Origin: Haematomicrobium sanguinis DSM 21259
GTDB taxonomy: Bacteria > Actinomycetota > Actinomycetes > Actinomycetales > Micrococcaceae
Direction: 5' to 3'
Assembly: GCF_000688395.1 (NCBI RefSeq)
Contig: NZ_JIAG01000003.1
Coordinates: 186,001 to 250,000 of the forward strand
DNA length: 64,000 bases
This document shows positions 1-64,000 of the stretch, in pieces. The position numbers were made by a program, and so were the translations under genes. The notes below the pieces were generated by a model. That model was not told the origin of the DNA. It was given only the letters and a program-made list of their open reading frames with translations, and ran no database searches. Every line of letters starts with the position of its first letter. Position 1 is the first letter of the stretch.

Positions 1-744
1 CAACTCCAGGCGAAGCTCGTCACCGGCCTGCTTGATCGCGGAGGTAATGAGCAACTCGTTGTAGTAGGAGGCTGCTTCCTTGCCCCAGACAAAGAGCTTC
101 TTGCCTTTGCTGTCCGCTTGTGCGCCAAGCTCGATGACCTCGTCCCAGGTGGTCGGCGGTGTCCAGCCGTTCTCGTCAAAGAGCGACTTGGAGTACCAGA
201 GCCCGAACACCGCCATGACGTAGTTGATCTGCGCGTACTTGTCACCGAGTAGACCGGAGTCAATGGCCCCTGGGTACAGGGTGTCCTTGATGACGGTGCC
301 TTCCAGGTTCTTCGCGTTGAAGACCTCCATGACGTCACTGAGCTGATCCACAATGATGTTGTTGCCAATGGACTTAGCGCCGGAGTTGTCAAAGCAATCC
401 GGCGGGTTCTGCTGGCTGAAGCGCGGCTGTAGCTCGCCCGAGATGTCGTTTGACGGGCTCACCTTCGCCTTGGTGTTGAGGTTCTTGTTCATCAGGTTCG
501 CGGCAAACTCCGCGTATTCGGTGCCGTAACCGCCGTCAAACACCACAATGTCAACGGAGGAGCCTTCGGCCACGCCGAAGGGGTTCGCGTCAGAGACGGT
601 CCCGGTTTGCTGTGCGCCGCCACCGGTTCCGCCACCTCCGGCAGCACAGGAGGCGAGCGAGGCGCCCATGGGTGCCAGGACGGCGGCAGCAAGGGTTCCG
701 CGCAAGAACACGCGGCGATCGAGTGATTTTTTCTCCAGGTTCAT
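1..744 (-). CDS. ngcE: Carbohydrate ABC transporter substrate-binding lipoprotein, NgcE-like (partial, 5' part)
   Basis: Extracytoplasmic sugar-binding component of an ABC importer; the first 248 residues lie in the window and the rest runs off its left edge. The N-terminus has a twin-arginine motif (DRRVFLRG, residues 9-16), a hydrophobic stretch and a lipobox ending at Cys33 (LASC). It should therefore be exported, probably by Tat, and lipid-anchored. The mature start is Gly-rich, followed by NPFGV and FDGGYGTEYA, which resemble the N-acetylglucosamine/diacetylchitobiose-binding protein NgcE. The gene diverges from an RpiR regulator and a SIS-domain protein, as expected for amino-sugar uptake. 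Permease genes would lie further left. The ABC binding-protein class is secure; the NgcE substrate assignment is from recalled similarity. Confidence 0.72.
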   Translation of the reverse strand, partial: MNLEKKSLDRRVFLRGTLAAAVLAPMGASLASCAAGGGGTGGGAQQTGTVSDANPFGVAEGSSVDIVVFDGGYGTEYAEFAANLMNKNLNTKAKVSPSNDISGELQPRFSQQNPPDCFDNSGAKSIGNNIIVDQLSDVMEVFNAKNLEGTVIKDTLYPGAIDSGLLGDKYAQINYVMAVFGLWYSKSLFDENGWTPPTTWDEVIELGAQADSKGKKLFVWGKEAASYYNELLITSAIKQAGDELRLEL

Positions 745-1086
745 GATTGCCTTCCTTCAAGGTTCATCTGGATGAGTGGGGAAGGATCGGCACCCGGTGC
801 AAGAGCGCATGAGCGCGGTGCAAACCGCAGCACGGGTCAACCTTGACCCGATGACACTCATTTCGCCTCATATGAGAATCCTCGCCATATCCCCATGGTG
901 AAAATTTGTTTCTTACCAATGGCTGGTTTTAGCAAACTATTCTTAGAGTGTGATCTGTGTCAAGTGACCTGGCCGCTTGGTTACCCATTCGCAACCTTCC
1001 CGATGTGGCCAGACCTCAGACGTTGACAATGTGTGATCTAGGCAATATTTTTCAAGATAAGCCTCCCACTGAGAAAGTTGTTTTCA
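745..1086. promoter_or_regulatory. Divergent promoter/operator region between the sugar-binding gene and rpiR-type gene
   Basis: This 342-nt gap has no coding sequence. It holds an 18-bp palindrome with arms CGGGTCAA (833-840) and TTGACCCG (843-850) around a CC centre. It also holds a GAAA-N5-TTTC dyad (900-912), a spacing seen in operators of RpiR/MurR-type and other sugar regulators. A promoter for the rightward gene lies at 1023-1051. The two dyads sit nearer the sugar-binding gene, so repression of transport by the RpiR protein is the simplest reading. This is inference from position only. Confidence 0.4.
1023..1051 (+). promoter_or_regulatory. Candidate sigma-70 promoter of the RpiR-type regulator
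   Basis: A perfect -35 hexamer TTGACA (1023-1028) is followed after 17 nt by TATTTT (1046-1051). Transcription would start near 1058, about 30 nt before the ATG at 1087. GAGAAAG (1071-1077) serves as ribosome-binding site. Confidence 0.5.
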
Positions 1087-2067
1087 ATGTCGACCACGCC
1101 GGAACCGCAACCCGCGGCACCCAAGCCAGCTGGCGCCGTCGAACATCATATTCGAGCCGAACTTCCCAACCTCTCCGTTGCCCTCGCCAGCGTGGGCCGC
1201 TGGCTATTGGAGAACCTTGATGCGCCCTTGCGGATGAGCATCGTGGAACTTGCACACGCCGCACACACCAGCCCCTCCACCATCACCCGCTTTTGCCGTC
1301 AGATCGGCTTCGAGGGCTACGGCAAATTGAAGGTCGCGCTCGCGGCGGATCTCGGTCGGAGCTCCGCCACGGATTCCTGGGCAAGCGCTGTCGCCCAGGA
1401 AATCGACACCGAGCAACCGCTCGGCGAGATGTTCGCCGACCTCATGCGGCATCACCTGGAAACCCTGCAAAACACCGCGCGCCAAGTCGACCTCGAGGTG
1501 GTCGCTAGGGTCGCCGAGGCGTGCGCCAAAGCTCGGCACATCGACCTCTACGGCATTGGCGGCAGCGCCTTGATCGCCCGCGAATTGCAAGAGCGGCTGT
1601 ATCGCATCGGGTTGACCGCGTATGTGTGGGAGGAATCGCACATCGGGGTGACGAGCGCGGCGCTCCTGGACGAACATTGCGTCGCGATTGCGGTGTCCTC
1701 GAGCGGCCGCACCCGCGAAGTGGTGGACATGGTGAGCCGTGCGGCCGCGGCCGGGGCGCTCACCGTGGCGGTCACCCATCATCCAAACTCGATCGTGGCC
1801 GATGTGTGTGACTACACCATCAGCACCGTGGTGGCCGGGAACTTCATGGAGCCCTACGGGCTGAGCTTCCGCCACGCGCAGTACCTTTTGGCCGACATCC
1901 TCTACTTGGCCATTGCGCGCGAGAACATGAAACGCACCTCGCGGGCGCTCGAGGTCACGGCACAGGCCGTCGCGCATCTGCGATACCCGGAAAACAAGGG
2001 GAGCGACGCCGAAGTGGTGCGTCTGCGCAGCCCCCATCAGGCAGCAAAACCGAGGGAGAAACAATAA
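1087..2067 (+). CDS. RpiR/MurR-family transcriptional regulator (HTH_6 + SIS)
   Basis: A 326-residue regulator of sugar-phosphate metabolism. An N-terminal helix-turn-helix (about residues 50-85, including SPSTITRFCRQIGF) is followed by a C-terminal SIS domain (about 130-270, with GIGGSALIARELQ and AVSSSGRTREVV) that would bind a phosphosugar effector. I chose the ATG at 1087 because GAGAAAG lies 9 nt upstream; a TTG at 1078 would sit directly on that site. It diverges from the amino-sugar-binding lipoprotein gene and is followed 2 nt later by a second SIS-domain gene, so the two are probably co-transcribed. A GlcNAc-6-P- or MurNAc-6-P-responsive role is likely but not shown. Confidence 0.88.
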   Translation: MSTTPEPQPAAPKPAGAVEHHIRAELPNLSVALASVGRWLLENLDAPLRMSIVELAHAAHTSPSTITRFCRQIGFEGYGKLKVALAADLGRSSATDSWASAVAQEIDTEQPLGEMFADLMRHHLETLQNTARQVDLEVVARVAEACAKARHIDLYGIGGSALIARELQERLYRIGLTAYVWEESHIGVTSAALLDEHCVAIAVSSSGRTREVVDMVSRAAAAGALTVAVTHHPNSIVADVCDYTISTVVAGNFMEPYGLSFRHAQYLLADILYLAIARENMKRTSRALEVTAQAVAHLRYPENKGSDAEVVRLRSPHQAAKPREKQ

Positions 2068-2069
2068 TC

Positions 2070-2831
2070 GTGCTCACCGCAACGGAGTTTTATGACCAGG
2101 TCACCTCGCGCCTAGCGGCGTTGATGGAGCCGGGCCCGCAAGCCGAGATTGACCGCGCTGTCCAGCTTCTGGTGGAGGGGCTGGATGCCGGAGGCGTGCT
2201 GCATGCCTTTGGCACCGGCCACTCCGAGGCGTTCGCCATGGAGATTGCCGGGCGCGCGGGCGGCCTGATCCCCACCACGAAAACCTCCTTGCGGGACCTC
2301 GTCATCTTCCTCGGCTACGACGCCGACGGACTGACTGAATCAGACCTGGAACGCCGGCCCGGTATCGCTGCCGAGCTCTATGAACTCGCACGCCCGAACC
2401 CCGCGGACGTCTTCTTGATCGCCTCCAATTCCGGGGTGAACAACTCCATTATCGACATGGCGCTCGTGGCCAAGGAGCATGGACACAAGCTCATTGCCGT
2501 GACCTCCCTGGAGCACACTCAGGCGGTCACCCCGAAGCACGCCTCGGGAAAGCGGCTCGCAGACATTGCCGACGTTGTCATCGACAACCGGGCCCCCTAC
2601 GGGGACGCCACCCTCGATGCGGGCAACGGCGTGAAAGTCGGCGCCGTGTCCTCGATTACGGCGGCGTTTATCGCCCAATTGCTCACGCTCGGAGTGGTGC
2701 GCGCCTTTACCGAACGCGGAGACGTGGCACCGACCTACATTTCCGCCAACATTCCCGAGGGCGATGCGCACAACCGGGCACTGGAGGAAAAATACGCGGG
2801 CCGGCTTCGCCGCAGCAAAAACCCCGCCTAG
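2070..2831 (+). CDS. SIS-domain sugar-phosphate protein (UPF0309-like)
   Basis: A 253-residue cytoplasmic protein with one SIS fold. Visible signatures are GTGHSEAFAMEIAGRAGG (about 50-67), the phosphosugar-type loop ASNSGVNNS (about 117-125) and a C-terminal segment typical of UPF0309 proteins. These are presumed ketose/aldose-phosphate isomerases or binding proteins, and are often found in actinobacterial amino-sugar loci. The GTG start at 2070 is preceded by AGGGAG (2053-2058). It follows the RpiR gene by 2 nt and its stop codon overlaps the stop of the convergent response-regulator gene. The exact reaction is unknown; a MurQ-like etherase is less likely because the characteristic MurQ sequence is not recognisable. 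Confidence 0.75.
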   Translation: MLTATEFYDQVTSRLAALMEPGPQAEIDRAVQLLVEGLDAGGVLHAFGTGHSEAFAMEIAGRAGGLIPTTKTSLRDLVIFLGYDADGLTESDLERRPGIAAELYELARPNPADVFLIASNSGVNNSIIDMALVAKEHGHKLIAVTSLEHTQAVTPKHASGKRLADIADVVIDNRAPYGDATLDAGNGVKVGAVSSITAAFIAQLLTLGVVRAFTERGDVAPTYISANIPEGDAHNRALEEKYAGRLRRSKNPA

Positions 2832-3487
2832 GCACGCAAATACGCGAGCACCGCGCGCACGCGACGCGAACTCTGGGCTAGGTCAGAAGACAGTTCCAGC
2901 TTTGTGAAGATCTGATTGATGTTCTTGGCAACCGCCTTGGGCGTGACCACCATGGCCAGGGCAATCGCCTCGTTGGATTCGCCCTTGGCCATCAAGGTGA
3001 GCGTCTCTAACTCGCGTGGCGAAAGCCGTGCCAACTTGTTTTCGTGCCGCTGCGCCGCCAACATTTGATCCACCACCTCGGGATCCATGACGGTCGCACC
3101 CGAGGCAACGTGGCGCAAAGTGCCCACAAACCCGGCCGCGTCGAAAACCCGATCCTTGAGCAGGTAACCCAGCCCTCCGCCGTCGTTCTTCTCCATCAAT
3201 TCATCCACGTACAGCCGCTCCACGTACTGCGAGAGCAGCACGATCGGCTGCGCGGGGTCGGCGCGCCGGATGCGCAGGGCCGCTTGCAAACCCTCGTCGC
3301 GGTGCCCGGGCGGGAGCCGAATGTCCAGGAGCATGAGGTCGGGGCGGTGCTCGGCGTGCGCGTCGAGAATCCCCGGTCCGTCCTCAACCGCGGCGACCAC
3401 CTCTACGCCGTGCGCGCCGAGCAGCTGGGTTAGACCCTCGCGCAAGAGGAACTGATCCTCGGCAATCACGACTCGCATGACACTCAT
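2828..3487 (-). CDS. NarL/LuxR-type response regulator
   Basis: A 219-residue two-component response regulator. The receiver domain spans about residues 4-125 with acidic pocket E10-D11, phosphoacceptor Asp55 (LMLLDIRLPP) and the conserved Lys in YLLKDRV. A LuxR-type HTH follows (about 150-215, LSPRELETLTLMAKGESN). The start MSVMRVVIAED at 3487 is assigned from the domain boundary; much longer in-frame translations upstream are non-homologous. It diverges from the histidine kinase gene with about 90 nt between, so the two form a cognate pair. The HTH recognition helix region (PKAVAKNINQIFTKL) departs from the usual T-V-xxH pattern, but the fold is still clear. Regulated genes are not evident. 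Confidence 0.9.
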   Translation of the reverse strand: MSVMRVVIAEDQFLLREGLTQLLGAHGVEVVAAVEDGPGILDAHAEHRPDLMLLDIRLPPGHRDEGLQAALRIRRADPAQPIVLLSQYVERLYVDELMEKNDGGGLGYLLKDRVFDAAGFVGTLRHVASGATVMDPEVVDQMLAAQRHENKLARLSPRELETLTLMAKGESNEAIALAMVVTPKAVAKNINQIFTKLELSSDLAQSSRRVRAVLAYLRA

Positions 3488-3577
3488 TCTAGGCAAGTGT
3501 GGTGCCTGCACCACTGCGGCAGGAGGTGCCCGCTTGGCAGAGTAGTGGAAGAATAGCCGTACCGAAGGGGTGTCAAG

Positions 3578-4819
3578 ATGCTGGCTCGCTGTGTCCGTTG
3601 GTGGGTGAGAGAGAATCCACCGGTTGCTGTGTTGCGCCTGGTGCGCAGTTTCTTCATGGCGGTGGGGAACGCGATTTTGATTCCGTTTTCCATCTGGATT
3701 TTTGTCTGGCTGATTGCGCCGCCGCTGACCTTGGTCTCGCTCGCGTTGATGGGCCCGTGGCTCACGCTGCTGCGCGCGAATGCGAACCTGCAGCGCGAGG
3801 TGACCTCCCGTGATACTGGGAACGCCGTGGAGGCGTTTTACAAACCTGTCTCGCCCACGCAGCATCCGCTTGCCGCGATCACCCGGCTGAAGGACTCGGT
3901 GGTTTTCCGGGACATGTCCTGGGTGTGGATCAACGGGCTCGCGGGGCTCGTGATGCTCGCGATTCCCATGAACATTCTCGGTTGGAGCGCGGTCGGGGTC
4001 ATTGGCGGACTGTTTTTCGGTGGCGGGCTTGCGGCGTTTTTCTGGGGTGTGCTCGGCCTGGGGCTGGGCGTCTGGGCGACTCCGTTTTTCCTGCGCGTCC
4101 ACAATGAGATGGCGCGTAGTGCGCTGACCGGTGGTCAGGCCGCCCGATTGCGCCGCCGGTTGCAGGACATGAAAGCGTCCCGCGACGATGCGAGCAGCCT
4201 GCAAGCCGCCGAAATTCAGCGTATTGAACGGGACTTGCATGACGGCGCCCAGGCCCGGCTCGTCGCGACCGGCATGACGCTTTCCACCGCCGAAGCACTC
4301 TTGAAAACTGACCCGGATGCCGCCGCCAAGATCATTGCCGAGGCGAAGCTTTCCACCCAGCAGGCGCTCGCCGACATGCGCAACGTGGTTCGCGGAATCT
4401 ACCCGCCGGTGCTGGCAGACCGCGGTCTGGTCGAAGCATTGCGCTCGATGGCCGCATCAACCCCGATCACCACCACGGTCCGTTCCAACTTTGAAGCGCC
4501 GTTGGCCGCGCCCTTGGAGTCCGCCCTGTACTTCGCGACGCAAGAGGCCGTCACGAATGCCGTCAAGCACTCGGGCGCCAACCGGATCACCGTCACGCTC
4601 AACGCCGACGAGGGCGACGGCTCCCTCATGATCACCGTATTCGACAACGGTCACGGGGGAGCGGATGAGTCCCGCGGTTCCGGACTTCAAGGCGTACGAC
4701 GGCGGATGCGAACCTTTGACGGTCGGCTCGCCGTGGATTCACCCGAGTTTGGGCCCACCGTGGTCGCCATCACCGCGCCGCTGGCTTACGATCGCGAGGC
4801 GCGACCCGCACGTTTTTAG
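3578..4819 (+). CDS. Sensor histidine kinase (HisKA_3/HATPase_c, NarX/LiaS type)
   Basis: A 413-residue membrane histidine kinase. Two hydrophobic hairpins lie at about residues 25-65 and 110-165 (a sensor domain with little extracytoplasmic loop). They are followed by a coiled segment and the HisKA_3 motif RDLHDGAQARL with phospho-accepting His221. The ATPase domain shows the N box (TQEAVTNAVKHS) and glycine boxes (DNGHGG, GSGLQGVRRR). The ATG at 3578 has GAAGGGG upstream. It is divergent to the NarL-type regulator. The intramembrane-sensing layout resembles cell-envelope-stress kinases, but the signal is unknown. The gene ends at a long palindrome shared with the convergent hutH. Confidence 0.9.
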   Translation: MLARCVRWWVRENPPVAVLRLVRSFFMAVGNAILIPFSIWIFVWLIAPPLTLVSLALMGPWLTLLRANANLQREVTSRDTGNAVEAFYKPVSPTQHPLAAITRLKDSVVFRDMSWVWINGLAGLVMLAIPMNILGWSAVGVIGGLFFGGGLAAFFWGVLGLGLGVWATPFFLRVHNEMARSALTGGQAARLRRRLQDMKASRDDASSLQAAEIQRIERDLHDGAQARLVATGMTLSTAEALLKTDPDAAAKIIAEAKLSTQQALADMRNVVRGIYPPVLADRGLVEALRSMAASTPITTTVRSNFEAPLAAPLESALYFATQEAVTNAVKHSGANRITVTLNADEGDGSLMITVFDNGHGGADESRGSGLQGVRRRMRTFDGRLAVDSPEFGPTVVAITAPLAYDREARPARF

Positions 4820-4874
4820 GGTTGTTTTGACAATGTAGGGCCGTATACGCCCCTACATTGTCAAAACAACCCTA
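4817..4874. terminator. 58-nt near-perfect palindrome between convergent genes (bidirectional terminator candidate)
   Basis: Perfect 24-nt arms (4817-4840 and 4851-4874; left arm begins TAGGGTTGTTTTGACAATGT) flank a 10-nt centre. Inside the centre CGTATACG (4842-4849) is itself palindromic, so the whole element is broken only by one C/C mismatch. It begins at the stop codon of the histidine kinase gene and lies 20 nt from the end of hutH. No U tract follows on either side. A bidirectional hairpin terminator is the plain reading; a protein-binding or repeat element is possible. Confidence 0.7.
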
Positions 4875-4894
4875 CGAGGACGCGAGTGAGAGCT

Positions 4895-6415
4895 CTAACC
4901 GAGGGTGAACGCGCGCTCGCGCACCAGTTCAACCGCTTGCTCGATTTCGGGCGCCAAGTAGCGGTCGGTGCCCGGCCCCTCGACGCGCTCGCGCAACGTG
5001 TGGCGAGCCGCGGAGATGGTGGGCGAACTCTGTGAGGCGTTCACACCGCCGTCGCGCATGTCCAGGCCGCGCGCGGCGGTCAAGATTTCAATGGCGAGTA
5101 CGCGCATGAGCCCGTCGATGGCCCGGCGCAGTTTGAGCCCGGCAGACCACCCCATCGAGACGTGATCCTCTTGCATGGCCGAGGACGGGATGGAGTCCAC
5201 CGAGGCGGGGTTGGCCAGGCGCTTGAGCTCGGAGACGATGCCGGCCTGGGTGTACTGGGCGATCATGTGGCCGGAGTCGACGCCCGGATCGTCGGCGAGG
5301 AACGGCGGCAGCCCGTGGTTGCGCGCCTTGTCCAGGAATCGGTCGGTGCGCCGCTCGCTCATGGAAGCGACATCGGCCACCGCGATGGCAAGGAAGTCCA
5401 GCACGTAGCCGACCGGCGCGCCGTGGAAGTTGCCGTTGGACTCCACGCGGCCGTCCACGGTGACGACGGGGTTGTCGATGGCAGAGGCCATTTCAATGGC
5501 GGCCACGCTCGCGGCGTGATCGACTGTGGCGCGCGCCGCACCGTGCACCTGGGGAGCACAGCGCAATGAATAGGCGTCCTGCACTCGGGTGAATTCTCCG
5601 CTCTTGCGCTGGGTAATTAGTCCGGAACCGGACAGCGCGTTGCGCATATTCGCGGCGGAGGCGATCTGACCCGGGTGCGGGCGCAAGGCGTGCAGGTCCT
5701 CGGCAAAGACGGCGTCGGTCCCTTGCAAGCCCTCAACGCTCATCGCGGCCGCGAGATCGGCAACATCCAAGAGATAGCCCAGGTCATCGATGGCCATCAC
5801 GAGCATGCCGAGCATTCCGTCGGTGCCATTGACGAGCGCGAGGCCCTCCTTCTCGCGCAGTTCGATCGGGGCAATCCCGGCGGCGGCCAGCGCGTCGGCC
5901 GCGGGCATTTCGGTGCCGTTCGCGTCCCGGACCGTGCCCTCGCCCATGAGCGCGAGCGCGCAGTGGGAGAGCGGGGCGAGGTCGCCGGAGCACCCGAGCG
6001 ACCCGTATTCGCCAATGATCGGGGTGATCCCGACGTTGAGCATCGCGGCATAGGCCTCAACGACCTCACGGCGCACACCCGTGCGGCCGGTCGCGAGCGT
6101 GGACAGCCGGTTCAGCATGAGCCCGCGCACCACCTCGCGCGGCACTTCCTGCCCGGAACTGGCCGCATGGGAGCGGATGAGCGAGCGCTGCAACTGGGCG
6201 CGCATGTCCACCGGAATTTGTTTGCTGGCCAGCGCGCCGAACCCGGTCGAGACTCCGTAGTGCGGGAGCGTGTCATCGGCGAGGGCGTCAATCACCTCGC
6301 GCGAGCGTTCCACCGCGGCGAGTGACTCGTCGCTGAGCGCGATGGGCTCGTTGCCGCGCACCACGGCGATAAATTCTTCCGGAGCGAGGGCTCCCGTGCC
6401 GAGTTCAACGGCCAT
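4895..6415 (-). CDS. hutH: Histidine ammonia-lyase
   Basis: Converts L-histidine to trans-urocanate and ammonia, the first step of histidine catabolism. The 506-residue length is normal for HutH. The MIO prosthetic group is made autocatalytically from a tripeptide inside GSLGCSGDLAPLSH; here this is Cys142-Ser143-Gly144 rather than the Ala-Ser-Gly of many proteobacterial enzymes, a variant I recall in actinomycete HutH. Other family segments visible are STGFGAL, the catalytic-region QDAYSLRC and AIDNPVV. The gene diverges from iclR-hutU-hutI, and the 209-nt gap contains two dyads. Hut formiminoglutamate-processing genes (hutG/hutF) are not in the window. Confidence 0.96.
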   Translation of the reverse strand: MAVELGTGALAPEEFIAVVRGNEPIALSDESLAAVERSREVIDALADDTLPHYGVSTGFGALASKQIPVDMRAQLQRSLIRSHAASSGQEVPREVVRGLMLNRLSTLATGRTGVRREVVEAYAAMLNVGITPIIGEYGSLGCSGDLAPLSHCALALMGEGTVRDANGTEMPAADALAAAGIAPIELREKEGLALVNGTDGMLGMLVMAIDDLGYLLDVADLAAAMSVEGLQGTDAVFAEDLHALRPHPGQIASAANMRNALSGSGLITQRKSGEFTRVQDAYSLRCAPQVHGAARATVDHAASVAAIEMASAIDNPVVTVDGRVESNGNFHGAPVGYVLDFLAIAVADVASMSERRTDRFLDKARNHGLPPFLADDPGVDSGHMIAQYTQAGIVSELKRLANPASVDSIPSSAMQEDHVSMGWSAGLKLRRAIDGLMRVLAIEILTAARGLDMRDGGVNASQSSPTISAARHTLRERVEGPGTDRYLAPEIEQAVELVRERAFTLG

Positions 6416-6440
6416 TCTGCATCAGATCCTTGCCAAAGAG

Positions 6441-6468
6441 TGAAATAAACGTTTTACTTAGTGAAACG
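6441..6468. promoter_or_regulatory. Candidate hut operator 1
   Basis: Three GTGAAA/GTTTTAC-type half-sites cluster here. CGTTT (6450-6454) and AAACG (6464-6468) form perfect arms around a 9-nt spacer, with another GTGAAA-like half-site just to the left. It lies about 35 nt upstream of hutH and would suit binding by the adjacent IclR protein. Confidence 0.4.
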
Positions 6469-6532
6469 CATTGTGGGCCGGTTGGCAAGAGCGCGGGGCA
6501 GGATATGGCTCTGGCGCGCCGATCGCACGCAA

Positions 6533-6598
6533 AAAGTTGGCGCAGATCACCGAAGTTGTACGGGATCTCGCCCACTTTTGTTAATCTGCGTCAACTTT
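6533..6598. promoter_or_regulatory. Candidate hut operator 2 (inverted repeat)
   Basis: AAAGTTGGCGCAGAT (6533-6547) and ATCTGCGTCAACTTT (6584-6598) are inverted 15-mers with one mismatch, separated by 36 nt, just ahead of the iclR gene. Together with the dyad near 6450 they suggest autoregulation and joint control of hutH and hutUI. No experimental support is visible. Confidence 0.4.
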
Positions 6599-6624
6599 GC
6601 TAGGGAAGATGGAAGGGAGGGGCC

Positions 6625-7296
6625 GTGAACGAGGCAACGTCCGGCACGCGCACCGCCGAGCGCGTCCTCGCGCTGCTTGCCGCCGTGTGCATGCACGGCA
6701 GCATTTCGCTCGCCGACGCTGCGCGCGAAACGGACCTTTCCGCCTCCACGGCCTTGCGCCTCTTGCGCACCTTGGAGTCCCAAGGCTTTATCGTGAAGCA
6801 CGACGACGCCTACCGCCCTGGCATTCGCATCTTGCAGTTGGGCGCGGCTGCTTTGGGCCACGAGCAACTCATCAATATCGCCCAGCCCGCCTTGGAAGCG
6901 ATGGTCGCCGAGACCGGGGAAACCGCATATTTGAGCGTCAAAGCCAACTCGGACGAAGCCGTGTACCTGGCCATGCAAGAAGGCACACACTCGGTGCGAC
7001 ACACCGGCTGGGTCGGCAAGACCGTCCCGCTCAAGGGCACGGCCGTCGGCGGGGCATTGCGCTGGCAACCCCGCGGACAGGCGAGCGGCGGGGACCTGCC
7101 GGGACACGTCGTCGTACTGGATGGTTATGAGCCGGACACCACCTCCATTGCCGCCCCCATTGTGGCCGGGAACGCCGTGGTCGCGGCGCTCAGTATCGTG
7201 GGGCCGACGTATCGGATGAGCGCCATGCGTGCGGAGGAGATTGGACAGACTTTGGCCGAACAGGCAAGCCAACTACTAGCGGAGGAACTCACATGA
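6625..7296 (+). CDS. IclR-family regulator of histidine utilisation
   Basis: A 223-residue regulator. The N-terminal winged HTH (about residues 8-65, with [20 protein letters not shown]) is followed by an IclR effector-binding domain (about 80-220). It is somewhat shorter than the usual 250 residues, with the loss in the effector domain. GTG start at 6625 with AGGGAGG (6614-6620) upstream. Its stop overlaps the hutU start by 4 nt (ATGA), so it is translated from the same mRNA as hutU. Position between hutH and hutU argues for a urocanate- or histidine-responsive hut regulator; the ligand is inferred. Confidence 0.86.
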
Positions 7297-8990
7297 CACC
7301 GACGACTCACGACCCGTCCCGCTACTCGGACGGTAATACGATCAGGGCACCGCGCGGTACGGATATCTCGGCCAAGAGCTGGCAGACCGAAGCGCCGTTG
7401 CGCATGCTCATGAACAATCTGGACCCGGAAGTGGCCGAGCGTCCCGAGGACCTGGTGGTGTACGGCGGGACCGGGCGCGCCGCGCGCTCCTGGGAAGCCT
7501 ATGATGCGATTGTCGCCTCGCTCAAAGACCTGGAAAAGGATGAGACGCTTCTTGTCCAGTCCGGTAAGCCGGTCGGGATCATGCGCACGCACGAGTGGGC
7601 GCCGCGGGTGCTCTTGGCGAACTCGAACCTGGTGGGGGACTGGGCAACGTGGCCCGAGTTCCGCAAGCTCGAGGCCGAGGGGCTCATGATGTACGGGCAG
7701 ATGACCGCCGGCTCCTGGATCTACATCGGCACGCAGGGCATTTTGCAGGGGACCTATGAGACGTTTGCCGCTGTCGCGAACAAGCGGTTCAACGGCACGC
7801 TCGCCGGGACAATTACGCTCACCGGCGGGTGCGGCGGCATGGGTGGAGCGCAGCCGCTGGCGGTGACGCTCAACGGCGGCGTCGTCATCATCGTCGATGT
7901 GGACCGCTCCCGCTTGGAGCGCCGCCAGTCCAAGCGCTACTTGGACGTGGTCGCTACCGATCTGGATGACGCGGTGGCCCAAGCCAACGCCGCCAAGGCC
8001 GAGGGCCGTGCGCTATCCATCGGCGTCGAGGGCAATGCGGCGGACGTGTTTGCCGAACTGCTCCAGCGGCATCGATCCGGCGAGATTGCGATCGACATTG
8101 TGACCGATCAGACCAGCGCGCATGATCCGCTGAGCTACCTGCCAAGCGAATACACCGTCGATCAGTGGGAGGCCGAAGCGCAGGCGGACCCCGAAGGTTT
8201 CACCAAGAAGGCGCAGAACTCGATGGCGCGCCAGGTGGAGGCGATGGTCGGGTTCCAGGATGCGGGGGCCGAGGTTTTCGACTACGGCAACTCGATTCGC
8301 GACGAGGCGCGCAAGGGCGGCTTTGGCGCCGCGTTTGCGTTCCCCGGTTTTGTGCCGGCCTATATCCGCCCGCTGTTTTGCGAAGGGCTTGGGCCGTTCC
8401 GTTGGGTCGCGCTCTCGGGGGATCCGAAAGACATCGAGGTCACCGATGCGGCCCTCAAAGAGCTCTTCGCCGACAATGACCATTTGGTGCGCTGGCTGGA
8501 CGCCGCCGGGGAGTACGTGGAATTTGAGGGTCTCCCGGCGCGCATTTGCTGGCTGGGATACGGCGATCGCGCCAAGGCGGGGAAGCTCTTCAACGATTTG
8601 GTGCGGGACGGGAAGGTGTCGGCGCCGATCGTGATTGGCCGCGACCACTTGGATTCCGGCTCGGTCGCCTCGCCCTACCGCGAGACCGAAGCGATGGCGG
8701 ACGGTTCGGACGCGATTGCCGACTGGCCGCTCTTGAACGCGCTTATCAACACCTCCTCCGGGGCGACTTGGGTGTCCATCCATCATGGCGGGGGCGTCGG
8801 CATTGGCCGCTCCATCCACGCGGGCCAAGTGTCCGTTGCCGACGGCACCGATCTGGCCGCCGAAAAGCTGGAGCGGCTCTTGACCAATGACCCGGGCATG
8901 GGCGTCATCCGGCACGTGGACGCGGGCTACGAGCGCGCCCGCGAAGTCGCATCCGAGCGGGGCGTGCGCGTCCCGATGCCGGAGGGCTGA
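7293..8990 (+). CDS. hutU: Urocanate hydratase
   Basis: Converts urocanate to 4-imidazolone-5-propionate using tightly bound NAD+. The 565 residues match the family length (about 555). Visible family segments are [12 protein letters not shown] near the N-terminus, [18 protein letters not shown] in the NAD+-binding region, and the [15 protein letters not shown] segment holding the conserved active-site-region Cys. It overlaps iclR by 4 nt and precedes hutI by 1 nt, so iclR-hutU-hutI is one operon. Confidence 0.97.
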
Positions 8991-8991
8991 C

Positions 8992-10206
8992 ATGTCCTCC
9001 ACCCTGATCACGAACATTGGCGAGTTGACGACGGTCACCTCGGAGACTCTGCGCGATGCCGCGCTGGTGGTTGACGGCGGCACCATTGCGTGGATCGGTG
9101 CGGCGAGCGCGGCCCCCGCGGCGGACGAGATGTACGACGGCGATGGGCTGGCAGTTCTGCCAGGCTGGGTTGATAGCCACACCCACATGGTGTTCGACGG
9201 CGACCGCGCCGAAGAGTTTGTGACACGTATGGCCGGCGGGGAATATGCCGCCGGTGGCATTAACGTGACGGTGGCGGCAACCAGGGCGGCCGGTGCCGAG
9301 CGGTTGCGGAAGCTCGTGTCGTCGCGGGTGAGCGCGGCGGCCGCTCAAGGGACCACGTTCCTGGAAACCAAAACCGGGTACGGGCTGGATGTCGCCACCG
9401 AACTGCTCAGTGGCGAGGTGGCTAGTGAATATGCCGATACCGTGACATATTTGGGCGCGCATGTGGTGCCAACCGGCATGGACGCGGACGAATATGTTGA
9501 TCTGGTGATCGGTCCCATGTTGGACGCGGTCCGTCCGTACGTCCAGTGGATTGATGTGTTTTGCGAGCGCGGCGCTTTTGACGAAGAACAGTCCCGCAGC
9601 ATCCTCCAAGCTGGAAAAGATGCCGGGTTGGGAATACGTGTACACGCGAATCAATTGGGAGAAGGAGCGGGTGTGCAACTGGCCGTGGAAATGGGGGCGG
9701 CCAGTGCAGACCACCTGAACTACCTGAACGATCGCGATTATGAGTCGCTTCGGTCAAGCTGGGACGGGTGGAGCACGGATGGCGCGGCTGGTGTACCCGG
9801 TACCGTCGCTACCGTGCTCCCTGCCTGCGATCTCTCAACCAGGGCACCACTCGCTCCGGCTCGGCAGCTCCTGGATGCAGGGATACCGGTAGCCATCGCG
9901 AGCAATTGCAATCCCGGGACGTCCTACACCTCATCCATGCCGTTCAACGTCGCGACCGCGGTGCTGCAGTACCGGCTCACCATCGAGGAAGCGGTGCGCG
10001 CGGCGACCTACACACCGGCTGTGGCGCTCGGTCGGCACGCCCCGGTAAGTACCGCGGAAGGCGAGGTGCCCGCGGTGGGGAGCATCGCCGTCGGACATCA
10101 GGCCGATATTCAAGTGTTGGATGCGCCCTCGATCGCGCACCTGGCCTATCGGCCCGGAATGCCGCTCACCAAACGGGTCATGAAAAAAGGTGAGTGGATT
10201 CTCTAG
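8992..10206 (+). CDS. hutI: Imidazolonepropionase
   Basis: Hydrolyses 4-imidazolone-5-propionate to N-formimino-L-glutamate, the third Hut step. The 404-residue amidohydrolase has the metal-binding DSHTHMVF motif (about residues 61-68), a central HANQLG and the ADHL segment, followed by the C-terminal strand that re-enters the beta-sandwich (GHQADIQVLD). The ATG at 8992 lies 1 nt after the hutU stop; longer upstream in-frame sequence overlaps hutU and is not homologous. The fourth-step enzyme is not encoded nearby. Confidence 0.95.
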   Translation: MSSTLITNIGELTTVTSETLRDAALVVDGGTIAWIGAASAAPAADEMYDGDGLAVLPGWVDSHTHMVFDGDRAEEFVTRMAGGEYAAGGINVTVAATRAAGAERLRKLVSSRVSAAAAQGTTFLETKTGYGLDVATELLSGEVASEYADTVTYLGAHVVPTGMDADEYVDLVIGPMLDAVRPYVQWIDVFCERGAFDEEQSRSILQAGKDAGLGIRVHANQLGEGAGVQLAVEMGAASADHLNYLNDRDYESLRSSWDGWSTDGAAGVPGTVATVLPACDLSTRAPLAPARQLLDAGIPVAIASNCNPGTSYTSSMPFNVATAVLQYRLTIEEAVRAATYTPAVALGRHAPVSTAEGEVPAVGSIAVGHQADIQVLDAPSIAHLAYRPGMPLTKRVMKKGEWIL

Positions 10207-10213
10207 CAGAGGC

Positions 10214-10245
10214 TTGACTCTGACACAGTGAGAGGGCGGTAACTG
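10214..10245 (+). promoter_or_regulatory. MerR-type promoter with long spacer
   Basis: TTGACT (10214-10219) and TAACTG (10240-10245) are separated by 20 nt, the over-long spacing typical of MerR-controlled promoters. A dyad CTCT (10218-10221) / AGAG (10231-10234) begins at the end of the -35 hexamer and extends into the spacer. The promoter sits directly before the merR-like gene, so autoregulation is likely. Confidence 0.45.
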
Positions 10246-10250
10246 GATTC

Positions 10251-11045
10251 ATGTTGATCTCAGATTTTGCTCGACTTGGGCAGGTGTCGGTGCGGATGCT
10301 GCGCCATTACGATCAGGTGGGGTTACTGACCCCGAGTCAGGTTGACCCCTTTACCGGCTACCGTTCCTACGCGCCCGAGCAGTTGCATCACCTCAATCGA
10401 CTCGTCGCTCTGAAAGATCTTGGCTTCAATTTGGAGCAGGTCAAACGCCTGTTGGGCCAGGATATTGACGTAGACGAACTGCGCGGCATGTTGCAATTGC
10501 GGCGTGCCGAATTGGAGGAAGAAGCTCGCGCCATCGACACCAGGCTGACAGCGGTCGAGTCACGGCTGAGAATGATGGAAAAGGATAAGAACACCATGAG
10601 TGGTGAATTTGTTACCAAAACCGTTCCAGCGCTGCGCCTCGTGGCGGTGCAGGACTCGCTTCGGCCCGAGGAAATGGGCGAGCGGATTGCGCCGATGTTT
10701 GATCGGGTCGCCGCCGGAATTTCCTCCGTGTGCGGGAGCCTCAAGACCCCGGTAGCCGTGTATTCACAGGGGGAAGATCGGTTGATGGAGGTTACCGTCG
10801 GCTACGACTACGAGGGGGATGCACCTGAGGGCACCCAGGTGGTCAACCTTGCGGAAGAGTTCGCCGTGTGCGGCGTCCATCTGGGTGCCATGGATCGGAT
10901 TCGCGAGTCCTGGCAGCAACTGGACAAGTGGGCCCTCGAAAACGGGTACCAATTTGCCGGGCCGTGCCGTGAACTCTACGTGCGCGCGGAGTCCGAGGAC
11001 CAGCAGGACTGGGTCACCGAGTTACAGCAACCCGTGTCCCGCTGA
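10251..11045 (+). CDS. MerR-family regulator with GyrI-like effector domain
   Basis: A 264-residue one-component regulator of the BmrR/TipA style. The MerR winged HTH spans residues 1-70 (ISDFARLGQVSVRMLRHYD, then FTGYRSY), and a dimerising coiled coil follows at about 75-110. A GyrI-like small-molecule domain spans about 120-260, with the family ending (LELYVRAE-like ELYVRAES). Such proteins usually sense hydrophobic cationic drugs. Its target is not obvious here; the downstream gene is on the opposite strand, so control of its own promoter or a distant exporter is likely. Confidence 0.88.
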   Translation: MLISDFARLGQVSVRMLRHYDQVGLLTPSQVDPFTGYRSYAPEQLHHLNRLVALKDLGFNLEQVKRLLGQDIDVDELRGMLQLRRAELEEEARAIDTRLTAVESRLRMMEKDKNTMSGEFVTKTVPALRLVAVQDSLRPEEMGERIAPMFDRVAAGISSVCGSLKTPVAVYSQGEDRLMEVTVGYDYEGDAPEGTQVVNLAEEFAVCGVHLGAMDRIRESWQQLDKWALENGYQFAGPCRELYVRAESEDQQDWVTELQQPVSR

Positions 11046-11059
11046 GCACCGTAGGTAGC

Positions 11060-12010
11060 TTATCCGAGCGCCTGGAGCAGACGCTTGGTCCACTCGAAGG
11101 TAGCCGGAGTCACCGAGTTGTCTCCGGCTGCCTTCCAGTCGCGGTCTACTGCGTAGGAGAAGATTCCGCCCTTGGTGGCCCCGTTTGGTTGCCATTGCGC
11201 GTATTGGTAGGCCCGGCTGGATTCAAACGGGGCGTTGGTGTCGCCCCAGTAGGCACCGTTTTCCTCATAAAAGCTGAAGCCGATCAGGTACTTGCTAGCG
11301 GGAATGTACGGAGCAAACGTATCCCAGGTGCTTTGGAGGCCAGAGATACTGCGGCCGTAAGACTGCTCCAGCAGGTAGTCAATGTCGGCGGCAACGTTGC
11401 GGAAGAGCGCGTTGGAACCGGACTGATTCGTGTCCAGGATGAGTAACTTGTCTGAACCGAGCTTTGCTCGGAGCGCCTTCATGACACCGGTAGCGCGCTG
11501 CAAGTCTTCACCGCTGATCTGTTGCTCGATGTCAAAGTCGAGCCCGTCGATGTTATATGCGGTGACGTTCTCAGCGATGAGCTTGTCGGCGAGTTGGTTG
11601 TAGCCGGTGGCGTCATTGCTGTACGCGCTATTGATGAGCGAGCGGAAATCCTTGGTCATCACGACTTTGGTGCCCTGTGCGTGCAGGGCGGGGACGTAAC
11701 TGTTCTTGAGCGTGCTCCAGTAGGGGCTCTCTGGGGGAGTGTAGTCCGGGAAGACGAAGGCGACGTCGACTCCGGCGGGGATGTCGGACATGGCGGTGCC
11801 GCCGTTGCCCATGACGGTGACGTCCCGCCAGGTTCGGTAGTAGGTCATCATGAGGCCGCCGCCGGCCTCGAGTTGTTCGGTGCTACCTGCCGTTTGCGTC
11901 GGTTGTGCCGGGCGCTGCGCGGCCGAAGCCGCGCTGGCAAACATGAGCGGTGCCAGGAGTGCGCCGATCGTCACGGCGATCAGTGCTCTCAGTGGTGCAT
12001 TGCGGGACAT
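11060..12010 (-). CDS. Secreted GH18-family glycosidase (endo-beta-N-acetylglucosaminidase/chitinase-like)
   Basis: A 316-residue exported hydrolase. A Sec signal peptide covers about residues 1-31 (MSRNAPLR then a hydrophobic core to ASAASAA). A single TIM-barrel-like domain carries the GH18 signature DGLDFDIE (Asp155, Asp158, Asp160, Glu162, with Glu162 as proton donor). The DFDIE form and size are close to EndoH/EndoF-type endo-beta-N-acetylglucosaminidases. I chose the ATG at 12010 because AGGA lies 9 nt upstream; an in-frame ATG at 12028 overlaps that site. It lies beside the amino-sugar operon, which could use the released sugars. Chitin versus N-glycan substrate cannot be decided by reading. 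Confidence 0.82.
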   Translation of the reverse strand: MSRNAPLRALIAVTIGALLAPLMFASAASAAQRPAQPTQTAGSTEQLEAGGGLMMTYYRTWRDVTVMGNGGTAMSDIPAGVDVAFVFPDYTPPESPYWSTLKNSYVPALHAQGTKVVMTKDFRSLINSAYSNDATGYNQLADKLIAENVTAYNIDGLDFDIEQQISGEDLQRATGVMKALRAKLGSDKLLILDTNQSGSNALFRNVAADIDYLLEQSYGRSISGLQSTWDTFAPYIPASKYLIGFSFYEENGAYWGDTNAPFESSRAYQYAQWQPNGATKGGIFSYAVDRDWKAAGDNSVTPATFEWTKRLLQALG

Positions 12011-12190
12011 CGTGGGGAGTCCTTTCATTATGGGTCACTGCGTTGGCTGAGATTCCGCCAGACCGGCGGGGCGCACATTCGCGCCATTGCTTAATCGGTT
12101 TAGCGGATTTCGACAATGTAGCAGGAAGTGATGTGGCTCACAATAGGGGTGGTTCGAAAATCTTGGGATGGCCCGGCCCGCCCGCATTGT

Positions 12191-12250
12191 CATGATCGCG
12201 CATGATCGAATAGCATAGTTTTGAATCATCATCGATCACACCGGATCAAT
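12191..12250 (+). promoter_or_regulatory. Candidate DeoR operator upstream of the amino-sugar operon
   Basis: CATGATCG occurs at 12191-12198 and again at 12201-12208, a direct repeat with 10-bp period. Related GATCA/ATCATC elements follow at 12224-12248. Repeats phased by about one helical turn are common in DeoR-family operators, and a DeoR gene ends this operon. Inference from position and pattern only. Confidence 0.35.
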
Positions 12251-12276
12251 CGCACTACGCTTCGTGAGGACGGATC

Positions 12277-13182
12277 ATGGCCACTGCCGGCGCGCATATG
12301 GAAGAAGAATTGCTTTCCCAACCGGACATCTGGGAGCGAGCAATCGAGCAAGCGAACCAAGAGGGCCCGGTGGTTCCGGACGGCGCGCGCGTTGCCGTCG
12401 TGGGTTGCGGTACGTCCTGGTTCATGGCGCAGGCCTTTGCCGATGCCCGCGAAAAGGCGGGCAAGGGCGTCACCGACGCCTTTGCCGCTTCCGAGGCGCC
12501 CGTTGCCACGACTCCGGCGCTACGCGACACCGACTACGTCTTGGCGATCACTCGCTCGGGCACCACTACCGAAGTGCTGGAACTGCTGGATGAATTAGGC
12601 GGGACAATCCCCACCGTGGCGATCATTGGCGATGTGACTTCCCCCATTAAGGACAAGGCAGACCGCGTTATCGGCTTGCCATACGCTGACGAAGAGTCCG
12701 TGGTCCAGACCCGTTTCGCCACGGCCGCGCTCAGCTACCTCCTGACGTCGATCGGCATCGACGTGAGCGAGGCCGCCGAGAGCGCGCGCGGCGTTCTGGC
12801 CGAAGAAGTCTCCCAGGATCTCATTGACGCCGAACAGTTCACCTTCCTGGGCCACAACTGGACCGTAGGGCTGGCCAATGAAGCGGCGCTGAAGATGCGC
12901 GAGGCCGTGCAGGGCTGGACCGAGTCCTACCCCGCGAAGGAATACCGCCACGGACCGATTTCCATTGCCGCGCCCGGCCGGGTCACCTGGATGCTGGGCG
13001 AGGCGCCGGAGGGTCTGGATGCGGATGTCGCGAAGACCGGGGCGCTCTACCTGGACCGCGGTAACCACCCCTTGGCCGAACTCGCGTTTATTCATAAGGT
13101 CGCTCTCGAGCGTGCGCGTGCCGCCGGGTTGGACCCGGACGTGCCACGTAACCTCACCCGTTCGGTCATCCTGGACGACTAA
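12277..13182 (+). CDS. SIS-domain aldose-ketose isomerase/deaminase, AgaS/GlmS-isomerase-like
   Basis: A 301-residue cytoplasmic protein with tandem SIS domains (about residues 40-165 and 180-290) and no glutaminase domain. Motifs are VVGCGTSWFMAQ, the phosphosugar loop ITRSGTTTEVLEL and the C-terminal LKMREAVQGWTESYPAKEYRHGPIS-type region (first part about 205-215). Proteins of this form (AgaS) deaminate and isomerise galactosamine-6-P or related hexosamine phosphates. ATG at 12277 with GAGGA six nt upstream. It is the first gene of a run with ROK kinase, PfkB kinase, class II aldolase and DeoR regulator, which supports an N-acetylhexosamine route to trioses. Galacto versus gluco specificity is open. 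Confidence 0.82.
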   Translation: MATAGAHMEEELLSQPDIWERAIEQANQEGPVVPDGARVAVVGCGTSWFMAQAFADAREKAGKGVTDAFAASEAPVATTPALRDTDYVLAITRSGTTTEVLELLDELGGTIPTVAIIGDVTSPIKDKADRVIGLPYADEESVVQTRFATAALSYLLTSIGIDVSEAAESARGVLAEEVSQDLIDAEQFTFLGHNWTVGLANEAALKMREAVQGWTESYPAKEYRHGPISIAAPGRVTWMLGEAPEGLDADVAKTGALYLDRGNHPLAELAFIHKVALERARAAGLDPDVPRNLTRSVILDD

Positions 13183-13185
13183 TCC

Positions 13186-14232
13186 ATGTCCCCTTCCGCG
13201 CAAGGCATTCTCGCCCTCGATGTGGGCGGCACCGACGTCAAGGTCGCACTGTTCACGCTCCCGTTTGATAGCGTCCCGGCGCCCCGGGATGTGCGGCGCG
13301 TGCCCACCGCGAAGTCCGAATCCGATCCGGGAGGCGCGCTCTTGGCCCAGGTCGCCCAGTTGCGCGAGGAGTATGCTCTCGCGCACCCCGACGTCGCGAT
13401 CGTTGCGGTGGGCATGTCCGTGCCGGGCATTGTGGATGAGAGCGCGGGGATCGGCATTTTTTCGGCGAACCTCGGCTGGCGCGACTATTCCTTTGCGGAC
13501 GCGGCCAACCGGTTGCTCGGGTTGCCTTTTGCGCTGGGGCACGACGTCGCATCCGCCTCGGACGCGGAAGTCCAGTTGGGTGCCGCCAGGGGTGTGCAGA
13601 ATGTTGTCGTGGTGCCGATTGGCACCGGGATTGCCGCGGGAGTTTTTGCCGACGGCAAGCGCGTGCGAGGCGGCGGGTACGCGGGCGAACTGGGACACGT
13701 GTTGGTGCCTGGCGGGGAGAAATGTTTCTGCGGCGCGACCGGCTGCTTGGAGACTCTCGCTTCGGCCGCCGGAATCGCGCGTCGCTATGTGCGTCTCGCC
13801 GAGTTTGATGGGGACGGCACTGGTAGCGATGACACTGGTAGCGACGACACTGGGACGGGCGGCGGGCCGGCCGAAATCGGTGCCAAGGACGTGCTTGAGC
13901 GCAAGGACGCCGGCGACATTATTGCCGCCCGAGTGTGGCAGGACGCGGTGGATGCACTGGCGTGGGTTTTCGCCTCGCTCGTGACGAGTCTGGGGACTCA
14001 AGTGTTTGTGATTGGCGGCGGGCTCTCGGGGGCCGGGCCGAAATTGACCGAGCCGATTGCGCGCGCCCTGGACGAGTTGCTTTCCTTCCAACCGCGCCCG
14101 GAAATACGGATTGCCGAACTGGGCCCCGATGCCGGTCTGATTGGGTCCGCGTTGCACGCCCGGGAGAAGCTGGCTGCCGTTCTCGATGAGGGCACTGGCT
14201 TTGACGCGCGGACTGGGGGAGCGAACCCGTGA
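13186..14232 (+). CDS. ROK-family sugar kinase
   Basis: A 348-residue ATP-dependent hexose/N-acetylhexosamine kinase. It has the N-terminal phosphate loop LALDVGGTDVKV (about residues 9-20), the substrate/catalytic motif GELGHVLVPGG, and the zinc-binding CFCGATGCLE segment. After the zinc motif it carries an acidic Gly-Thr-Ser-Asp stretch (about residues 210-228) encoded by three 15-nt tandem repeats (13816-13860), which looks like a local expansion. It starts 3 nt after the SIS gene and overlaps the PfkB gene by 4 nt. It would supply the 6-phosphate substrate for the SIS enzyme. No dedicated transporter is in the operon. Confidence 0.88.
   Translation: MSPSAQGILALDVGGTDVKVALFTLPFDSVPAPRDVRRVPTAKSESDPGGALLAQVAQLREEYALAHPDVAIVAVGMSVPGIVDESAGIGIFSANLGWRDYSFADAANRLLGLPFALGHDVASASDAEVQLGAARGVQNVVVVPIGTGIAAGVFADGKRVRGGGYAGELGHVLVPGGEKCFCGATGCLETLASAAGIARRYVRLAEFDGDGTGSDDTGSDDTGTGGGPAEIGAKDVLERKDAGDIIAARVWQDAVDALAWVFASLVTSLGTQVFVIGGGLSGAGPKLTEPIARALDELLSFQPRPEIRIAELGPDAGLIGSALHAREKLAAVLDEGTGFDARTGGANP
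13816..13860 (+). repeat. Three 15-nt tandem repeats inside the ROK kinase gene
   Basis: Units begin at 13816, 13831 and 13846. The first two differ at only two positions (both close to GACACTGGTAGCGAC) and the third diverges at its end. They encode GTGSD-DTGSD-DTGTG in frame. Slippage or unequal exchange could vary the copy number without a frameshift. Confidence 0.75.
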
Positions 14233-15212
14233 CGGATACACCCGGATCTCACGCCGATGCGGCGGCGCCCACAGTTCTCACCCTCACGCTGAACCCCGCC
14301 ATTGACGTCACCTATACCGTTCCGGAATTGCACATTGGCGGCACCACTCGGGTCCCTGCTCCCGAGCGTCGAGCCGGCGGCAAGGGGCTCAACGTATCCC
14401 GTGTCGCGGTGCAAACCGGGGCGAAATCGCAGGCGATTGCCCGTATCGGTGCGGAGGACGAACCGTTTTTCCGGGATGAACTCGAGGCGGCCGGGATCGG
14501 TGCCACACTTATCCCGCATCCGGGGGTCACGCGATCCACCGTGGCAATTGTCGAACAAGAATCCGGCCGCACCACCATCATGAACGAGCCCGGGGCCGAC
14601 ATCGACTCGATCCAATGGCGCGCGGTGGCCGAGGCACTGGTGGAGAACCTAGACGGAGCTCGCACCAGTGGCGCTACCGTGCTCGTGGTTTCCGGCAGTT
14701 TGCCGCACGGTCTCCCCGCGGACTTCATTCCCGGCATCATCCAGCTCGCGGCCGGTGCAAACGTGCCGACCATTATCGACACCTCCGGAGACACCCTTTT
14801 GACGGCCCGCGGCGCGAGCCTCATCAAGCCCAACGCCGAGGAGCTTCTCGCCGCGACTGGCGCGCGGACCTTGGAAGAAGGCATCGACCGTTGCTTTGCA
14901 AGCGGCATTGGCGCCGTGCTGCTGAGCATGGGCGAAGACGGGGCGCGGCTGTATCGGAGTGGCAATTCGGGCTACGTCGCGGGACGCCTTGCCGAGCCCC
15001 TTTCGGGAAACCCGACCGGTGCCGGGGACGCGGCGGTCGCCGCCGCGGCGCAAGTTCTCGCCACGGGCGGCAGCGATGAAGAGCTTGTGCGTCGCGCCTG
15101 CGCGTACTCGGCCGCCGCGGTGTTGGCCCCGCTCGCCGGAGACGTCGATTCCTCCTGGCCAGAAATTTACGAGAACGTCATCCTCACAACTCAGGAAAGA
15201 GGCAACCCATGA
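14229..15212 (+). CDS. PfkB-family sugar-phosphate kinase (1-phosphofructokinase/tagatose-6-P kinase type)
   Basis: A 327-residue ribokinase-fold kinase of the LacC/FruK branch. Seen are the N-terminal TLTLNPAIDVTYTV, the GGKGLNVSRVA motif, and the C-terminal NPTGAGDAAVAAA motif with the catalytic Asp and anion hole. Between SIS deaminase and aldolase, the expected role is phosphorylation of tagatose-6-P (or fructose-type) to the bisphosphate. The GTG start overlaps the ROK gene by 4 nt and its end overlaps the aldolase start by 4 nt, so translation is coupled. Confidence 0.9.
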   Translation: MTDTPGSHADAAAPTVLTLTLNPAIDVTYTVPELHIGGTTRVPAPERRAGGKGLNVSRVAVQTGAKSQAIARIGAEDEPFFRDELEAAGIGATLIPHPGVTRSTVAIVEQESGRTTIMNEPGADIDSIQWRAVAEALVENLDGARTSGATVLVVSGSLPHGLPADFIPGIIQLAAGANVPTIIDTSGDTLLTARGASLIKPNAEELLAATGARTLEEGIDRCFASGIGAVLLSMGEDGARLYRSGNSGYVAGRLAEPLSGNPTGAGDAAVAAAAQVLATGGSDEELVRRACAYSAAAVLAPLAGDVDSSWPEIYENVILTTQERGNP

Positions 15213-16054
15213 CCCTGGTGACCACCCGAGAACTGATGAGCAACGCCGTCGAACATCACTATGGCCAAGGTGCGTTCAACGTACTGCACTTGGAGACCGT
15301 GGAGGGCCTCATTGCCGGTGCGGAGGCGGCCGGGCTGCCGCTGATTCTGCAGATTTCGGAGAACTGCGTGAAGTTTCACGGCGGCCTGCGCCCGATCGCC
15401 GAGGCGACGCTTGCCGCCGCGGAGGAAGCCGGCGTGGACCTTGCGGTCCACTTGGATCACGCGGAAGATCTGGAGTTGGCAAAAGCCGCGGTGGACCTGG
15501 GTTTCGGGTCGATTATGTACGACGGCGCGCGGTTGCCTTTCGCGCAAAACGTTGCCTCGACCGCGAAAATCGCGGCGTACGCGCACGGTTCAGGCGTATA
15601 TGTGGAGGCGGAGCTCGGCGAGGTGGGCGGCAAGGACGGCGCGCACGCGCCTGGTGTGCGGACCGATCCGGGGGAGGCCGAGCGGTTTGTGGCCGACACC
15701 GGGGTAGACGCGCTTGCTGTCGCGGTGGGTAGCTCGCACGCGATGCAGGAGCGCAGCGCTGCGTTGGATTTGGAGTTGATTGGGCGGCTGGCCGAGGCGG
15801 TGCCGGTGCCGTTGGTGTTGCATGGGTCCTCCGGCGTGCCCGATGACGTTTTGGTTGCGGGGATTCAGGCGGGGATGCGGAAGATCAATGTGTCCACGCA
15901 CTTGAATGGGTTCTTTACTCGGGCTGTGCGCGAGTTCCTGGATGCGAACCCGAACGTGGTGGACTCGCGGAAGTACATGGCCGCCGGGCGGGATGCTCTG
16001 GCGCCGGAGGTCGCGCGATTGCTGACGTTGTTCCGGTCGGCGGGAGACTCCTGA
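15209..16054 (+). CDS. Class II fructose/tagatose-bisphosphate aldolase
   Basis: A 281-residue Zn-dependent aldolase that splits a ketohexose bisphosphate into glyceraldehyde-3-P and dihydroxyacetone-P. Metal ligands sit in HLDHAED (about residues 78-84), EAELGEVGGKDGAH-type acidic loop, SSHAM and LHGSSG. The segment GFGSIMYDGARLPF is typical of GatY/KbaY-type tagatose-bisphosphate aldolases. It overlaps the PfkB kinase gene (ATGA). Together with the SIS and kinase genes it completes a hexosamine-phosphate to triose path; the stereochemistry of the substrate is inferred. Confidence 0.9.
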   Translation: MTLVTTRELMSNAVEHHYGQGAFNVLHLETVEGLIAGAEAAGLPLILQISENCVKFHGGLRPIAEATLAAAEEAGVDLAVHLDHAEDLELAKAAVDLGFGSIMYDGARLPFAQNVASTAKIAAYAHGSGVYVEAELGEVGGKDGAHAPGVRTDPGEAERFVADTGVDALAVAVGSSHAMQERSAALDLELIGRLAEAVPVPLVLHGSSGVPDDVLVAGIQAGMRKINVSTHLNGFFTRAVREFLDANPNVVDSRKYMAAGRDALAPEVARLLTLFRSAGDS

Positions 16055-16076
16055 GCCGGTGGATGGGGGTGCAGCG

Positions 16077-16832
16077 GTGGAAGAGGCGCGACTGTTGAGT
16101 CAGAGCGAGCGGCTGAGTTCGATCCTGGATCGGCTGGCTGCGGTCGGGCAGGTTCAGGTGGATGAGTTGGTCGCTTCCATGGGGATTTCGGCGGCGACTG
16201 CACGGCGAGACTTGGATTCCTTGGCGCAGCGCCGGTTGGTGACGCGCACGCGCGGCGGGGCTGTGGCGGGAGCAGTCAGCTATGACTTGCCGACGCGATA
16301 TTCGCACGATGCTCGGCTGGACGAGAAGCTCACGATTGCCGAAATTGCCAGCGACTTGGTGTCGGTGGGTGATGTGGTGGGCCTGTCCGGGGGGACCACG
16401 TGCACGCACATCGCTAAGACGTTGAGCGCGCGTGAGGACCTGAATGAGCCGGGCGATCAGGTGACGCTGACCGTGGTGACGAATGCCATTAATATTGCAG
16501 CGCAATTGGCGGTTCGAAAGAATTTTCAGGTGATGGTTCCGGGAGGGATGGTCAACCGTTTGAGCTACGAGTTGGTGGGGGAATTTGCGGAACCCGTTTT
16601 GAACAATGTTGCCCTGGATATTGCGTTTATTGGTGTGAACGGCATTGAGCCTGGATTGGGCGGCACCGTCAAAGACGCGGCAGAGGCGCGGATGAACGCT
16701 TTGCTAGCATCGCGGGCGAAACGGGCTTATGTGGTGGCAGATACCGCGAAGCTCGGAGAACGGTATTTTGCAAGGATTGACGCGAGGTTCGCGGGGTGGA
16801 TTCGCGAGGATGGGGTACGGAAACTGCCCTAA
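16077..16832 (+). CDS. DeoR-family transcriptional regulator
   Basis: A 251-residue regulator with an N-terminal DeoR HTH (about residues 10-65; VDELVASMGISAATARRDLD) and a sugar-phosphate-sensing C-terminal domain (LSGGTTCTHIAKTL, later FIGVNGI). I prefer the GTG at 16077, which has a G-rich site 8 nt upstream, over an in-frame GTG at 16059. It lies 22 nt after the aldolase and closes the operon, so it probably represses the SIS-ROK-PfkB-aldolase genes in response to a hexosamine- or ketose-phosphate. Confidence 0.88.
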   Translation: MEEARLLSQSERLSSILDRLAAVGQVQVDELVASMGISAATARRDLDSLAQRRLVTRTRGGAVAGAVSYDLPTRYSHDARLDEKLTIAEIASDLVSVGDVVGLSGGTTCTHIAKTLSAREDLNEPGDQVTLTVVTNAINIAAQLAVRKNFQVMVPGGMVNRLSYELVGEFAEPVLNNVALDIAFIGVNGIEPGLGGTVKDAAEARMNALLASRAKRAYVVADTAKLGERYFARIDARFAGWIREDGVRKLP

Positions 16833-16843
16833 GCTGAGGAAAG

Positions 16844-16891
16844 TTATCCACAGTTGAAAAATTTTTAAAGAATTTTCCGAAGTTATCCACA
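16844..16891 (+). promoter_or_regulatory. Pair of perfect DnaA boxes with AT-rich spacer
   Basis: TTATCCACA occurs at 16844-16852 and 16883-16891 in the same orientation, 39 bp apart start to start. The segment between is A/T-rich and contains AAAAATTTTTAAAGAATTTT. Both lie directly upstream of the 13E12 HNH gene. Binding of DnaA is expected from the consensus; function (titration, regulation, element-linked) is unknown. Confidence 0.6.
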
Positions 16892-16942
16892 TTTGGGGTT
16901 TTTCGGGTGCTCAATGTCAGTGCCGGGTTATAGCGTGGTGTT

Positions 16943-19285
16943 ATGACGTTTCCTATGGCACAGACAGAGCTCGGGGTCCGCACCAGTGCGGTCACCCGGC
17001 TCGCCTCTGGCATGGAAAAGCTCATGGACGAGTTTCAACAGGAACTTCGGAATCCTCTCGGGGCGGAGCCCACAGTTCCGGCATCACCATCCGCGTCGGC
17101 CGCGGCCAGTGACGCGCACACCCCGGATGCGTTCAAGCGCGAGGCTTTGGGTGCTGCGAAGTTGTTGGAGCGTGCTCAGGTGCAGGTAGAGGCCGCGATG
17201 CACCTGGCCGCGGGTGTCGCGTTGAGCGTGGAGGCGGAGGAACAAGAACGACTCCTGGACCTTCCCCTGGATGAGAAGATCGGACGGAACAAAGGACGTC
17301 GCGGTTCGGGGCGAGGGAAACATCAGGACGCGTTCACCGTCACTCCACCTACCAACGCAAACATTAACGCGGGTACGGGCCCATTGGCTGCGGCCAACCC
17401 CACGGGCACTGACTCCTCCAGCACTGCTAACTCGAGCACCGGCGCTGACTCGTCGAGCACGAGTGCCGGTCCGGCATCCGGTACTGCGACTGGGTTTCCG
17501 CGGGGTTCGGCGTTTATCCCGGGTTTTAGCAGTCATGATGTGGCCGACAGTGAGGTCGAGTTCCCCAAGGTGTGGTGTGGTGTCAGCGTCAAGGCGATGG
17601 ACGAAGCGCTCTGGGGGCTCGGCAGTGAGTTGGCGTTGTTGTGGGGTCGCAGCGAGTTCGTGACCACCGGGATGCTCCTCGACACCGCGACACTGTCCCG
17701 GCTCCCGAAACTCGAAGCACGATTCATCACAGGAATGTTGAACAGCCGGTTAGTGAAAACCGCGGTGAAACATTGTGTCGGGCTGACCGATGAGCAAGCC
17801 GCTAGTTATGACGCTCGCCTGCATGAGTTTATTTTCCCCGTGAAATATGATGTGACCGGCCAATACCCCGTCAGATCCGCGAATGATGTGGCGAAGTTCG
17901 CGGAGGTGACCCGGAACCGGTTACACGCTGAGCCACTGGCGGTGCGGGCGCGGCGGGAGATGAAGCACCGGTACGTGGCGATCAGCAACGAGTCGAACGG
18001 CATGTGCTCCATCAGTGGGTTGTTGCCGGCGACAGCGGCGCACCGGTTCATGAACACCCTCACCGATTTCGCGATCACCGCCAAAACCCAGCACGACACC
18101 CGTACATTGAAACAACTGATCGCCGATGTCTTCACCGACCTGATCACCCATAATTACAACCAGTCGTACCCGAACACCCCACCCAACCCCACGGGGACCA
18201 GTGGCGCTGGCCCAGACGCGAGCCCGAGCACTGGCTCCACTGGCGGGACTGAGCGGACGAGTGGGCCCGGAACCGATTCTGGATCTGCGTCCGGAACCGA
18301 TTCTGGGCCGGCGGCGGGAACCGGGTCTTGGCAACCACGCGATCAAGAACCAGCGGACGCTGGTCCGGGCGGTTCGGCACCGACTGAGCGACTCTCCTAC
18401 GACTCGATCCATGACTTGTTCAACCACACCACCACGCCTGAAACCGGGTTCCAGGGGACCAGTGCGCCCGATTCTGGAAATGGTTCGGCACCTAGCAACG
18501 ACTGGGTGCGTGAGGACTGTTACTCGGTCGACCCCGACGGCGTCATCCACGAGCGAGGGGATGAAACTGAGTCCACCGTCCCGGTCATGGACACGGAAAT
18601 CGGCACAGATGGCACTGTGGGGTTGCGGTCGGGGTTGCGCGGTGAAGCGAAAATCTTTGTGACGATCCCGGCCACGTCGTTGGCGGGGTTGGATGAGCAG
18701 GATGGGATGCTCTCCGGGTACGGTCCCATCACCGCCGACGCGATCCGGGAGCTCGCCGGAACCGCACACACCCTGTACCGGATGTTCGTTGATCCAGACA
18801 CGTGCAGGCCGCTCGCGTTGGGCCGCTCAAGTTACCGGGTAGACACCCAGTTGCGTGAATTCCTGCAACTGCGTTCGGACACCTGCCAGTTCCCCGGCTG
18901 TGGGGTGAATGCCCGTCGTACCGACGCCGACCACATCACCGAATGGGAGACCGGCGGGGAAACGAACCCGGAGAATCTGCAGTTGTTGTGTCGAAAACAC
19001 CACAACCTCAAAACCCACCACGGCTGGCAAGCCAAAGTCATCGACCCCGAAACCAACACGATCCAATGGACCTCACCGCTCGGCAACACCTACATCACCG
19101 AACCGAGCGGCATCTACACCTCGGAGACCGGTGCTTGCCCGGACGCCCATCACCGTTCGGACAGCTCCGACGCTGGCACCGGCGCAGGGAATGGCGCGAG
19201 GACTGATACTGGCTCGTCTCGCGATCCGTGGGGCATGACCCCCGAAGAAAACGCCACCACCGACTTCTCGGACGCGCCTTTCTAA
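16943..19285 (+). CDS. 13E12-repeat-family DUF222/HNH endonuclease, enlarged
   Basis: A 780-residue protein of the 13E12 repeat family that is multi-copy in many actinobacteria. A DUF222 core spans much of the N-terminal two thirds, and an HNH nuclease domain lies near the C-terminus (about residues 645-695: CQFPGCG, DADHITEWETGG, LLCRKHHNLKTHHGW) with Cys and His metal ligands. The core is split by two low-complexity Gly/Ser/Thr/Asp-rich inserts (about 130-180 and 405-470), and the tail after the HNH is also low-complexity. These explain a length well above the usual 400-550. No clear ribosome-binding site precedes the ATG at 16943; ATGs at codons 24 and 28 are alternatives. The biological role of the family is unknown. 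Confidence 0.9.
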   Translation: MTFPMAQTELGVRTSAVTRLASGMEKLMDEFQQELRNPLGAEPTVPASPSASAAASDAHTPDAFKREALGAAKLLERAQVQVEAAMHLAAGVALSVEAEEQERLLDLPLDEKIGRNKGRRGSGRGKHQDAFTVTPPTNANINAGTGPLAAANPTGTDSSSTANSSTGADSSSTSAGPASGTATGFPRGSAFIPGFSSHDVADSEVEFPKVWCGVSVKAMDEALWGLGSELALLWGRSEFVTTGMLLDTATLSRLPKLEARFITGMLNSRLVKTAVKHCVGLTDEQAASYDARLHEFIFPVKYDVTGQYPVRSANDVAKFAEVTRNRLHAEPLAVRARREMKHRYVAISNESNGMCSISGLLPATAAHRFMNTLTDFAITAKTQHDTRTLKQLIADVFTDLITHNYNQSYPNTPPNPTGTSGAGPDASPSTGSTGGTERTSGPGTDSGSASGTDSGPAAGTGSWQPRDQEPADAGPGGSAPTERLSYDSIHDLFNHTTTPETGFQGTSAPDSGNGSAPSNDWVREDCYSVDPDGVIHERGDETESTVPVMDTEIGTDGTVGLRSGLRGEAKIFVTIPATSLAGLDEQDGMLSGYGPITADAIRELAGTAHTLYRMFVDPDTCRPLALGRSSYRVDTQLREFLQLRSDTCQFPGCGVNARRTDADHITEWETGGETNPENLQLLCRKHHNLKTHHGWQAKVIDPETNTIQWTSPLGNTYITEPSGIYTSETGACPDAHHRSDSSDAGTGAGNGARTDTGSSRDPWGMTPEENATTDFSDAPF
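18267..18306 (+). repeat. 16-nt direct repeat within the HNH gene insert
   Basis: CCGGAACCGATTCTGG occurs at 18267-18282 and 18291-18306, a period of 24 nt (eight codons, GTDSGSAS / GTDSGPAA). It shows that the second low-complexity insert grew by in-frame duplication. Confidence 0.8.
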
Positions 19286-19326
19286 CCCGCGGTCACGCTC
19301 AACAAGGCACATTCAGTAGGACCCGA

Positions 19327-20031
19327 TTAGCCGATCCGATCCAGAATCGTCGTCCCAGGTTCGGCGGATTCCCACTGGGTAAACGGCTCTTCCATCTCCC
19401 ATAAGTGGCCGGGCGCGCCGGGCTCCCCGAAGAGCCGCTTGACCGCGCCATTTGACGGGTTGTTGAGCGACTCAAAGTACTCGACCGTCCAGCCAAACCA
19501 GCGCATGCAAAACAGCCGCATCGTCAACCCGTGCGTCACCAAAACCACGTTTCGCGGCACCGTCCCATTCGTCAGGCCGCGCTGCAACTGGTCAATGAAC
19601 GAACTCACCCTGTCATACACATCCGCCCCGGACTCGCCGTCACGAAACCGGTAAAAGAAATGCCCATAGGCATTGCGCAATTTCTTTTGCGCCTCGATAT
19701 TGGACGGGTCCTGAAAATTCGCCCAATCCTGCTCGCGCAACTTCGGCTCCTCGATCACCCGCTCTGCCCGGTCGCCAATGTCCAGTCCGGCCAGGGTCTG
19801 ATGCGCCCGCAAATACGGCGACACGTACACCCGCACAGCACCAGTAGCACCGTCGACACCGGCACTCCCGTCCAGTTGCGCGCGCAATACCTCGCCCGCA
19901 TCCCGAGCTTGCGCCGCACCCGCATCGGTCAGCGGAATGCGGTAGTCCGGCACCCGCTCATAAATATCCGTATCGATATTCGCCTCGGACTCGCCGTGCC
20001 GCACCAAAAACACATTGGCCAATTCGCTCAT
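19327..20031 (-). CDS. Histidine phosphatase superfamily protein (phosphoglycerate mutase-like)
   Basis: A 234-residue phosphatase/mutase-fold enzyme. The catalytic motif LVRHGESEAN lies at the N-terminus (phospho-His near residue 10), and the second conserved His is in VLVTHGLTMR. I place the start at MSELANVFLVRHG (20031), since further upstream in-frame sequence overlaps the divergent CPBP gene. It is divergent from that gene with about 50 nt between. Substrate unknown; the family includes phosphosugar and nucleotide phosphatases as well as mutases. Confidence 0.85.
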   Translation of the reverse strand: MSELANVFLVRHGESEANIDTDIYERVPDYRIPLTDAGAAQARDAGEVLRAQLDGSAGVDGATGAVRVYVSPYLRAHQTLAGLDIGDRAERVIEEPKLREQDWANFQDPSNIEAQKKLRNAYGHFFYRFRDGESGADVYDRVSSFIDQLQRGLTNGTVPRNVVLVTHGLTMRLFCMRWFGWTVEYFESLNNPSNGAVKRLFGEPGAPGHLWEMEEPFTQWESAEPGTTILDRIG

Positions 20032-20082
20032 GCCTCCCAGCCTATCCGGCGCGCCACCAGCAACACCGTGCATGATGGAGAC

Positions 20083-20853
20083 ATGCAGAACCCGCTCGCC
20101 ACCAGGGCCAGCGCCCGCGCGCAATTGCTCATCGTCCTGGCGCTTTCCCTCGGCCAGTCCGCCGTCTACTCGCTCGTGCAACTCGCCGACAAGATGAGCC
20201 AAGGCCCGCTCAGCGAACAAACAACCTCGATGAACCAGCCGCGCAACAACCGCGAACTATTCGACGCCCTGTACCGGCTCCTCGACATCGGTTTCGCACT
20301 CGTCCCGGTCGCGCTCGTCATCTACTTCGTCTGCATCAACAACCGGACCACACTCCGCGGCGCCCTGAACCGCTTCGGTGTCAACGCGAACCGCCCGCTT
20401 TTCGACCTCGGCACCGGAATCGGCCTCTACCTGATCCTCGGAATCGGCACCCTCGGCGTGTACGCCGCCGGCCGCGCCCTCAACCTCACCACGGCGCTCG
20501 TCCCCTCATCCGCCGCAGAATACTGGTGGACGGTCCCGATCCTGATCCTCGCCGCGCTCAAAAACGGCATCCTCGAACAGTTCGTCATGATCGGCTTCTT
20601 CTTCGACCGCACCCGCGCCCTCGGCTGGTCCCCGGCGGCCACCATCATCACGAGCGCACTCATCCGCGGCGCCTACCACTCCTACCAGGGCATCGGCCCG
20701 ATGATCGGCAACATTGCCATGGGTCTCATCTTCGGCTGGTTCTACCAGCGCACCGGCCGCCTCACACCAATGATCATCGCCCACGCCCTCCTCGACGTGA
20801 GCGCTTTTGTCGGTTTTGCCCTGGTTTCCGGTTTCCTGGGCTTTGGCTCTTAG
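20083..20853 (+). CDS. CPBP-family intramembrane protease-like protein
   Basis: A 256-residue membrane protein with about seven hydrophobic segments and the CPBP (CaaX protease/bacteriocin-processing) layout: LEQFVMIGFFFDR, then AYHSYQG and IIAHALLD. The last two give the conserved His residues. The first motif normally reads EExxxR, but here it is LEQ, so one catalytic Glu is replaced by Gln and activity is doubtful. The ATG at 20083 has GGAG very close; a GTG at 20068 is an alternative. Its last 80 nt overlap the end of the convergent LysR-effector-domain gene. Confidence 0.8.
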   Translation: MQNPLATRASARAQLLIVLALSLGQSAVYSLVQLADKMSQGPLSEQTTSMNQPRNNRELFDALYRLLDIGFALVPVALVIYFVCINNRTTLRGALNRFGVNANRPLFDLGTGIGLYLILGIGTLGVYAAGRALNLTTALVPSSAAEYWWTVPILILAALKNGILEQFVMIGFFFDRTRALGWSPAATIITSALIRGAYHSYQGIGPMIGNIAMGLIFGWFYQRTGRLTPMIIAHALLDVSAFVGFALVSGFLGFGS

Positions 20854-21556
20854 CTTTCGCCGCCGGTTTTTTCCTCGCGACCTTCTCGCTCACTTCGGGC
20901 TGGCGCGAACTGCGCTCGGTCCGCCCGCGCACCACACCGATAAACGCCTCAAACAGCTCCTCGTTCGCTGCCTTCGCCGCATGCGAAAACGCGAGCCCCA
21001 CCGGATACCGCGGCCCATCGGCCAGCACCCGGGATACCGCGTCTTTCCTTGCGTAGAGGCGCGCCAAAGAATGAGGAACGACGGCGATCACCGCACCAGA
21101 TGCCGCGGTCGCCATAATCTGTTCAACGGTCAAATCAGCATCAGAGCCCGCATCCGGGGGAGACGCCCCGGCCGCATCAAAACGGGTCGCCAGCCGTGCT
21201 TCGCCAGCAATGTCGGCGAGCTCCAGCTCCTCAAAGGCGGCAATCTCGTGATCCCGGTTCGCCACCACCACGGACACTTCCTCATACAGGGGAATTACGG
21301 CGGTGTCTTCGCTCGAATCATCCAGGGGCAACCGGGCAAAGAAAAAGTCCACCGGCGCGTCCACGCACTCGCCGCCAGCCCCGAAAATTTCTTGGCCAGC
21401 CGCCGCATCGGTGAGCCAGGAGAATGAGGCGGCATCGCCGTCGTACCTCAGCGCTTTTAAGGTGACCTCCGGATACCGGGCGCGCCACCGCTGGAACCAT
21501 TTTCCCGGGTTGACGCCGGCCGCATAGAGGACGGTGAGGGTGTCGCGGGTGTTCAC
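20774..21556 (-). CDS. LysR substrate-binding-domain protein lacking an HTH, with basic tail
   Basis: A 260-residue protein beginning directly with the periplasmic-binding-like effector domain of LysR regulators (LTVLYAAGVNPGKWFQRWRARYP, first part about residues 8-18). It has no N-terminal winged helix. After about residue 210 it has a Lys/Arg/Gln-rich low-complexity tail (KKPAAKAKSQSPGNRKPG, then QKRSRRGGRGR). The final 80 nt run antisense to the end of the CPBP gene. HTH-less LysR-domain proteins recur in actinobacteria; DNA or RNA contact through the basic tail is a guess. Confidence 0.78.
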   Translation of the reverse strand: MNTRDTLTVLYAAGVNPGKWFQRWRARYPEVTLKALRYDGDAASFSWLTDAAAGQEIFGAGGECVDAPVDFFFARLPLDDSSEDTAVIPLYEEVSVVVANRDHEIAAFEELELADIAGEARLATRFDAAGASPPDAGSDADLTVEQIMATAASGAVIAVVPHSLARLYARKDAVSRVLADGPRYPVGLAFSHAAKAANEELFEAFIGVVRGRTERSSRQPEVSEKVARKKPAAKAKSQSPGNRKPGQNRQKRSRRGGRGR

Positions 21557-21573
21557 ATTCCCAGCTTAGTGGG

Positions 21574-22212
21574 CTAGATCGTGACGTCGCCGCGTTCGGT
21601 CTTGAACGTGCAGGAGAGGATGCCGGGCATGCCGTTCGGGGCAACCCAGTCGACCGCGACGTCATCCAGCGGGTCGGTGACGTCGGTGCCGAGCCAGTCG
21701 GTCACGCGCTCGGCCGACCCGGCAATGGTCAGGGATTCCAAGTCGATGGTGGTGGGGCTCGCGTTGGAGGGGTGCAGGCTCGGATCGCCCTCCCACTTGA
21801 GCATGTACGGCACCTGCGGGTCCGCGATCAGGCCCTTGATGCCGATTTGCTCCCACACGAGTTCGCGGCCGTCCGGGAACTTGCGGTTTCCGGGGACCGA
21901 TTTGCGGCCAAGGCGCTCCTCGAAGGGGGAGAGGTCATCGACCGCGACGCACCAACCCATCCAGCCGCCGCCGAGTTCGCTGCGCGCGCGCACCGCCTGG
22001 CCGAAGGGGGCCTTGTCGCTCGCGGGGTGATCAAGGACCTCGACCACTTCCAGGTACTGGCGATCGGTCAGCGGGAAAATCATATTTCGGGTCCCAAAAC
22101 GGGGATGAATACCGCCCTTGACCGGCTCCATGCCGAGCTTCTCGGCGATCCTCTCGCTGGTGGCTTGAAGGCCGTCCGGCTCACTGGCAAAGGAAACATG
22201 ATCTAACCGCAT
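21574..22212 (-). CDS. VOC/glyoxalase-like domain protein
   Basis: A 212-residue protein that opens with MRLDHVSFAS, the usual first strand of a vicinal-oxygen-chelate (glyoxalase-like) domain, and has a second half-module with GMPGILSC near the end. The family includes dioxygenases, lyases and uncharacterised proteins; no specific reaction is evident. It lies 17 nt downstream of the start of the LysR-domain gene and may form a two-gene unit with it. A DtxR/IdeR-like palindrome lies 36 nt upstream of its ATG, hinting at iron control. Confidence 0.78.
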   Translation of the reverse strand: MRLDHVSFASEPDGLQATSERIAEKLGMEPVKGGIHPRFGTRNMIFPLTDRQYLEVVEVLDHPASDKAPFGQAVRARSELGGGWMGWCVAVDDLSPFEERLGRKSVPGNRKFPDGRELVWEQIGIKGLIADPQVPYMLKWEGDPSLHPSNASPTTIDLESLTIAGSAERVTDWLGTDVTDPLDDVAVDWVAPNGMPGILSCTFKTERGDVTI

Positions 22213-22247
22213 GGCCTAATCTTGGCAGGTTGTTTCGCGTTGCTCAG

Positions 22248-22263
22248 CTTAGGCTGACCTAAG
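22248..22263. promoter_or_regulatory. DtxR/IdeR-like palindrome upstream of the VOC gene
   Basis: CTTAGG (22248-22253) and CCTAAG (22258-22263) form perfect arms around CTGA, resembling half-sites of the DtxR/IdeR consensus TTAGGTTAGGCTAACCTAA. A further CCTAAG lies at 22275-22280. It is weaker than the site at efeU because the spacing is 4 rather than 7 between TTAGG arms. Confidence 0.4.
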
Positions 22264-22372
22264 TAAAAATGTGGCCTAAGTCACAGTATTCTGTGTGCTC
22301 TTTTTCGCCGGTAGGTGTCACACAGTTTCACAATCTTGACCGTCGAGGAGCCGTTGCGCTCTGCTAGTGATA

Positions 22373-22455
22373 GGTCACGAGTCCTAGCGAAAAGCCCCGG
22401 CTTGCTAGGCGGCAACCCTCCTTACGCGGTGGGGTGCCCCGGGTGAAGACCCGGT
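22373..22455 (+). ncRNA. SAM-IV riboswitch upstream of metX
   Basis: The leader matches the SAM-IV aptamer closely. P1 pairs GGTC (22373-22376) with GACC (22448-22451); P2 pairs CCTAGC (22383-22388) with GCTAGG (22404-22409) around AAGCCCCGGCTT; and the core GGCAACCCTCC and GGTGGGGTGCCCCGGGTGA follow. SAM-IV elements are actinobacterial and control methionine genes. The following 45 nt to the start codon would hold the accessory stem and expression platform, including the GGGAG ribosome-binding site (22489-22493), so translational control is likely. Confidence 0.92.
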
Positions 22456-22500
22456 CCGCCAGCATCCGCCAGCGGGCAAGCGCGACTCGGGAGCCCCACA

Positions 22501-23745
22501 TTGAGTACCGAAATTTTGTCCGCGGCACACCGCCGCCCCCGCATTGCCGAGCGCATCTCGCTGCCCTACGCGGTCACGCATCCAGCAGCAGCCGAGGTGC
22601 AGGTAGTAAACATTGGCGATCTACACCTGGAAAACGGCGAACTGCTTCCCGAAACCCAACTCGCCTACGAGACATGGGGACGGCTCAATGCTCGCGCGGA
22701 CAACGCGATCCTGGTCCAGCATGCCTTGACCGGAAGCTCCCATGCCGCCACCGGAGCAAACGGGGCGAAGGGCTGGTGGGACACCTTCATCGGTCCGGGC
22801 AAAGCTTTGGACACCAACACCTACTTCGTGGTGGCCGCCAATATTCTGGGCGGCTGTTACGGATCCACTGGACCAGGTTCTCGGCGCCCCGAGGGCTGGG
22901 GGCCGGCCCGCGACGGGTTGACCCAGTGGTTTGGGCAACGCCGCGAGTGGGGTTCGCAGTTCCCGTTCCTCACCCTCCGCGACACCGTCCGCGCCGAATC
23001 CCGCTTGGCCGACGCGCTCGGAATTAGCCGCTGGCACACCGTCATCGGCGGTTCCATGGGCGGCGCCCGCGCCTTAGAGTGGGCGGTGACCTATCCCGAG
23101 CGGGTGGCCCGAGTCGCCGTCATTGCCGCGTCTGCCTCGAGCACGGCAGAACAGATCGCGCTCGCGCGCACACAGGTCGAGGCGATTCGCCTGGACCCAC
23201 AGTTTTATGGCGGGGACTACTACCCGGGCCCGCAACCGCGCACCGGGCTCTCGCTGGCGCGGAAGATCGCGCACGTGTCCTACCGCAGCGAGTCCGAACT
23301 GGGCGCGCGCTTTGGCCGGGGCGCACAACCGGGGGAGCGCACCCTGGGCGCCCGCCTGCAATTGGGGCGGGGACGCTACCAGGTGGAAAGCTACCTGGAC
23401 CATCAGGGCGAAACCCTGGTGGATCGTTTTGACGCGAACAGCTATATCGCGCTCACCGAGGCGCTCATGAGCCACGACATTGGCCGCGGGCGCGGCGGTA
23501 TCCAGGCGGCGCTTGGCCGGGTGGGCGCGGAGGTTTTTTTGGCCTACGTGGACTCGGATCGCCTGTACCTGCCGGAGCAGACGTTGGCGCTAGCCGACGG
23601 GCTGAACCGCGCGCGCGGCGTTGCCGATTCGGGCGATGACACGCGGCGCGTCAGCGCCCACCGGATCACTTCGGCCAAGGGCCACGACGGCTTCCTCACC
23701 GACATTGCCCAGCTCGAAGCCCCGTTTGCGCGCTTTCTCGCTTAG
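22501..23745 (+). CDS. metX: Homoserine O-acetyltransferase
   Basis: Acetylates L-homoserine with acetyl-CoA for methionine synthesis by direct sulfhydrylation. A 414-residue alpha/beta-hydrolase-fold enzyme with the nucleophile elbow GGSMGGARALEW, preceded by LRDTVRAE. The catalytic Asp lies in AYVDSDRLY and the His in KGHDGFLT near the C-terminus. It starts at TTG 22501, 7 nt after GGGAG. The upstream SAM-IV riboswitch confirms the methionine role. No metY or other met gene is adjacent. Its stop overlaps that of the convergent SGNH hydrolase. Confidence 0.95.
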   Translation: MSTEILSAAHRRPRIAERISLPYAVTHPAAAEVQVVNIGDLHLENGELLPETQLAYETWGRLNARADNAILVQHALTGSSHAATGANGAKGWWDTFIGPGKALDTNTYFVVAANILGGCYGSTGPGSRRPEGWGPARDGLTQWFGQRREWGSQFPFLTLRDTVRAESRLADALGISRWHTVIGGSMGGARALEWAVTYPERVARVAVIAASASSTAEQIALARTQVEAIRLDPQFYGGDYYPGPQPRTGLSLARKIAHVSYRSESELGARFGRGAQPGERTLGARLQLGRGRYQVESYLDHQGETLVDRFDANSYIALTEALMSHDIGRGRGGIQAALGRVGAEVFLAYVDSDRLYLPEQTLALADGLNRARGVADSGDDTRRVSAHRITSAKGHDGFLTDIAQLEAPFARFLA

Positions 23746-24551
23746 GAATCCTCGGCGATCGGGTACACCGGTGCTGGCTCGGGACGCTTGGGCGTAATCC
23801 CATCGCCGGAAGACTGATGCCGCAATCGCCGCAGCACCCACGGTGCCAAGTGCTGGCGCGCCCAGACTAAATCCTCGGCGGCCGCCTCGCGCCAGGACTT
23901 AGCTGGCAGCGGTGCCACCTCCAGTGCCTCCAGTTGGTGCGGAACATTGAGCGTATCCAGCACCATCATCGCAATCGTGTGGTGCCCAAGCGGCGAAAAA
24001 TGCAGCCGGTCATCTGCCCACATCTGTTGTTGCCGCAGCTCGCGCACCGCCCACATGTCCGCGATGATCGCATCGTGCTGCTTGGCCACCATGTGCAGAT
24101 TCTCGTTATAAATCGCGGTCTTGGCGCGCACATTGCCAATCGACAGCGAATCCCCGGTGTCCGGCCCGGTAAAAAGCACGACGGCGGCACCCGACTTTGC
24201 GAGCTTGGCTAACCCGGTTTCCAACTCGGCAGCAATCACATCCGGGTCCGAGCCGGGCCGGATGACGTCATTGCCGCCGGCGGAGATCGTGATGAGATCG
24301 GGTTTGAGCGAGAGCGCCTGATCAATCTGCTCATCCAAAATTTGGCGAAGCACCCGGCCGCGAATGGCCAGGTTCGCGTAGGCGAAATCCTGAAGCCCCA
24401 CGCTCAGTTGCTCGGCAACGCGATCCGCCCAGCCGCGGTGTCCGCCTGGTACCCGGTCATCCGGGTCGCCGATGCCTTCGGTGAACGAATCCCCGATCGC
24501 TACGTAGCGGTTCCAGGGGTGCGGGTTGTACTCGTCAGTAACTTTGTTCAC
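23742..24551 (-). CDS. SGNH/GDSL-family hydrolase
   Basis: A cytoplasmic-looking lipase/esterase-fold protein of about 269 residues. Block I is YVAIGDSFTEGIGD with nucleophile Ser, the Gly block is near LAIRGRV, block III is ISAGGNDV, and block V is DRLHFSPLGH with catalytic Asp and His. No signal peptide is visible. The start is uncertain: GTG at 24551 gives the usual short lead to block I, while ATG 24575 and GTG 24602 are in frame and none has a convincing ribosome-binding site. Substrate unknown. Confidence 0.83.
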   Translation of the reverse strand: MNKVTDEYNPHPWNRYVAIGDSFTEGIGDPDDRVPGGHRGWADRVAEQLSVGLQDFAYANLAIRGRVLRQILDEQIDQALSLKPDLITISAGGNDVIRPGSDPDVIAAELETGLAKLAKSGAAVVLFTGPDTGDSLSIGNVRAKTAIYNENLHMVAKQHDAIIADMWAVRELRQQQMWADDRLHFSPLGHHTIAMMVLDTLNVPHQLEALEVAPLPAKSWREAAAEDLVWARQHLAPWVLRRLRHQSSGDGITPKRPEPAPVYPIAEDS

Positions 24552-24643
24552 GTTACTAGTGTGCCCACAAATCATTTGAGCGAAAAATTGGCAACCGGAC
24601 ACTTAAGCAATCCTGGGCGTCAACGCTGTGACAGGATGAGCAT

Positions 24644-25321
24644 ATGGCTCTTGAAGACACTCCTGCATTTGGCGAACCCGTGACCGTTTTCAACCGCGAG
24701 GAGAGCGAAAGATCCGGCACCCCGCTTCTGGTTCTCTTGCACGGGATTGGCGCGCATGAGCGCGATTTATGGCCGATCGTGGATCTGCTACCGGCCGAGT
24801 ACACGGTCGCGTCGCTGCGCGCACCGCTGGCGTACGGCCCGGGATTCTCCTGGTTTGACCTGACCATCACCCCGGACGCGAAATCCTATGATTCCGCCGG
24901 TGTGCTGCGCAGCCTGCACTGGCTTTCCGGCTGGATCGACGGTATGCGGTCCAAGCATTCCTCGGTGAGCCTGCTCGGTTTCTCCCAGGGCATGGCCATG
25001 GCAACCGGCCTGTTGCGCATGAACCCCAGCGGCTATGCGGCAACGGTGGGGCTCTCCGGTTTTGTGACCGACCCCAACTCCGGCCCGGATTCACCCTTCA
25101 AGGACGCCGAGCTCGCCGACATTAAACCGCCGTATTTTTGGGGACGAGATCAAGCGGACCCGGTCGTCTTCCCGCAATGGGTCGAGGAAACCAACACCTG
25201 GCTCCAAGCCCACGTCAACCTCACGAAGGTGCTCTACACCGGCATGGGCCACGGCATTAACGCCCAAGAGATTGGCCACGTCAGTGAATTCCTGAAAAGC
25301 ACGCTTCCCGGCAAGGGCTAG
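24644..25321 (+). CDS. Alpha/beta hydrolase, phospholipase/carboxylesterase type
   Basis: A 225-residue esterase related to the bacterial carboxylesterase/acyl-protein-thioesterase family (PF02230). LVLLHGIGAHERD forms the oxyanion-hole region, GFSQGMAMA the nucleophile elbow, and the C-terminal GMGHGI provides the catalytic His. A candidate Asp is in GRDQADPVV. AGGATGAG precedes the ATG at 24644. Its stop overlaps the stop of the convergent S4 gene. Natural substrate unknown. Confidence 0.85.
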   Translation: MALEDTPAFGEPVTVFNREESERSGTPLLVLLHGIGAHERDLWPIVDLLPAEYTVASLRAPLAYGPGFSWFDLTITPDAKSYDSAGVLRSLHWLSGWIDGMRSKHSSVSLLGFSQGMAMATGLLRMNPSGYAATVGLSGFVTDPNSGPDSPFKDAELADIKPPYFWGRDQADPVVFPQWVEETNTWLQAHVNLTKVLYTGMGHGINAQEIGHVSEFLKSTLPGKG

Positions 25322-25545
25322 TGCTCCGCCCGCACCATCACGCTTCCGGCACCTAGCACCGTCACGGTTTGCCCCGGGCGGACCTGCTTGCCGCGTTGCG
25401 TCACGACCTCGCCATCAACCTGAACCTGGCCCTCGGCAATGACCGCCTTGGCCTCAACCCCGTCCTCGACCAGGTTCGCGAGCTTGAGCACTTGCCCTAG
25501 CCGGATGGTGTCGTCACGAATTTCAATTTCCTCCATGACACCCAT
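25318..25545 (-). CDS. Small S4-domain RNA-binding protein (YaaA-like)
   Basis: A 75-residue stand-alone S4 domain with the usual LGQVLKLANLVEDGVEAK helix pair and GQVQVDGEVVTQRGKQV beta loop. Such proteins bind structured RNA, often in connection with ribosome assembly or rescue. A second in-frame ATG at 25536 (MEEIEIRDD) is a possible start. It lies 26 nt upstream of the next gene's end on the same strand, not in an evident operon with efeB, since efeB is transcribed towards it. Confidence 0.85.
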   Translation of the reverse strand: MGVMEEIEIRDDTIRLGQVLKLANLVEDGVEAKAVIAEGQVQVDGEVVTQRGKQVRPGQTVTVLGAGSVMVRAEH

Positions 25546-25571
25546 CTTTGCGTACTGGGAGCCAAAACGCT

Positions 25572-26840
25572 TCAGGCAAAAAACGCTTTACCGAAATAGT
25601 CTCCGGGCTCTTTCAATCCCGGCGGCACGGCAAAGACCCCTGAGCCGATGTGCCGAATATATTCACTCAGCCGGTCATGCCGGCCCAACTTGTTTTGCAA
25701 GCTCACAAACTGCGAAACCGCTCGCTGATAGCTGATGAACATGAGCCCGGCGCTCAACCGGCCCACCGCGTCCATGCCGTCGGTGTAGTTGTACCCGCGC
25801 CGCAGGATCTTGACCCCATTGTTTTCCTCTGCCGAGGCCAAACGCATGTGCGCCCTGGGATCGATGACCGGTTTGCCATCGGCCATTGCCTGAAAATCCG
25901 GGGTGTCCTTCTCCGCCGTTCCGGTCAGCGGCGCACCCTCGAGCTTGGTCCGGCCAAAAATACGCTGCTGGTCGCCGATCGGGTCCTGATCCCAGGTCTC
26001 GATCAGCATTTGAATCTTGCGTGCCACCAGGAAGGACCCGCCGCGCAGCCATTCGGGTGCTTCTGCCCCGCACCACACATGCTTTTCAAAGTCGGCCGCA
26101 TCGGTGATGTTCCGCGTACCGTCCTTGAACCCCATCAAGTTTCTCGGGGTCGACTGCCCGGCGCCGGCCGACGCCCGGCCAAACCCGAGCGCGGTCCAGG
26201 ACAGTGTGAAGACACCCTGCCCGAGCCGCGCGAGGTTCCGCACCGCGTGATACGCCACTTGCGGGTCATCCGCGCACGACTGCACGCACACCTCGCCGCC
26301 GGTGAGTCCGGGCTGTAGCGCGTCGCCCGGGAACGCGGGCAACTCAAACTCGGCCGGTTTGAATTTCTGCAACCCGAGCGCATCAAAAAACCGCGGACCA
26401 AACCCGAGCGTCAACGTCAGATTCGCGGCCGGCAAATCGGTTGCCTCACCCGTGTCCGGCGGGATCGCATCGGTGCGCTCCGGTTCGATCCGACCAATGG
26501 CCGCGCCCTGGCTCATCCGCTGCATCGCCGCCGACCAGCGCGCCAGCACTCGCTGCACCGCAGCCGGATCCGCGGAACTCAATCCAAAAGAGGCAAACAC
26601 CAGGTTGCGTTGCGGGGGCGTGGCAATACCCGCTTGGTGCTCACCATAAAAGGGTACGACGGCGTTGCCTCCGCCCGCAGGCGCCTGGCCTTCCTGAGCG
26701 CGCGAGGTCGAAGCAAAAACCGTGGCGGCACCGGCGAGGGCACCGGCGGCCGCACTGCCCAATCCGGTGCCGATGAGTGCGCGGCGGGAAAACCGCCCCG
26801 CGGGTTCGCTACCACGGTTTGCCTCGGTGTTCTCACTCAT
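25572..26840 (-). CDS. efeB: Deferrochelatase/peroxidase EfeB (DyP-type, Tat-exported)
   Basis: Exported heme-containing DyP-type peroxidase of the EfeUOB system, proposed to oxidise Fe(II) or release iron from heme. 422 residues. A Tat signal carries RFSRRALIGTG (about residues 17-27), followed by an Ala-rich core ending near Arg49. The DyP fingerprint GFKDGTRN (GxxDG) and the proximal-His segment DPRAHMRLA are both present. Its start overlaps the efeO stop by 4 nt, so it is the last gene of efeU-efeO-efeB. Confidence 0.95.
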   Translation of the reverse strand: MSENTEANRGSEPAGRFSRRALIGTGLGSAAAGALAGAATVFASTSRAQEGQAPAGGGNAVVPFYGEHQAGIATPPQRNLVFASFGLSSADPAAVQRVLARWSAAMQRMSQGAAIGRIEPERTDAIPPDTGEATDLPAANLTLTLGFGPRFFDALGLQKFKPAEFELPAFPGDALQPGLTGGEVCVQSCADDPQVAYHAVRNLARLGQGVFTLSWTALGFGRASAGAGQSTPRNLMGFKDGTRNITDAADFEKHVWCGAEAPEWLRGGSFLVARKIQMLIETWDQDPIGDQQRIFGRTKLEGAPLTGTAEKDTPDFQAMADGKPVIDPRAHMRLASAEENNGVKILRRGYNYTDGMDAVGRLSAGLMFISYQRAVSQFVSLQNKLGRHDRLSEYIRHIGSGVFAVPPGLKEPGDYFGKAFFA

Positions 26841-28054
26841 CGGGCGGTCGCAACCTTTTCGGCAATACGGGCCATGGGCGCTTGCAAGCTCTGGATGGTC
26901 GCGGTCAGTTCGGCGCCGTCGCTCGCCCGCAACTGTGGGGTGTACCGCTGGTAGCCGCCGAGTTCCGACGAATCCTTGTAACCATCCAGCGTGGTCTTGA
27001 CCTTTTCAAACTCGGCGTCAATGGTCTTGGTCAGGGGTTCATCAATCTTCGTGAGCGCCGGGCGCAAGTAGACGAAAGCTTGCTCCGCCCCCTCCACGTT
27101 TGCCGCGAAATCCACCAGGTCAATTTGGCTGAAGATCTCCTCTTCTCCGGTGATCTTGGAATTCTGAATCTCTTCCAATAAACCCGAAGCACCGCTCGCC
27201 AAGTCCTCCGGCTGGTAGCTCAGATTCTTGGTCTCGTTCAGAAGTTTTTCGACATCCGTGACCAACTGGGCGGCGTTCTTCTTTGTCGCATCGGTGATCT
27301 TCTTGGTGGTAAAGATGTCCTTTTCAATCGTGTGGAAGCCGGTCCAGGTTTCCCCTTCGGCAAGGTCGGCTTCGCGCAGGTCGATTGCGGGGTCGAGGTC
27401 TGGGAAGCTCTCGGCCACCGGTTCAATGCGCTCATAGAACGGGCGCGCGGCGGCATACGCTTGCTCGGCGGCAGCGACATCGCCGGAGTCGACGGCCGCT
27501 TGTAGCTCTTTGACCGCCGCCACAGCAGATTCGGTCTGGGCGCTCACGTATTCCGCGTAGCCTTTCGCCCCCTCGTCCAGGAGCCCCGCGATGGAACTAT
27601 CGGCGGCGACCTTGCGCTCACCGGTCACGGTGAAATCGACGCTCTCCGGGCTCGCCCCGGGGCAGTAGATCTGGTACGTGCCCGGGTCCAAGGTGACGGT
27701 GAACGTGCCGCCGGTCAGCCCGGGTGCGATGTTCTCCCGCTCGCCGAGGATGCGCTTTTCGCTCAACAGTTCCACTTCGCTCAGGGCCGTGGAGTCCTTG
27801 TTCTCGGTGCTGAAGGTGACCGGTCCGGATTCGGCGCTCGCAAAGTCGGGGACGCACTGGTCGCTGCCGTCCTTGAGTTGCATCGTGACCTTGACTTGGG
27901 AGGCGCCCTCCGTCACCGGCGCCTTATCCCCGGACGCGTTAGCCCCGCCACCGGTGGTTTCGGCGTTTGCTCCGGCGGAACAGCCCGCCAAGAGCAGGGC
28001 GGCCAGAGGAACTGTGGCGAGGGCGAGGGAACGGGGGCGAACAGACATGGACAT
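26837..28054 (-). CDS. efeO: Iron-uptake lipoprotein EfeO (cupredoxin-like + M75 domains)
   Basis: A 405-residue exported lipoprotein. The lipobox LLLAGC ends at about Cys25. A cupredoxin-like EfeO-Cup domain (about 50-145) is followed by the imelysin/M75 domain (about 155-400) carrying the family metal motif HxxE in GFHTIEK. It should capture ferric/ferrous iron outside the membrane for EfeU. A second Met at codon 3 could be the true start. It lies 71 nt downstream of efeU and overlaps efeB. Confidence 0.94.
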   Translation of the reverse strand: MSMSVRPRSLALATVPLAALLLAGCSAGANAETTGGGANASGDKAPVTEGASQVKVTMQLKDGSDQCVPDFASAESGPVTFSTENKDSTALSEVELLSEKRILGERENIAPGLTGGTFTVTLDPGTYQIYCPGASPESVDFTVTGERKVAADSSIAGLLDEGAKGYAEYVSAQTESAVAAVKELQAAVDSGDVAAAEQAYAAARPFYERIEPVAESFPDLDPAIDLREADLAEGETWTGFHTIEKDIFTTKKITDATKKNAAQLVTDVEKLLNETKNLSYQPEDLASGASGLLEEIQNSKITGEEEIFSQIDLVDFAANVEGAEQAFVYLRPALTKIDEPLTKTIDAEFEKVKTTLDGYKDSSELGGYQRYTPQLRASDGAELTATIQSLQAPMARIAEKVATAR

Positions 28055-28125
28055 GGGTCAGCTTTCATTCAAAGGGGGAGTGGGTGTGATGGGGGTGTGG
28101 TGCCTTGTACCGGGCAGGGCGAGCT

Positions 28126-29730
28126 TTATTGTCGGGACACGTCGGAGCGTCGCGCCCGCCGTGCGGCAAGCAATGCGGCCAGTGCGCTGAGCGCCAGGCC
28201 GCCAGGCACCACGAACAGCCACAACGGTGATTCGGTCTTGATATCTCGGGTGGTGTTGACCCACTCGAGCGCTTCGGCGGTGGCCGCATCGGTGCTGTGC
28301 CAATCCTTACTGGGCACTGAGTCGCTCGCGCTGTCCGCCCCGGCAAGTTGCCCCATGACGCTCACCGTTTTCGGAGCCGCGAGGCCGCCGCCAGACAGTG
28401 CCAGCGTGGTGGGGTGGGTGGACTGCGCTCGAATGAGCTGTCCCTCGACAACCCACGCTTGCGTCACCTCTTGGCAGCTCAGGGTTGCTTTGAAGGGGCC
28501 CGGTGTGCGCGCACTATTCAAACCCAGCGGCAACCGTCCGCCATTGGCATCCGCGATCTGATCGAGGCTCACCCTCGCTGTGCTGGTCTCGTTCACACCG
28601 GCACACTCCGAAGGTGGGGCCGAGCCCTCGGAGGGTGCGGGCGCGTACAGCGTCCCGTCGAGTCCCTCCACCTGGGCGCTGCCCTGGGAGATGAGCGGCA
28701 GAGCATTCACGGTCTGTACCGGTGAATGGGAGGCCGGCATGGCTTGGCGGGCATCGCCGTCGAACATCAGGGAGGAATCGCGGAAGGAAACCTGTCCGGC
28801 ATTATCTGTTGCCAGCGGAATGGGGGAGCGGAGGGTCACGGTGAGAGTCGCGGCACCGGCAATCAGGAGGGCAAGCGCCCCAAGCGTTGCGGCCGCGATG
28901 CGCAAGGAGCGAACGCGGGTGGCAGCGGGTTGCCCCACGCGGCGCGGCCAGGTGCACGCAAGGAGCACCGGCACTACGTAGAGGAGCCAGACGGTGATGT
29001 CGAGTACCCGGACATCGGCAGGAATCCCGAGGATGCCGGAGAACAGCGCGCCGTGGATGCTGCCGTAGGGCATGAGCCAGCTCAGGTCAGCGATTTGGGT
29101 TTGCCCGAATTGGAACCACCCGGCAGCGACCGCGCCGCGGAAGGCGTTCACGAGAATCCCGCCGGCGACCAGCACCAGGAAGATCGCGCTGATGGAAAAG
29201 AAGCGGCCGAGGTTGATCTTGATGGCGCCGCGGAAAAACAACACGCCGAGAATCACGGCCGCAGCGATGCCGATGACGGCGCCCAAGGTTGCCAAGAGCG
29301 GACTGGTCGCGGACTGATAGGCCGCCAGCAGGAAGAAGGAGGTTTCCACTCCTTCTTTGAGCACCGCGAGAAACGCCATGGCGGCCAGTGCGATCGCCGA
29401 GCCCTGCCCAAGCGCCTGCGTGGCGGCGGTTTCGAGTTCGCCCTTGAGGTTTTTCGCATGGGTGCGCATCCACAAAATCATGGTGGTGACCATGATCACA
29501 GTGAGCGCGCCAATGATCGCTTCAAGGGCCTCTTGCTGCTGCTGCGGGAGTGACTGAGCGGTGAGCTGAAGGACCACCGCAACGCCGATCGACACCGCTA
29601 TCGCAAGCGCAACACCGGCGGCCATCGGCTTGAGGCTTGAGCCGCGGCGGCGCAAAAAGAGCGCGATGATGCCGACAATGAGCACGGCTTCCAGGCCCTC
29701 GCGGAGCCCAATCACCACAGTTGCAAACAC
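28126..29730 (-). CDS. efeU: Iron permease EfeU (FTR1 family) with C-terminal extension
   Basis: High-affinity iron permease, 534 residues. The N-terminal 280 residues form the seven-helix FTR1 core with both REGLE-type iron motifs (REGLE at 10-14, KEGVE at 125-129). The C-terminal 250 residues are an extracytoplasmic-looking region with two Cys (SECAGV, LSCQEV) and a last membrane helix before an RRARR tail. E. coli EfeU has only the core. Similar long forms are known in actinobacteria, but the function of the extension is unclear. First gene of efeUOB, with an IdeR/DtxR box 20 nt upstream. Confidence 0.94.
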   Translation of the reverse strand: MFATVVIGLREGLEAVLIVGIIALFLRRRGSSLKPMAAGVALAIAVSIGVAVVLQLTAQSLPQQQQEALEAIIGALTVIMVTTMILWMRTHAKNLKGELETAATQALGQGSAIALAAMAFLAVLKEGVETSFFLLAAYQSATSPLLATLGAVIGIAAAVILGVLFFRGAIKINLGRFFSISAIFLVLVAGGILVNAFRGAVAAGWFQFGQTQIADLSWLMPYGSIHGALFSGILGIPADVRVLDITVWLLYVVPVLLACTWPRRVGQPAATRVRSLRIAAATLGALALLIAGAATLTVTLRSPIPLATDNAGQVSFRDSSLMFDGDARQAMPASHSPVQTVNALPLISQGSAQVEGLDGTLYAPAPSEGSAPPSECAGVNETSTARVSLDQIADANGGRLPLGLNSARTPGPFKATLSCQEVTQAWVVEGQLIRAQSTHPTTLALSGGGLAAPKTVSVMGQLAGADSASDSVPSKDWHSTDAATAEALEWVNTTRDIKTESPLWLFVVPGGLALSALAALLAARRARRSDVSRQ

Positions 29731-29749
29731 AGCGACCTCGGAAAAATGA

Positions 29750-29768
29750 TTAGGTATGCCTTACCAAA
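29750..29768. promoter_or_regulatory. IdeR/DtxR iron box upstream of efeU
   Basis: TTAGGTATGCCTTACCAAA matches the 19-bp DtxR/IdeR consensus (TTAGGTTAGGCTAACCTAA) at most arm positions, with TTAGGTA/TTACCAA as the half-sites. It is 20 nt from the efeU ATG, where an iron-loaded repressor would block transcription. It may also affect the divergent DMT gene. Confidence 0.72.
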
Positions 29769-29867
29769 CTTAAGGCTCGCTTAGAGTATCACCGGATGTG
29801 CGCACCAAAGCAACATGACGTCAAGGGAAAAGGAAGGAACGGGCTCAACGGGCGTACACTGCTCAAC

Positions 29868-30866
29868 GTGTCAGCTTCATCCGCCCCTCATGCCTCTCGT
29901 CCCGATATGCCCTTCATCGTCGGCATCCCGCTTGCCGTCCTCGGCGGCCTCGCCATGCCGTTGCAGAGCCGTATCAACGGCGCGCTCGGCACCAAGTTGG
30001 CTGACGGTCTGGGCGCCGCGCTCGTCAGTTTCGGCGTCGGGCTCGTGTTGATGATTCTGCTGAGCGTCCTCTCGGCGCGCGGACGCGCCGGATTCAAGCG
30101 CATCGCCCCGGCGGTTCGTAACGGCGAGTTGCCCTGGTACTACCTCTTGGCCGGCGGCATTGGCGCGTACTTTGTGCTCAGCCAAGGCCTTGTCGCCGGG
30201 ATTCTCGGGATCGCGCTCTTCACGGTGGCGGCGGTCACCGGCCAGTCCGTCGGGGCGCTCTTTGTGGACCGGGTCGGGCTCTCGCCGGCGGGTAAACGCG
30301 CCATCACCCCGATGCGTGTCATCGGCGTTGTGCTGACCATCGCCGCCGTGCTCTGGGCCGTCTCGCCACGCCTTCAGGCCGGGCATGACATCTCATCCTG
30401 GCTCATCCCCGTCCTCATGCCCTTGACCGCCGGCATGCTCATGGGAATTCAGCAGGCGTTCAACGGCACGGCCACGATTCATTACGGCACCCCCATCACC
30501 ACGACCCTCATGAACTTCATTTCCGGTACCGCGATCCTCGCGATCTTTTGGGGCATCAAGGTCGCAGTCAGCGGGCTCGGCAATCCGCTGCCCACCGAAT
30601 TTTGGTATTACTTGGGCGGCCCGCTCGGCTGCCTCTTCATCGGTCTCGCCGCGATCCTGGTGAAGCACCTTGGCGTACTGCTGACCGGGCTCGGCATGAT
30701 TGCCGGCCAACTCATCGGCTCGCTCGGGCTCGACCTCTTCTTCCCCACCCCCGGCACCATCGTCGCCCCGGCCACCATTTTCGGCACCCTGCTCACCTTG
30801 GTAGCGATCGTGCTCGCCTCGCTCCCGTGGCCCGGAGCGATCAATCCCTTCCGCAGGCGCGGCTAA
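29868..30866 (+). CDS. DMT-family transporter (YdcZ/DUF606 type)
   Basis: An integral membrane protein of about 332 residues with ten or so hydrophobic helices, arranged as two related DMT_YdcZ (DUF606) repeats (each with an AMPLQSRINGALG- or MLMGIQQAFNG-like helix). Substrates of this family are mostly unknown. The start is uncertain: ATG 29796, GTG 29868 and ATG 29907 are in frame; AAGGAAGGAA at 29830-29839 is not well spaced for any. I chose GTG 29868. It diverges from efeU across the IdeR box and ends at a strong terminator. Confidence 0.8.
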   Translation: MSASSAPHASRPDMPFIVGIPLAVLGGLAMPLQSRINGALGTKLADGLGAALVSFGVGLVLMILLSVLSARGRAGFKRIAPAVRNGELPWYYLLAGGIGAYFVLSQGLVAGILGIALFTVAAVTGQSVGALFVDRVGLSPAGKRAITPMRVIGVVLTIAAVLWAVSPRLQAGHDISSWLIPVLMPLTAGMLMGIQQAFNGTATIHYGTPITTTLMNFISGTAILAIFWGIKVAVSGLGNPLPTEFWYYLGGPLGCLFIGLAAILVKHLGVLLTGLGMIAGQLIGSLGLDLFFPTPGTIVAPATIFGTLLTLVAIVLASLPWPGAINPFRRRG

Positions 30867-30892
30867 GTACCCCGCTTACCGGTAACCTAGGA

Positions 30893-30924
30893 GTACGACG
30901 GCGATGATCGCCGTCGTGCTTTTT
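30893..30924 (+). terminator. Rho-independent terminator
   Basis: An 11-bp-armed hairpin (ACGACGGCGAT 30895-30905, ATCGCCGTCGT 30907-30917), extendable by G-C and T-G pairs, is followed by a T run (30920-30924). It lies 27 nt after the DMT transporter and separates it from glyQS. Confidence 0.85.
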
Positions 30925-30975
30925 GCTCACCTTTGCCCCACACCCAGTGGCGCGAAAACCGAAAGGACGCCGTTC

Positions 30976-32355
30976 ATGGCCGCAAAATCAAAACTGGACG
31001 CCATCACATCTCTTGCCAAGCGCCGCGGATTTGTTTTTCAGGCCGGTGAAATTTACGGCGGATCGCGCTCGGCCTGGGACTACGGCCCCTTGGGTGTGGA
31101 ACTCAAGGAAAACATTAAGCAGCAGTGGTGGCAGACCTTTGTGCGCGGCCGCGAGGACATGGTCGGGCTGGATTCCTCGGTCATTCTGCCGCGCGACGTG
31201 TGGGTGGCGTCCGGGCACGTTGAGACGTTCACCGATCCGCTCGTCGAGTGCACAAACTGCCACAAGCGGCAGCGCGAGGACCACCTGTTAGAAGCGTTTG
31301 AGGCCAAGAAGGGCCGTCCGGCCACCGGCATGGAAGAGATCACCTGCCCCAATTGCGGTGTGACCGGCAAGTGGACCGCGCCGCAACAATTTTCCGGCCT
31401 GCTCAAGACCTTCCTCGGGCCGGTGGATAACGAGGAGGGGCTCAGCTACCTGCGCCCGGAAACCGCGCAGGGCATTTTTGTGAATTTCTTGAACGTGGTG
31501 ACGACCTCGCGGAAGAAGCCGCCCTTTGGCATCGGCCAAATCGGTAAGGCGTTCCGCAACGAGATCACCCCCGGTAACTTCATTTTCCGCACCCGCGAGT
31601 TTGAGCAAATGGAAATCGAGTACTTTACCGCGCCCGAAGACGCGGACCGGTTCTTTAAGGATTGGGTGGAGGATTCGTGGAACTGGTTCACCGATCTGGG
31701 TATTAATCCGGAGAACATGCGCCGGTTTGACGTCCCCGAAGAGGAGCGGGCGCACTACTCGGCCGGCACCATCGATATTGAGTACCGCTTCGGGTTCCAG
31801 GGCAACGAGTGGGGCGAGCTCATGGGTATCGCCAACCGCACCGACTTTGACCTCTCGAGCCACTCGAAAGGTTCGGGAACCGCGCTGCAGTATTTCGACC
31901 AGCAGGCCAATAACCGGTACACCCCGTATGTCATTGAGCCCTCCTTCGGGTTGACCCGCTCCATGATGGCGTTCCTGGTGGACGCCTATGAGGAGCAGGA
32001 AGTCCCCAACGCCAAGGGCGGCACCGATACGCGCACCGTGTTGCACTTGGATCCGCGCTTGGCGCCGGTCAAGGTTGCCGTGCTGCCGCTCTCGCGCAAT
32101 GAGGCCTTGAGCCCGAAAGCCCGCGAACTGGCGGCCGATCTGGCCCGGAACTGGAACGTCGAGTTTGACGATGCCGGAGCCATTGGTCGGCGTTACCGCC
32201 GCCAGGATGAAATCGGCACCCCCTTCTGTGTGACGGTGGACTTTGACACACTGGAGGACAATGCGGTCACGGTCCGCGAGCGCGATTCCATGGCGCAGGA
32301 GCGCGTGGCATTGGATCAAGTGAAGGGCTATTTGGCCGCGAAACTCACCCGCTAG
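30976..32355 (+). CDS. glyQS: Glycyl-tRNA synthetase (homodimeric, class II)
   Basis: Charges tRNA-Gly with glycine. 459 residues, the usual actinobacterial length. Class II motifs are visible: [12 protein letters not shown] region, motif 2 [19 protein letters not shown], and motif 3 [13 protein letters not shown]. The Cys pairs CTNC and CPNC form the insertion-domain zinc site. A C-terminal anticodon-binding domain starts near [13 protein letters not shown]. The ATG at 30976 has AAAGGA 8 nt upstream; in-frame codons further upstream fall within the preceding terminator. Confidence 0.97.
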
Positions 32356-32364
32356 GAGGGGCTC

Positions 32365-33360
32365 ATGGCCGTGGAATACCGCGAGTTTGTGACCGGCGAC
32401 GCCGAAGAACTCATGCAAGTGTGGGGTGCGCCGGACTCGGTGTTTTCCGCGCGCTTCCGCTCTGAACTGGTGCCTTCTGGGGATTCGCCGTGGATCCGCT
32501 CGCTCGTGGCCACCGATGACGGTGTGCCGATTGCCGCCGGGGTCATCTACACCAACGCGATTCACCCGGGGCGCTACCCGGCCTACGTGGAGGTATGGAG
32601 CGAGCGTCGGCGCGAGAGCATCGGGTCCGCGCTGTTGGCGGAGCTTCAGGCGCTTGCTGCCGGTGGGCCCTCGGGCGCTTTGGGGTTGACGGCGAAGCTT
32701 GCCGAGGGGAGCGCCGCGGTGCCCTTTGCCGCCGCCCGCGGTTTTGACGTGGTGCAAAAGTCCTGGGTGTACGTGCTGGCGCCCAGCTCCATGCCGCAGC
32801 CGCAAATCACCGAGGGTGACGGGCCGCAGTTGGAAGAGGCGCTGCTGGGGTCGGTGGAACTGACTGCGCTGGTACAAAAGTTTTACAACGCGGTGCACGC
32901 CTCCTGGTCGCCGAGCGATATCAGTGTGGGCCAAGCGCAGGGCCTGTTCTTGGGCGAGGCGTCCGGGGCGAAGGGCGGGATTGTGTACCGCGACGCCCCG
33001 GCGAGCGAGGGCGGAAAGATTCAGGCCTTTGCGATCAGTTACGAGCGGGCGCCGAAGTCGCTGGATTTATTGGCCGATGCCGATGCGGTTGACGCTCTTG
33101 AGGGCGGGGCGGATGCGGTTCAGCCGGCCGACCTGTTTGTCGGCTACGATCCGGATCTCTCCGACGCCGACGCCGAGACCGCGCTCAGCGCACTTCTGGC
33201 ACTGGTGTCCTATAAGGACCCGGTACAGATCGAGGTCGATGAGGCCATGACGCCGTTCATGAGCATTGTGGATCGGCTGAATGCGGTGGGAGCGTTGACT
33301 CCGGCGGACGCGACGTGCCTGATTGTGGCGTCTTCCGGGTCTGCTGGCGGCCCGAGTTAG
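32365..33360 (+). CDS. GNAT-like acetyltransferase-domain protein
   Basis: A 331-residue cytoplasmic protein. The N-terminal half has a GNAT-like order of strands: REFVTGDAEELMQVW, then VATDDGVPIAAGVIYTN, then AYVEVWSERRRESIGSALL resembling the acetyl-CoA-binding V/A-loop, followed by the helix. The C-terminal half looks like a degenerate second GNAT module. It lies 9 nt after glyQS and is probably co-transcribed. Substrate unknown; confidence in the fold is moderate. Confidence 0.62.
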   Translation: MAVEYREFVTGDAEELMQVWGAPDSVFSARFRSELVPSGDSPWIRSLVATDDGVPIAAGVIYTNAIHPGRYPAYVEVWSERRRESIGSALLAELQALAAGGPSGALGLTAKLAEGSAAVPFAAARGFDVVQKSWVYVLAPSSMPQPQITEGDGPQLEEALLGSVELTALVQKFYNAVHASWSPSDISVGQAQGLFLGEASGAKGGIVYRDAPASEGGKIQAFAISYERAPKSLDLLADADAVDALEGGADAVQPADLFVGYDPDLSDADAETALSALLALVSYKDPVQIEVDEAMTPFMSIVDRLNAVGALTPADATCLIVASSGSAGGPS

Positions 33361-33381
33361 ACCCATAACGGTTATGGGTCT
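33359..33381 (+). terminator. Hairpin terminator after the glyQS-GNAT unit
   Basis: AGACCCATAAC (33359-33369) and GTTATGGGTCT (33371-33381) are perfect inverted 11-mers around a single G, beginning at the stop codon. No U tract follows. Confidence 0.6.
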
Positions 33382-33456
33382 CCTGGCCGGTGACTTGAGA
33401 CCCGCTTCGGGCGGCACTAATTGAGAATGAGTGTCAATAGCATTTAGGCTGGGGTC

Positions 33457-34755
33457 ATGGGATCCCACCACGGCTCTGAGGCGCCGCTCACCGAGGAACA
33501 GCGGCGCAATCGGTCCAGAGCCCAACGGCTTCTGCTTGCGGTTCTGATCCCGATAGCCCTCGCCACCGCAGTCGGTGCCTGGTTGCTGTGGCCCTCGGCC
33601 GATCGCCCCGATTTCCAAATCAAGGACCCGTATGCCACCACGACGGGCATCAGCGTCGATGAGGGAGAAGTGGTACGCACCGATCGCGGGGTGTGCCCGT
33701 CCTCTCAGGTTTCCGGAACGGACCCGCAGAGCGTGGACCCGGCGACCCAGCCGCAGTGTTTGATTGCCTACACGCGTCCGGCGGCCGGGGGATTCGATGT
33801 TGCGGTGGAAGTCAGCCGGGAAGTCGAAAAGGCGGATGCGCCCGATGTGGGGGACCGGATCAAGTACCTCAATTACGCCGAGGTCGCCGGGCCCGGAGCG
33901 TCCGGGTACATGTTCGTGGATTACGTGCGGGATGTGCCCATCATCTTGCTGGCGATCGTGTACGCGTTTGTGGTGGTCGCTGTGGCCAGGTGGCGCGGCT
34001 TGCGGGCCATGATTGGACTTTTCGGTGCATATCTTGTGCTGGCGTATTTCATCATTCCGGCCATTATGGAAGGCAAAGATCCGATTCTGGTGGGTCTCGT
34101 GGGGTCGATGCTGATCATGATCGGGGCCCTGTACTTTGCGCACGGGTTTTCCGCGCGCACGTCCACGGCGTTACTTGGGACTCTTTTCGGATTGCTCACG
34201 ATTACCGCGCTGTCCTCATGGGCGATTTCCGCGATTCACCTAACCGGCCTGGGCGATGAGAACACCTATAAACTCATCAATTCCACCGACCAGTTCACCA
34301 TCAGAAGCGTGATTCTCTGCGGACTCATCATTGCCGGACTGGGCGTACTCAATGACGTAACCATCACCCAGGCTAGCGCTGTATGGGAACTCCATGAGCT
34401 TGCCCCGCACGAGTCCGCGCGTCGGCTCTTCGCCGGTGCCATGCGCATCGGCCGGGATCACATTGCCTCCACGGTGTACACGATTGCTTTCGCCTATGCC
34501 GGAGCCGCGCTACCCTTGCTCATCATCGTCTCCATGTATGACCCGGGGTTCACCTCCAGCCTTACCGGGGGAGTGCTCGCCGAGGAAGTGGTGCGCACCC
34601 TGGTGGGCTCCATTGGCCTGGTGCTGGCGATTCCGGTGACGACGTTCATCGCGGTGCTGGTCGTCAAGGCGGTCTCGCCCCGCGCCAGCGCGCCCAGTGA
34701 CCTTGCACCCAGTGACCTCGCCGCGCCCACCCGTTCCGGGCGTCACCGCCGCTAA
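33457..34755 (+). CDS. YibE/F-like multitransmembrane protein
   Basis: A 432-residue membrane protein of the YibE/F family. One N-terminal helix (about residues 25-45) is followed by an extracytoplasmic domain with Cys pair (GVCPSS, PQCLIAYT), then seven hydrophobic helices. Family motifs include GLGVLNDVTITQASAVWEL. The biochemical function of the family is unknown. Only 96 nt separate it from the upstream gene; TTGAGAATGAGTGTCAA at 33421-33437 in this gap is a loose dyad that might be a metal-regulator site. Confidence 0.85.
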   Translation: MGSHHGSEAPLTEEQRRNRSRAQRLLLAVLIPIALATAVGAWLLWPSADRPDFQIKDPYATTTGISVDEGEVVRTDRGVCPSSQVSGTDPQSVDPATQPQCLIAYTRPAAGGFDVAVEVSREVEKADAPDVGDRIKYLNYAEVAGPGASGYMFVDYVRDVPIILLAIVYAFVVVAVARWRGLRAMIGLFGAYLVLAYFIIPAIMEGKDPILVGLVGSMLIMIGALYFAHGFSARTSTALLGTLFGLLTITALSSWAISAIHLTGLGDENTYKLINSTDQFTIRSVILCGLIIAGLGVLNDVTITQASAVWELHELAPHESARRLFAGAMRIGRDHIASTVYTIAFAYAGAALPLLIIVSMYDPGFTSSLTGGVLAEEVVRTLVGSIGLVLAIPVTTFIAVLVVKAVSPRASAPSDLAPSDLAAPTRSGRHRR

Positions 34756-34768
34756 CCCCTCCACCGTG

Positions 34769-34832
34769 TCGCATCCCCGCACCGCACTCCGAGAGCCGCA
34801 CACAACGCAATTTTTGCGGTAAGGGGATGCGA
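34769..34832. terminator. Interrupted inverted repeat between YibE/F gene and dusB
   Basis: TCGCATCCCC (34769-34778) pairs with GGGGATGCGA (34823-34832), and inside them ACCGCA (34781-34786) pairs with TGCGGT. This gives a 16-bp stem with a 2x2 internal loop. A smaller hairpin around CGCAATTTTTGCG lies in the apex. It could terminate the YibE/F transcript or form part of the dusB leader. Confidence 0.5.
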
Positions 34833-34852
34833 AACGATGAGAGAATAGACGG

Positions 34853-36028
34853 GTGCTCACCACCGAATTACCCGCAAGAACGCTGTCTCTGCCCCCGCTC
34901 AAGCTCGGCCCGCTGACCATCGATACCCCGGTGGTCCTCGCCCCGATGGCCGGGATCACGAACACCGCGTTCCGCCGTTTATGCCGCGAATTCGGCGGTG
35001 GCTTGTACGTCGCGGAAATGGTGACCTCGCGTGCCCTGGTGGAGCGCAACGCGGAGTCGATGCGGATCATCTCGCATGACGAAGATGAGAAGGTGCGCTC
35101 GGTACAGCTTTACGGTGTGGAACCGGTCACGGTCGGAGCCGCGGTCCGCATGTTGGTTGAGGAAAACCGCGCGGATCACATCGACCTGAATTTCGGCTGC
35201 CCCGTCCCCAAGGTCACCCGGCGCGGCGGCGGCTCGGCGCTCCCGTGGAAGACCGAGCTCTTCACCTCGATTGTGCGCGCAGCCGTCACCGAGGCGAGCC
35301 GCGGCAACATTCCGCTCACCATCAAAATGCGTAAGGGTATCGACGAGGACCACTTGACCTACGTCGAAGCCGGGAAGATTGCCCGGGATCTCGGCGTCGC
35401 CGCGGTGGCGCTCCACGGGCGTACCGCCGCACAGTTCTACTCGGGGCAGGCGGACTGGAACGCGATCGCCACCCTGCGTGAGGCGCTGCCGGATGTGCCC
35501 GTGCTGGGCAACGGGGACATTTGGAGCGCCGAAGACGCCATGGACATGGTGGAGCAGACCGGGGTGGACGGTGTGGTCATTGGCCGCGGCTGCCAGGGAC
35601 GGCCGTGGCTCTTCGGCGACTTGATGGCCGCCTTCGAGGGCTCCTCTCGCCGCTACCGGCCGAGCCTCGGGACGGTCGCGAACGCCGTGTACCGGCATGC
35701 CGAGCTTCTCGTGGAGACCTTTGGCGAGGAGCAAAAGGCACTCCGCGACATCCGCAAACACATGGCCTGGTATTTCAAGGGATACGTGGTCGGTTCCGAG
35801 CTTCGCCCCAAACTCGCCATGGTCCCGGACCTCGCAACCCTGCGCGAGCTCTTGGATGAACTCGATTCCGAATCGCCCTACCCGGGTGCCGACGCCGAAG
35901 GCCCGCGCGGTCGCGCCGGTTCCCCCAAACGTCCGGCGCTCCCCGAAAATTGGCTTGCCTCCCGCGAACTCGATGCGCAGCAGAAGTCCATGATCTCCGC
36001 CGCCGAACTCGATGTTTCCGGGGGCTAG
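34853..36028 (+). CDS. dusB: tRNA-dihydrouridine synthase
   Basis: FMN-dependent reduction of uridines to dihydrouridine in tRNA. 391 residues. TIM-barrel motifs are APMAGITNTAFR, DLNFGCPVPKVTRRGGGSALP with catalytic Cys, IKMRKGID, ALHGRTAAQFYSG, GNGDIWS and VVIGRGCQGRPWLF. The C-terminal region after about residue 345 is an actinobacterial extension. GTG start at 34853. It opens the dusB-dgt-dnaG set. Confidence 0.95.
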   Translation: MLTTELPARTLSLPPLKLGPLTIDTPVVLAPMAGITNTAFRRLCREFGGGLYVAEMVTSRALVERNAESMRIISHDEDEKVRSVQLYGVEPVTVGAAVRMLVEENRADHIDLNFGCPVPKVTRRGGGSALPWKTELFTSIVRAAVTEASRGNIPLTIKMRKGIDEDHLTYVEAGKIARDLGVAAVALHGRTAAQFYSGQADWNAIATLREALPDVPVLGNGDIWSAEDAMDMVEQTGVDGVVIGRGCQGRPWLFGDLMAAFEGSSRRYRPSLGTVANAVYRHAELLVETFGEEQKALRDIRKHMAWYFKGYVVGSELRPKLAMVPDLATLRELLDELDSESPYPGADAEGPRGRAGSPKRPALPENWLASRELDAQQKSMISAAELDVSGG

Positions 36029-36036
36029 CACGCAGG

Positions 36037-36045
36037 TTATACACA
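36037..36045 (+). promoter_or_regulatory. DnaA-box-like sequence upstream of dgt
   Basis: TTATACACA fits the TTATNCACA consensus and lies 51 nt before the dgt start. A single 9-mer could occur by chance. Confidence 0.25.
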
Positions 36046-36095
36046 GGAGCGTTCCGAACGCCTCACCCGCGCAGCACAACAACTAGGATGGCAGG

Positions 36096-37388
36096 GTGCC
36101 CTCTCTCGACTTGCCCGAACAGCCGTTAACCGCCGGATACACCACCGCGGACGAACAGCGCTGGGTCGCCGAGCCCGCCAAAAAGGTGTACCGCACCAAC
36201 TTTGAACGCGACCGCGCCCGCATCCTGCACTCCTCGGGGCTACGCCGCCTCGGCGCGAAAACCCAGGTCGTCTCCCCGGACACCGATGACTTTGTCCGCA
36301 CCCGGCTGACCCATTCGCTCGAAGTTGCGCAGATCGGCCGGGAAATCGGCCGCTCCCTCGGCTGCGATCCGGACGTGGTGGACGCCGCCTGCCTCTCCCA
36401 TGACCTCGGCCACCCGCCCTTCGGTCACAACGGCGAGTCCGCGCTCAATGCGGCCGCCCACAACATTGGCGGCTTTGAAGGAAACGCCCAGACGCTACGG
36501 CTGCTCACCCGCTTGGAACCGAAGGTCGTCGCCCCGGACGGCACCCCGGCCGGGCTCAACCTGACCCGCGCGAGCCTGGACGCCGCCAGCAAGTACCCGT
36601 GGTCCCGCGAGGACGCGCCCATTATTCACGGCCACCGCACCGGCAAGTTCGGCGTCTACGCGGATGACCTCGACGTCTTTAACTGGGTCCGCGAGGGCGC
36701 ACCGGAAGGACGTACCTGCATCGAGGCGCAGGTGATGGACCTCTCCGATGACATCTCATATTCGGTACATGACGTCGAGGACGCGATTGTCGCCGGGCAC
36801 GTCCAGCTCAAGTGGCTCCAGCACGCCGATCACCGCGCTCGCGTGGTCGGCTACACCCAGCAGTGGTACCTGCCGCACACCGATCCGGCCGACATCGAAG
36901 CCGCCCTCGCTCGGCTCGAGGACAGTGAAGCGTGGGTCAAGGAATCCGATGGTTCCCGCAAGGCTCTCGCGGCGCTGAAAAACATGACGAGCCAGCTGAT
37001 CGGTCGGTTCGCCTCCGCGGCGCTGGGCGCCACCCGCGCGATCTACGGCCCCGACCCGCTCACCCGCTACGCCGCTGAGCTCGTGGTCCCCGAGGACACG
37101 GCTCTGGAAATTGCGGTCATGAAGGGCCTGGCAACCACCTTCGTCATGACCCGGGACGAGCGCCAGCCCGTGTATGAGCGCCAGCGCGAGATCCTCACCT
37201 CCCTCGTCAACCAGTTGTTCACCACGGGCGAGAAATACTTGGAGCCCGCCTTTGCGGCGGATTGGCTTATGGCGTACGACGACGCCGCTCGCCTTCGCGT
37301 TGTCATCGACCAGTTGGCGTCCCTCACCGATGTATCGGCCCTCGCTCTGCACGAGCGGCTCATGGGAAGAAACCGTGCACTGTGGTAG
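36096..37388 (+). CDS. dgt: Deoxyguanosinetriphosphate triphosphohydrolase-like protein
   Basis: HD-domain dNTP triphosphohydrolase, 430 residues. The HD metal site is seen in RTRLTHSLEVAQIG (His) and ACLSHDLGHPPFGHNGE (His-Asp, His), and the distal Asp lies in DLSDDISYSVHD. It probably trims dNTP pools; dgt next to dnaG is a standard actinobacterial order. GTG start at 36096, 21 nt from dnaG at the other end. Confidence 0.94.
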   Translation: MPSLDLPEQPLTAGYTTADEQRWVAEPAKKVYRTNFERDRARILHSSGLRRLGAKTQVVSPDTDDFVRTRLTHSLEVAQIGREIGRSLGCDPDVVDAACLSHDLGHPPFGHNGESALNAAAHNIGGFEGNAQTLRLLTRLEPKVVAPDGTPAGLNLTRASLDAASKYPWSREDAPIIHGHRTGKFGVYADDLDVFNWVREGAPEGRTCIEAQVMDLSDDISYSVHDVEDAIVAGHVQLKWLQHADHRARVVGYTQQWYLPHTDPADIEAALARLEDSEAWVKESDGSRKALAALKNMTSQLIGRFASAALGATRAIYGPDPLTRYAAELVVPEDTALEIAVMKGLATTFVMTRDERQPVYERQREILTSLVNQLFTTGEKYLEPAFAADWLMAYDDAARLRVVIDQLASLTDVSALALHERLMGRNRALW

Positions 37389-37409
37389 TTAGGTGCTGGT
37401 GGAGGTGGC

Positions 37410-39323
37410 ATGGCCGGGCTGATTAAACGCGAAGACATCGATGAGGTGCGCCGCCGCACCGACATCAAGGAAGTAGTGGAGTCCTACGTCTCGCTGAAGC
37501 GTGCAGGGGTGGGATCCTATAAAGGCTTGTGCCCTTTCCACGACGAACGCAGCCCGAGCTTCAATGTGCGCCCGCAACACGGCACGTATCACTGTTTCGG
37601 GTGCGGCGAAGGCGGGGACGTCATCGAATTCTTGATGAAGTTAGACCACACCTCCTTTTCCGAAACGGTGGAAAAGCTTGCCGGGCGCATCGGGTACGAG
37701 TTGCACTATGAGGACGGCGGCAGCGGCCCGAGCAAGGAGGAGCACGGGCGACGCCAGCGGCTGTTGGACGCGCACAAAATCGCCGACGAGTTCTTCCAAT
37801 CCCAACTCGGCTCGCCCGAAGCGCTCGTGGCCCGGCAGTTTTTAGCCGGCCGGGACTTTGACCGCGCCGCCGCCGAACAGTTCAGTGTCGGGTATGCGCC
37901 GCAAGGGTGGGACTCGCTCCTGAAAGTGTTGCGCGGACGCGGTTTCCGCGACGACGAGCTCAAACACACCGGCATGTTCTCTCAGGGCTCCGACGGCTCA
38001 CGCATGTACGACCGTTTCCGCGGCCGGCTGATCTGGCCAATCCGCGACATCACCGGGCAAACCATCGGGTTCGGTGCGCGCAAACTCTATGACGAGGACC
38101 AGGGCCCCAAATACCTCAACACTCCCGAGACGCCGCTGTATAAAAAGTCTCAGGTGCTCTACGGAATTGACCTCGCACGCAAGTCCATCACCACTTCCCG
38201 GCAGCTGGTGGTCGTCGAGGGGTACACGGACGTCATGGCCGCCCACCTTTCCGGGGTGAGTACCGCAGTCGCCACTTGCGGCACCGCTTTTGGGGCGGAC
38301 CACATCCGGGTGGCACGGCGCCTCTTAACCGATGACGGTTCCGGCGGGGAAGTGATCTTCACCTTTGACGGCGACGCGGCCGGACAGAAGGCGGCGCTCC
38401 GGGCGTTCAAGGAAGACCAGCGTTTCTTGGCGCAAACCTATGTCGCGGTGGAGCCGTCCGGGGCGGACCCGTGCGACTTGCGCAAGTCCGGGGGCCCGGA
38501 AGCGGTACGCGGGTTGATCGAGGCGAAGCGCCCGCTCTTTGAATTCGCCATCAAGGCCTCGTTCGCGCAAATGAACTTGGACACCGGCGAGGGGCAGCTC
38601 AAGGCGTTGCGCATGGCGGCACCGGTCGTGGCGCAGATCCGCGACTCGAGCCTCCGCCAGGTTTACACCCGGGAACTGTCCAAATGGTTGGGCATGCAGT
38701 TTTTGGATCACTCCCAAGTGGAGCGAGCGGTCGCCCACGCGGTGAAATCCGGCGCGAAACCGGAAGTTCCGCCAGAGAATGCCCAGGTTCGCCAAGAACC
38801 CGGGGGCCATGAGGGTGAGGCGAGTGTCGCCGTCGTGCCTCAATTTGAAAAGCCGAACATGGCGGACCCCAACGTGCGGCTGGAACATGATGCGCTGGTG
38901 GCGTTGCTGCAGTATCCGCATCTGGTGACCGAGCAGCAGTGGGGGCAATTTGTGGCCGCTCCGCTGAGCGTGGAGGCGTTTGCGGCGGTGCAGTCGGCGA
39001 TGAAGGGCGCGAGCGTGTACCGGGGGAGCGGGACCGATTGGATTGAGCATGTGCGCGCCGGTGTGCCGGATGTGCTGGCCGGGTATGTGACGCGGCTGGC
39101 GGTCACGCCGCTGCCCACGAGCGATGAGCGGCGGCTCGGCGATTACCTGCTGGGGCTGCTCAAGAGCCTGATTGCGGCGCGGATGAACCTGGAAAAGGCG
39201 CGGATGCTCTCGGAAATGCAGCGGCTGGACGCGGTGGCGGATGCTGCGCGGATCACCGAGCTGAACCGCGAAATCTATCAGCTGGAGTTGCGGCGGCGGA
39301 CCTTGCGGGAGCAGTCCTCGTAG
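37410..39323 (+). CDS. dnaG: DNA primase
   Basis: Makes RNA primers at the replication fork. 637 residues. A CHC2 zinc-binding domain has Cys41, His44, Cys62 and Cys65 (CPFHDE, HCFGCGEGGD). The TOPRIM catalytic core includes VVVEGYTDVMAAH (about residues 267-279) and FTFDGDAAGQKAA. A C-terminal helicase-interaction region follows. ATG at 37410, 21 nt after dgt. Confidence 0.97.
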   Translation: MAGLIKREDIDEVRRRTDIKEVVESYVSLKRAGVGSYKGLCPFHDERSPSFNVRPQHGTYHCFGCGEGGDVIEFLMKLDHTSFSETVEKLAGRIGYELHYEDGGSGPSKEEHGRRQRLLDAHKIADEFFQSQLGSPEALVARQFLAGRDFDRAAAEQFSVGYAPQGWDSLLKVLRGRGFRDDELKHTGMFSQGSDGSRMYDRFRGRLIWPIRDITGQTIGFGARKLYDEDQGPKYLNTPETPLYKKSQVLYGIDLARKSITTSRQLVVVEGYTDVMAAHLSGVSTAVATCGTAFGADHIRVARRLLTDDGSGGEVIFTFDGDAAGQKAALRAFKEDQRFLAQTYVAVEPSGADPCDLRKSGGPEAVRGLIEAKRPLFEFAIKASFAQMNLDTGEGQLKALRMAAPVVAQIRDSSLRQVYTRELSKWLGMQFLDHSQVERAVAHAVKSGAKPEVPPENAQVRQEPGGHEGEASVAVVPQFEKPNMADPNVRLEHDALVALLQYPHLVTEQQWGQFVAAPLSVEAFAAVQSAMKGASVYRGSGTDWIEHVRAGVPDVLAGYVTRLAVTPLPTSDERRLGDYLLGLLKSLIAARMNLEKARMLSEMQRLDAVADAARITELNREIYQLELRRRTLREQSS

Positions 39324-39404
39324 GGTGTTGGGCGGCGCGGGGCTGTGGGTGCTGTCCGATTTCGGAATCGGCCGCGGATTCTGTTAGAGTTTTATCTGTT
39401 GTTT

Positions 39405-39480
39405 TCCCCCGTAGCTCAATTGGCAGAGCATTCGACTGTTAATCGAAGGGTTACTGGTTCGAGTCCAGTCGGGGGAGCCA
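39405..39480 (+). tRNA. tRNA-Asn (GTT), CCA encoded
   Basis: A 76-nt cloverleaf with acceptor TCCCCCG pairing CGGGGGA, D arm GCTC/GAGC, anticodon stem TTCGA/TCGAA with GTT at 39438-39440, T arm CTGG-TTCGAGT-CCAG, and encoded CCA. It is followed at once by a terminator. Confidence 0.97.
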
Positions 39481-39483
39481 ACG

Positions 39484-39519
39484 GCCCCGGAACCCGCGTG
39501 ATTCCGGGGCTTTTTCTTT
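39484..39519 (+). terminator. Rho-independent terminator after tRNA-Asn
   Basis: GCCCCGGAA (39484-39492) pairs with TTCCGGGGC (39502-39510), then TTTTTCTTT (39511-39519). Confidence 0.93.
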
Positions 39520-39594
39520 GCCTTTTGTGAGTGGCTGGACCCAAAAAAGGTCCCACCGGGAAATAACCACGGCGCCCGCAACGCTACACCAGCC

Positions 39595-40332
39595 ATGAAT
39601 GTTGACATCTGGTCTGATATTGCCTGCCCTTGGTGCTACATCGGAAAGCGCCGCTTCGAAAAGGCGCTCGCCGATTTCCCGCACAAGGACCAGGTCAACG
39701 TCACCTGGCACAGCTTCCAACTCGACCCGAACCTGCCCGAACACTTCGATGGCACCGAGGCCGAATACCTCTCAGCACGCAAAGGCATGCCGATCGAACA
39801 GGTCGAGGCCATGTTTGCGCATGTCAAGAGCGAAGCCGCAAAGGAGGGTCTCGCTTATGACTTCGACGCGCTCAAGGTCGCCAATAGCTTCCTGGGGCAC
39901 CAGTTATTGCATCTGGCCCAAGAAAACGGTCTCGGCAGCGAGGCCAAGGAAGCTCTCCTCTCCGCGCACTTTGAACACGGCAAGGACATTGGCAGTGTGG
40001 ATGAGCTGGTCGCGATTGCCCAACAGATCGGCATGGACCCGGTAGCGGTTCGCAGCGCCCTCGAGATCAATTCGAAGGCCGAGGAGGTCCGTGAAGACAT
40101 TGCCCGGGCCGGGCAACTTGGCATTCAGGGCGTCCCGTTCTTCGTGTTCGACATGAGCCTTGCGCTTTTCGGTGCACAACCGGTCGAGGTTTTCCGCCAG
40201 GTTCTTGACGAGGCTTGGGCAAAATCGCCGAAATTGCAGATGGCTAACGTGCCCGGAGCGCAATCGGGCACCGCTAACAGCGCCGAAAACCAGGACCCCA
40301 ACGTCTGCGGCCCCGACGGCTGCACCATCTAA
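39595..40332 (+). CDS. DsbA-family oxidoreductase (FrnE-like)
   Basis: A 245-residue thioredoxin-fold protein with the DsbA/FrnE layout. The redox motif CPWC lies at residues 11-14 (DIACPWCYIG), a helical insertion occupies about 70-150, and the cis-Pro segment is GVPFFVFDM. No signal peptide, so it is cytosolic, like other FrnE proteins. The C-terminus carries an extra Cys pair (VCGPDGCTI), also seen in FrnE-type proteins. No ribosome-binding site is obvious before the ATG. Confidence 0.9.
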   Translation: MNVDIWSDIACPWCYIGKRRFEKALADFPHKDQVNVTWHSFQLDPNLPEHFDGTEAEYLSARKGMPIEQVEAMFAHVKSEAAKEGLAYDFDALKVANSFLGHQLLHLAQENGLGSEAKEALLSAHFEHGKDIGSVDELVAIAQQIGMDPVAVRSALEINSKAEEVREDIARAGQLGIQGVPFFVFDMSLALFGAQPVEVFRQVLDEAWAKSPKLQMANVPGAQSGTANSAENQDPNVCGPDGCTI

Positions 40333-40364
40333 ACCAGCCGAACTAGCTGAGCCAGCCAAACCAG

Positions 40365-41066
40365 CTAGAGCAGCGACCCCTGCGACGCCACCGGCTCCAT
40401 CAATTCGGGCCCTTGATTCCGCGGGTTCCCCACCGCTTTCCCGACCTCATACCAGGACAGCTCCGGCTGGTTGTCCACGGCGTCCTGCAAAATTGCGGCG
40501 ACCTCATCGGGCGAATCGATCGAGGGGTCGAGCCACGCATCGCGCAAATTCGGTGGCATGATCACCGGAATGCGGTCATGTAGCCACTGCATCCGTTCCG
40601 GCGCGGGCGCGGTAATGATGGTCATCGATGCGCCCCATCGCGAATTGTCCTCATACAAACACGCGAACGTGATCATGGTGTCCGGCAGGTACACAAAATA
40701 CGGTGTCTTGACCTTGCCCACGGTTTGCCACTCGTAATAACCAAGCGCCGGTCCAAGAGCACGCCGGGACTTGAATGCGTTGCGAAAGGACGGCTTTTCC
40801 GCCACTGTCTCCATCCGCGCGTTAAACGTCCGGGAGGCAAAGGACGCTTCTTTCGCCCACGCAGGCAAAAGCCCAAAGCGCGCATCAAAGGACTCGCGCT
40901 TGCCGCCCACATCGCGAATGGCCTGCACAATCTGCGTCGGCGCGACATTGAAGAACAGGAAGTCACGCCAATTGGGGCGTTGAAAGAAGTCCGGGTCCAA
41001 GGCCAAGATCGCATCGACATGATCCTGCTCGGCCCGCGTCTTTACCGTGACAAACCGTCCGCACAT
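40365..41066 (-). CDS. yedK: SOS response-associated peptidase/abasic-site DNA-protein crosslinker (YedK/HMCES)
   Basis: A 233-residue SRAP-domain protein that covalently traps abasic sites in single-stranded DNA. It starts MCGRF with the invariant catalytic Cys2, and has NAPTQ-like VAPTQ, FNARMETVAEKPSF, the active-site Glu in GYYEWQ and the His in HDRIPVIM. No SOS box was recognised upstream. Confidence 0.93.
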   Translation of the reverse strand: MCGRFVTVKTRAEQDHVDAILALDPDFFQRPNWRDFLFFNVAPTQIVQAIRDVGGKRESFDARFGLLPAWAKEASFASRTFNARMETVAEKPSFRNAFKSRRALGPALGYYEWQTVGKVKTPYFVYLPDTMITFACLYEDNSRWGASMTIITAPAPERMQWLHDRIPVIMPPNLRDAWLDPSIDSPDEVAAILQDAVDNQPELSWYEVGKAVGNPRNQGPELMEPVASQGSLL

Positions 41067-41104
41067 GTTTCCACTTTAAGCCCGGCGCGGCTCAGCCTTT
41101 CCCG

Positions 41105-42328
41105 CTACCCCTCCAGCGCCGGCACCGTCCACGGCCGGATAATCAACCACAAACACGCCGCCGCGGCCACGATACACAGGAACATCACCGAGCCCATCGC
41201 CGCCACCGAGATCCCAATCGCCCCCACAATCGGAGACACGATCCCGGACATCCCAAACGTGATCGCGCCCATCAAGGACGCAGCGGTCCCGGCCTGCGCC
41301 CCGTTATTAATAAGCGCCAACACCTGGACGCACGGGAAGGTCGCGCCCGCGCCAAGAATGTAAAACCACAACGGCAGCACAACTCCCCAGAGCCCCATCT
41401 CGGCGCGATCTAGCACCACAATCAGTCCGGACATGACCAACATCAAGCTGGTCGACATGATCAGCACGCGCGCCACACCGATACGCCGAATGAGCCGCGA
41501 GGACGTCTGCACGCCGATCATCACGGCGAGCGAATTGATCGCAAAGAACAGCCCAAAACCAATTTCGGAGAATCCAAATCCTTCCCGGAACAGGAAGGAC
41601 GCGCTGGAAAGATAGACAAAGAGCGCACCAAAGTTGAATCCACCCAGCAGCACCACGCCCACATAGATTCGGTCGCTCAACACGGCCTTGTACCGCTGCC
41701 ATGCGGTCACATCGCCCACCGCACGTGCCACCCGGGGCCGCGTCTCGGCAATCAGCGTCCACACCGCCACTGCCATCACCGCACCGTAAATGCTCAAGAA
41801 CCAGAACACCACCGGCCACGGCGCCACGGCCACAATGACCGAACCCAACAGCGGCGCGATGATCGGCGCCAAACCGGTCACGAGCGCCGAGTAGGAGAGA
41901 ATCTTCACCAACTGATTGCCGTGAAACAGGTCGCGAATAATCGCCATCGCCACCACGCCGGACCCCGCCGCGCCGATACCTTGCAGCAACCGGAACACGA
42001 GCAGCATTGTCACGTCGGTCGAAAGCGCGGCGCCTACCGACGCCACAATGTGCAGGGTCGTGGTGATCTTCAGCGGCAGAATCCGCCCCACCTTATCCGA
42101 GAGCGGCCCCATAAATAGCTGCCCGGACGCAAAACCAATAATGGTCGCGGTCAAGGTCAGCTGAATCGCCACATCCGAGACACCCATGGAATCGCGAATC
42201 TCCGGGAACGCCGGCAAGTACATGTCGATCGTGAACGGCCCGAGCGCGGTCAGCATCCCCAAAATAATGATCAGCCGGATTTTCTCGGGGCGAGTCATGG
42301 CGTTGCCGGGGGAGTCAAAAGAAGTCAC
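41105..42328 (-). CDS. Bcr/CflA-type MFS drug exporter
   Basis: A 407-residue 12-helix proton-coupled exporter. Motif A between helices 2 and 3 reads GPLSDKVGRILPL, and DMYLPAFPEI in the first loop is typical of Bcr/CflA/Chl-like drug:H+ antiporters. I prefer the GTG at 42328, which has AGGA 6 nt upstream; ATG 42298 (MTRPEKIRL) is the alternative. No adjacent regulator is evident. Drug range unknown. Confidence 0.88.
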   Translation of the reverse strand: MTSFDSPGNAMTRPEKIRLIIILGMLTALGPFTIDMYLPAFPEIRDSMGVSDVAIQLTLTATIIGFASGQLFMGPLSDKVGRILPLKITTTLHIVASVGAALSTDVTMLLVFRLLQGIGAAGSGVVAMAIIRDLFHGNQLVKILSYSALVTGLAPIIAPLLGSVIVAVAPWPVVFWFLSIYGAVMAVAVWTLIAETRPRVARAVGDVTAWQRYKAVLSDRIYVGVVLLGGFNFGALFVYLSSASFLFREGFGFSEIGFGLFFAINSLAVMIGVQTSSRLIRRIGVARVLIMSTSLMLVMSGLIVVLDRAEMGLWGVVLPLWFYILGAGATFPCVQVLALINNGAQAGTAASLMGAITFGMSGIVSPIVGAIGISVAAMGSVMFLCIVAAAACLWLIIRPWTVPALEG

Positions 42329-42499
42329 ACAACATCCTAGAAAGACGCGAAAAAAAGAGGAGTGAGCCAAGAGTGATTGGCGTTCCCCATTCTATCCGAT
42401 TAGTTCACCGAGGAAACTACCGCACGCGCCCAAGAGGTGTGAAATGATAAAAGTCTAGGAAACTGTGTAGGTTATTCGGTTCAGATTCGGAGTTTGTTT

Positions 42500-43327
42500 A
42501 TGAGCACCCCCACGCGAAGTGGAGCACCTAGCCGCCGAACCCCGGCGCTCACGCACCTCACGCAGGACATGGCGCACCTCGCACCGCGCCAGCTGAGTGA
42601 CGAGATCGCACTGGCGAAACTCGAGCTTCAGGGCACGGCTAAACATTTCGCAATCTCCGGTGTCGCGGGCGTCATCGCGCTCGCCTTCCTCGGTTTGCTC
42701 ACCATCGCCCTGGTCGTCGCCGCGATCATGGGCCTCGCGACCATCATGGCCCCATGGCTCGCCGCGCTCATCGTTGCCGCCGCGTTCCTTGTCATCATCG
42801 GCATTGTCGCCCTGATCGCCTACCTCAACGTAAAGAAGGCGCTCCCGGTCCCGCCCATCGAGGCAATCCGCGGCATCAAATATGACCTCGGAGTCATCCG
42901 CGCCGGCAGCAATTTTGATCCGGCCACCTTGGATGAAAAGAAGAACAACGGCGATACCTCCGAAGATTCAGACGGCACCGAAGGTGCCGAAAAAGACGGG
43001 GACGAAGAACCCAAAGAGCCGGCACCCACTCGTGAAGAACTGGAGAGCCGCCTCTCCGAACGCCGTGCGCACATGGTTCAGGTTCGCGATGGCCTCGGGC
43101 GCAAGCTGGATGTCAAGGCCCAAGCCGAAGACTTGGCGCAGGAGGCCAAGGATCGTGCCGATCATCTCAAGAGCCAAGTCGTTTCCTTCTTCGATTCCGG
43201 TTCCAGCGCTCAATCTCGCACCGATGCACAAGAATTTTTGACCGAACGGTGGAAGCCGCTCGCTCTTCTCGGAGCATCGCTCATTGCCATCGTGGTGTGG
43301 ACCGCAAAACTCTTCAAGTCAAAATAG
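42500..43327 (+). CDS. Phage-holin-family (DUF1469) and DUF3618 fusion membrane protein
   Basis: A 275-residue protein. Residues 20-120 resemble the actinobacterial phage-holin-family/DUF1469 proteins (LSDEIALAKLEL then two strong helices at about 53-108). An acidic linker follows (about 140-175), then a DUF3618-like segment (ELESRLSERRAHMVQVRDGL, KLDVKAQAE), and a last membrane helix before KLFKSK. In other actinobacteria these modules are usually separate neighbouring genes. Despite the name it is unlikely to be a lysis protein. Function unknown; possibly envelope organisation. Confidence 0.75.
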   Translation: MSTPTRSGAPSRRTPALTHLTQDMAHLAPRQLSDEIALAKLELQGTAKHFAISGVAGVIALAFLGLLTIALVVAAIMGLATIMAPWLAALIVAAAFLVIIGIVALIAYLNVKKALPVPPIEAIRGIKYDLGVIRAGSNFDPATLDEKKNNGDTSEDSDGTEGAEKDGDEEPKEPAPTREELESRLSERRAHMVQVRDGLGRKLDVKAQAEDLAQEAKDRADHLKSQVVSFFDSGSSAQSRTDAQEFLTERWKPLALLGASLIAIVVWTAKLFKSK

Positions 43328-43393
43328 GATGAGATCAGCGCCGCGCCATCACCGCGGCACCAGGATGTCGAGGAACAACTTGTGGGGAGGTGA

Positions 43394-44002
43394 ATGGTGA
43401 AACTCATCGGTGCAGGCGCCCGTGACGGGGTTGAATTGGTAGAACGCAATACGTTCTGGACCATCCCCAATTTCATTACCGTTCTCCGCTTTTGCCTGGT
43501 CCCCGTTTTTGTGTGGCTTATCGCCCAGGAAAATTATGGGGCCGCGGTGATTGTCCTGGTGGTGTTGGGCTCCACCGACTGGGTGGACGGCTATTTGGCC
43601 CGCCGGCTCAATATGGTGTCTTCGGTCGGTAAGTGGCTGGACCCGATGGCCGATCGCCTGGCCCTCATCATTGTGGCGATCACCTTTGTGGTTTCGGGTA
43701 TTGCTCCGCTGTGGCTCGTGCTCAGCATCGTGATCCCAGATGCGATCCTCATTATTAACGCGCTCGTCCTGTTCCGCGGAAATCCCAATCTTCCGGTCAG
43801 TGTTCTCGGCAAAGTGCGCACCGCGCTATTGCTGATCGGCACGCCGCTTTTGTTGCTGTATCGGGTCCCCGGATTCCAGGCGGAATGGTTGAATATTACC
43901 GCGCACGTCATCTTGATTATCGGGTGTGTGGGGCACGTGATTGCCGCCGGTGATTACTTGATAAAGGCGTGGCAAAAATACCGTGAGGAAGAATCTGCAT
44001 GA
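43394..44002 (+). CDS. CDP-alcohol phosphatidyltransferase (PgsA-like)
   Basis: A 202-residue integral membrane enzyme of phospholipid synthesis. The CDP-alcohol motif D-G-x2-A-R-x8-G-x3-D-x3-D is seen in DGYLARRLNMVSSVGKWLDP with DR following. It transfers a phosphatidyl group from CDP-diacylglycerol to an alcohol; glycerol-3-phosphate (PgsA) is most likely, and cardiolipin or inositol products are possible. GGGGAGG precedes the ATG at 43394, with a GTG at 43397 equally plausible. It overlaps the DMT gene by 4 nt (ATGA). Confidence 0.88.
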   Translation: MVKLIGAGARDGVELVERNTFWTIPNFITVLRFCLVPVFVWLIAQENYGAAVIVLVVLGSTDWVDGYLARRLNMVSSVGKWLDPMADRLALIIVAITFVVSGIAPLWLVLSIVIPDAILIINALVLFRGNPNLPVSVLGKVRTALLLIGTPLLLLYRVPGFQAEWLNITAHVILIIGCVGHVIAAGDYLIKAWQKYREEESA

Positions 44003-44892
44003 CCTTAGTGGCCATACTCTTGGCTCTCGGCGGCGCCGTGGGGCTTGCCATCGGGTCTCAGCGCCAAGGATCGGCAGTCAAGGCGAGCACCGGTGGACTG
44101 GACCTCGGCTCGAAAGGATTCACGCGCTTACTGCGTAATCCTCGCTGGTTACTCGGACTCTTCCTGCTGGTGGCAGGAATGGCGATGAACGCCGTCGCAC
44201 TTGCCATTGCGCCGTTGACCGTTGTTCAACCGATTGGTGCCATAGCGTTGGTGATTACCACCTTTGTCAACGCGAAGGATCAGGGCATACGGCTGAATCG
44301 CATGACCATTGTGTCGGTGATTTTGTGCGTGGTGGGTAGCGCCGGTTTTGTGCTCTTGGCGGTCACGGCGACGAGGGGCAAGGAAGCGACGAGCGTGCAG
44401 CAGGAGCTCACGATCGTTGTGCTGGTAGCGATTGTGGTGGCGTTGTTCGGGTTCTTAGCGTTTACCTTCAAGCGCCGGATGAGCGCGTTTATCTACATTG
44501 TGGGTGCCGGTGTTCTCTTTGGCATGGTGGCGGTGATGACCAAGATCATTGCCTCGCACTTACTGGACCCGAACGGCCGGACGTTCCTGAACATCCCCAT
44601 CTATTCCGTGCTGGCGATTGCGGCGGCCGGGGCGCTGGGTGCGTGGTTCGTGCAAAGCGCCTATGCGCTGGGTCCGCCGGACCTCGTGATTGCCGGCCTC
44701 ACGGTGATCGATCCGATGGTCGGAATAGCCGTGGGCATCATCATATTGAATGAATTACGCCCCGATGTCGCGCCGGTCTCGGCGATTGGCATGGTTGCGA
44801 TGGGAATCGTTGCTATCGTAGGGGTCATTATGTTGTCCAGGCATCACCCCGATGTGCTGGAACGCAAGCGAAAAGCACGTAAGCGTGCCTAA
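43999..44892 (+). CDS. DMT-superfamily (EamA/NIPA-like) membrane protein
   Basis: A 297-residue protein with nine or ten hydrophobic helices arranged as a DMT transporter. It shows the APLTVVQPIGAIALV segment and a C-terminal half with DPMVGIAVGIIILNE. Actinobacterial members are often annotated as EamA or magnesium-transporter-NIPA-like. It is translationally coupled to the phosphatidyltransferase and lies 74 nt before a GT4 gene, so a lipid or glycolipid flippase role is conceivable but unproven. Confidence 0.8.
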   Translation: MTLVAILLALGGAVGLAIGSQRQGSAVKASTGGLDLGSKGFTRLLRNPRWLLGLFLLVAGMAMNAVALAIAPLTVVQPIGAIALVITTFVNAKDQGIRLNRMTIVSVILCVVGSAGFVLLAVTATRGKEATSVQQELTIVVLVAIVVALFGFLAFTFKRRMSAFIYIVGAGVLFGMVAVMTKIIASHLLDPNGRTFLNIPIYSVLAIAAAGALGAWFVQSAYALGPPDLVIAGLTVIDPMVGIAVGIIILNELRPDVAPVSAIGMVAMGIVAIVGVIMLSRHHPDVLERKRKARKRA

Positions 44893-44966
44893 AACGCGCG
44901 TGCGGAAACGGGTCCGATCGGCCTGAAGCGAAGCTCGCGCAGAAGAACACCCGAGGAATCCGTTTA

Positions 44967-46181
44967 GTGAGCGAGCAAGCTGCCAAGAAACCGTTGAAAA
45001 TTTTGATTGCTGCGGACACGTATCCGCCGGACGTCAACGGTGCAGCGCAATTTTGTCGACGACTCGCGCTGGGAATGAGCGGGCGCGGCCACGAAGTTCA
45101 TGTGCTGGCTGCGCGCAACAATAAGGGGCCGAGTTTTACCGAGGTGCGCCCGGAGGCGTATGTGCACCGGTTGCGTTCGCACTCCATTTTCACCCACCCC
45201 ACGTACCGGTTGTGTCTGCCGTGGGAGATCACCGGGGAAATCAAGGCGCTTTTCGATAAGGTGCAGCCGGATGTGGTGCATATTCAGTGCCATTACATGA
45301 TTGGTAAGGCCGCGATCGAAGAGGCCACTCGCCGCGGTATCAGGGTCATTGCCACCAACCATTTCATGCCGGAAAATCTCAACCCTTTCCTGCCCTTCCC
45401 GGACTGGTTCTTGAAGATCGTGGCCAAGAACTCCTGGCGAGACATGGGCAAGATCATGGGCAAGGCCGCCGTGGTCACCACCCCAACCCCGCTTGCCGCC
45501 AGGGCCATGCGCGATCACGCATTCTTGCACGAGGTGATGCCGCTCTCCAACGGCATCGACGCGGCCGCCTATGAGAAGAAGCCGGGCGAAAAGGTAGAAA
45601 AGAACCCGTACCCGACGGTGCTCTTTGCCGGGCGCATCGCCGAAGAGAAGAACATCGACGTGCTGATCGACGCAGTATCGAAAACCGATCCGGCCCTCAA
45701 CATTCACTTGGAAATCGTAGGCGGGGGAGAGGTCCGCCCCGCGCTGGAGGCACAAGTGGAGCGTTTGGGGCTCGGCGGCCGGGTAAAGTTCTTGGGCATG
45801 ATTCCGGACGAAGAGTTGCGCGAGGCCTACCTGCGTGCCGACCTCTTTGTCATGCCGGGGACCGCGGAACTGCAGTCCTTGGTGACTCTGGAGGCGATGA
45901 GCGCGTCGACGCCGGTATTGCTGGCGGACGCGATGGCTCTCCCGCACTTGGTCGATGAGGGCGTCAACGGCCACCTGTTTACCCCCGGCGACTCGGACCA
46001 GCTGGCAGGGCAGATCGAGGAATTCTTCCGCTCTTCGCATCAGAAGCGCTCCGCCATGGGCCGGGCGAGCCGGAAAATGGTGGAGCCGCACTCCATCGCC
46101 TCGACGCATGAGGTTTTTGAGAAGCTCTATTACGGTGAGCCGGTCACCTTTGACTTCCCGGACTATTCGCATCACGCCTGA
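44967..46181 (+). CDS. GT4-family glycosyltransferase
   Basis: A 404-residue GT-B enzyme. The N-terminal acceptor half opens ILIAADTYPPDVNGAA. The C-terminal nucleotide-sugar half has LFAGRIAEEKN, GGGEVRPALE and the EX7E-like EAMSASTPVLLAD segment. This resembles diacylglycerol or phosphatidylinositol glycosyltransferases (MgtA/PimB types). GTG start with GAGGAA 8 nt upstream. Its position after phosphatidyltransferase and DMT genes favours membrane glycolipid synthesis; donor and acceptor are not known. Confidence 0.88.
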   Translation: MSEQAAKKPLKILIAADTYPPDVNGAAQFCRRLALGMSGRGHEVHVLAARNNKGPSFTEVRPEAYVHRLRSHSIFTHPTYRLCLPWEITGEIKALFDKVQPDVVHIQCHYMIGKAAIEEATRRGIRVIATNHFMPENLNPFLPFPDWFLKIVAKNSWRDMGKIMGKAAVVTTPTPLAARAMRDHAFLHEVMPLSNGIDAAAYEKKPGEKVEKNPYPTVLFAGRIAEEKNIDVLIDAVSKTDPALNIHLEIVGGGEVRPALEAQVERLGLGGRVKFLGMIPDEELREAYLRADLFVMPGTAELQSLVTLEAMSASTPVLLADAMALPHLVDEGVNGHLFTPGDSDQLAGQIEEFFRSSHQKRSAMGRASRKMVEPHSIASTHEVFEKLYYGEPVTFDFPDYSHHA

Positions 46182-46184
46182 TGT

Positions 46185-46228
46185 GTTCACCTAAAAGACA
46201 CCTGAGGTTTCGCTAGCTAGACACCTTG
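46185..46228 (+). promoter_or_regulatory. Candidate PHO-box-like repeats upstream of the alkaline phosphatase
   Basis: GTTCACC (46185-46191), identical to the actinomycete PhoP half-site, is followed by two further CACCT elements (46198-46203 and 46221-46226) at roughly 11-nt multiples. Only the first unit is a full match, so this is tentative, but it fits a phosphate-regulated phosphatase. Confidence 0.35.
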
Positions 46229-46282
46229 ATTGTGAAGACTGGTTCTGCCCGTTCGCTCACAACTTTTGAGGAATAGCTAAAA

Positions 46283-47995
46283 ATGAAATTTCTGAACCGT
46301 TCTGCGGCCGCGCTCGGTGCGGCCGCATTGCTGGCGGCGACCATTGCGGTACCGGCAGCTAACGCTGAGGGTGACTACACCCAGCACGGTGGTGCACAGC
46401 GCAACACCGGCGACATGACGCAGCTTTTGCGCGATTCCATCCAGGACCGCCCCGCCAAGAATGTCATCTTGGTGATTGGCGACGGCATGGGTGACTCGGA
46501 AATCACCTCGGCCCGCAACTATGAAAAGGGTGCGGCTGGCCGTTTCGACGGCATCGACGCTCTGCCCATCACCGGCCAGTACACGACCTACTCGCTCTCC
46601 AAGGAGAACGGCAAGCCGGACTACGTGACGGATTCGGCCGCCTCCGGCACCGGTTGGGCCACCGGCACCAAGACCTACAACGGCGGCATTTCCGTGGATT
46701 GGAAGGGCAACGCCCAGAAGACCATGCTGGAAATCGCCAAAGCGAACGGGATGAAGACCGGCAACGTCACGACATCGGAAATCCAAGACGCGACCCCCGC
46801 CGTTCAGGCGTCCAAGGTCACCGATCGCGGTTGTTACGGCCCGGATGAGACCACGGAGGAATGCCCCACCAACGCCCTGGAGAACGGCGGACTCGGATCC
46901 ATTTCCGAGCAGTTCCTGACCACGCGCGCCGATGTGACCTTGGGTGGCGGCGCCGAGTCCTTTAACCAGAAAGCCAAGGCTGGCGAATACGCCGGTCAGA
47001 CTCTCTTTGACCAGGCCGATGCCCGCGGGTACAACGTTGTCCGCACCGCGCAAGAGCTGGACAAGGTCACCGAAGCGAACCAGGACAAGCCCGTCCTTGG
47101 TCTCTTCAATGACGGCAACCTGCCCACCGGTTGGCAAGGACCCGCCGCGGTCAACGGCGGCGGCTCGCAACCGGGTGTTCGTTGCGAACCAAACGCTAAG
47201 TTCACCCCGGAAACCCCGAAGCTGGATGTGATGACCCAAAAGGCCATCGACCTGCTCAAGAATGATGACAAGGGCTTCTTCCTCCAGGTCGAGAGCGCCA
47301 GCATCGACAAGCAGGATCACGCAGCGAACCCGTGCGCCCAGATCGGCGAGGTTGTGCAGCTGGACAACGCCGTGCAGAAGGCCATGGACTTCGCCAAGGC
47401 GGACGGCAACACCCTGGTCATTGTGACCGCGGATCACGCGCACTCCAGCCAGATCGTTTACCCCGGCATGGACACCCCGGGTCTGACCCGCACCCTCATC
47501 ACCAACGAGGGGCAGCCGATGACCATCGCCTACGGTAACGCGCCGGAGGGCGAGTCCCAGGCGCACACCGGTTCGCAGCTGCGCATCGCCGCATACGGCC
47601 CGGGCGCCGCGAACGTGGCCGGCTTCACCGACCAGACCGACGTGTTCTTCACCGTCACCGGGGCCCTTGGCCTGGATGTCAACGCACCGGTTCCCACCCA
47701 GGAGCCAAGCGAAACCCCGACCGCGACGCCAACCGAGACCACTTCTCCGACCGAGACCGCAACGCCGACCGAGACCACCGGCCCGACCGAGACAGCGACG
47801 CCGACCGGCACCGCCACTCCGACTGACGGCGTGATTGTGCCCTCGCCGACCAGCACCAACGGGGGCGGGGGCGGCGGTAGCCTCCCCGACACCGGCGCGA
47901 TGGCCATCGGCGGTCTGAGCGCGCTCGGCCTCGCGCTCGTCGCGATCGGCCTGATCCTCGCGTACCGTCGCCGCACCACGGCAACCCACGCGTAG
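46283..47995 (+). CDS. phoA: Cell-wall-anchored alkaline phosphatase (PhoA family, LPDTG)
   Basis: Extracellular phosphomonoesterase of 570 residues. A Sec signal peptide covers about residues 1-28 (ending PAANA). The PhoA catalytic domain (about 55-465) has [10 protein letters not shown], the nucleophile Ser118 in [13 protein letters not shown], and metal ligands in the [10 protein letters not shown] and TADHAHSS segments. A Thr/Pro/Glu-repeat stalk (about 475-515) leads to a sortase signal: LPDTG (534-538), a hydrophobic helix and YRRR. The enzyme is therefore predicted to be covalently linked to peptidoglycan rather than freely secreted. No sortase gene is in the window. Possible PHO-type repeats lie upstream and a long terminator downstream. 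Confidence 0.95.
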
Positions 47996-48010
47996 TTTCG
48001 CCGCATAGGT

Positions 48011-48048
48011 AAGGAGGTCGGGGAACCGTGAGTTCCCCGACCTCCTTT
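48011..48048 (+). terminator. Terminator after the alkaline phosphatase
   Basis: AAGGAGGTCGGGGAAC (48011-48026) pairs perfectly with GTTCCCCGACCTCCTT (48032-48047) across a 5-nt loop, ending in a short T run. Confidence 0.85.
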
Positions 48049-48151
48049 GCGTGTGCCCACCGTGTGATGCACGACGGCGTTGCTCGCCTGAATTGCGAAT
48101 GTCACCGCCCGCTCAAGTACTATGGCAAAGGCGCGTTTACCCGCGCGCCGC

Positions 48152-48225
48152 GGGGCTGTAGCTCAGCTGGTTAGAGCAGAGGACTCATAATCCTTTGGTC
48201 CTGGGTTCAAGTCCCAGCAGCCCTA
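48152..48225 (+). tRNA. tRNA with CAT anticodon (elongator Met or Ile2)
   Basis: A 74-nt cloverleaf with acceptor GGGGCTG/CAGCCCT, D arm GCTC/GAGC, anticodon stem AGGAC/ATCCT-type with CAT at 48186-48188, variable region TTGGTC, T arm CTGGG-TTCAAGT-CCCAG, and no encoded CCA. The CAAGTCC T loop and TTGGTC variable region are like tRNA-Ile2, which needs TilS lysidine; elongator Met is the alternative. Confidence 0.93.
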
Positions 48226-48432
48226 CTGATTTTTCCGTGTTGAAACGCTACATTTGCGTGGAGCCTCTGCCTATTCGCGACTTGGGGTGACTTATACCTT
48301 GAGTACACGTTCGCGTCTAGACAGGCGGACCATTTTTAAAACTGTTGGGCATCGCATGTTGACTTTTTGAGCCCCCCTGACACCGTTCAAGTGTCACAAT
48401 CGTGGCAAATTCAATCGATCCAAGGAGTCAAA
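48226..48432. promoter_or_regulatory. Leader region of the small secreted protein gene
   Basis: This 207-nt stretch is more A/T-rich than its surroundings and has no gene. It holds TTGACT (48359-48364) as a possible -35, and a dyad TGACAC (48378-48383) / GTGTCA (48391-48396) with 7-nt spacer that could be an operator. AAGGAG (48422-48427) is the ribosome-binding site of the next gene. Confidence 0.4.
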
Positions 48433-48735
48433 ATGAAGAAGAAAGTTTCGGGCGCATTTGCAGTGTTTGGTTTTCTCATCGCGTCCTTGGGATTTTCCAT
48501 TCCAGCGGCCAATGCGCAACCAGCTAGCACGGCCGGTTCGATGTCGATGGAGGCCTGTGAACAGCTCGCCATCAGCTACAAGTACGGACGCACGGCCATC
48601 CTCTGGAAATGTGGCGCGGAATATCATGGTCAAGTGCTAAATGGTTCGCCTGGCGATTTGATTTATCTCAACGTGGGTGGGAATGGCGCCGGAGGAGTTG
48701 TAATTCCGGCTGGCTCGAATACGGCCAACAGCTAG
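48433..48735 (+). CDS. Small secreted Cys-containing protein, possibly truncated by an in-frame TAG
   Basis: A 100-residue protein with a clear Sec signal peptide (MKKKVSG, hydrophobic core, cleavage after AANA near residue 29). The mature part has two Cys (MEACEQL, LWKCGAEY) and a Gly-rich end (NVGGNGAGGVV). The ATG at 48433 has AAGGAG 5 nt upstream. After the TAG at 48733-48735 the same frame stays open for 26 more codons (48736-48813), encoding SIAFGSAPAACVAF and DFCAIP with two more Cys, before a second TAG. So the intact form may have had about 126 residues and two disulfides, with the first TAG a recent mutation, or it may be read through. No known family recognised. Confidence 0.72.
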   Translation: MKKKVSGAFAVFGFLIASLGFSIPAANAQPASTAGSMSMEACEQLAISYKYGRTAILWKCGAEYHGQVLNGSPGDLIYLNVGGNGAGGVVIPAGSNTANS

Positions 48736-48816
48736 AGCATCGCGTTCGGGTCAGCGCCAGCAGCTTGCGTAGCATTCAATGATCGCCCAGGTGAGGATTT
48801 CTGCGCCATTCCGTAG
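48736..48816 (+). pseudogene. Possible 3' remainder of the small secreted protein gene
   Basis: In-frame continuation beyond the TAG at 48733-48735, ending at TAG 48814-48816. It encodes 26 residues with two Cys (PAACVAFND, EDFCAIP). No ribosome-binding site or start codon makes it an independent gene. Confidence 0.45.
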
Positions 48817-48910
48817 GCACAAAGTCAGCATGAATCGATTGGTGGTGGGTGTTTCCCATGGAGTGGGCAGCACCCACCGCTGTCACGAGTAGAAAGGTCG
48901 TTGGATTTTG

Positions 48911-50203
48911 GTGAGAAGGCTCGCTCTACTTGGGCTGCCAGTCCTGATATTGCTGTTGTGGTTGTTGGTCGTTCGTCCCCCCATCGCACTTGACTACGGC
49001 GTATATCGACTTGGCGCGTCAGCGATATTTGGTTTGAACGGCCTCGACGCGAATCTTTATGGACCCACCTTGGGTTACCCAGGTGCGCCCGGTCTGCCTT
49101 TTACTTACCCGCCGTTTGCAGCGTTGATATTTCTTCCGATCGCGTTGCTTCCGACAATGGTTGGGTTCACCATCCTGACACTGTGCACCGTTCTAGTTGC
49201 GTATTGGTTGGCAAAGACGTTGGCGTCAAGCGTGAGATCCTTATCGGGAAGCCCGAGAAACGGGAAACTCAAGGTGATTCTCATTGGACTTTGGGGCGGA
49301 CTAGCGATACTGTCCAGCGGACCTTGGCGAGACACCATTGACTTTGGGCAGATTAACGCCATTCTGCTCCTAATGTGCCTATGGGACCTTCTTGGGTCCG
49401 CGCGAGGGAACTCGAAATGGAATCGCTGGTCCGGCTTCCTCGTGGGCGTGGCAGCTGGTATCAAACTTACCCCGCTGGTGTTTGGCTTCTATTATCTGGT
49501 GCGTCGCGACTTCGCATCACTTGGTCGGATGATCGGAGGCTTCGCCACAACGGTTTTGGCCGCTTGGATTGTGGCGCCGAGCCTTTCGCAGGACTATTGG
49601 TTGAGTGTCATCCTCGATCCAGGGCGAATCGGGAACTTGGGGTATGCCGACAACACGTCAATTCGCGGGACACTCATGCACCTTGCTTTTCCCGCCGACC
49701 TAGTGACGACGTTGTGGGTAGCCCTCTCGCTGATATTGGCGGCCGTTGCGGGCCTGTGTATTTTCAAGACAAAAAAGCATGGCCCGTACGTCGGTGTTGC
49801 CTCAACGGCGTTGTTGATGCTCTTGGTTTCGCCAGTCACGTGGTCACATCATTGGGTCTGGTTGCCGCTGATTGCTTGGGGCTCATATGTACTGCTGTCG
49901 ACACAAAAACTGCCAAAAGTTCTTGGATGGACAACGGGTGTAATAACCGTCCTCATGGCAATCGCGTTCTGGATCTCACCGAAGTGGATAGCGTTTCTGA
50001 GCGGGTCCAACGCCGATGGTCAGATGAGCGAACTTTCGATGTTGCTGGTATCGATTGGTTCGATTTGTGCGTATCTGTTATGCGTACTGTGGGCATGCGC
50101 ACTTCTTGCATCCCGCCGAAGTTCGCTCGCGTACGATGGCCCTTTCGAATCGCCACCAACCCATGTAATCGTTCGTGCCGGTGGCGGTAGTTCTCCGCGA
50201 TAA
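48911..50203 (+). CDS. GT87-family (DUF2029) polyprenol-linked glycosyltransferase
   Basis: A membrane GT-C glycosyltransferase of 430 residues with about ten helices. It has the DUF2029 features of an early extracytoplasmic Asp (LDYGVYRLGA), FTYPPFAALIFLP after it, DFGQINAILLLMCLWDL, and GIKLTPLVFGFYYL. Relatives are mannosyl- or arabinofuranosyltransferases that use polyprenyl-phosphate sugars in the envelope. GTG 48911 is the likely start; a TTG one codon earlier is also open. By eye its codon use is less G/C-rich than neighbours, suggesting acquisition. Hairpin arms GGTGGGTG (48844-48851) and CACCCACC (48871-48878) lie upstream. Confidence 0.85.
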   Translation: MRRLALLGLPVLILLLWLLVVRPPIALDYGVYRLGASAIFGLNGLDANLYGPTLGYPGAPGLPFTYPPFAALIFLPIALLPTMVGFTILTLCTVLVAYWLAKTLASSVRSLSGSPRNGKLKVILIGLWGGLAILSSGPWRDTIDFGQINAILLLMCLWDLLGSARGNSKWNRWSGFLVGVAAGIKLTPLVFGFYYLVRRDFASLGRMIGGFATTVLAAWIVAPSLSQDYWLSVILDPGRIGNLGYADNTSIRGTLMHLAFPADLVTTLWVALSLILAAVAGLCIFKTKKHGPYVGVASTALLMLLVSPVTWSHHWVWLPLIAWGSYVLLSTQKLPKVLGWTTGVITVLMAIAFWISPKWIAFLSGSNADGQMSELSMLLVSIGSICAYLLCVLWACALLASRRSSLAYDGPFESPPTHVIVRAGGGSSPR

Positions 50204-50252
50204 AGTCAAATGCGCTGTATGCCCGGGTGGACTCCGCTTCGATTTCCTGGGC

Positions 50253-50423
50253 TTAGTTCGGCGTCCGATTCCGCCAGGCCGCCAGGTAGGCAACAATCGC
50301 GATGATCATCAGGATGCCGAGCACAATGGTGATCGGCGCGGGCCACGCAAAGGCGAAGGACAGCGCAAGCAACACGATCGAAGCCAGCGCGACAACCCCC
50401 AAGACTGTTGATTTGTTCTTCAT
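50253..50423 (-). CDS. 56-residue membrane protein coupled to the flavodoxin-like gene
   Basis: A small protein starting MKNKSTVLGVVALAS with two hydrophobic segments (about residues 7-25 and 29-47) and a polar end WRNRTPN. The ATG (50421-50423) overlaps the TGA stop of the upstream flavodoxin-like gene (ATGA), and AAGGGAG lies 5 nt before it, so it is very probably translated. Two-helix hairpin topology is predicted. No family recognised. Confidence 0.75.
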   Translation of the reverse strand: MKNKSTVLGVVALASIVLLALSFAFAWPAPITIVLGILMIIAIVAYLAAWRNRTPN

Positions 50424-51175
50424 GACATACTCCCTTGTCGATACTCCGGATTGGATTCAAAACCAAAGCGCGCGCCATTTTCCCACGCGGTGCGGTCATT
50501 GCCGTAAGCCGGATATCCGCCGGCGGCTTTGAGGATATGACTCAAGTGCATGAGGTTCCAGGACATGATGGTCACGTTGCGGTTGGTGAAATCATTATCG
50601 AAGCCGACCCGCGTACCGTCGCCCGCGACATCCCCGTAACTGGGGCCCGGGCCGATTTCGCCGATCCACCCGGCATCGGCTTGCGGCGGGATGGTGAAGC
50701 CAATGTGTTGCATCGAATACAGCAAGTTCATTGCACAGTGCTTGACGCCATCCTCATTGCCATCGATCAGGCACCCGGCTACTTTGCCATAGTTTGCTGA
50801 CTGTCCGAGCGAATTCAATTCCGCGGAATTGCTGTAGAGACGCTCCACGAGTTTCTTTGTGATGCTCGAATTGTCGCCAAGCCAGATCGGCCCGGCAATG
50901 ACCACGATGTCGGCAGACTGGACCTTTTTCGCAATCTCGGGCCACTCATCTCTCTCCCAGCCGTGTTCGCGCATGTCCGGATACACGCCGGTTGCAACGT
51001 CCAGATCCACAAAGCGCAGCGACTCGGTCTCTACCCCGGCACCTTCCATGATGGCCCGGCTCTTATCAATCAGCACCTGAGTGTGGCTCGGTTCGGGCGA
51101 GCGGGTCAACGTGCAGTTAAAGAACAGGGCAGTCAGGTCGCTGTAGTCCGGGGGAGTAGGAGACTCATCACTCAT
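50420..51175 (-). CDS. Flavodoxin-like/NAD(P)H-dependent FMN reductase family protein
   Basis: A 251-residue flavodoxin-fold protein. The first strand and FMN-phosphate loop read ALFFNCTLTRSPEPSHTQ, the second flavin loop IVIAGPIWLGDNSS, and the third GCLIDGNEDGVKH. Members reduce quinones or flavins or carry electrons. The start MSDESPTPP at 51175 is assigned from the fold boundary. Its stop overlaps the small membrane-protein gene downstream, which may tether or partner it. Confidence 0.82.
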   Translation of the reverse strand: MSDESPTPPDYSDLTALFFNCTLTRSPEPSHTQVLIDKSRAIMEGAGVETESLRFVDLDVATGVYPDMREHGWERDEWPEIAKKVQSADIVVIAGPIWLGDNSSITKKLVERLYSNSAELNSLGQSANYGKVAGCLIDGNEDGVKHCAMNLLYSMQHIGFTIPPQADAGWIGEIGPGPSYGDVAGDGTRVGFDNDFTNRNVTIMSWNLMHLSHILKAAGGYPAYGNDRTAWENGARFGFESNPEYRQGSMS

Positions 51176-51286
51176 GAAACCAACACTAGGCCAGTTTCCC
51201 CGCCGCGGTAAGAGTTCCCGGCAACGCGCCTTCCTCACCCCCAGACATGCTTGTGTTCCAGATCACAACGTGGCATTCTAAAGTCC

Positions 51287-51350
51287 AGAATTCCTGAACA
51301 ATCGGTCAGTAAATACGGCCGCATCACAGCACCCGTAACCCAGGAATTCT
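51287..51350. promoter_or_regulatory. Inverted repeat upstream of the MHS transporter
   Basis: AGAATTCCTG (51287-51296) and CAGGAATTCT (51341-51350) are perfect inverted 10-mers 44 nt apart, just before the transporter gene at 51372. They could be two half-operators for an unlinked regulator. Confidence 0.4.
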
Positions 51351-51371
51351 TGAGGCGAAAGCGAGACAACG

Positions 51372-52694
51372 ATGTCCCAAACCGCGCAAACACGCGCCCG
51401 AATGTCCGGCGAGGACCGCAAAGTCGTCGTCGGAACAATGGTCGGCACCACGATCGAATGGTACGACTTCTTCATCTACGCCCAGGCCGCCGGACTCATC
51501 TTCGCGCAGCTGTACTTCAACCCGCTCGCCGACGAAAGCCCGGGCCTTGGCCAGCTTCTCTCCTGGGCATCCATCGGTATCAGTTTCCTCTTCCGGCCCT
51601 TAGGCGCAGTCATCGCCGGACACCTGGGTGACCGGCTGGGCCGGAAAATCACCCTCGTCTTGACCCTCGTGACGATGGGTGCGGCAACCGCGCTGATCGG
51701 CCTCTTGCCCACTTACGCGGTCATCGGCGTGTGGGCACCGATCCTCCTCATACTCTTGCGCATCCTCCAAGGCTTCTCCGCCGGCGGCGAATGGGGCGGC
51801 GCCGCACTCATGGCGGTAGAGCACGCGCCGGAAAACAAACGCGGATTCTGGGGCGCGTACCCGCAAATCGGCGTGCCGCTGGGCATGATCCTCGCGTCCA
51901 CCATGGTCTTTGTCTTGAACGTCACGCTCGGCTCGGAACAGTATCTCGCCTGGGGGTGGCGTATCCCATTCCTCGCATCCGTGGTGCTCATCGCGGTCGG
52001 CTACCTGATCCGCCGCGCGGTCGCCGAAAGCCCGGTCTTCGCCGAACTCCAGCAACGTCGACGCGAATCCAGCGCTCCACTGGGCGAACTCTTCAAGCAC
52101 CACACCCGGCCGGTTATCCTGACCGCGCTCATCTTCATCGGCAACAACGCAGCCGGCTACCTCTTGATCGCGTTCTTCTCCGCATACGCCACCCGCACCC
52201 TCAAAATGGAGAGCGGGCCGGTGCTGCTGGCAACCCTGCTCGCCTCCTTCGGCTGGCTCATCTTCACGCTTTACGGCGGCGCGCTCTCGGACAAACTCGG
52301 TCGCGTGCGCACGTTCCAAATCGGCTATGCGCTGATTTTCGTCTGGATGATCCCGCTCTTCCTGCTGATCGACACGAAAAACATCTGGGCCTACGGCATC
52401 GCGCTGTTCCTCTTGACGCTGGGACTCGGGCTCTCCTACGGCCCGATGTCAGCCATGTACGCCGAAATGTTCCCGCCCCAAGTGCGCTACTCCGGGGTCT
52501 CGATCGGCTACGCGCTCGGCGCGATCCTGGGTGGCGCATTCGCCCCCCTGGTCTCCGAATGGCTCCTGGGACAAACCAAATCCTCCATCTCGATCGCCAT
52601 CTACATCATGGTGCTCTGCGCGATCTCCTTCCTCGGGGTCACGCTGGTGAAGGAAACCCGCGGCACCAACTTGCGCGTCGCCCAAGATTCTTAA
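51372..52694 (+). CDS. MFS transporter, metabolite:H+ symporter (MHS) family
   Basis: A 440-residue 12-helix symporter. The MHS pattern is clear: GTMVGTTIEWYDFFIY at helix 1, GHLGDRLGRKITLV as motif A, LQGFSAGGEWGGAALMAVEHAP, and the second-half GALSDKLGRVR. Relatives (ShiA, ProP, KgtP) import shikimate, proline/betaine or dicarboxylates, so an organic acid or osmolyte is likely. ATG at 51372. It ends at a 26-bp palindrome shared with the convergent Nramp gene. Confidence 0.92.
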   Translation: MSQTAQTRARMSGEDRKVVVGTMVGTTIEWYDFFIYAQAAGLIFAQLYFNPLADESPGLGQLLSWASIGISFLFRPLGAVIAGHLGDRLGRKITLVLTLVTMGAATALIGLLPTYAVIGVWAPILLILLRILQGFSAGGEWGGAALMAVEHAPENKRGFWGAYPQIGVPLGMILASTMVFVLNVTLGSEQYLAWGWRIPFLASVVLIAVGYLIRRAVAESPVFAELQQRRRESSAPLGELFKHHTRPVILTALIFIGNNAAGYLLIAFFSAYATRTLKMESGPVLLATLLASFGWLIFTLYGGALSDKLGRVRTFQIGYALIFVWMIPLFLLIDTKNIWAYGIALFLLTLGLGLSYGPMSAMYAEMFPPQVRYSGVSIGYALGAILGGAFAPLVSEWLLGQTKSSISIAIYIMVLCAISFLGVTLVKETRGTNLRVAQDS

Positions 52695-52699
52695 AAATG

Positions 52700-52758
52700 A
52701 AGTACGACGGCGCGTGGTCACCTTTTCGAGCGAAAGGTGACCACGCGCCGTCGTACTT
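52700..52758. terminator. 26-bp perfect inverted repeat, bidirectional terminator candidate
   Basis: Arms 52700-52725 (starts AAGTACGACGGCGCG) and 52733-52758 are perfect complements around TCGAGCG. It lies 6 nt after the MHS gene and 15 nt before the end of the Nramp gene, so it can serve both strands. Its GTACGACGGCG core recurs in the terminator at 30893. Confidence 0.8.
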
Positions 52759-52772
52759 TGTGTATCCGCGGG

Positions 52773-54065
52773 CTAGCCGATCGGTTCCATTCCGGGAATC
52801 AGCTTGGCGCGCGCAATCGCGTTCCAAAGCTCAATGAATCCGGTGGTCAGGTAGAAGACCGCGCAGAGGCCGAGAACGAGGTTGGTGTACCACTTGTTGC
52901 GCCACTCTTTCGGGGTGTTCTTGCTGTTGAGCAGCACGAGCAGCGTGATGGCGAGGAATGGCATGAAGAGGGCGCCGAGCACACCGTAGACCAGGATCAG
53001 TTGAATCGGAGACTTGATCAACCAGACAATGATCAGCGGCGGGATGGTCAGCCAGAAGATGTAGAACTTGTAGTAACTGCCGCCGATTTCGGCACGCGGA
53101 TCGCCCTCGGGGAGCTTTCGCATGCGGCCCCAGAAGTCCGCGAACATGAGCGAGACGCCGTTCCAGACACCCAGAAGCGAGGAGAATGAAGCGGCGAAGA
53201 AGCCGATGAGGAAGATCGGGCTGATGATCGGGCCGTAGCGTTCGGTCAACACGGTGTTCAGGTCGAGGAGGCCCTTATCACCGCTGGCGACCGCAATGTT
53301 TGCGCTGTAGAGCAGTTCCGCGCCGACAATCAGCATGGAGATCACAAAGATGCCGGAGACGATATAGGCAACCGCGTTGTCGATGCGCATGACACGCATG
53401 AACTTCGGGGCAACCCAGCCCTTTTCTTTGAGCCAGTAACCATAGGCGGCTAGCGTGATCGTGCCGCCTACGCCGCCAGCCACGGCCAGCAGGTTGAAGA
53501 TGCTGCCCTCCGGGATCGAGGGGATGAGGCCGGCCAAGATGTCGCCGATGTTCGGGCCGACAATTATGGCTAGACCGACGATCACGACAAACATCACGCC
53601 GACGAAGAATGCCGTGACGCGCTCAAACAGGGTGTAGCGCCCCGCCCAGACGAGCGCCGCGCCGACGAGTCCGCAAATGGTGCCAAGCAATGGGACGGGG
53701 ACGCCGGGGAAGAGAGTGGCGAGCGGTATTGCGGAGGATGCCATTGCCGTGGCGCCGTAGACGAAGCCCCAAATGATGATGTAGGGGCCGAAGTAGAAGG
53801 CGGTCCAGCGTCCGACTTTCCGCCAGCCCTCGTAAATGCTTTCTCCCGTGGCGAGCGTCCAGCGTCCCACGCCTTCGACCAGGACGATCTTAATGATCAC
53901 GCCCATGACGACGGCCCAGAGTAAGGCGTATCCGTATTTTTGGCCGGCAATGAGGGTGGCGACAATGTCGGCGGCGCCAATACCGGTGGCGGCGACGATC
54001 AGGCCCGGGCCAATGAGTTTCCATTTAGGTGTCTCAAGGGAGGAGTCGTTGTGCGGTGAACTCAT
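52773..54065 (-). CDS. mntH: Nramp-family divalent metal transporter
   Basis: A 430-residue membrane transporter with about eleven helices. The N-terminal metal-site segment GPGLIVAATGIGAADIVATL occupies the position of the Nramp helix-1 DPGN motif; here the Asp-Pro-Gly-Asn order is not kept (TGIGAAD), placing it in the divergent Nramp branch of actinobacteria. Helix 6 should supply the Met/Ala metal motif, but it is not obvious. Mn2+ or Fe2+ uptake is therefore uncertain, and Mg2+-type or other solute relatives are possible. ATG at 54065 overlaps an ACTCATGAGT palindrome. Confidence 0.78.
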   Translation of the reverse strand: MSSPHNDSSLETPKWKLIGPGLIVAATGIGAADIVATLIAGQKYGYALLWAVVMGVIIKIVLVEGVGRWTLATGESIYEGWRKVGRWTAFYFGPYIIIWGFVYGATAMASSAIPLATLFPGVPVPLLGTICGLVGAALVWAGRYTLFERVTAFFVGVMFVVIVGLAIIVGPNIGDILAGLIPSIPEGSIFNLLAVAGGVGGTITLAAYGYWLKEKGWVAPKFMRVMRIDNAVAYIVSGIFVISMLIVGAELLYSANIAVASGDKGLLDLNTVLTERYGPIISPIFLIGFFAASFSSLLGVWNGVSLMFADFWGRMRKLPEGDPRAEIGGSYYKFYIFWLTIPPLIIVWLIKSPIQLILVYGVLGALFMPFLAITLLVLLNSKNTPKEWRNKWYTNLVLGLCAVFYLTTGFIELWNAIARAKLIPGMEPIG

Positions 54066-54070
54066 GAGTT
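54059..54070. promoter_or_regulatory. Palindrome AACTCATGAGTT at the Nramp start codon
   Basis: A perfect 12-bp palindrome covering the Nramp start codon. Its inner ten bases ACTCATGAGT (54060-54069) recur at 54177-54186 in the same divergent intergenic region. Confidence 0.4.
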
Positions 54071-54121
54071 TCCTTCTTGCTGAGGACGGAATGTGGTGTG
54101 AATCACGATATGGAGCTTTGA

Positions 54122-54133
54122 CCTAAGCCTAGG
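54122..54133. promoter_or_regulatory. Imperfect DtxR/MntR-like dyad upstream of the Nramp gene
   Basis: CCTAAGCCTAGG is palindromic at 10 of 12 positions and resembles half-sites of DtxR-family metal regulators. It lies 57 nt from the Nramp start. Weak evidence only. Confidence 0.3.
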
Positions 54134-54174
54134 CGGTGCCTGTCGCACTGGAAAACACCGTGGCACTGCGGTAT

Positions 54175-54190
54175 GTTACTCATGAGTAAC
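54175..54190. promoter_or_regulatory. Palindrome GTTACTCATGAGTAAC upstream of the acyl-CoA dehydrogenase gene
   Basis: A perfect 16-bp palindrome sharing the ACTCATGAGT core with the one at 54060-54069. The pair, about 117 bp apart, could be bound by one dimeric regulator controlling both divergent genes. Confidence 0.5.
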
Positions 54191-54262
54191 TTGGCTATCG
54201 TTGATGGTGGTCAGTGTGGACTGCGCACCGGCGGCGGAGCGCCCATTGTGATGGAGGCACCT

Positions 54263-55453
54263 GTGGCGAAACAGGCTTTAGATACCAGCAATCTTCCGTT
54301 CGACAACGGCGACTTTTACGAGTTTGAAGCGCTCTTGAGCGATGCCGAGCGTGGGAAACTGGCGGATGCGCGCGATTTCTTGGACAAGGAAGTGCGTCCG
54401 ATCGCCAATGAGTATTGGCTCAAGGCAGAGTTCCCCATGGAGCTCATTCCCAAGATCGCCGAGCTCGATGTCATGTCACCGATGCATCGTCAGGGCCACT
54501 CCGCGCTCTATGCGGGATTGCTGCACGCCGAGTTCACCCGTGCCGACACCTCGGTTGCGACGTTTATGGGCGTGCACGACGGTTTGTTCACCGGATCGAT
54601 CGAAGCGCTCGCTTCCGAGGAGCAAAAGGCGGAGTGGTTGCCGGACATCTACGCCATGAAAAAGATCGGCGCCTTTGGGTTGACCGAGCCTCTCGGCGGA
54701 TCCGATGTTGCCGGTGGCACGCGGACCACCGCTGAGAAGCAGGGCGATACGTGGGTCTTGAACGGGGCGAAGCGGTGGATTGGCAACGCGACGTTCTCGG
54801 ATTGGGTCGTGATTTATGCCCGTGACGTGGCGGACAACCAGGTCAAAGGGTTTTTGGTGGACACGTCCCTGCCTGGGTATGCCGCATCCAAGATTGAGAA
54901 CAAGATTTCGTTGCGCTCGGTACAAAATGCCGACATCACTCTCACGAACGTGGAAGTTCCCGAGCACTTCAAGCTGGCCGGTGCCAATTCCTTTAAGGAT
55001 GTCAACAAGGTGCTCAAGGTGACGCGCCTGGCCGTCGCGTGGCAGGCCGTGGGGCAGCAGATGGCCGCGTTCGAGGTGGCACGGAAGTACGCGCTGACCC
55101 GCGAACAGTTTGGCAAACCCATCGGCGCGAACCAGCTCATCCAGGAGCAGCTGACTCAAATCTTGGGCAACACTGTGGCGTCGATGGGGATGATGGTGCG
55201 CCTGGCGCAGCTGGAGGATCAGGGCATTGCCCGCGATGAGCAGTCCGCTCTCGCAAAGGCGTTCACGACGGCGCGCATGCGGGAATCTGTGGCCCTGGGG
55301 CGAAGCATCCTGGGTGGAAACGGCATCGTCACCGACTACGAGATGGCCAAAATCTTCACCGACGCCGAAGCGATTTACTCTTACGAAGGCACCTACGAGA
55401 TCAACACCCTCGTCGCGGGACGAGCCATTACCGGAATGGCCGCGTTCGTGTAG
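54263..55453 (+). CDS. Acyl-CoA dehydrogenase (glutaryl-CoA dehydrogenase-like)
   Basis: A 396-residue FAD flavoenzyme oxidising an acyl-CoA at the alpha-beta position. Signatures are FGLTEPLGGSDVAGGTRTTA (FAD/substrate loop), AKRWIGNATFSDWVVIYARD, and near the end LGGNGIVTDYEMAKIFTDAE with the catalytic-Glu region YEGTYEINTL. The latter motifs are typical of the glutaryl-CoA/short-chain branch. I start at GTG 54263 because GGAGG lies 5 nt upstream and the length then fits the family; in-frame ATGs at 54251 and 54173 are less supported. A TetR regulator follows downstream. Confidence 0.9.
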   Translation: MAKQALDTSNLPFDNGDFYEFEALLSDAERGKLADARDFLDKEVRPIANEYWLKAEFPMELIPKIAELDVMSPMHRQGHSALYAGLLHAEFTRADTSVATFMGVHDGLFTGSIEALASEEQKAEWLPDIYAMKKIGAFGLTEPLGGSDVAGGTRTTAEKQGDTWVLNGAKRWIGNATFSDWVVIYARDVADNQVKGFLVDTSLPGYAASKIENKISLRSVQNADITLTNVEVPEHFKLAGANSFKDVNKVLKVTRLAVAWQAVGQQMAAFEVARKYALTREQFGKPIGANQLIQEQLTQILGNTVASMGMMVRLAQLEDQGIARDEQSALAKAFTTARMRESVALGRSILGGNGIVTDYEMAKIFTDAEAIYSYEGTYEINTLVAGRAITGMAAFV

Positions 55454-55466
55454 GCGTTCGCCGCGC

Positions 55467-55546
55467 AACTTATGCGCAATAGACGTGGCCGCCGGTGAGC
55501 ATAAACACTTATGCTCACCGGCGGCCCCTTTCCGTGAGCATAAGTT
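55467..55546. terminator. Nested inverted repeats with four GCATAA elements
   Basis: Inner arms of 18 nt (55487-55504 and 55509-55526, GGCCGCCGGTGAGCATAA and complement) enclose ACAC. Outer arms AACTTATGC (55467-55475) and GCATAAGTT (55538-55546) pair around them. The element follows the acyl-CoA dehydrogenase by 14 nt and precedes tetR by 57 nt. It can be a terminator and also a cluster of regulator sites. No U tract. Confidence 0.65.
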
Positions 55547-55588
55547 ATTGGGGGTTCGCGGGCTACCTTTACAAAAAGACGAAAACTG

Positions 55589-55600
55589 TAATACTTGTAT
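55589..55600 (+). promoter_or_regulatory. tetR promoter -10 overlapping a small dyad
   Basis: TAATAC (55589-55594) is a good -10 and lies so close to the ATG at 55603 that the transcript could be leaderless or nearly so. ATAC-TT-GTAT (55591-55600) is a palindrome over it, suitable for autoregulation. Confidence 0.4.
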
Positions 55601-55602
55601 GT

Positions 55603-56163
55603 ATGAGTGCGGCACGTACGAGTCGAGGCACCAGCAGGGAGCAAGCGGTTGAAGCCGCCTACTACGCATTCGCCAAGAACGGGCTGGAGCGCACCGGCAT
55701 GCAAGACATTGCACGGGAACTCGGGAAGACGCGTCCTGTGGTGTACCGTTTCTTCACGGATAAGAATGACGCGTTCCGCCAAGTGACTAAACATCTGCTT
55801 GATCGCACGCTGGCGGTTGCTCAGGCCGCCGCTCGGGGCCAGGGCACACCAGATGAGCGGATCTTCGGTGTTCTCGATGCCAAGCTCACCCTTGCGGTGC
55901 GCATTCATGAGGCGAGCCCCCATTTCGGCCGCGCTCTGTTGGCCGAAGACACCGGGCTCGTCGCCGACCTTGCCCGCGACTACATGGCAGCGCTCGGCGC
56001 TCTGCTGGTCGAGATACTCAAGACCGAGATGCCGCTGATGCCCTCGCGGGAGCTCAGTATTATCCTGCTCGCCCTCACCCGCGGTCTCGAGGATGACCTG
56101 AGCGATCCCGCGGGCACGCGCGCACAACTCAGACTCGCCATCTCACTTCTCGCCCGCCCCTAA
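55603..56163 (+). CDS. TetR-family transcriptional regulator
   Basis: A 186-residue repressor. The N-terminal TetR HTH spans about residues 10-57 (AVEAAYYAFAKNGLERTGMQ, then DIARELGKTRPVVYRFF), followed by a helical ligand domain. The ATG at 55603 fits the family boundary; longer frames upstream run into the palindromes. It lies 30 nt before an alpha/beta hydrolase gene and likely forms a unit with it. It may also control the acyl-CoA dehydrogenase upstream, as many TetR proteins do for acyl-CoA metabolism. Confidence 0.9.
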   Translation: MSAARTSRGTSREQAVEAAYYAFAKNGLERTGMQDIARELGKTRPVVYRFFTDKNDAFRQVTKHLLDRTLAVAQAAARGQGTPDERIFGVLDAKLTLAVRIHEASPHFGRALLAEDTGLVADLARDYMAALGALLVEILKTEMPLMPSRELSIILLALTRGLEDDLSDPAGTRAQLRLAISLLARP

Positions 56164-56193
56164 CAGCCTCACATCAGTAAAGGACCGGTCAGG

Positions 56194-57165
56194 ATGTCCA
56201 CCCGCGAAAAAACCTACGCCGACCAAGAGGCGTGGCGCGATCTCCAAGAATTCCTTCCCGTACGTCTGCGCTTAAGCGAGGCGAACCAGATGCCGACCGA
56301 AGAATTTTGGACCTGGAACTCTCATCAAATCCACCTCGATCGCTACCCAAATCCGGAGGCGCCAGCTAGGGTGCTACTGCATCACGGGGTGGGCACGAAC
56401 GGACGCCAAATGACACTCATCCTCGGGCGCACGCTTGCCGAGCGGGGGTGGGACGTGAGCTCAATCGACAATCTCGGATATGGAATGACGAAGGTCGCCG
56501 AGGGTGCAAGCTACACGTATGAGGATTGGGTGAACATGGTTCTGGACTACCTCGCGTACATGAAGAGCGAGGATGGGCGGCCCATCGTTCTCTATGGGCT
56601 CAGTGCCGGCGGCATGTTGACCTACCACGTCGCGGCGGCCGCTCCGGCGGGAACCCTCGCGGGGATCGTCGGCATGACCTTTTTGGACCAGCGACTTACG
56701 CAGGTGCGCCGCGACACCGCGCACGATCCACTCACCGCACTCATTGGGCCCGTCGTGATGCGGTTGCTGTCCAAGACTCGGCTCGGCGACATCAAAATAC
56801 CCATGACCCTCGCGTCCAAGATGTCGGCGCTCGCCAACGACCCGGGGGCCATGAAGGTGTTCCTCAAGGACAAGACAAGCGCCGCGAACTCGGTTCCCAT
56901 GCGCTTCTTGGATAGTTACCTGAATTATCAGCCCGCACTCGAGCCGAAAGAATTCGCCGCGTGCCCCGTTCTCTTGACCCAGCCCGCCGAGGACCGTTGG
57001 TCGCCGCTACAGCTGAGCAAGCCTGTCCTAGACGCGATCACCAAGGTTCCGGTGGAGACGGTTTTATTGGATGGCGCCGGCCACTTTCCGCTGGAAGAAC
57101 CAGGCCTTACTCAGATGCAAGATGCCATCGATGAGTTCATCCGCACGGCAACGAAAGTCCGGTAG
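56194..57165 (+). CDS. Alpha/beta hydrolase
   Basis: A 323-residue cytoplasmic hydrolase. LLHHGVGTNGRQM forms the oxyanion region, YGLSAGGML the nucleophile elbow, AEDRWSP supplies a candidate acid, and DGAGHFPLEEPG the catalytic His. AAAGGA precedes the ATG at 56194. It resembles serine aminopeptidase S33/esterase-type proteins; substrate unknown. Coupling with the TetR gene and proximity to acyl-CoA dehydrogenase suggest lipid or ester catabolism. Confidence 0.85.
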   Translation: MSTREKTYADQEAWRDLQEFLPVRLRLSEANQMPTEEFWTWNSHQIHLDRYPNPEAPARVLLHHGVGTNGRQMTLILGRTLAERGWDVSSIDNLGYGMTKVAEGASYTYEDWVNMVLDYLAYMKSEDGRPIVLYGLSAGGMLTYHVAAAAPAGTLAGIVGMTFLDQRLTQVRRDTAHDPLTALIGPVVMRLLSKTRLGDIKIPMTLASKMSALANDPGAMKVFLKDKTSAANSVPMRFLDSYLNYQPALEPKEFAACPVLLTQPAEDRWSPLQLSKPVLDAITKVPVETVLLDGAGHFPLEEPGLTQMQDAIDEFIRTATKVR

Positions 57166-57183
57166 CGGACTCACCGGCTTCGG

Positions 57184-57606
57184 CTAGTCGACGTCTTGGA
57201 CGAGTTCCTTGAGACGGCTGGAAAGACTGATAAACATCGAGTAAATGTCCACGGTTTCGCCCGCTTCGACGCGGCGTAGGATCATCGGCAACGGGTTGAC
57301 GATCAATGTCGTTTCACTGCGATTGAGCGCAACGTATTCGCCGTCCTCGTCCTCGACGCTCACCCAGTCCAGCCCCACGTCCTGCGCGAGAGCGTCACCC
57401 AAGCAGGCGCCGAGAGCAATGAGATTACCTTCACTGATGGTGAGGTCTTCGGTCTGGGCCAAATACGTGTTGATAATGGCAAGCTTGACGCTCAGCTCTT
57501 CATATTTTTGCTGTTCGTCCTCGGGCAAAAACCCCAGGAGCCATTCGCGAAACCGGGCAAGTTCTAGGGCGTCTTCGGGCTTAAGCGGCACGATCGTGTT
57601 GCTCAT
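57184..57606 (-). CDS. DUF3806-domain protein
   Basis: A 140-residue acidic cytoplasmic protein. The central GACLGDALAQDVGLDWVSVE and the later NPLPMILRRVEAGETVDIY segments match the DUF3806 pattern. Function unknown. It lies 12 nt upstream of the end of the M23 gene on the same strand, so it may share that transcript. Confidence 0.72.
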   Translation of the reverse strand: MSNTIVPLKPEDALELARFREWLLGFLPEDEQQKYEELSVKLAIINTYLAQTEDLTISEGNLIALGACLGDALAQDVGLDWVSVEDEDGEYVALNRSETTLIVNPLPMILRRVEAGETVDIYSMFISLSSRLKELVQDVD

Positions 57607-57618
57607 GCTCCGACCCTA

Positions 57619-58173
57619 CTAGCCATTCCACGGAAGCAACACCGACGGTCTCGTTTCCCGCACAAATTGCAACGGGTTGACGTACTCACCGTCCTCACGT
57701 GCGCCCCAGTGGATGGCAGATTGTCCGTCGTGCAGCATTGCGGCTACCGTGCCGATCACCTCCCCTCGCAACACACGGTCGCCCACTTTCAGTTCACTCT
57801 CGACCGGTTCATAACTGGTCAAGACGCCGTTGTCATGGCGGACGCTGAGCACGGGCCGATCCACCACCACGCCGACAAACCACACCGTCCCATCGGCGGG
57901 CGCCAGCACTTCTTGCCCAGCGCCCGCAGCCAAGTCCACGCCGCGATGCCCGGGCATCCAGTTCTTGGGCGGCTTGTCGAAATCTCGAACCACCTCGGGT
58001 ACAGGGGAGAGTGGCCACGCCCAGCCTGCGGGAGCGCCCACGCCTGCGAGGGCGGAACCGGTTCCCACAAGAACCAGGGCAACGCTCACGAGAAGGCCCG
58101 CTACCAAGGCGAGGTGCGTGCGGATGTCGGGGACACGCCGTCGTGCATCATGAAAGGAAATTGCCGAAGCCAT
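57619..58173 (-). CDS. M23/LytM-family peptidase-like protein lacking the catalytic His
   Basis: A 184-residue protein with one N-terminal hydrophobic segment (about residues 20-44; signal peptide or anchor) and a LytM domain (about 65-170). The first zinc ligands are present in GHRGVDLA (His and Asp), and the last in AIHWGAR, but the first His of the usual HxH is Ala. The catalytic base is thus missing, as I recall for other actinobacterial members next to rpsB (often CLHWG). It may bind peptidoglycan or activate an amidase rather than cut. Divergent from rpsB. Confidence 0.82.
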   Translation of the reverse strand: MASAISFHDARRRVPDIRTHLALVAGLLVSVALVLVGTGSALAGVGAPAGWAWPLSPVPEVVRDFDKPPKNWMPGHRGVDLAAGAGQEVLAPADGTVWFVGVVVDRPVLSVRHDNGVLTSYEPVESELKVGDRVLRGEVIGTVAAMLHDGQSAIHWGAREDGEYVNPLQFVRETRPSVLLPWNG

Positions 58174-58224
58174 GGCACCAGGGTGAGCGCAAAGTTCCCT
58201 TGGTGCCAGCGCAAAATGTGCCTT

Positions 58225-58298
58225 TGTGGATAACTCGCGGGAATCGGCGGCCTGTGTAGGAGCATCCGGTCAAGTGGCGCCCAAGAATACGCTAGAAT
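58225..58298 (+). promoter_or_regulatory. rpsB upstream region: DnaA-box-like sequence and promoter candidate
   Basis: TGTGGATAA (58225-58233, the reverse complement of TTATCCACA) and a TAGAAT -10 candidate (58293-58298) lie in the 269-nt gap before rpsB. The leader then contains palindromes CCGTCATGACGG (58329-58340) and TCCACC-CC-GGTGGA (58354-58367), which might form an autoregulatory S2 leader structure. Confidence 0.35.
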
Positions 58299-58442
58299 AG
58301 ATGCAGCAGCTACGGCTGACTACGCGCGCCGTCATGACGGTTGCACCCTGTGGTCCACCCCGGTGGATGGGGCGCGGCACACGGCGCTAGGAAAATAACC
58401 ATCAAAATCGCGCGATTTTTCGCGCCACAAAGGAGATACGGC

Positions 58443-59357
58443 ATGCCCGTAGTAACTATGCGCCAGCTGCTGGACAGCGGCGTTCACTTTGGTCACCAGA
58501 CCCGCCGCTGGAACCCGAAGATGAAGCGTTTCATTTTCACCGAGCGCAACGGCATCTACATCATCGATCTGCAGCAGTCGCTGTCCTACATCGACCGCGC
58601 CTACGAATTCATCAAGGAGACCGTTGCTCGCGGCGGTTCGGTGCTGTTCGTGGGAACCAAGAAGCAGGCCCAGGAGGCCATTGCCGAGCAGGCCACCCGC
58701 GTGGGCCAGCCCTACGTCAACCATCGCTGGTTGGGCGGCATGCTCACCAACTTCCAGACCGTTTCCAAGCGAATCTCGCGCATGAAGGAACTGGAAGAGA
58801 TTAATTACGACGACGTAGCCGGTTCTGGTCACACCAAGAAAGAACTGTTGCTCTTGAACCGCGAATTGGTGAAGCTTCAGGCCAACCTCGGCGGTATCCG
58901 CAACCTCACCAAGACCCCCTCCATCCTCTGGGTTGTTGACACCAAGAAGGAGCACCTCGCCATTGATGAGGCGCGCAAGCTCGGCATCCCCGTGGTCGCG
59001 ATTCTGGACACCAACTGCGATCCGGATGAGGTCGACTTCCCGATCCCGGGTAACGATGACGCGATCCGCGCCGTCAACCTGTTGACCCGCGTTGTTGCCG
59101 ACGCCGTGGCCGATGGCCTGCTGGCTCGCAACAAGGGCGGCGAAAGCGCCGAGTCCGCCGAAGAGCCGATGGCCGAGTGGGAGCGCGAGCTCCTCGAGTC
59201 CGGCAAGGCCGACGACGAGACCGTTGCCGAAACCGTTGTCGAAGAGGGCGCCAAGAGCACCGACGCCGCCGACGCCGTGGCCAACGAAGCCTCCATTGCT
59301 GAAGTTGAAGAAGCCGCTGAAGCCGCTGGCGAGCCAGTAGCCGAAGAAACCAAGTAA
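58443..59357 (+). CDS. rpsB: 30S ribosomal protein S2
   Basis: Structural protein of the small ribosomal subunit. 304 residues. The conserved core opens [20 protein letters not shown] and holds [11 protein letters not shown] and NTCDPD-like [11 protein letters not shown]. The last 60 residues are an Ala/Glu-rich acidic tail (EESAEEP- and EEAAEAAGE-like runs), common in actinobacterial S2. ATG at 58443 with AAAGGAG 7 nt upstream. First gene of rpsB-tsf. Confidence 0.98.
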
Positions 59358-59368
59358 CAACACTGGGG

Positions 59369-59398
59369 GTGGTGTGGGTGAAGCGCCCACACCACTTT
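59369..59398 (+). terminator. Intergenic hairpin between rpsB and tsf (attenuator candidate)
   Basis: GTGGTGTGGG (59369-59378) pairs with CCCACACCAC (59386-59395) around TGAAGCG, then TTT. It could reduce tsf transcription relative to rpsB. Confidence 0.65.
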
Positions 59399-59441
59399 CC
59401 ATGTTCAGACCACTGCACATATTTTTTGAGAAGGAGTTGAG

Positions 59442-60269
<828 letters not shown>

Positions 60270-60299
60270 CCATTTAGGGTAGGCTCAAGCCAAGAACGC

Positions 60300-60342
60300 G
60301 AGAAAAGGGGGTGGACACTACCTGTGACCACCCCCTTTTCTC
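60300..60342 (+). terminator. Terminator after rpsB-tsf
   Basis: GAGAAAAGGGGGTGG (60300-60314) pairs perfectly with CCACCCCCTTTTCTC (60328-60342) around a 13-nt loop. The T run lies inside the 3' arm. Confidence 0.85.
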
Positions 60343-60416
60343 ATGCCATCATTTACTACACTCTGCTACTGCACAGTGCATACTTCACACTGCAATCGTG
60401 ACCCGGGAGGACACCC

Positions 60417-61139
60417 ATGACCGACACTCTTGATACGCCCAAGCGGCGCGTACTCCTCAAACTTTCCGGCGAGGTCTTCGGCGGCGGCAGCGTGGGCGTC
60501 GATCCCGCGACGGTGCGGGGCATCGCCGAACAAATCGCCGCGGCGGCCGAGGAAGTGGAAGTGGCTATTGTGGTGGGTGGCGGTAACTTCTTCCGCGGCG
60601 CCGAACTGTCCCAGGCAGGCATGGATCGGAGCCGTGCGGACTACATGGGAATGCTCGGAACGGTCATGAACTGCCTGGCCCTCCAAGACTTCTTGGAGCA
60701 AGAGGGCGTCGAGACCCGCGTGCAAACTGCGATCACCATGGGACAGGTTGCCGAGGCGTACATTCCGCGCCGGGCGATCCGCCATCTGGAAAAGGGCCGT
60801 GTGGTCATCTTCGGCGCCGGCGCCGGGATGCCCTACTTCACCACCGATACCGTTGCCGTGCAGAGGGCACTGGAAGTGCACGCGGACGAGGTACTCGTGG
60901 CCAAGAACGGTGTGGACGGGGTGTTCTCCGCTGATCCCAAGCTTGATCCCACCGCCACCAAGTTCGATCACCTCACCTATGAGGAGGCAATGCGCCGATC
61001 ACTGCGCATTATGGATCAGGCCGCATTTGCGATGTGCCGGGACAATGACGTGAAAGCACTCGTGTTCCAGATGGATCTAGAGGGCAACGTGACCCGTGCC
61101 ATTAATGGTGATGAAATTGGTACCCGCCTGACGAACTAG
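60417..61139 (+). CDS. pyrH: UMP kinase
   Basis: Phosphorylates UMP to UDP in pyrimidine synthesis; hexameric amino-acid-kinase fold. 240 residues. [13 protein letters not shown] at the N-terminus, [10 protein letters not shown], the conserved [15 protein letters not shown], and [15 protein letters not shown] are seen. ATG at 60417 with GGGAGG upstream. Confidence 0.97.
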
Positions 61140-61205
61140 GTGACATAGACTCGCCGGTACGAGGTTCCGCGGGGTACCTCGAGACCGATGCTATTTGGGG
61201 GAATC

Positions 61206-61715
61206 ATGTCGGGTGGAACTTTAGCCGGAAGCTCGTCTCAGCCGGCCACGAACAAACGGGTGCTGGGGTGGGGCCTCGTTGCCCTGATCGTAGTGCTACT
61301 GATCGCGTTGCCGCTCAGCTTGAGTGCCATCGGAAATGCCCAGGCGGAATCGGGTCAGGACGCCGGGGTGTGGAACCTCGTGGGCGCGGCGGGAACGTAC
61401 TATGCAACACCCGTCGGAGTTGTCCTGGTGGTCATGTATTACCTGATTTTCACGGTGCGCCAACTCTCGCGGAAGACCATTGCGCGGATCGTTGATATCA
61501 CCATTCTGCTTCTATTAGCGCTCTCCGTCGCGGCGTTGGCTTTCCTCGTCATTGTGAGCCAAACGACCGGGGGAGGAGAAGCAGGGCTCGGCCTTGCCAT
61601 CTATGTCGGCTTGGTCCCGGCCACAACCGCGGTCTGGATCATTGCCGCACTCCTCGCACTCAAGGCGATCGCGCTCAAAATCTATCCGGCCCCGGAGCGC
61701 GCCGAATCGCGATAG
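61206..61715 (+). CDS. Four-helix membrane protein of unknown function
   Basis: A 169-residue hydrophobic protein with about four membrane segments (about residues 22-45, 63-85, 95-120, 130-155) and short polar ends. No motif recognised. ATG at 61206 has GGGGGAA just upstream; an in-frame ATG at 61188 is less supported. It lies between pyrH and frr, 66 nt after pyrH. Confidence 0.65.
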   Translation: MSGGTLAGSSSQPATNKRVLGWGLVALIVVLLIALPLSLSAIGNAQAESGQDAGVWNLVGAAGTYYATPVGVVLVVMYYLIFTVRQLSRKTIARIVDITILLLLALSVAALAFLVIVSQTTGGGEAGLGLAIYVGLVPATTAVWIIAALLALKAIALKIYPAPERAESR

Positions 61716-61811
61716 CGCCGCCTGAAACCTCACTCGCGCTCCGATAGGATAGACCGGGAAGAGAAACCGACGCGCTATTCGCAGTCATCCAGCAGTCATC
61801 AAGGAGTAGAA

Positions 61812-62369
61812 GTGATCGAGGAAACCCTCGCCGAAGCTAAAGAAAAGATGGACGCCTCCGTGGAGTCCGCCAAGGAGAACTTCTCCTCCGTGCGCACCGG
61901 CCGCGCCAACCCCTCGTTGTTCGCCAAGGTCATGGTGGAGTACTACGGCACCCCCACCCCGTTGCAGCAACTCGCGTCCTTCCAGAACCCGGAAGCGCGC
62001 ACCCTCTTGATTCAGCCGTTCGATAAGAGCGCCATGAAAGACATTGAAAAAGCGCTCCGCGACTCCGATTTGGGAGCCAACCCGTCCAATGACGGCAACG
62101 TGATTCGCGTGGTCCTTCCCGAACTCACCGAGGAGCGCCGCAAGGAATACGTCAAGCTCGTCAAGGGCATGGCCGAGGACGCGAAGGTCGCCGTACGCAA
62201 TAACCGCCGCAAGGCCAAGGAAGCAATCGACAAATTCGTCAAGGACGGCGATGTCGGCGAAGACGAAGGCGCACGCGGCGAAAAGGAACTCGATTCCATC
62301 ACCAAGTCCCACGTTGAGAACATCGATGAGCTGCTGTCCCGTAAAGAAGCGGAACTGCTCGAAGTCTAA
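61812..62369 (+). CDS. frr: Ribosome recycling factor
   Basis: Releases ribosomes from mRNA after termination, together with EF-G. 185 residues, normal length. Seen are the N-terminal helix, [27 protein letters not shown], and the helical domain [18 protein letters not shown] start at 61812 with AAGGAG upstream. Its last base overlaps the first of cdsA. Confidence 0.97.
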
Positions 62370-63280
62370 TGAGCACCTCCAGCTCACCGCCTGCGGCCAA
62401 CGCGGCCAACTCGGCCAGCGCGGCCAACGCGGCCAGCCCGGGGAAGAAGGCGTCCCGCGCTGGCCGTGATTTACCGGCCGCAATTGGAGTCGGGCTGACG
62501 CTCCTCATCGTGGTGCTCATCGGCATCCTTTGGGTGCCCTGGCTCTTGCTGGTGGTCGTGACGGCGGCAGTGAGTTTCGGCGCGTGGGAAGTCGCCCGCG
62601 CATTGCGTTCGCGCCATATCGAGGTCCCGCAAGTCCCTCTGCAAATTGGTGCCATCGGCATACCTGTAGGCACCTGGATCGGCGCGCTCACCGGAATTGG
62701 AGCGGAGCAGGGGCTCGCGATCTCCCTCTTCGGCGCGGTCCTGGTCATGGTCCTCTACCGTGTGTTCCTGCCGCGTCGCGACACCTTGCGGGCAGTCATC
62801 TCGGGCACCTTTATTTTGCTCTGGGTGCCGTTCCTCGCCTCATTCACGCTCCTGCTTCTGACCGAACCGCGCGGGAACATTCTGTTGGCCACGTTGCTGT
62901 TGCTCGTGGTTTCCAATGACACCTTTGGCTACATCGTCGGCTCGCTTTTCGGCAAACACCCCCTGGTGCCGAAAATCTCGCCGAAGAAATCCTGGGAAGG
63001 GTTCATCGGTTCAATTCTGGGCGCCTGCCTCATCGGCGTACTCTGTTGTATCTTCCTGCTCCAGACCCAATGGTGGGTCGGCATCATCCTCGCGGTTCTC
63101 ACCGTGGCCGCCGCCACCACCGGTGACCTTGCCGAATCCATGATTAAACGCGAGCTGGGTGTCAAAGACATGAGCCGCATTCTGCCCGGGCACGGCGGTC
63201 TCATGGACCGATTAGACTCCGTGGTTTTCGCCGCGCCGGTGGCGTATCTGGTGACGGTAATTCTCTCCGGTCATTTCTGA
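62369..63280 (+). CDS. cdsA: Phosphatidate cytidylyltransferase
   Basis: Makes CDP-diacylglycerol from phosphatidate and CTP. 303 residues with about eight helices. The CDS signature S-x2-KR-x4-KD-x5-GHGG-x2-DR-x-D is complete (SMIKRELGVKDMSRILPGHG and LMDRLDS). The N-terminal 30 residues are an Ala/Ser/Asn-rich run (ANAANSASAANAASPGKK) made of short near-repeats. The start overlaps frr by 1 nt. Confidence 0.95.
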   Translation: MSTSSSPPAANAANSASAANAASPGKKASRAGRDLPAAIGVGLTLLIVVLIGILWVPWLLLVVVTAAVSFGAWEVARALRSRHIEVPQVPLQIGAIGIPVGTWIGALTGIGAEQGLAISLFGAVLVMVLYRVFLPRRDTLRAVISGTFILLWVPFLASFTLLLLTEPRGNILLATLLLLVVSNDTFGYIVGSLFGKHPLVPKISPKKSWEGFIGSILGACLIGVLCCIFLLQTQWWVGIILAVLTVAAATTGDLAESMIKRELGVKDMSRILPGHGGLMDRLDSVVFAAPVAYLVTVILSGHF

Positions 63281-63372
63281 GCGATACACTAACCAGAGCC
63301 GCTCACCACCCACCAAACCGCCCTAAAACAAGCACAGCGTGACAACCACAGCGCAGTAACGAAAAGGACATC

Positions 63373-63948
63373 ATGGAGGAAACCCGCTCCCGCAAGGCAA
63401 CCTTTCCCCGTGCCGAGCGCCGCGACTACGGCTATGACGTCAAACAGGTCGATGCCTTCATGGCCAAAGCCCGCCGCTCCTACAACAACCCGGACGCCGG
63501 CGCCCCCGTGACCAGTAAAGAAGTCCGCGCGGTCGCTTTTGACCCGGCCAAGGGCGGTTACGAGCCGCGCGCCATCGACGCAGCGCTGGACCGGATTGAG
63601 GACGCGTTCGCGGAACGCGAGCGGGATGCGCTGATCGCCAAACACGGGGAAGACCAGTGGTTACAGGGCATCAGCAAGCTATCCACGGTTCTCCGTGCGC
63701 GTATGCACCGCCGCCGCGGCGAACGCTTTCGCCGCCCGACCAGCCGCAACGCCATCAGCTACGACGTTGAAGATGTGGACCGGCTGTGCGAAGAACTCCT
63801 CAGCTACTTCGAAAAGGACAAACCGCTAAGCGTGGACGTGGTGCGCCGGGCGGTGTTCCGCCCCGCCAAGGGCCGTAACGGCTATGACGAGGCGCAGGTC
63901 GACGCGTTCTTGGACCGCGTCGTCGAGCTGATGGCCGCGATCGACTAA
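63373..63948 (+). CDS. DivIVA-domain-containing protein
   Basis: A 191-residue cytoplasmic protein with three copies of the short DivIVA-like motif (F/Y-x-V/D-QVD-AF): GYDVKQVDAFMAKARR near residue 20, GGYEPRAIDAALDRIED near 58, and GRNGYDEAQVDAFLDRV near the end. Such DivIVA-domain proteins follow cdsA in many actinobacteria. A role in polar or septal localisation is plausible. ATG at 63373, AAAAGGA upstream. Confidence 0.82.
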   Translation: MEETRSRKATFPRAERRDYGYDVKQVDAFMAKARRSYNNPDAGAPVTSKEVRAVAFDPAKGGYEPRAIDAALDRIEDAFAERERDALIAKHGEDQWLQGISKLSTVLRARMHRRRGERFRRPTSRNAISYDVEDVDRLCEELLSYFEKDKPLSVDVVRRAVFRPAKGRNGYDEAQVDAFLDRVVELMAAID

Positions 63949-63963
63949 CTCGCTCGCAAACCC

Positions 63964-64000
63964 ATGAGCACGCGCCCAAATTTTCTGGTCATCATGACCG
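63964..64000 (+). CDS. Start of a probable sulfatase-family gene (partial)
   Basis: Only 12 residues are visible (MSTRPNFLVIMT). The RPNFLVIMT start is very like the first strand of sulfatases/phosphoglycerol-transferase relatives, where an Asp metal ligand (TDD) comes next. The rest lies beyond the window. Confidence 0.4.
   Translation, partial: MSTRPNFLVIMT

Follow-up and report, generated by a model that had tools for sequence, protein, structure and literature searches.

GT87 glycosyltransferases are membrane proteins that use polyprenyl-phosphate sugars on the outer face of the membrane. One of them is PimE, a polyprenyl-phosphate-mannose-dependent enzyme of the PF09594 family, and it is to enzymes of this type that an intact gene at the locus described here can be likened. 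Upstream of that gene, within the 64,000-nt stretch of Haematomicrobium sanguinis DSM 21259 DNA that we analysed (the window), lies a small gene whose reading frame is interrupted by a TAG. The original prediction described a 100-residue exported protein that ends at this codon, with 26 further codons, two more cysteines and a second TAG in the same frame, and the sequence confirms this arrangement (Table 1). The signal peptide, placed by eye, covers approximately residues 1–28 of the 100-aa protein, and the cysteines of the read-through frame fall two and two, as predicted: Cys 42 and Cys 60 precede the stop, and Cys 112 and Cys 124 lie in the continuation. Our preferred explanation, which we regard as probable, is that the locus carries a gene for a small exported beta-sandwich protein with four cysteines, followed by a GT87 gene and located beside a tRNA-Met gene. 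The TAG at codon 101 of ~126 would be a nonsense codon, and the truncated product is most likely non-functional.

Table 1. Features of the interrupted gene and its neighbours, in window coordinates
Feature	Position	Strand	Remarks
tRNA-Met (CAU), upstream neighbour	48152..48226	+	follows the GT4 glycosyltransferase gene directly in most relatives examined
Likely ribosome-binding site, AAGGAG	48422..48427	+	upstream of ATG 48433
Open reading frame before the premature stop, small exported protein	48433..48735	+	ATG 48433; 100 codons; Cys 42, Cys 60
Premature in-frame TAG	48733..48735	+	codon 101
Conserved C-terminal part with the probable original stop, TAG 48814-48816	48736..48816	+	26 sense codons; Cys 112, Cys 124; last two predicted strands
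Predicted hairpin, 13 + 5 pairs, without a T run	48841..48881	+	between the small gene and the GT87 gene; 24 nt after the second TAG
Intact gene for a GT87 membrane glycosyltransferase of 431 aa	48908..50203	+	PF09594

Is the sequence beyond the first TAG coding? The openness of the 26-codon run is not remarkable by itself, since the chance of such a run is 0.36 at the local base composition. What the frame contains beyond chance, as judged by sequence comparison, is homology of its 26 residues to the C-terminus of an intact relative. A homologue search with the read-through product, proposed in the original prediction as the way to separate decay from readthrough, found one clear relative: a 117-aa protein (L003:1459-1812; E = 3.5e-21) from a genome of another genus of the same family, referred to here as G010. 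This protein has a signal peptide and no internal stop, and all four cysteines of the read-through product are conserved in it, in the same order. The two proteins are 44% identical over the alignment, with 11/27 identical positions in the signal peptide, 28/61 in the mature part before the TAG and 11/24 after the TAG, where the similarity extends through the pattern AACVAxxDRPGxDxC. The post-stop peptide, AACVAFNDRPGEDFC, aligns with AACVAVKDRPGKDWC of the homologue at a local score of 65. None of 20,000 residue shuffles of the peptide reached this score (maximum 45), and translations of this DNA in its remaining five frames score 16–22 against the homologue. The tail therefore already encoded protein in the common ancestor of the two genes.

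Read from this alignment, the ancestral protein was ~126 aa long, and the TAG interrupts the frame as a nonsense codon, due either to mutation or to sequencing error. This reading draws on one comparison, that of a single homologue with the one genome of the genus. It falls on the decay side of the proposed distinction: the relative is full length and has no stop, and rather than ending at the first TAG it continues to resemble the window's frame downstream of it. Annotation that stops at the first TAG would miss the tail of what is apparently the real protein. The position of the predicted hairpin, 24 nt past the second TAG, is as expected if that codon were the original end, and the hairpin region is not unusually structured overall (z = -1.31; 23 of 200 shuffles fold equally well). 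No sigma-70-like promoter was found within 48000-50500.

Under a sequencing or assembly error, the TAG would be a miscalled base in a gene that the organism carries intact. We consider this unlikely. It would fit a frame that is otherwise perfect and a tail that is as conserved as the rest, and the sequence comes from a draft assembly of 27 contigs, with one genome for the genus. The assembly is nonetheless 99.99% complete and 0.01% contaminated, and the neighbouring GT87 frame is open, although neither of these points bears on one base.

Functional readthrough of the TAG, giving 100-aa and 126-aa forms, appears very unlikely to us. The tail is open and conserved, and is undamaged by additional stops or frameshifts, a state that low-level readthrough would account for as well. 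However, the only homologue found has no stop at the position of the TAG. Furthermore, the anticodon CUA is absent among the typed tRNAs (46/46; RF00005 matches, ARAGORN), a result that bears on a dedicated decoding tRNA and not on near-cognate readthrough, which needs no tRNA with that anticodon. TAG is also a normal stop here, and the commonest one in the window: it ends 19 of the 47 long mechanical open reading frames, a set that includes at least one wrong-strand frame, with TAA ending 15 and TGA 13. A C after the stop favours leaky readthrough, whereas the base after this stop is A. Since the homologue has no stop, no CUA tRNA was found and TAG is commonplace, our reading of the TAG is that it either breaks the gene as a nonsense codon or is a base-calling error. 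Hence, of the alternatives originally put forward, nonsense mutation or sequencing error is supported and readthrough is not, and a possible case of recoding becomes, most likely, one of ordinary gene damage. We consider it highly improbable that the 100-aa protein is functional in this shortened form: the ribosome-binding site and the 100 codons, signal peptide included, are intact, but two conserved cysteines and two predicted strands are lost.

Those strands come from an AlphaFold2 model of the read-through product with a placeholder at the stop. From an alignment two rows deep, the model has pLDDT values of 84–95 in every ten-residue block across residues 41–127, the last of the protein. 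It has seven strands, two of which, 110–114 and 122–125, lie after the TAG. A protein terminated at the TAG would be 100 residues long and would lack both of these strands, the last in the prediction, as well as two of the four cysteines. The homologue is modelled as all-beta (mean pLDDT 79.1), and its matching tail has one strand of at least three residues (98–103) plus two-residue bridges. Fold comparison of both models returned mainly Ig-like beta-sandwiches with middling scores. The best single match for the homologue's model is the MspA porin rim domain 2v9u (Z = 8.4, rmsd 2.5, 80 aligned, 10% identity), which is absent among the best 50 matches listed for the window's own model. With Foldseek, neither model matched a PDB entry at E <= 0.001, the first row, “Formosin D” (9hkj), lying above that value, and a viral structure library gave no fold match at that threshold either (best 9.7e-3). 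The impression that the protein belongs to no recognised family is borne out by profile searches: the window's protein matches no family in Pfam, NCBIfam or PHROGs at E <= 10, the homologue matches none in Pfam or PHROGs, and a PDB sequence search returned no matches.

How widely is the small protein distributed? At E <= 0.01, 9 of 295 genomes of the family have a match, and the two real ones are the window's own genome and G010. The former is the sole genome of its genus searched (1/1), and G010 itself is the one match among four genomes of its genus. In a further sample, 25 of 395 genomes match at E <= 0.01, the real ones again being these two; at E <= 0.001, 3 of 394 genomes match, namely the own genome and two weak ones; and at E <= 1e-5 the own genome is the single match in each of two samples (1/396 and 1/149). 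The samples overlap, and G010 was presumably not drawn in those of 394, 396 and 149 genomes, where it is absent from the matches. Approximately 10 candidates per genome were scored in the 395-, 394- and 396-genome samples, so that homologues may have been missed. The weak matches that we dropped (7 in the 295-genome sample, 23 in the 395-genome sample and 2 in the 394-genome sample) all have E values of 1.4e-4 or worse.

Ten of the weak matches were examined as candidate homologues and rejected. Two are small exported proteins, L013 and L017, that match over the signal peptide (to profile positions 62 and 30, respectively) and lack the conserved tail. A third, L037, is a 556-codon frame whose match spans positions 2–45 only, signal peptide included, and the others are long, unrelated or unclear frames; L016 gave no readable frame. 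No further homologue was found in related-locus searches of genome contigs or viral contigs, or by tblastn of plasmids and phages. The locus adds an uncharacterised exported protein, adjoining a GT87 gene, that is seen in two genera and was not found in the other sampled genomes.

The product of the downstream gene matches PF09594 over the whole profile (E = 4e-49; 167.9 bits versus a cut-off of 25), and scores below the cut-off of the NCBIfam mannosyltransferase PRK13375 (148 versus 413 bits). A GT87 gene is also next after the homologue in G010, and its product is 35% identical to the window's over 382 columns. This shared neighbour is weaker evidence for a single unit than it might seem, because GT87 genes are common, with a match in 118 of the 295 family genomes at E <= 1e-20, and because closer relatives lack the small gene. 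The GT87 gene of the window has several nearer relatives (up to 45% identity) than the one in G010, and the small gene is beside 0 of 29 foreign GT87 loci, among the matches listed. In 30 loci taken from the GT87 search, a set that excluded the GT87 gene of G010 (L003) and the second GT87 gene of the own genome, the small gene occurs, among the matches listed in order of E value, only at the window's own locus. That the two GT87 neighbours are not each other's closest relatives weakens the idea of one acquired unit; it does not weaken the nonsense reading. The second GT87 gene of the own genome (G000:C4:76348-77499; 42% identical) lies ~210 bp from a tRNA cluster (Phe, Asp, Glu).

The genomic setting is as originally noted, with a tRNA gene beside the small gene and a patch of lower GC. 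In 500-base windows over 48000-50249, those touching the alkaline phosphatase gene excluded, GC is 0.52–0.57, versus an overall 0.62 in the window. The small gene has a GC3 of 0.57 and the GT87 gene one of 0.60, versus 0.82 for the alkaline phosphatase gene and 0.83 for an MFS transporter gene; the GT87 value is the lowest among the 47 long mechanical open reading frames of the window, the next being 0.62. The gene after GT87 (50420-51238) has a GC3 of 0.69, which counts against a sharp islet.

The tRNA-Met gene has a match in 58 of 59 genomes searched, own included. At 25 of 29 other loci (one per genome) the GT4 gene seen in the window is nearby, upstream and in the same direction at 24 of them and on the other side at L135. 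In the window, an alkaline phosphatase gene separates the GT4 gene from tRNA-Met. The small gene, the GT87 gene and the alkaline phosphatase gene were found at none of the 29 relatives' tRNA-Met loci, within up to 1.5 kb on either side. In one relative, what comes after this tRNA-Met is a different, apparently exported protein of 248 aa (L116:1948-2694), which suggests that the gene content of the site varies between genomes. The tRNA 3ʹ end has a single copy within the window, and we therefore claim no att site. The alkaline phosphatase (PF00245; 46283-47995) has a C-terminal stretch rich in Thr, Pro and Glu, and carries an LPDTG anchor of the sortase type. Past its gene, an inverted repeat with perfectly matching 16-bp arms around a 5-nt loop (48011-48047) is a likely terminator.

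In G010, the GC3 values of the pair are 0.50 and 0.51, versus 0.70 and 0.78 for two nearby genes and 0.87 for an insertion sequence (IS). Two identical copies of this IS (1445 bp, 100%), inverted and with a Mutator-type transposase, flank the pair. We rejected a composite transposon: a unit that had moved as one would show a target duplication at its outer ends only, whereas the two copies are flanked by 7-nt repeats of different sequence (GTTTCAG and GGAACCG, identified by eye), one for each copy, which indicates separate insertions. A 373-bp direct repeat (98.7%) lies to the left of each copy (L039:5919-6291 and 9833-10205), placing the small gene and GT87 gene inside a partly duplicated stretch. 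Overall, the pair looks acquired in both genomes.

What might the intact pair do? The intact small protein would be exported, and would act outside the membrane as a disulfide-bonded beta-sandwich, with the GT87 enzyme presumably acting in the same compartment. An intact pair may thus link an exported envelope or extracellular domain to a glycosyltransferase, and gene order in the two genomes points to the exported protein as a possible substrate or accessory of GT87. In the present genome, the intact GT87 enzyme may function alone. What we observe is the homologous tail, a GT87 gene next to the small gene in G010 as well, and low GC3 in the two genes of the locus; loss of function of the small protein, its recency, acquisition of the pair from outside and the role proposed for an intact pair are what we infer. 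It is extremely unlikely, in our view, that the genes are a rare mobile pair of a four-cysteine Ig-like exported protein and a mannosyltransferase dedicated to it as substrate or partner, with the stop serving as a natural switch, so that full-length product is made at a low level only.

A gene interrupted by a nonsense TAG, our preferred reading, can be set against three points of reference. The G010 homologue shares with the window's protein a signal peptide, four cysteines and a GT87 gene downstream, but has no internal stop, sits between two identical inverted IS copies and has a GC3 of 0.50. The modelled protein has an overall beta-sandwich, as do Ig-like domains in the PDB such as the MspA porin rim; at 10% identity to that rim, and with no Foldseek match at E <= 0.001, the likeness probably reflects a common arrangement. 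The downstream gene, while not reaching the PRK13375 cut-off, shares PF09594 with the PimE-like polyprenyl-phosphate-mannose-dependent enzymes of GT87.
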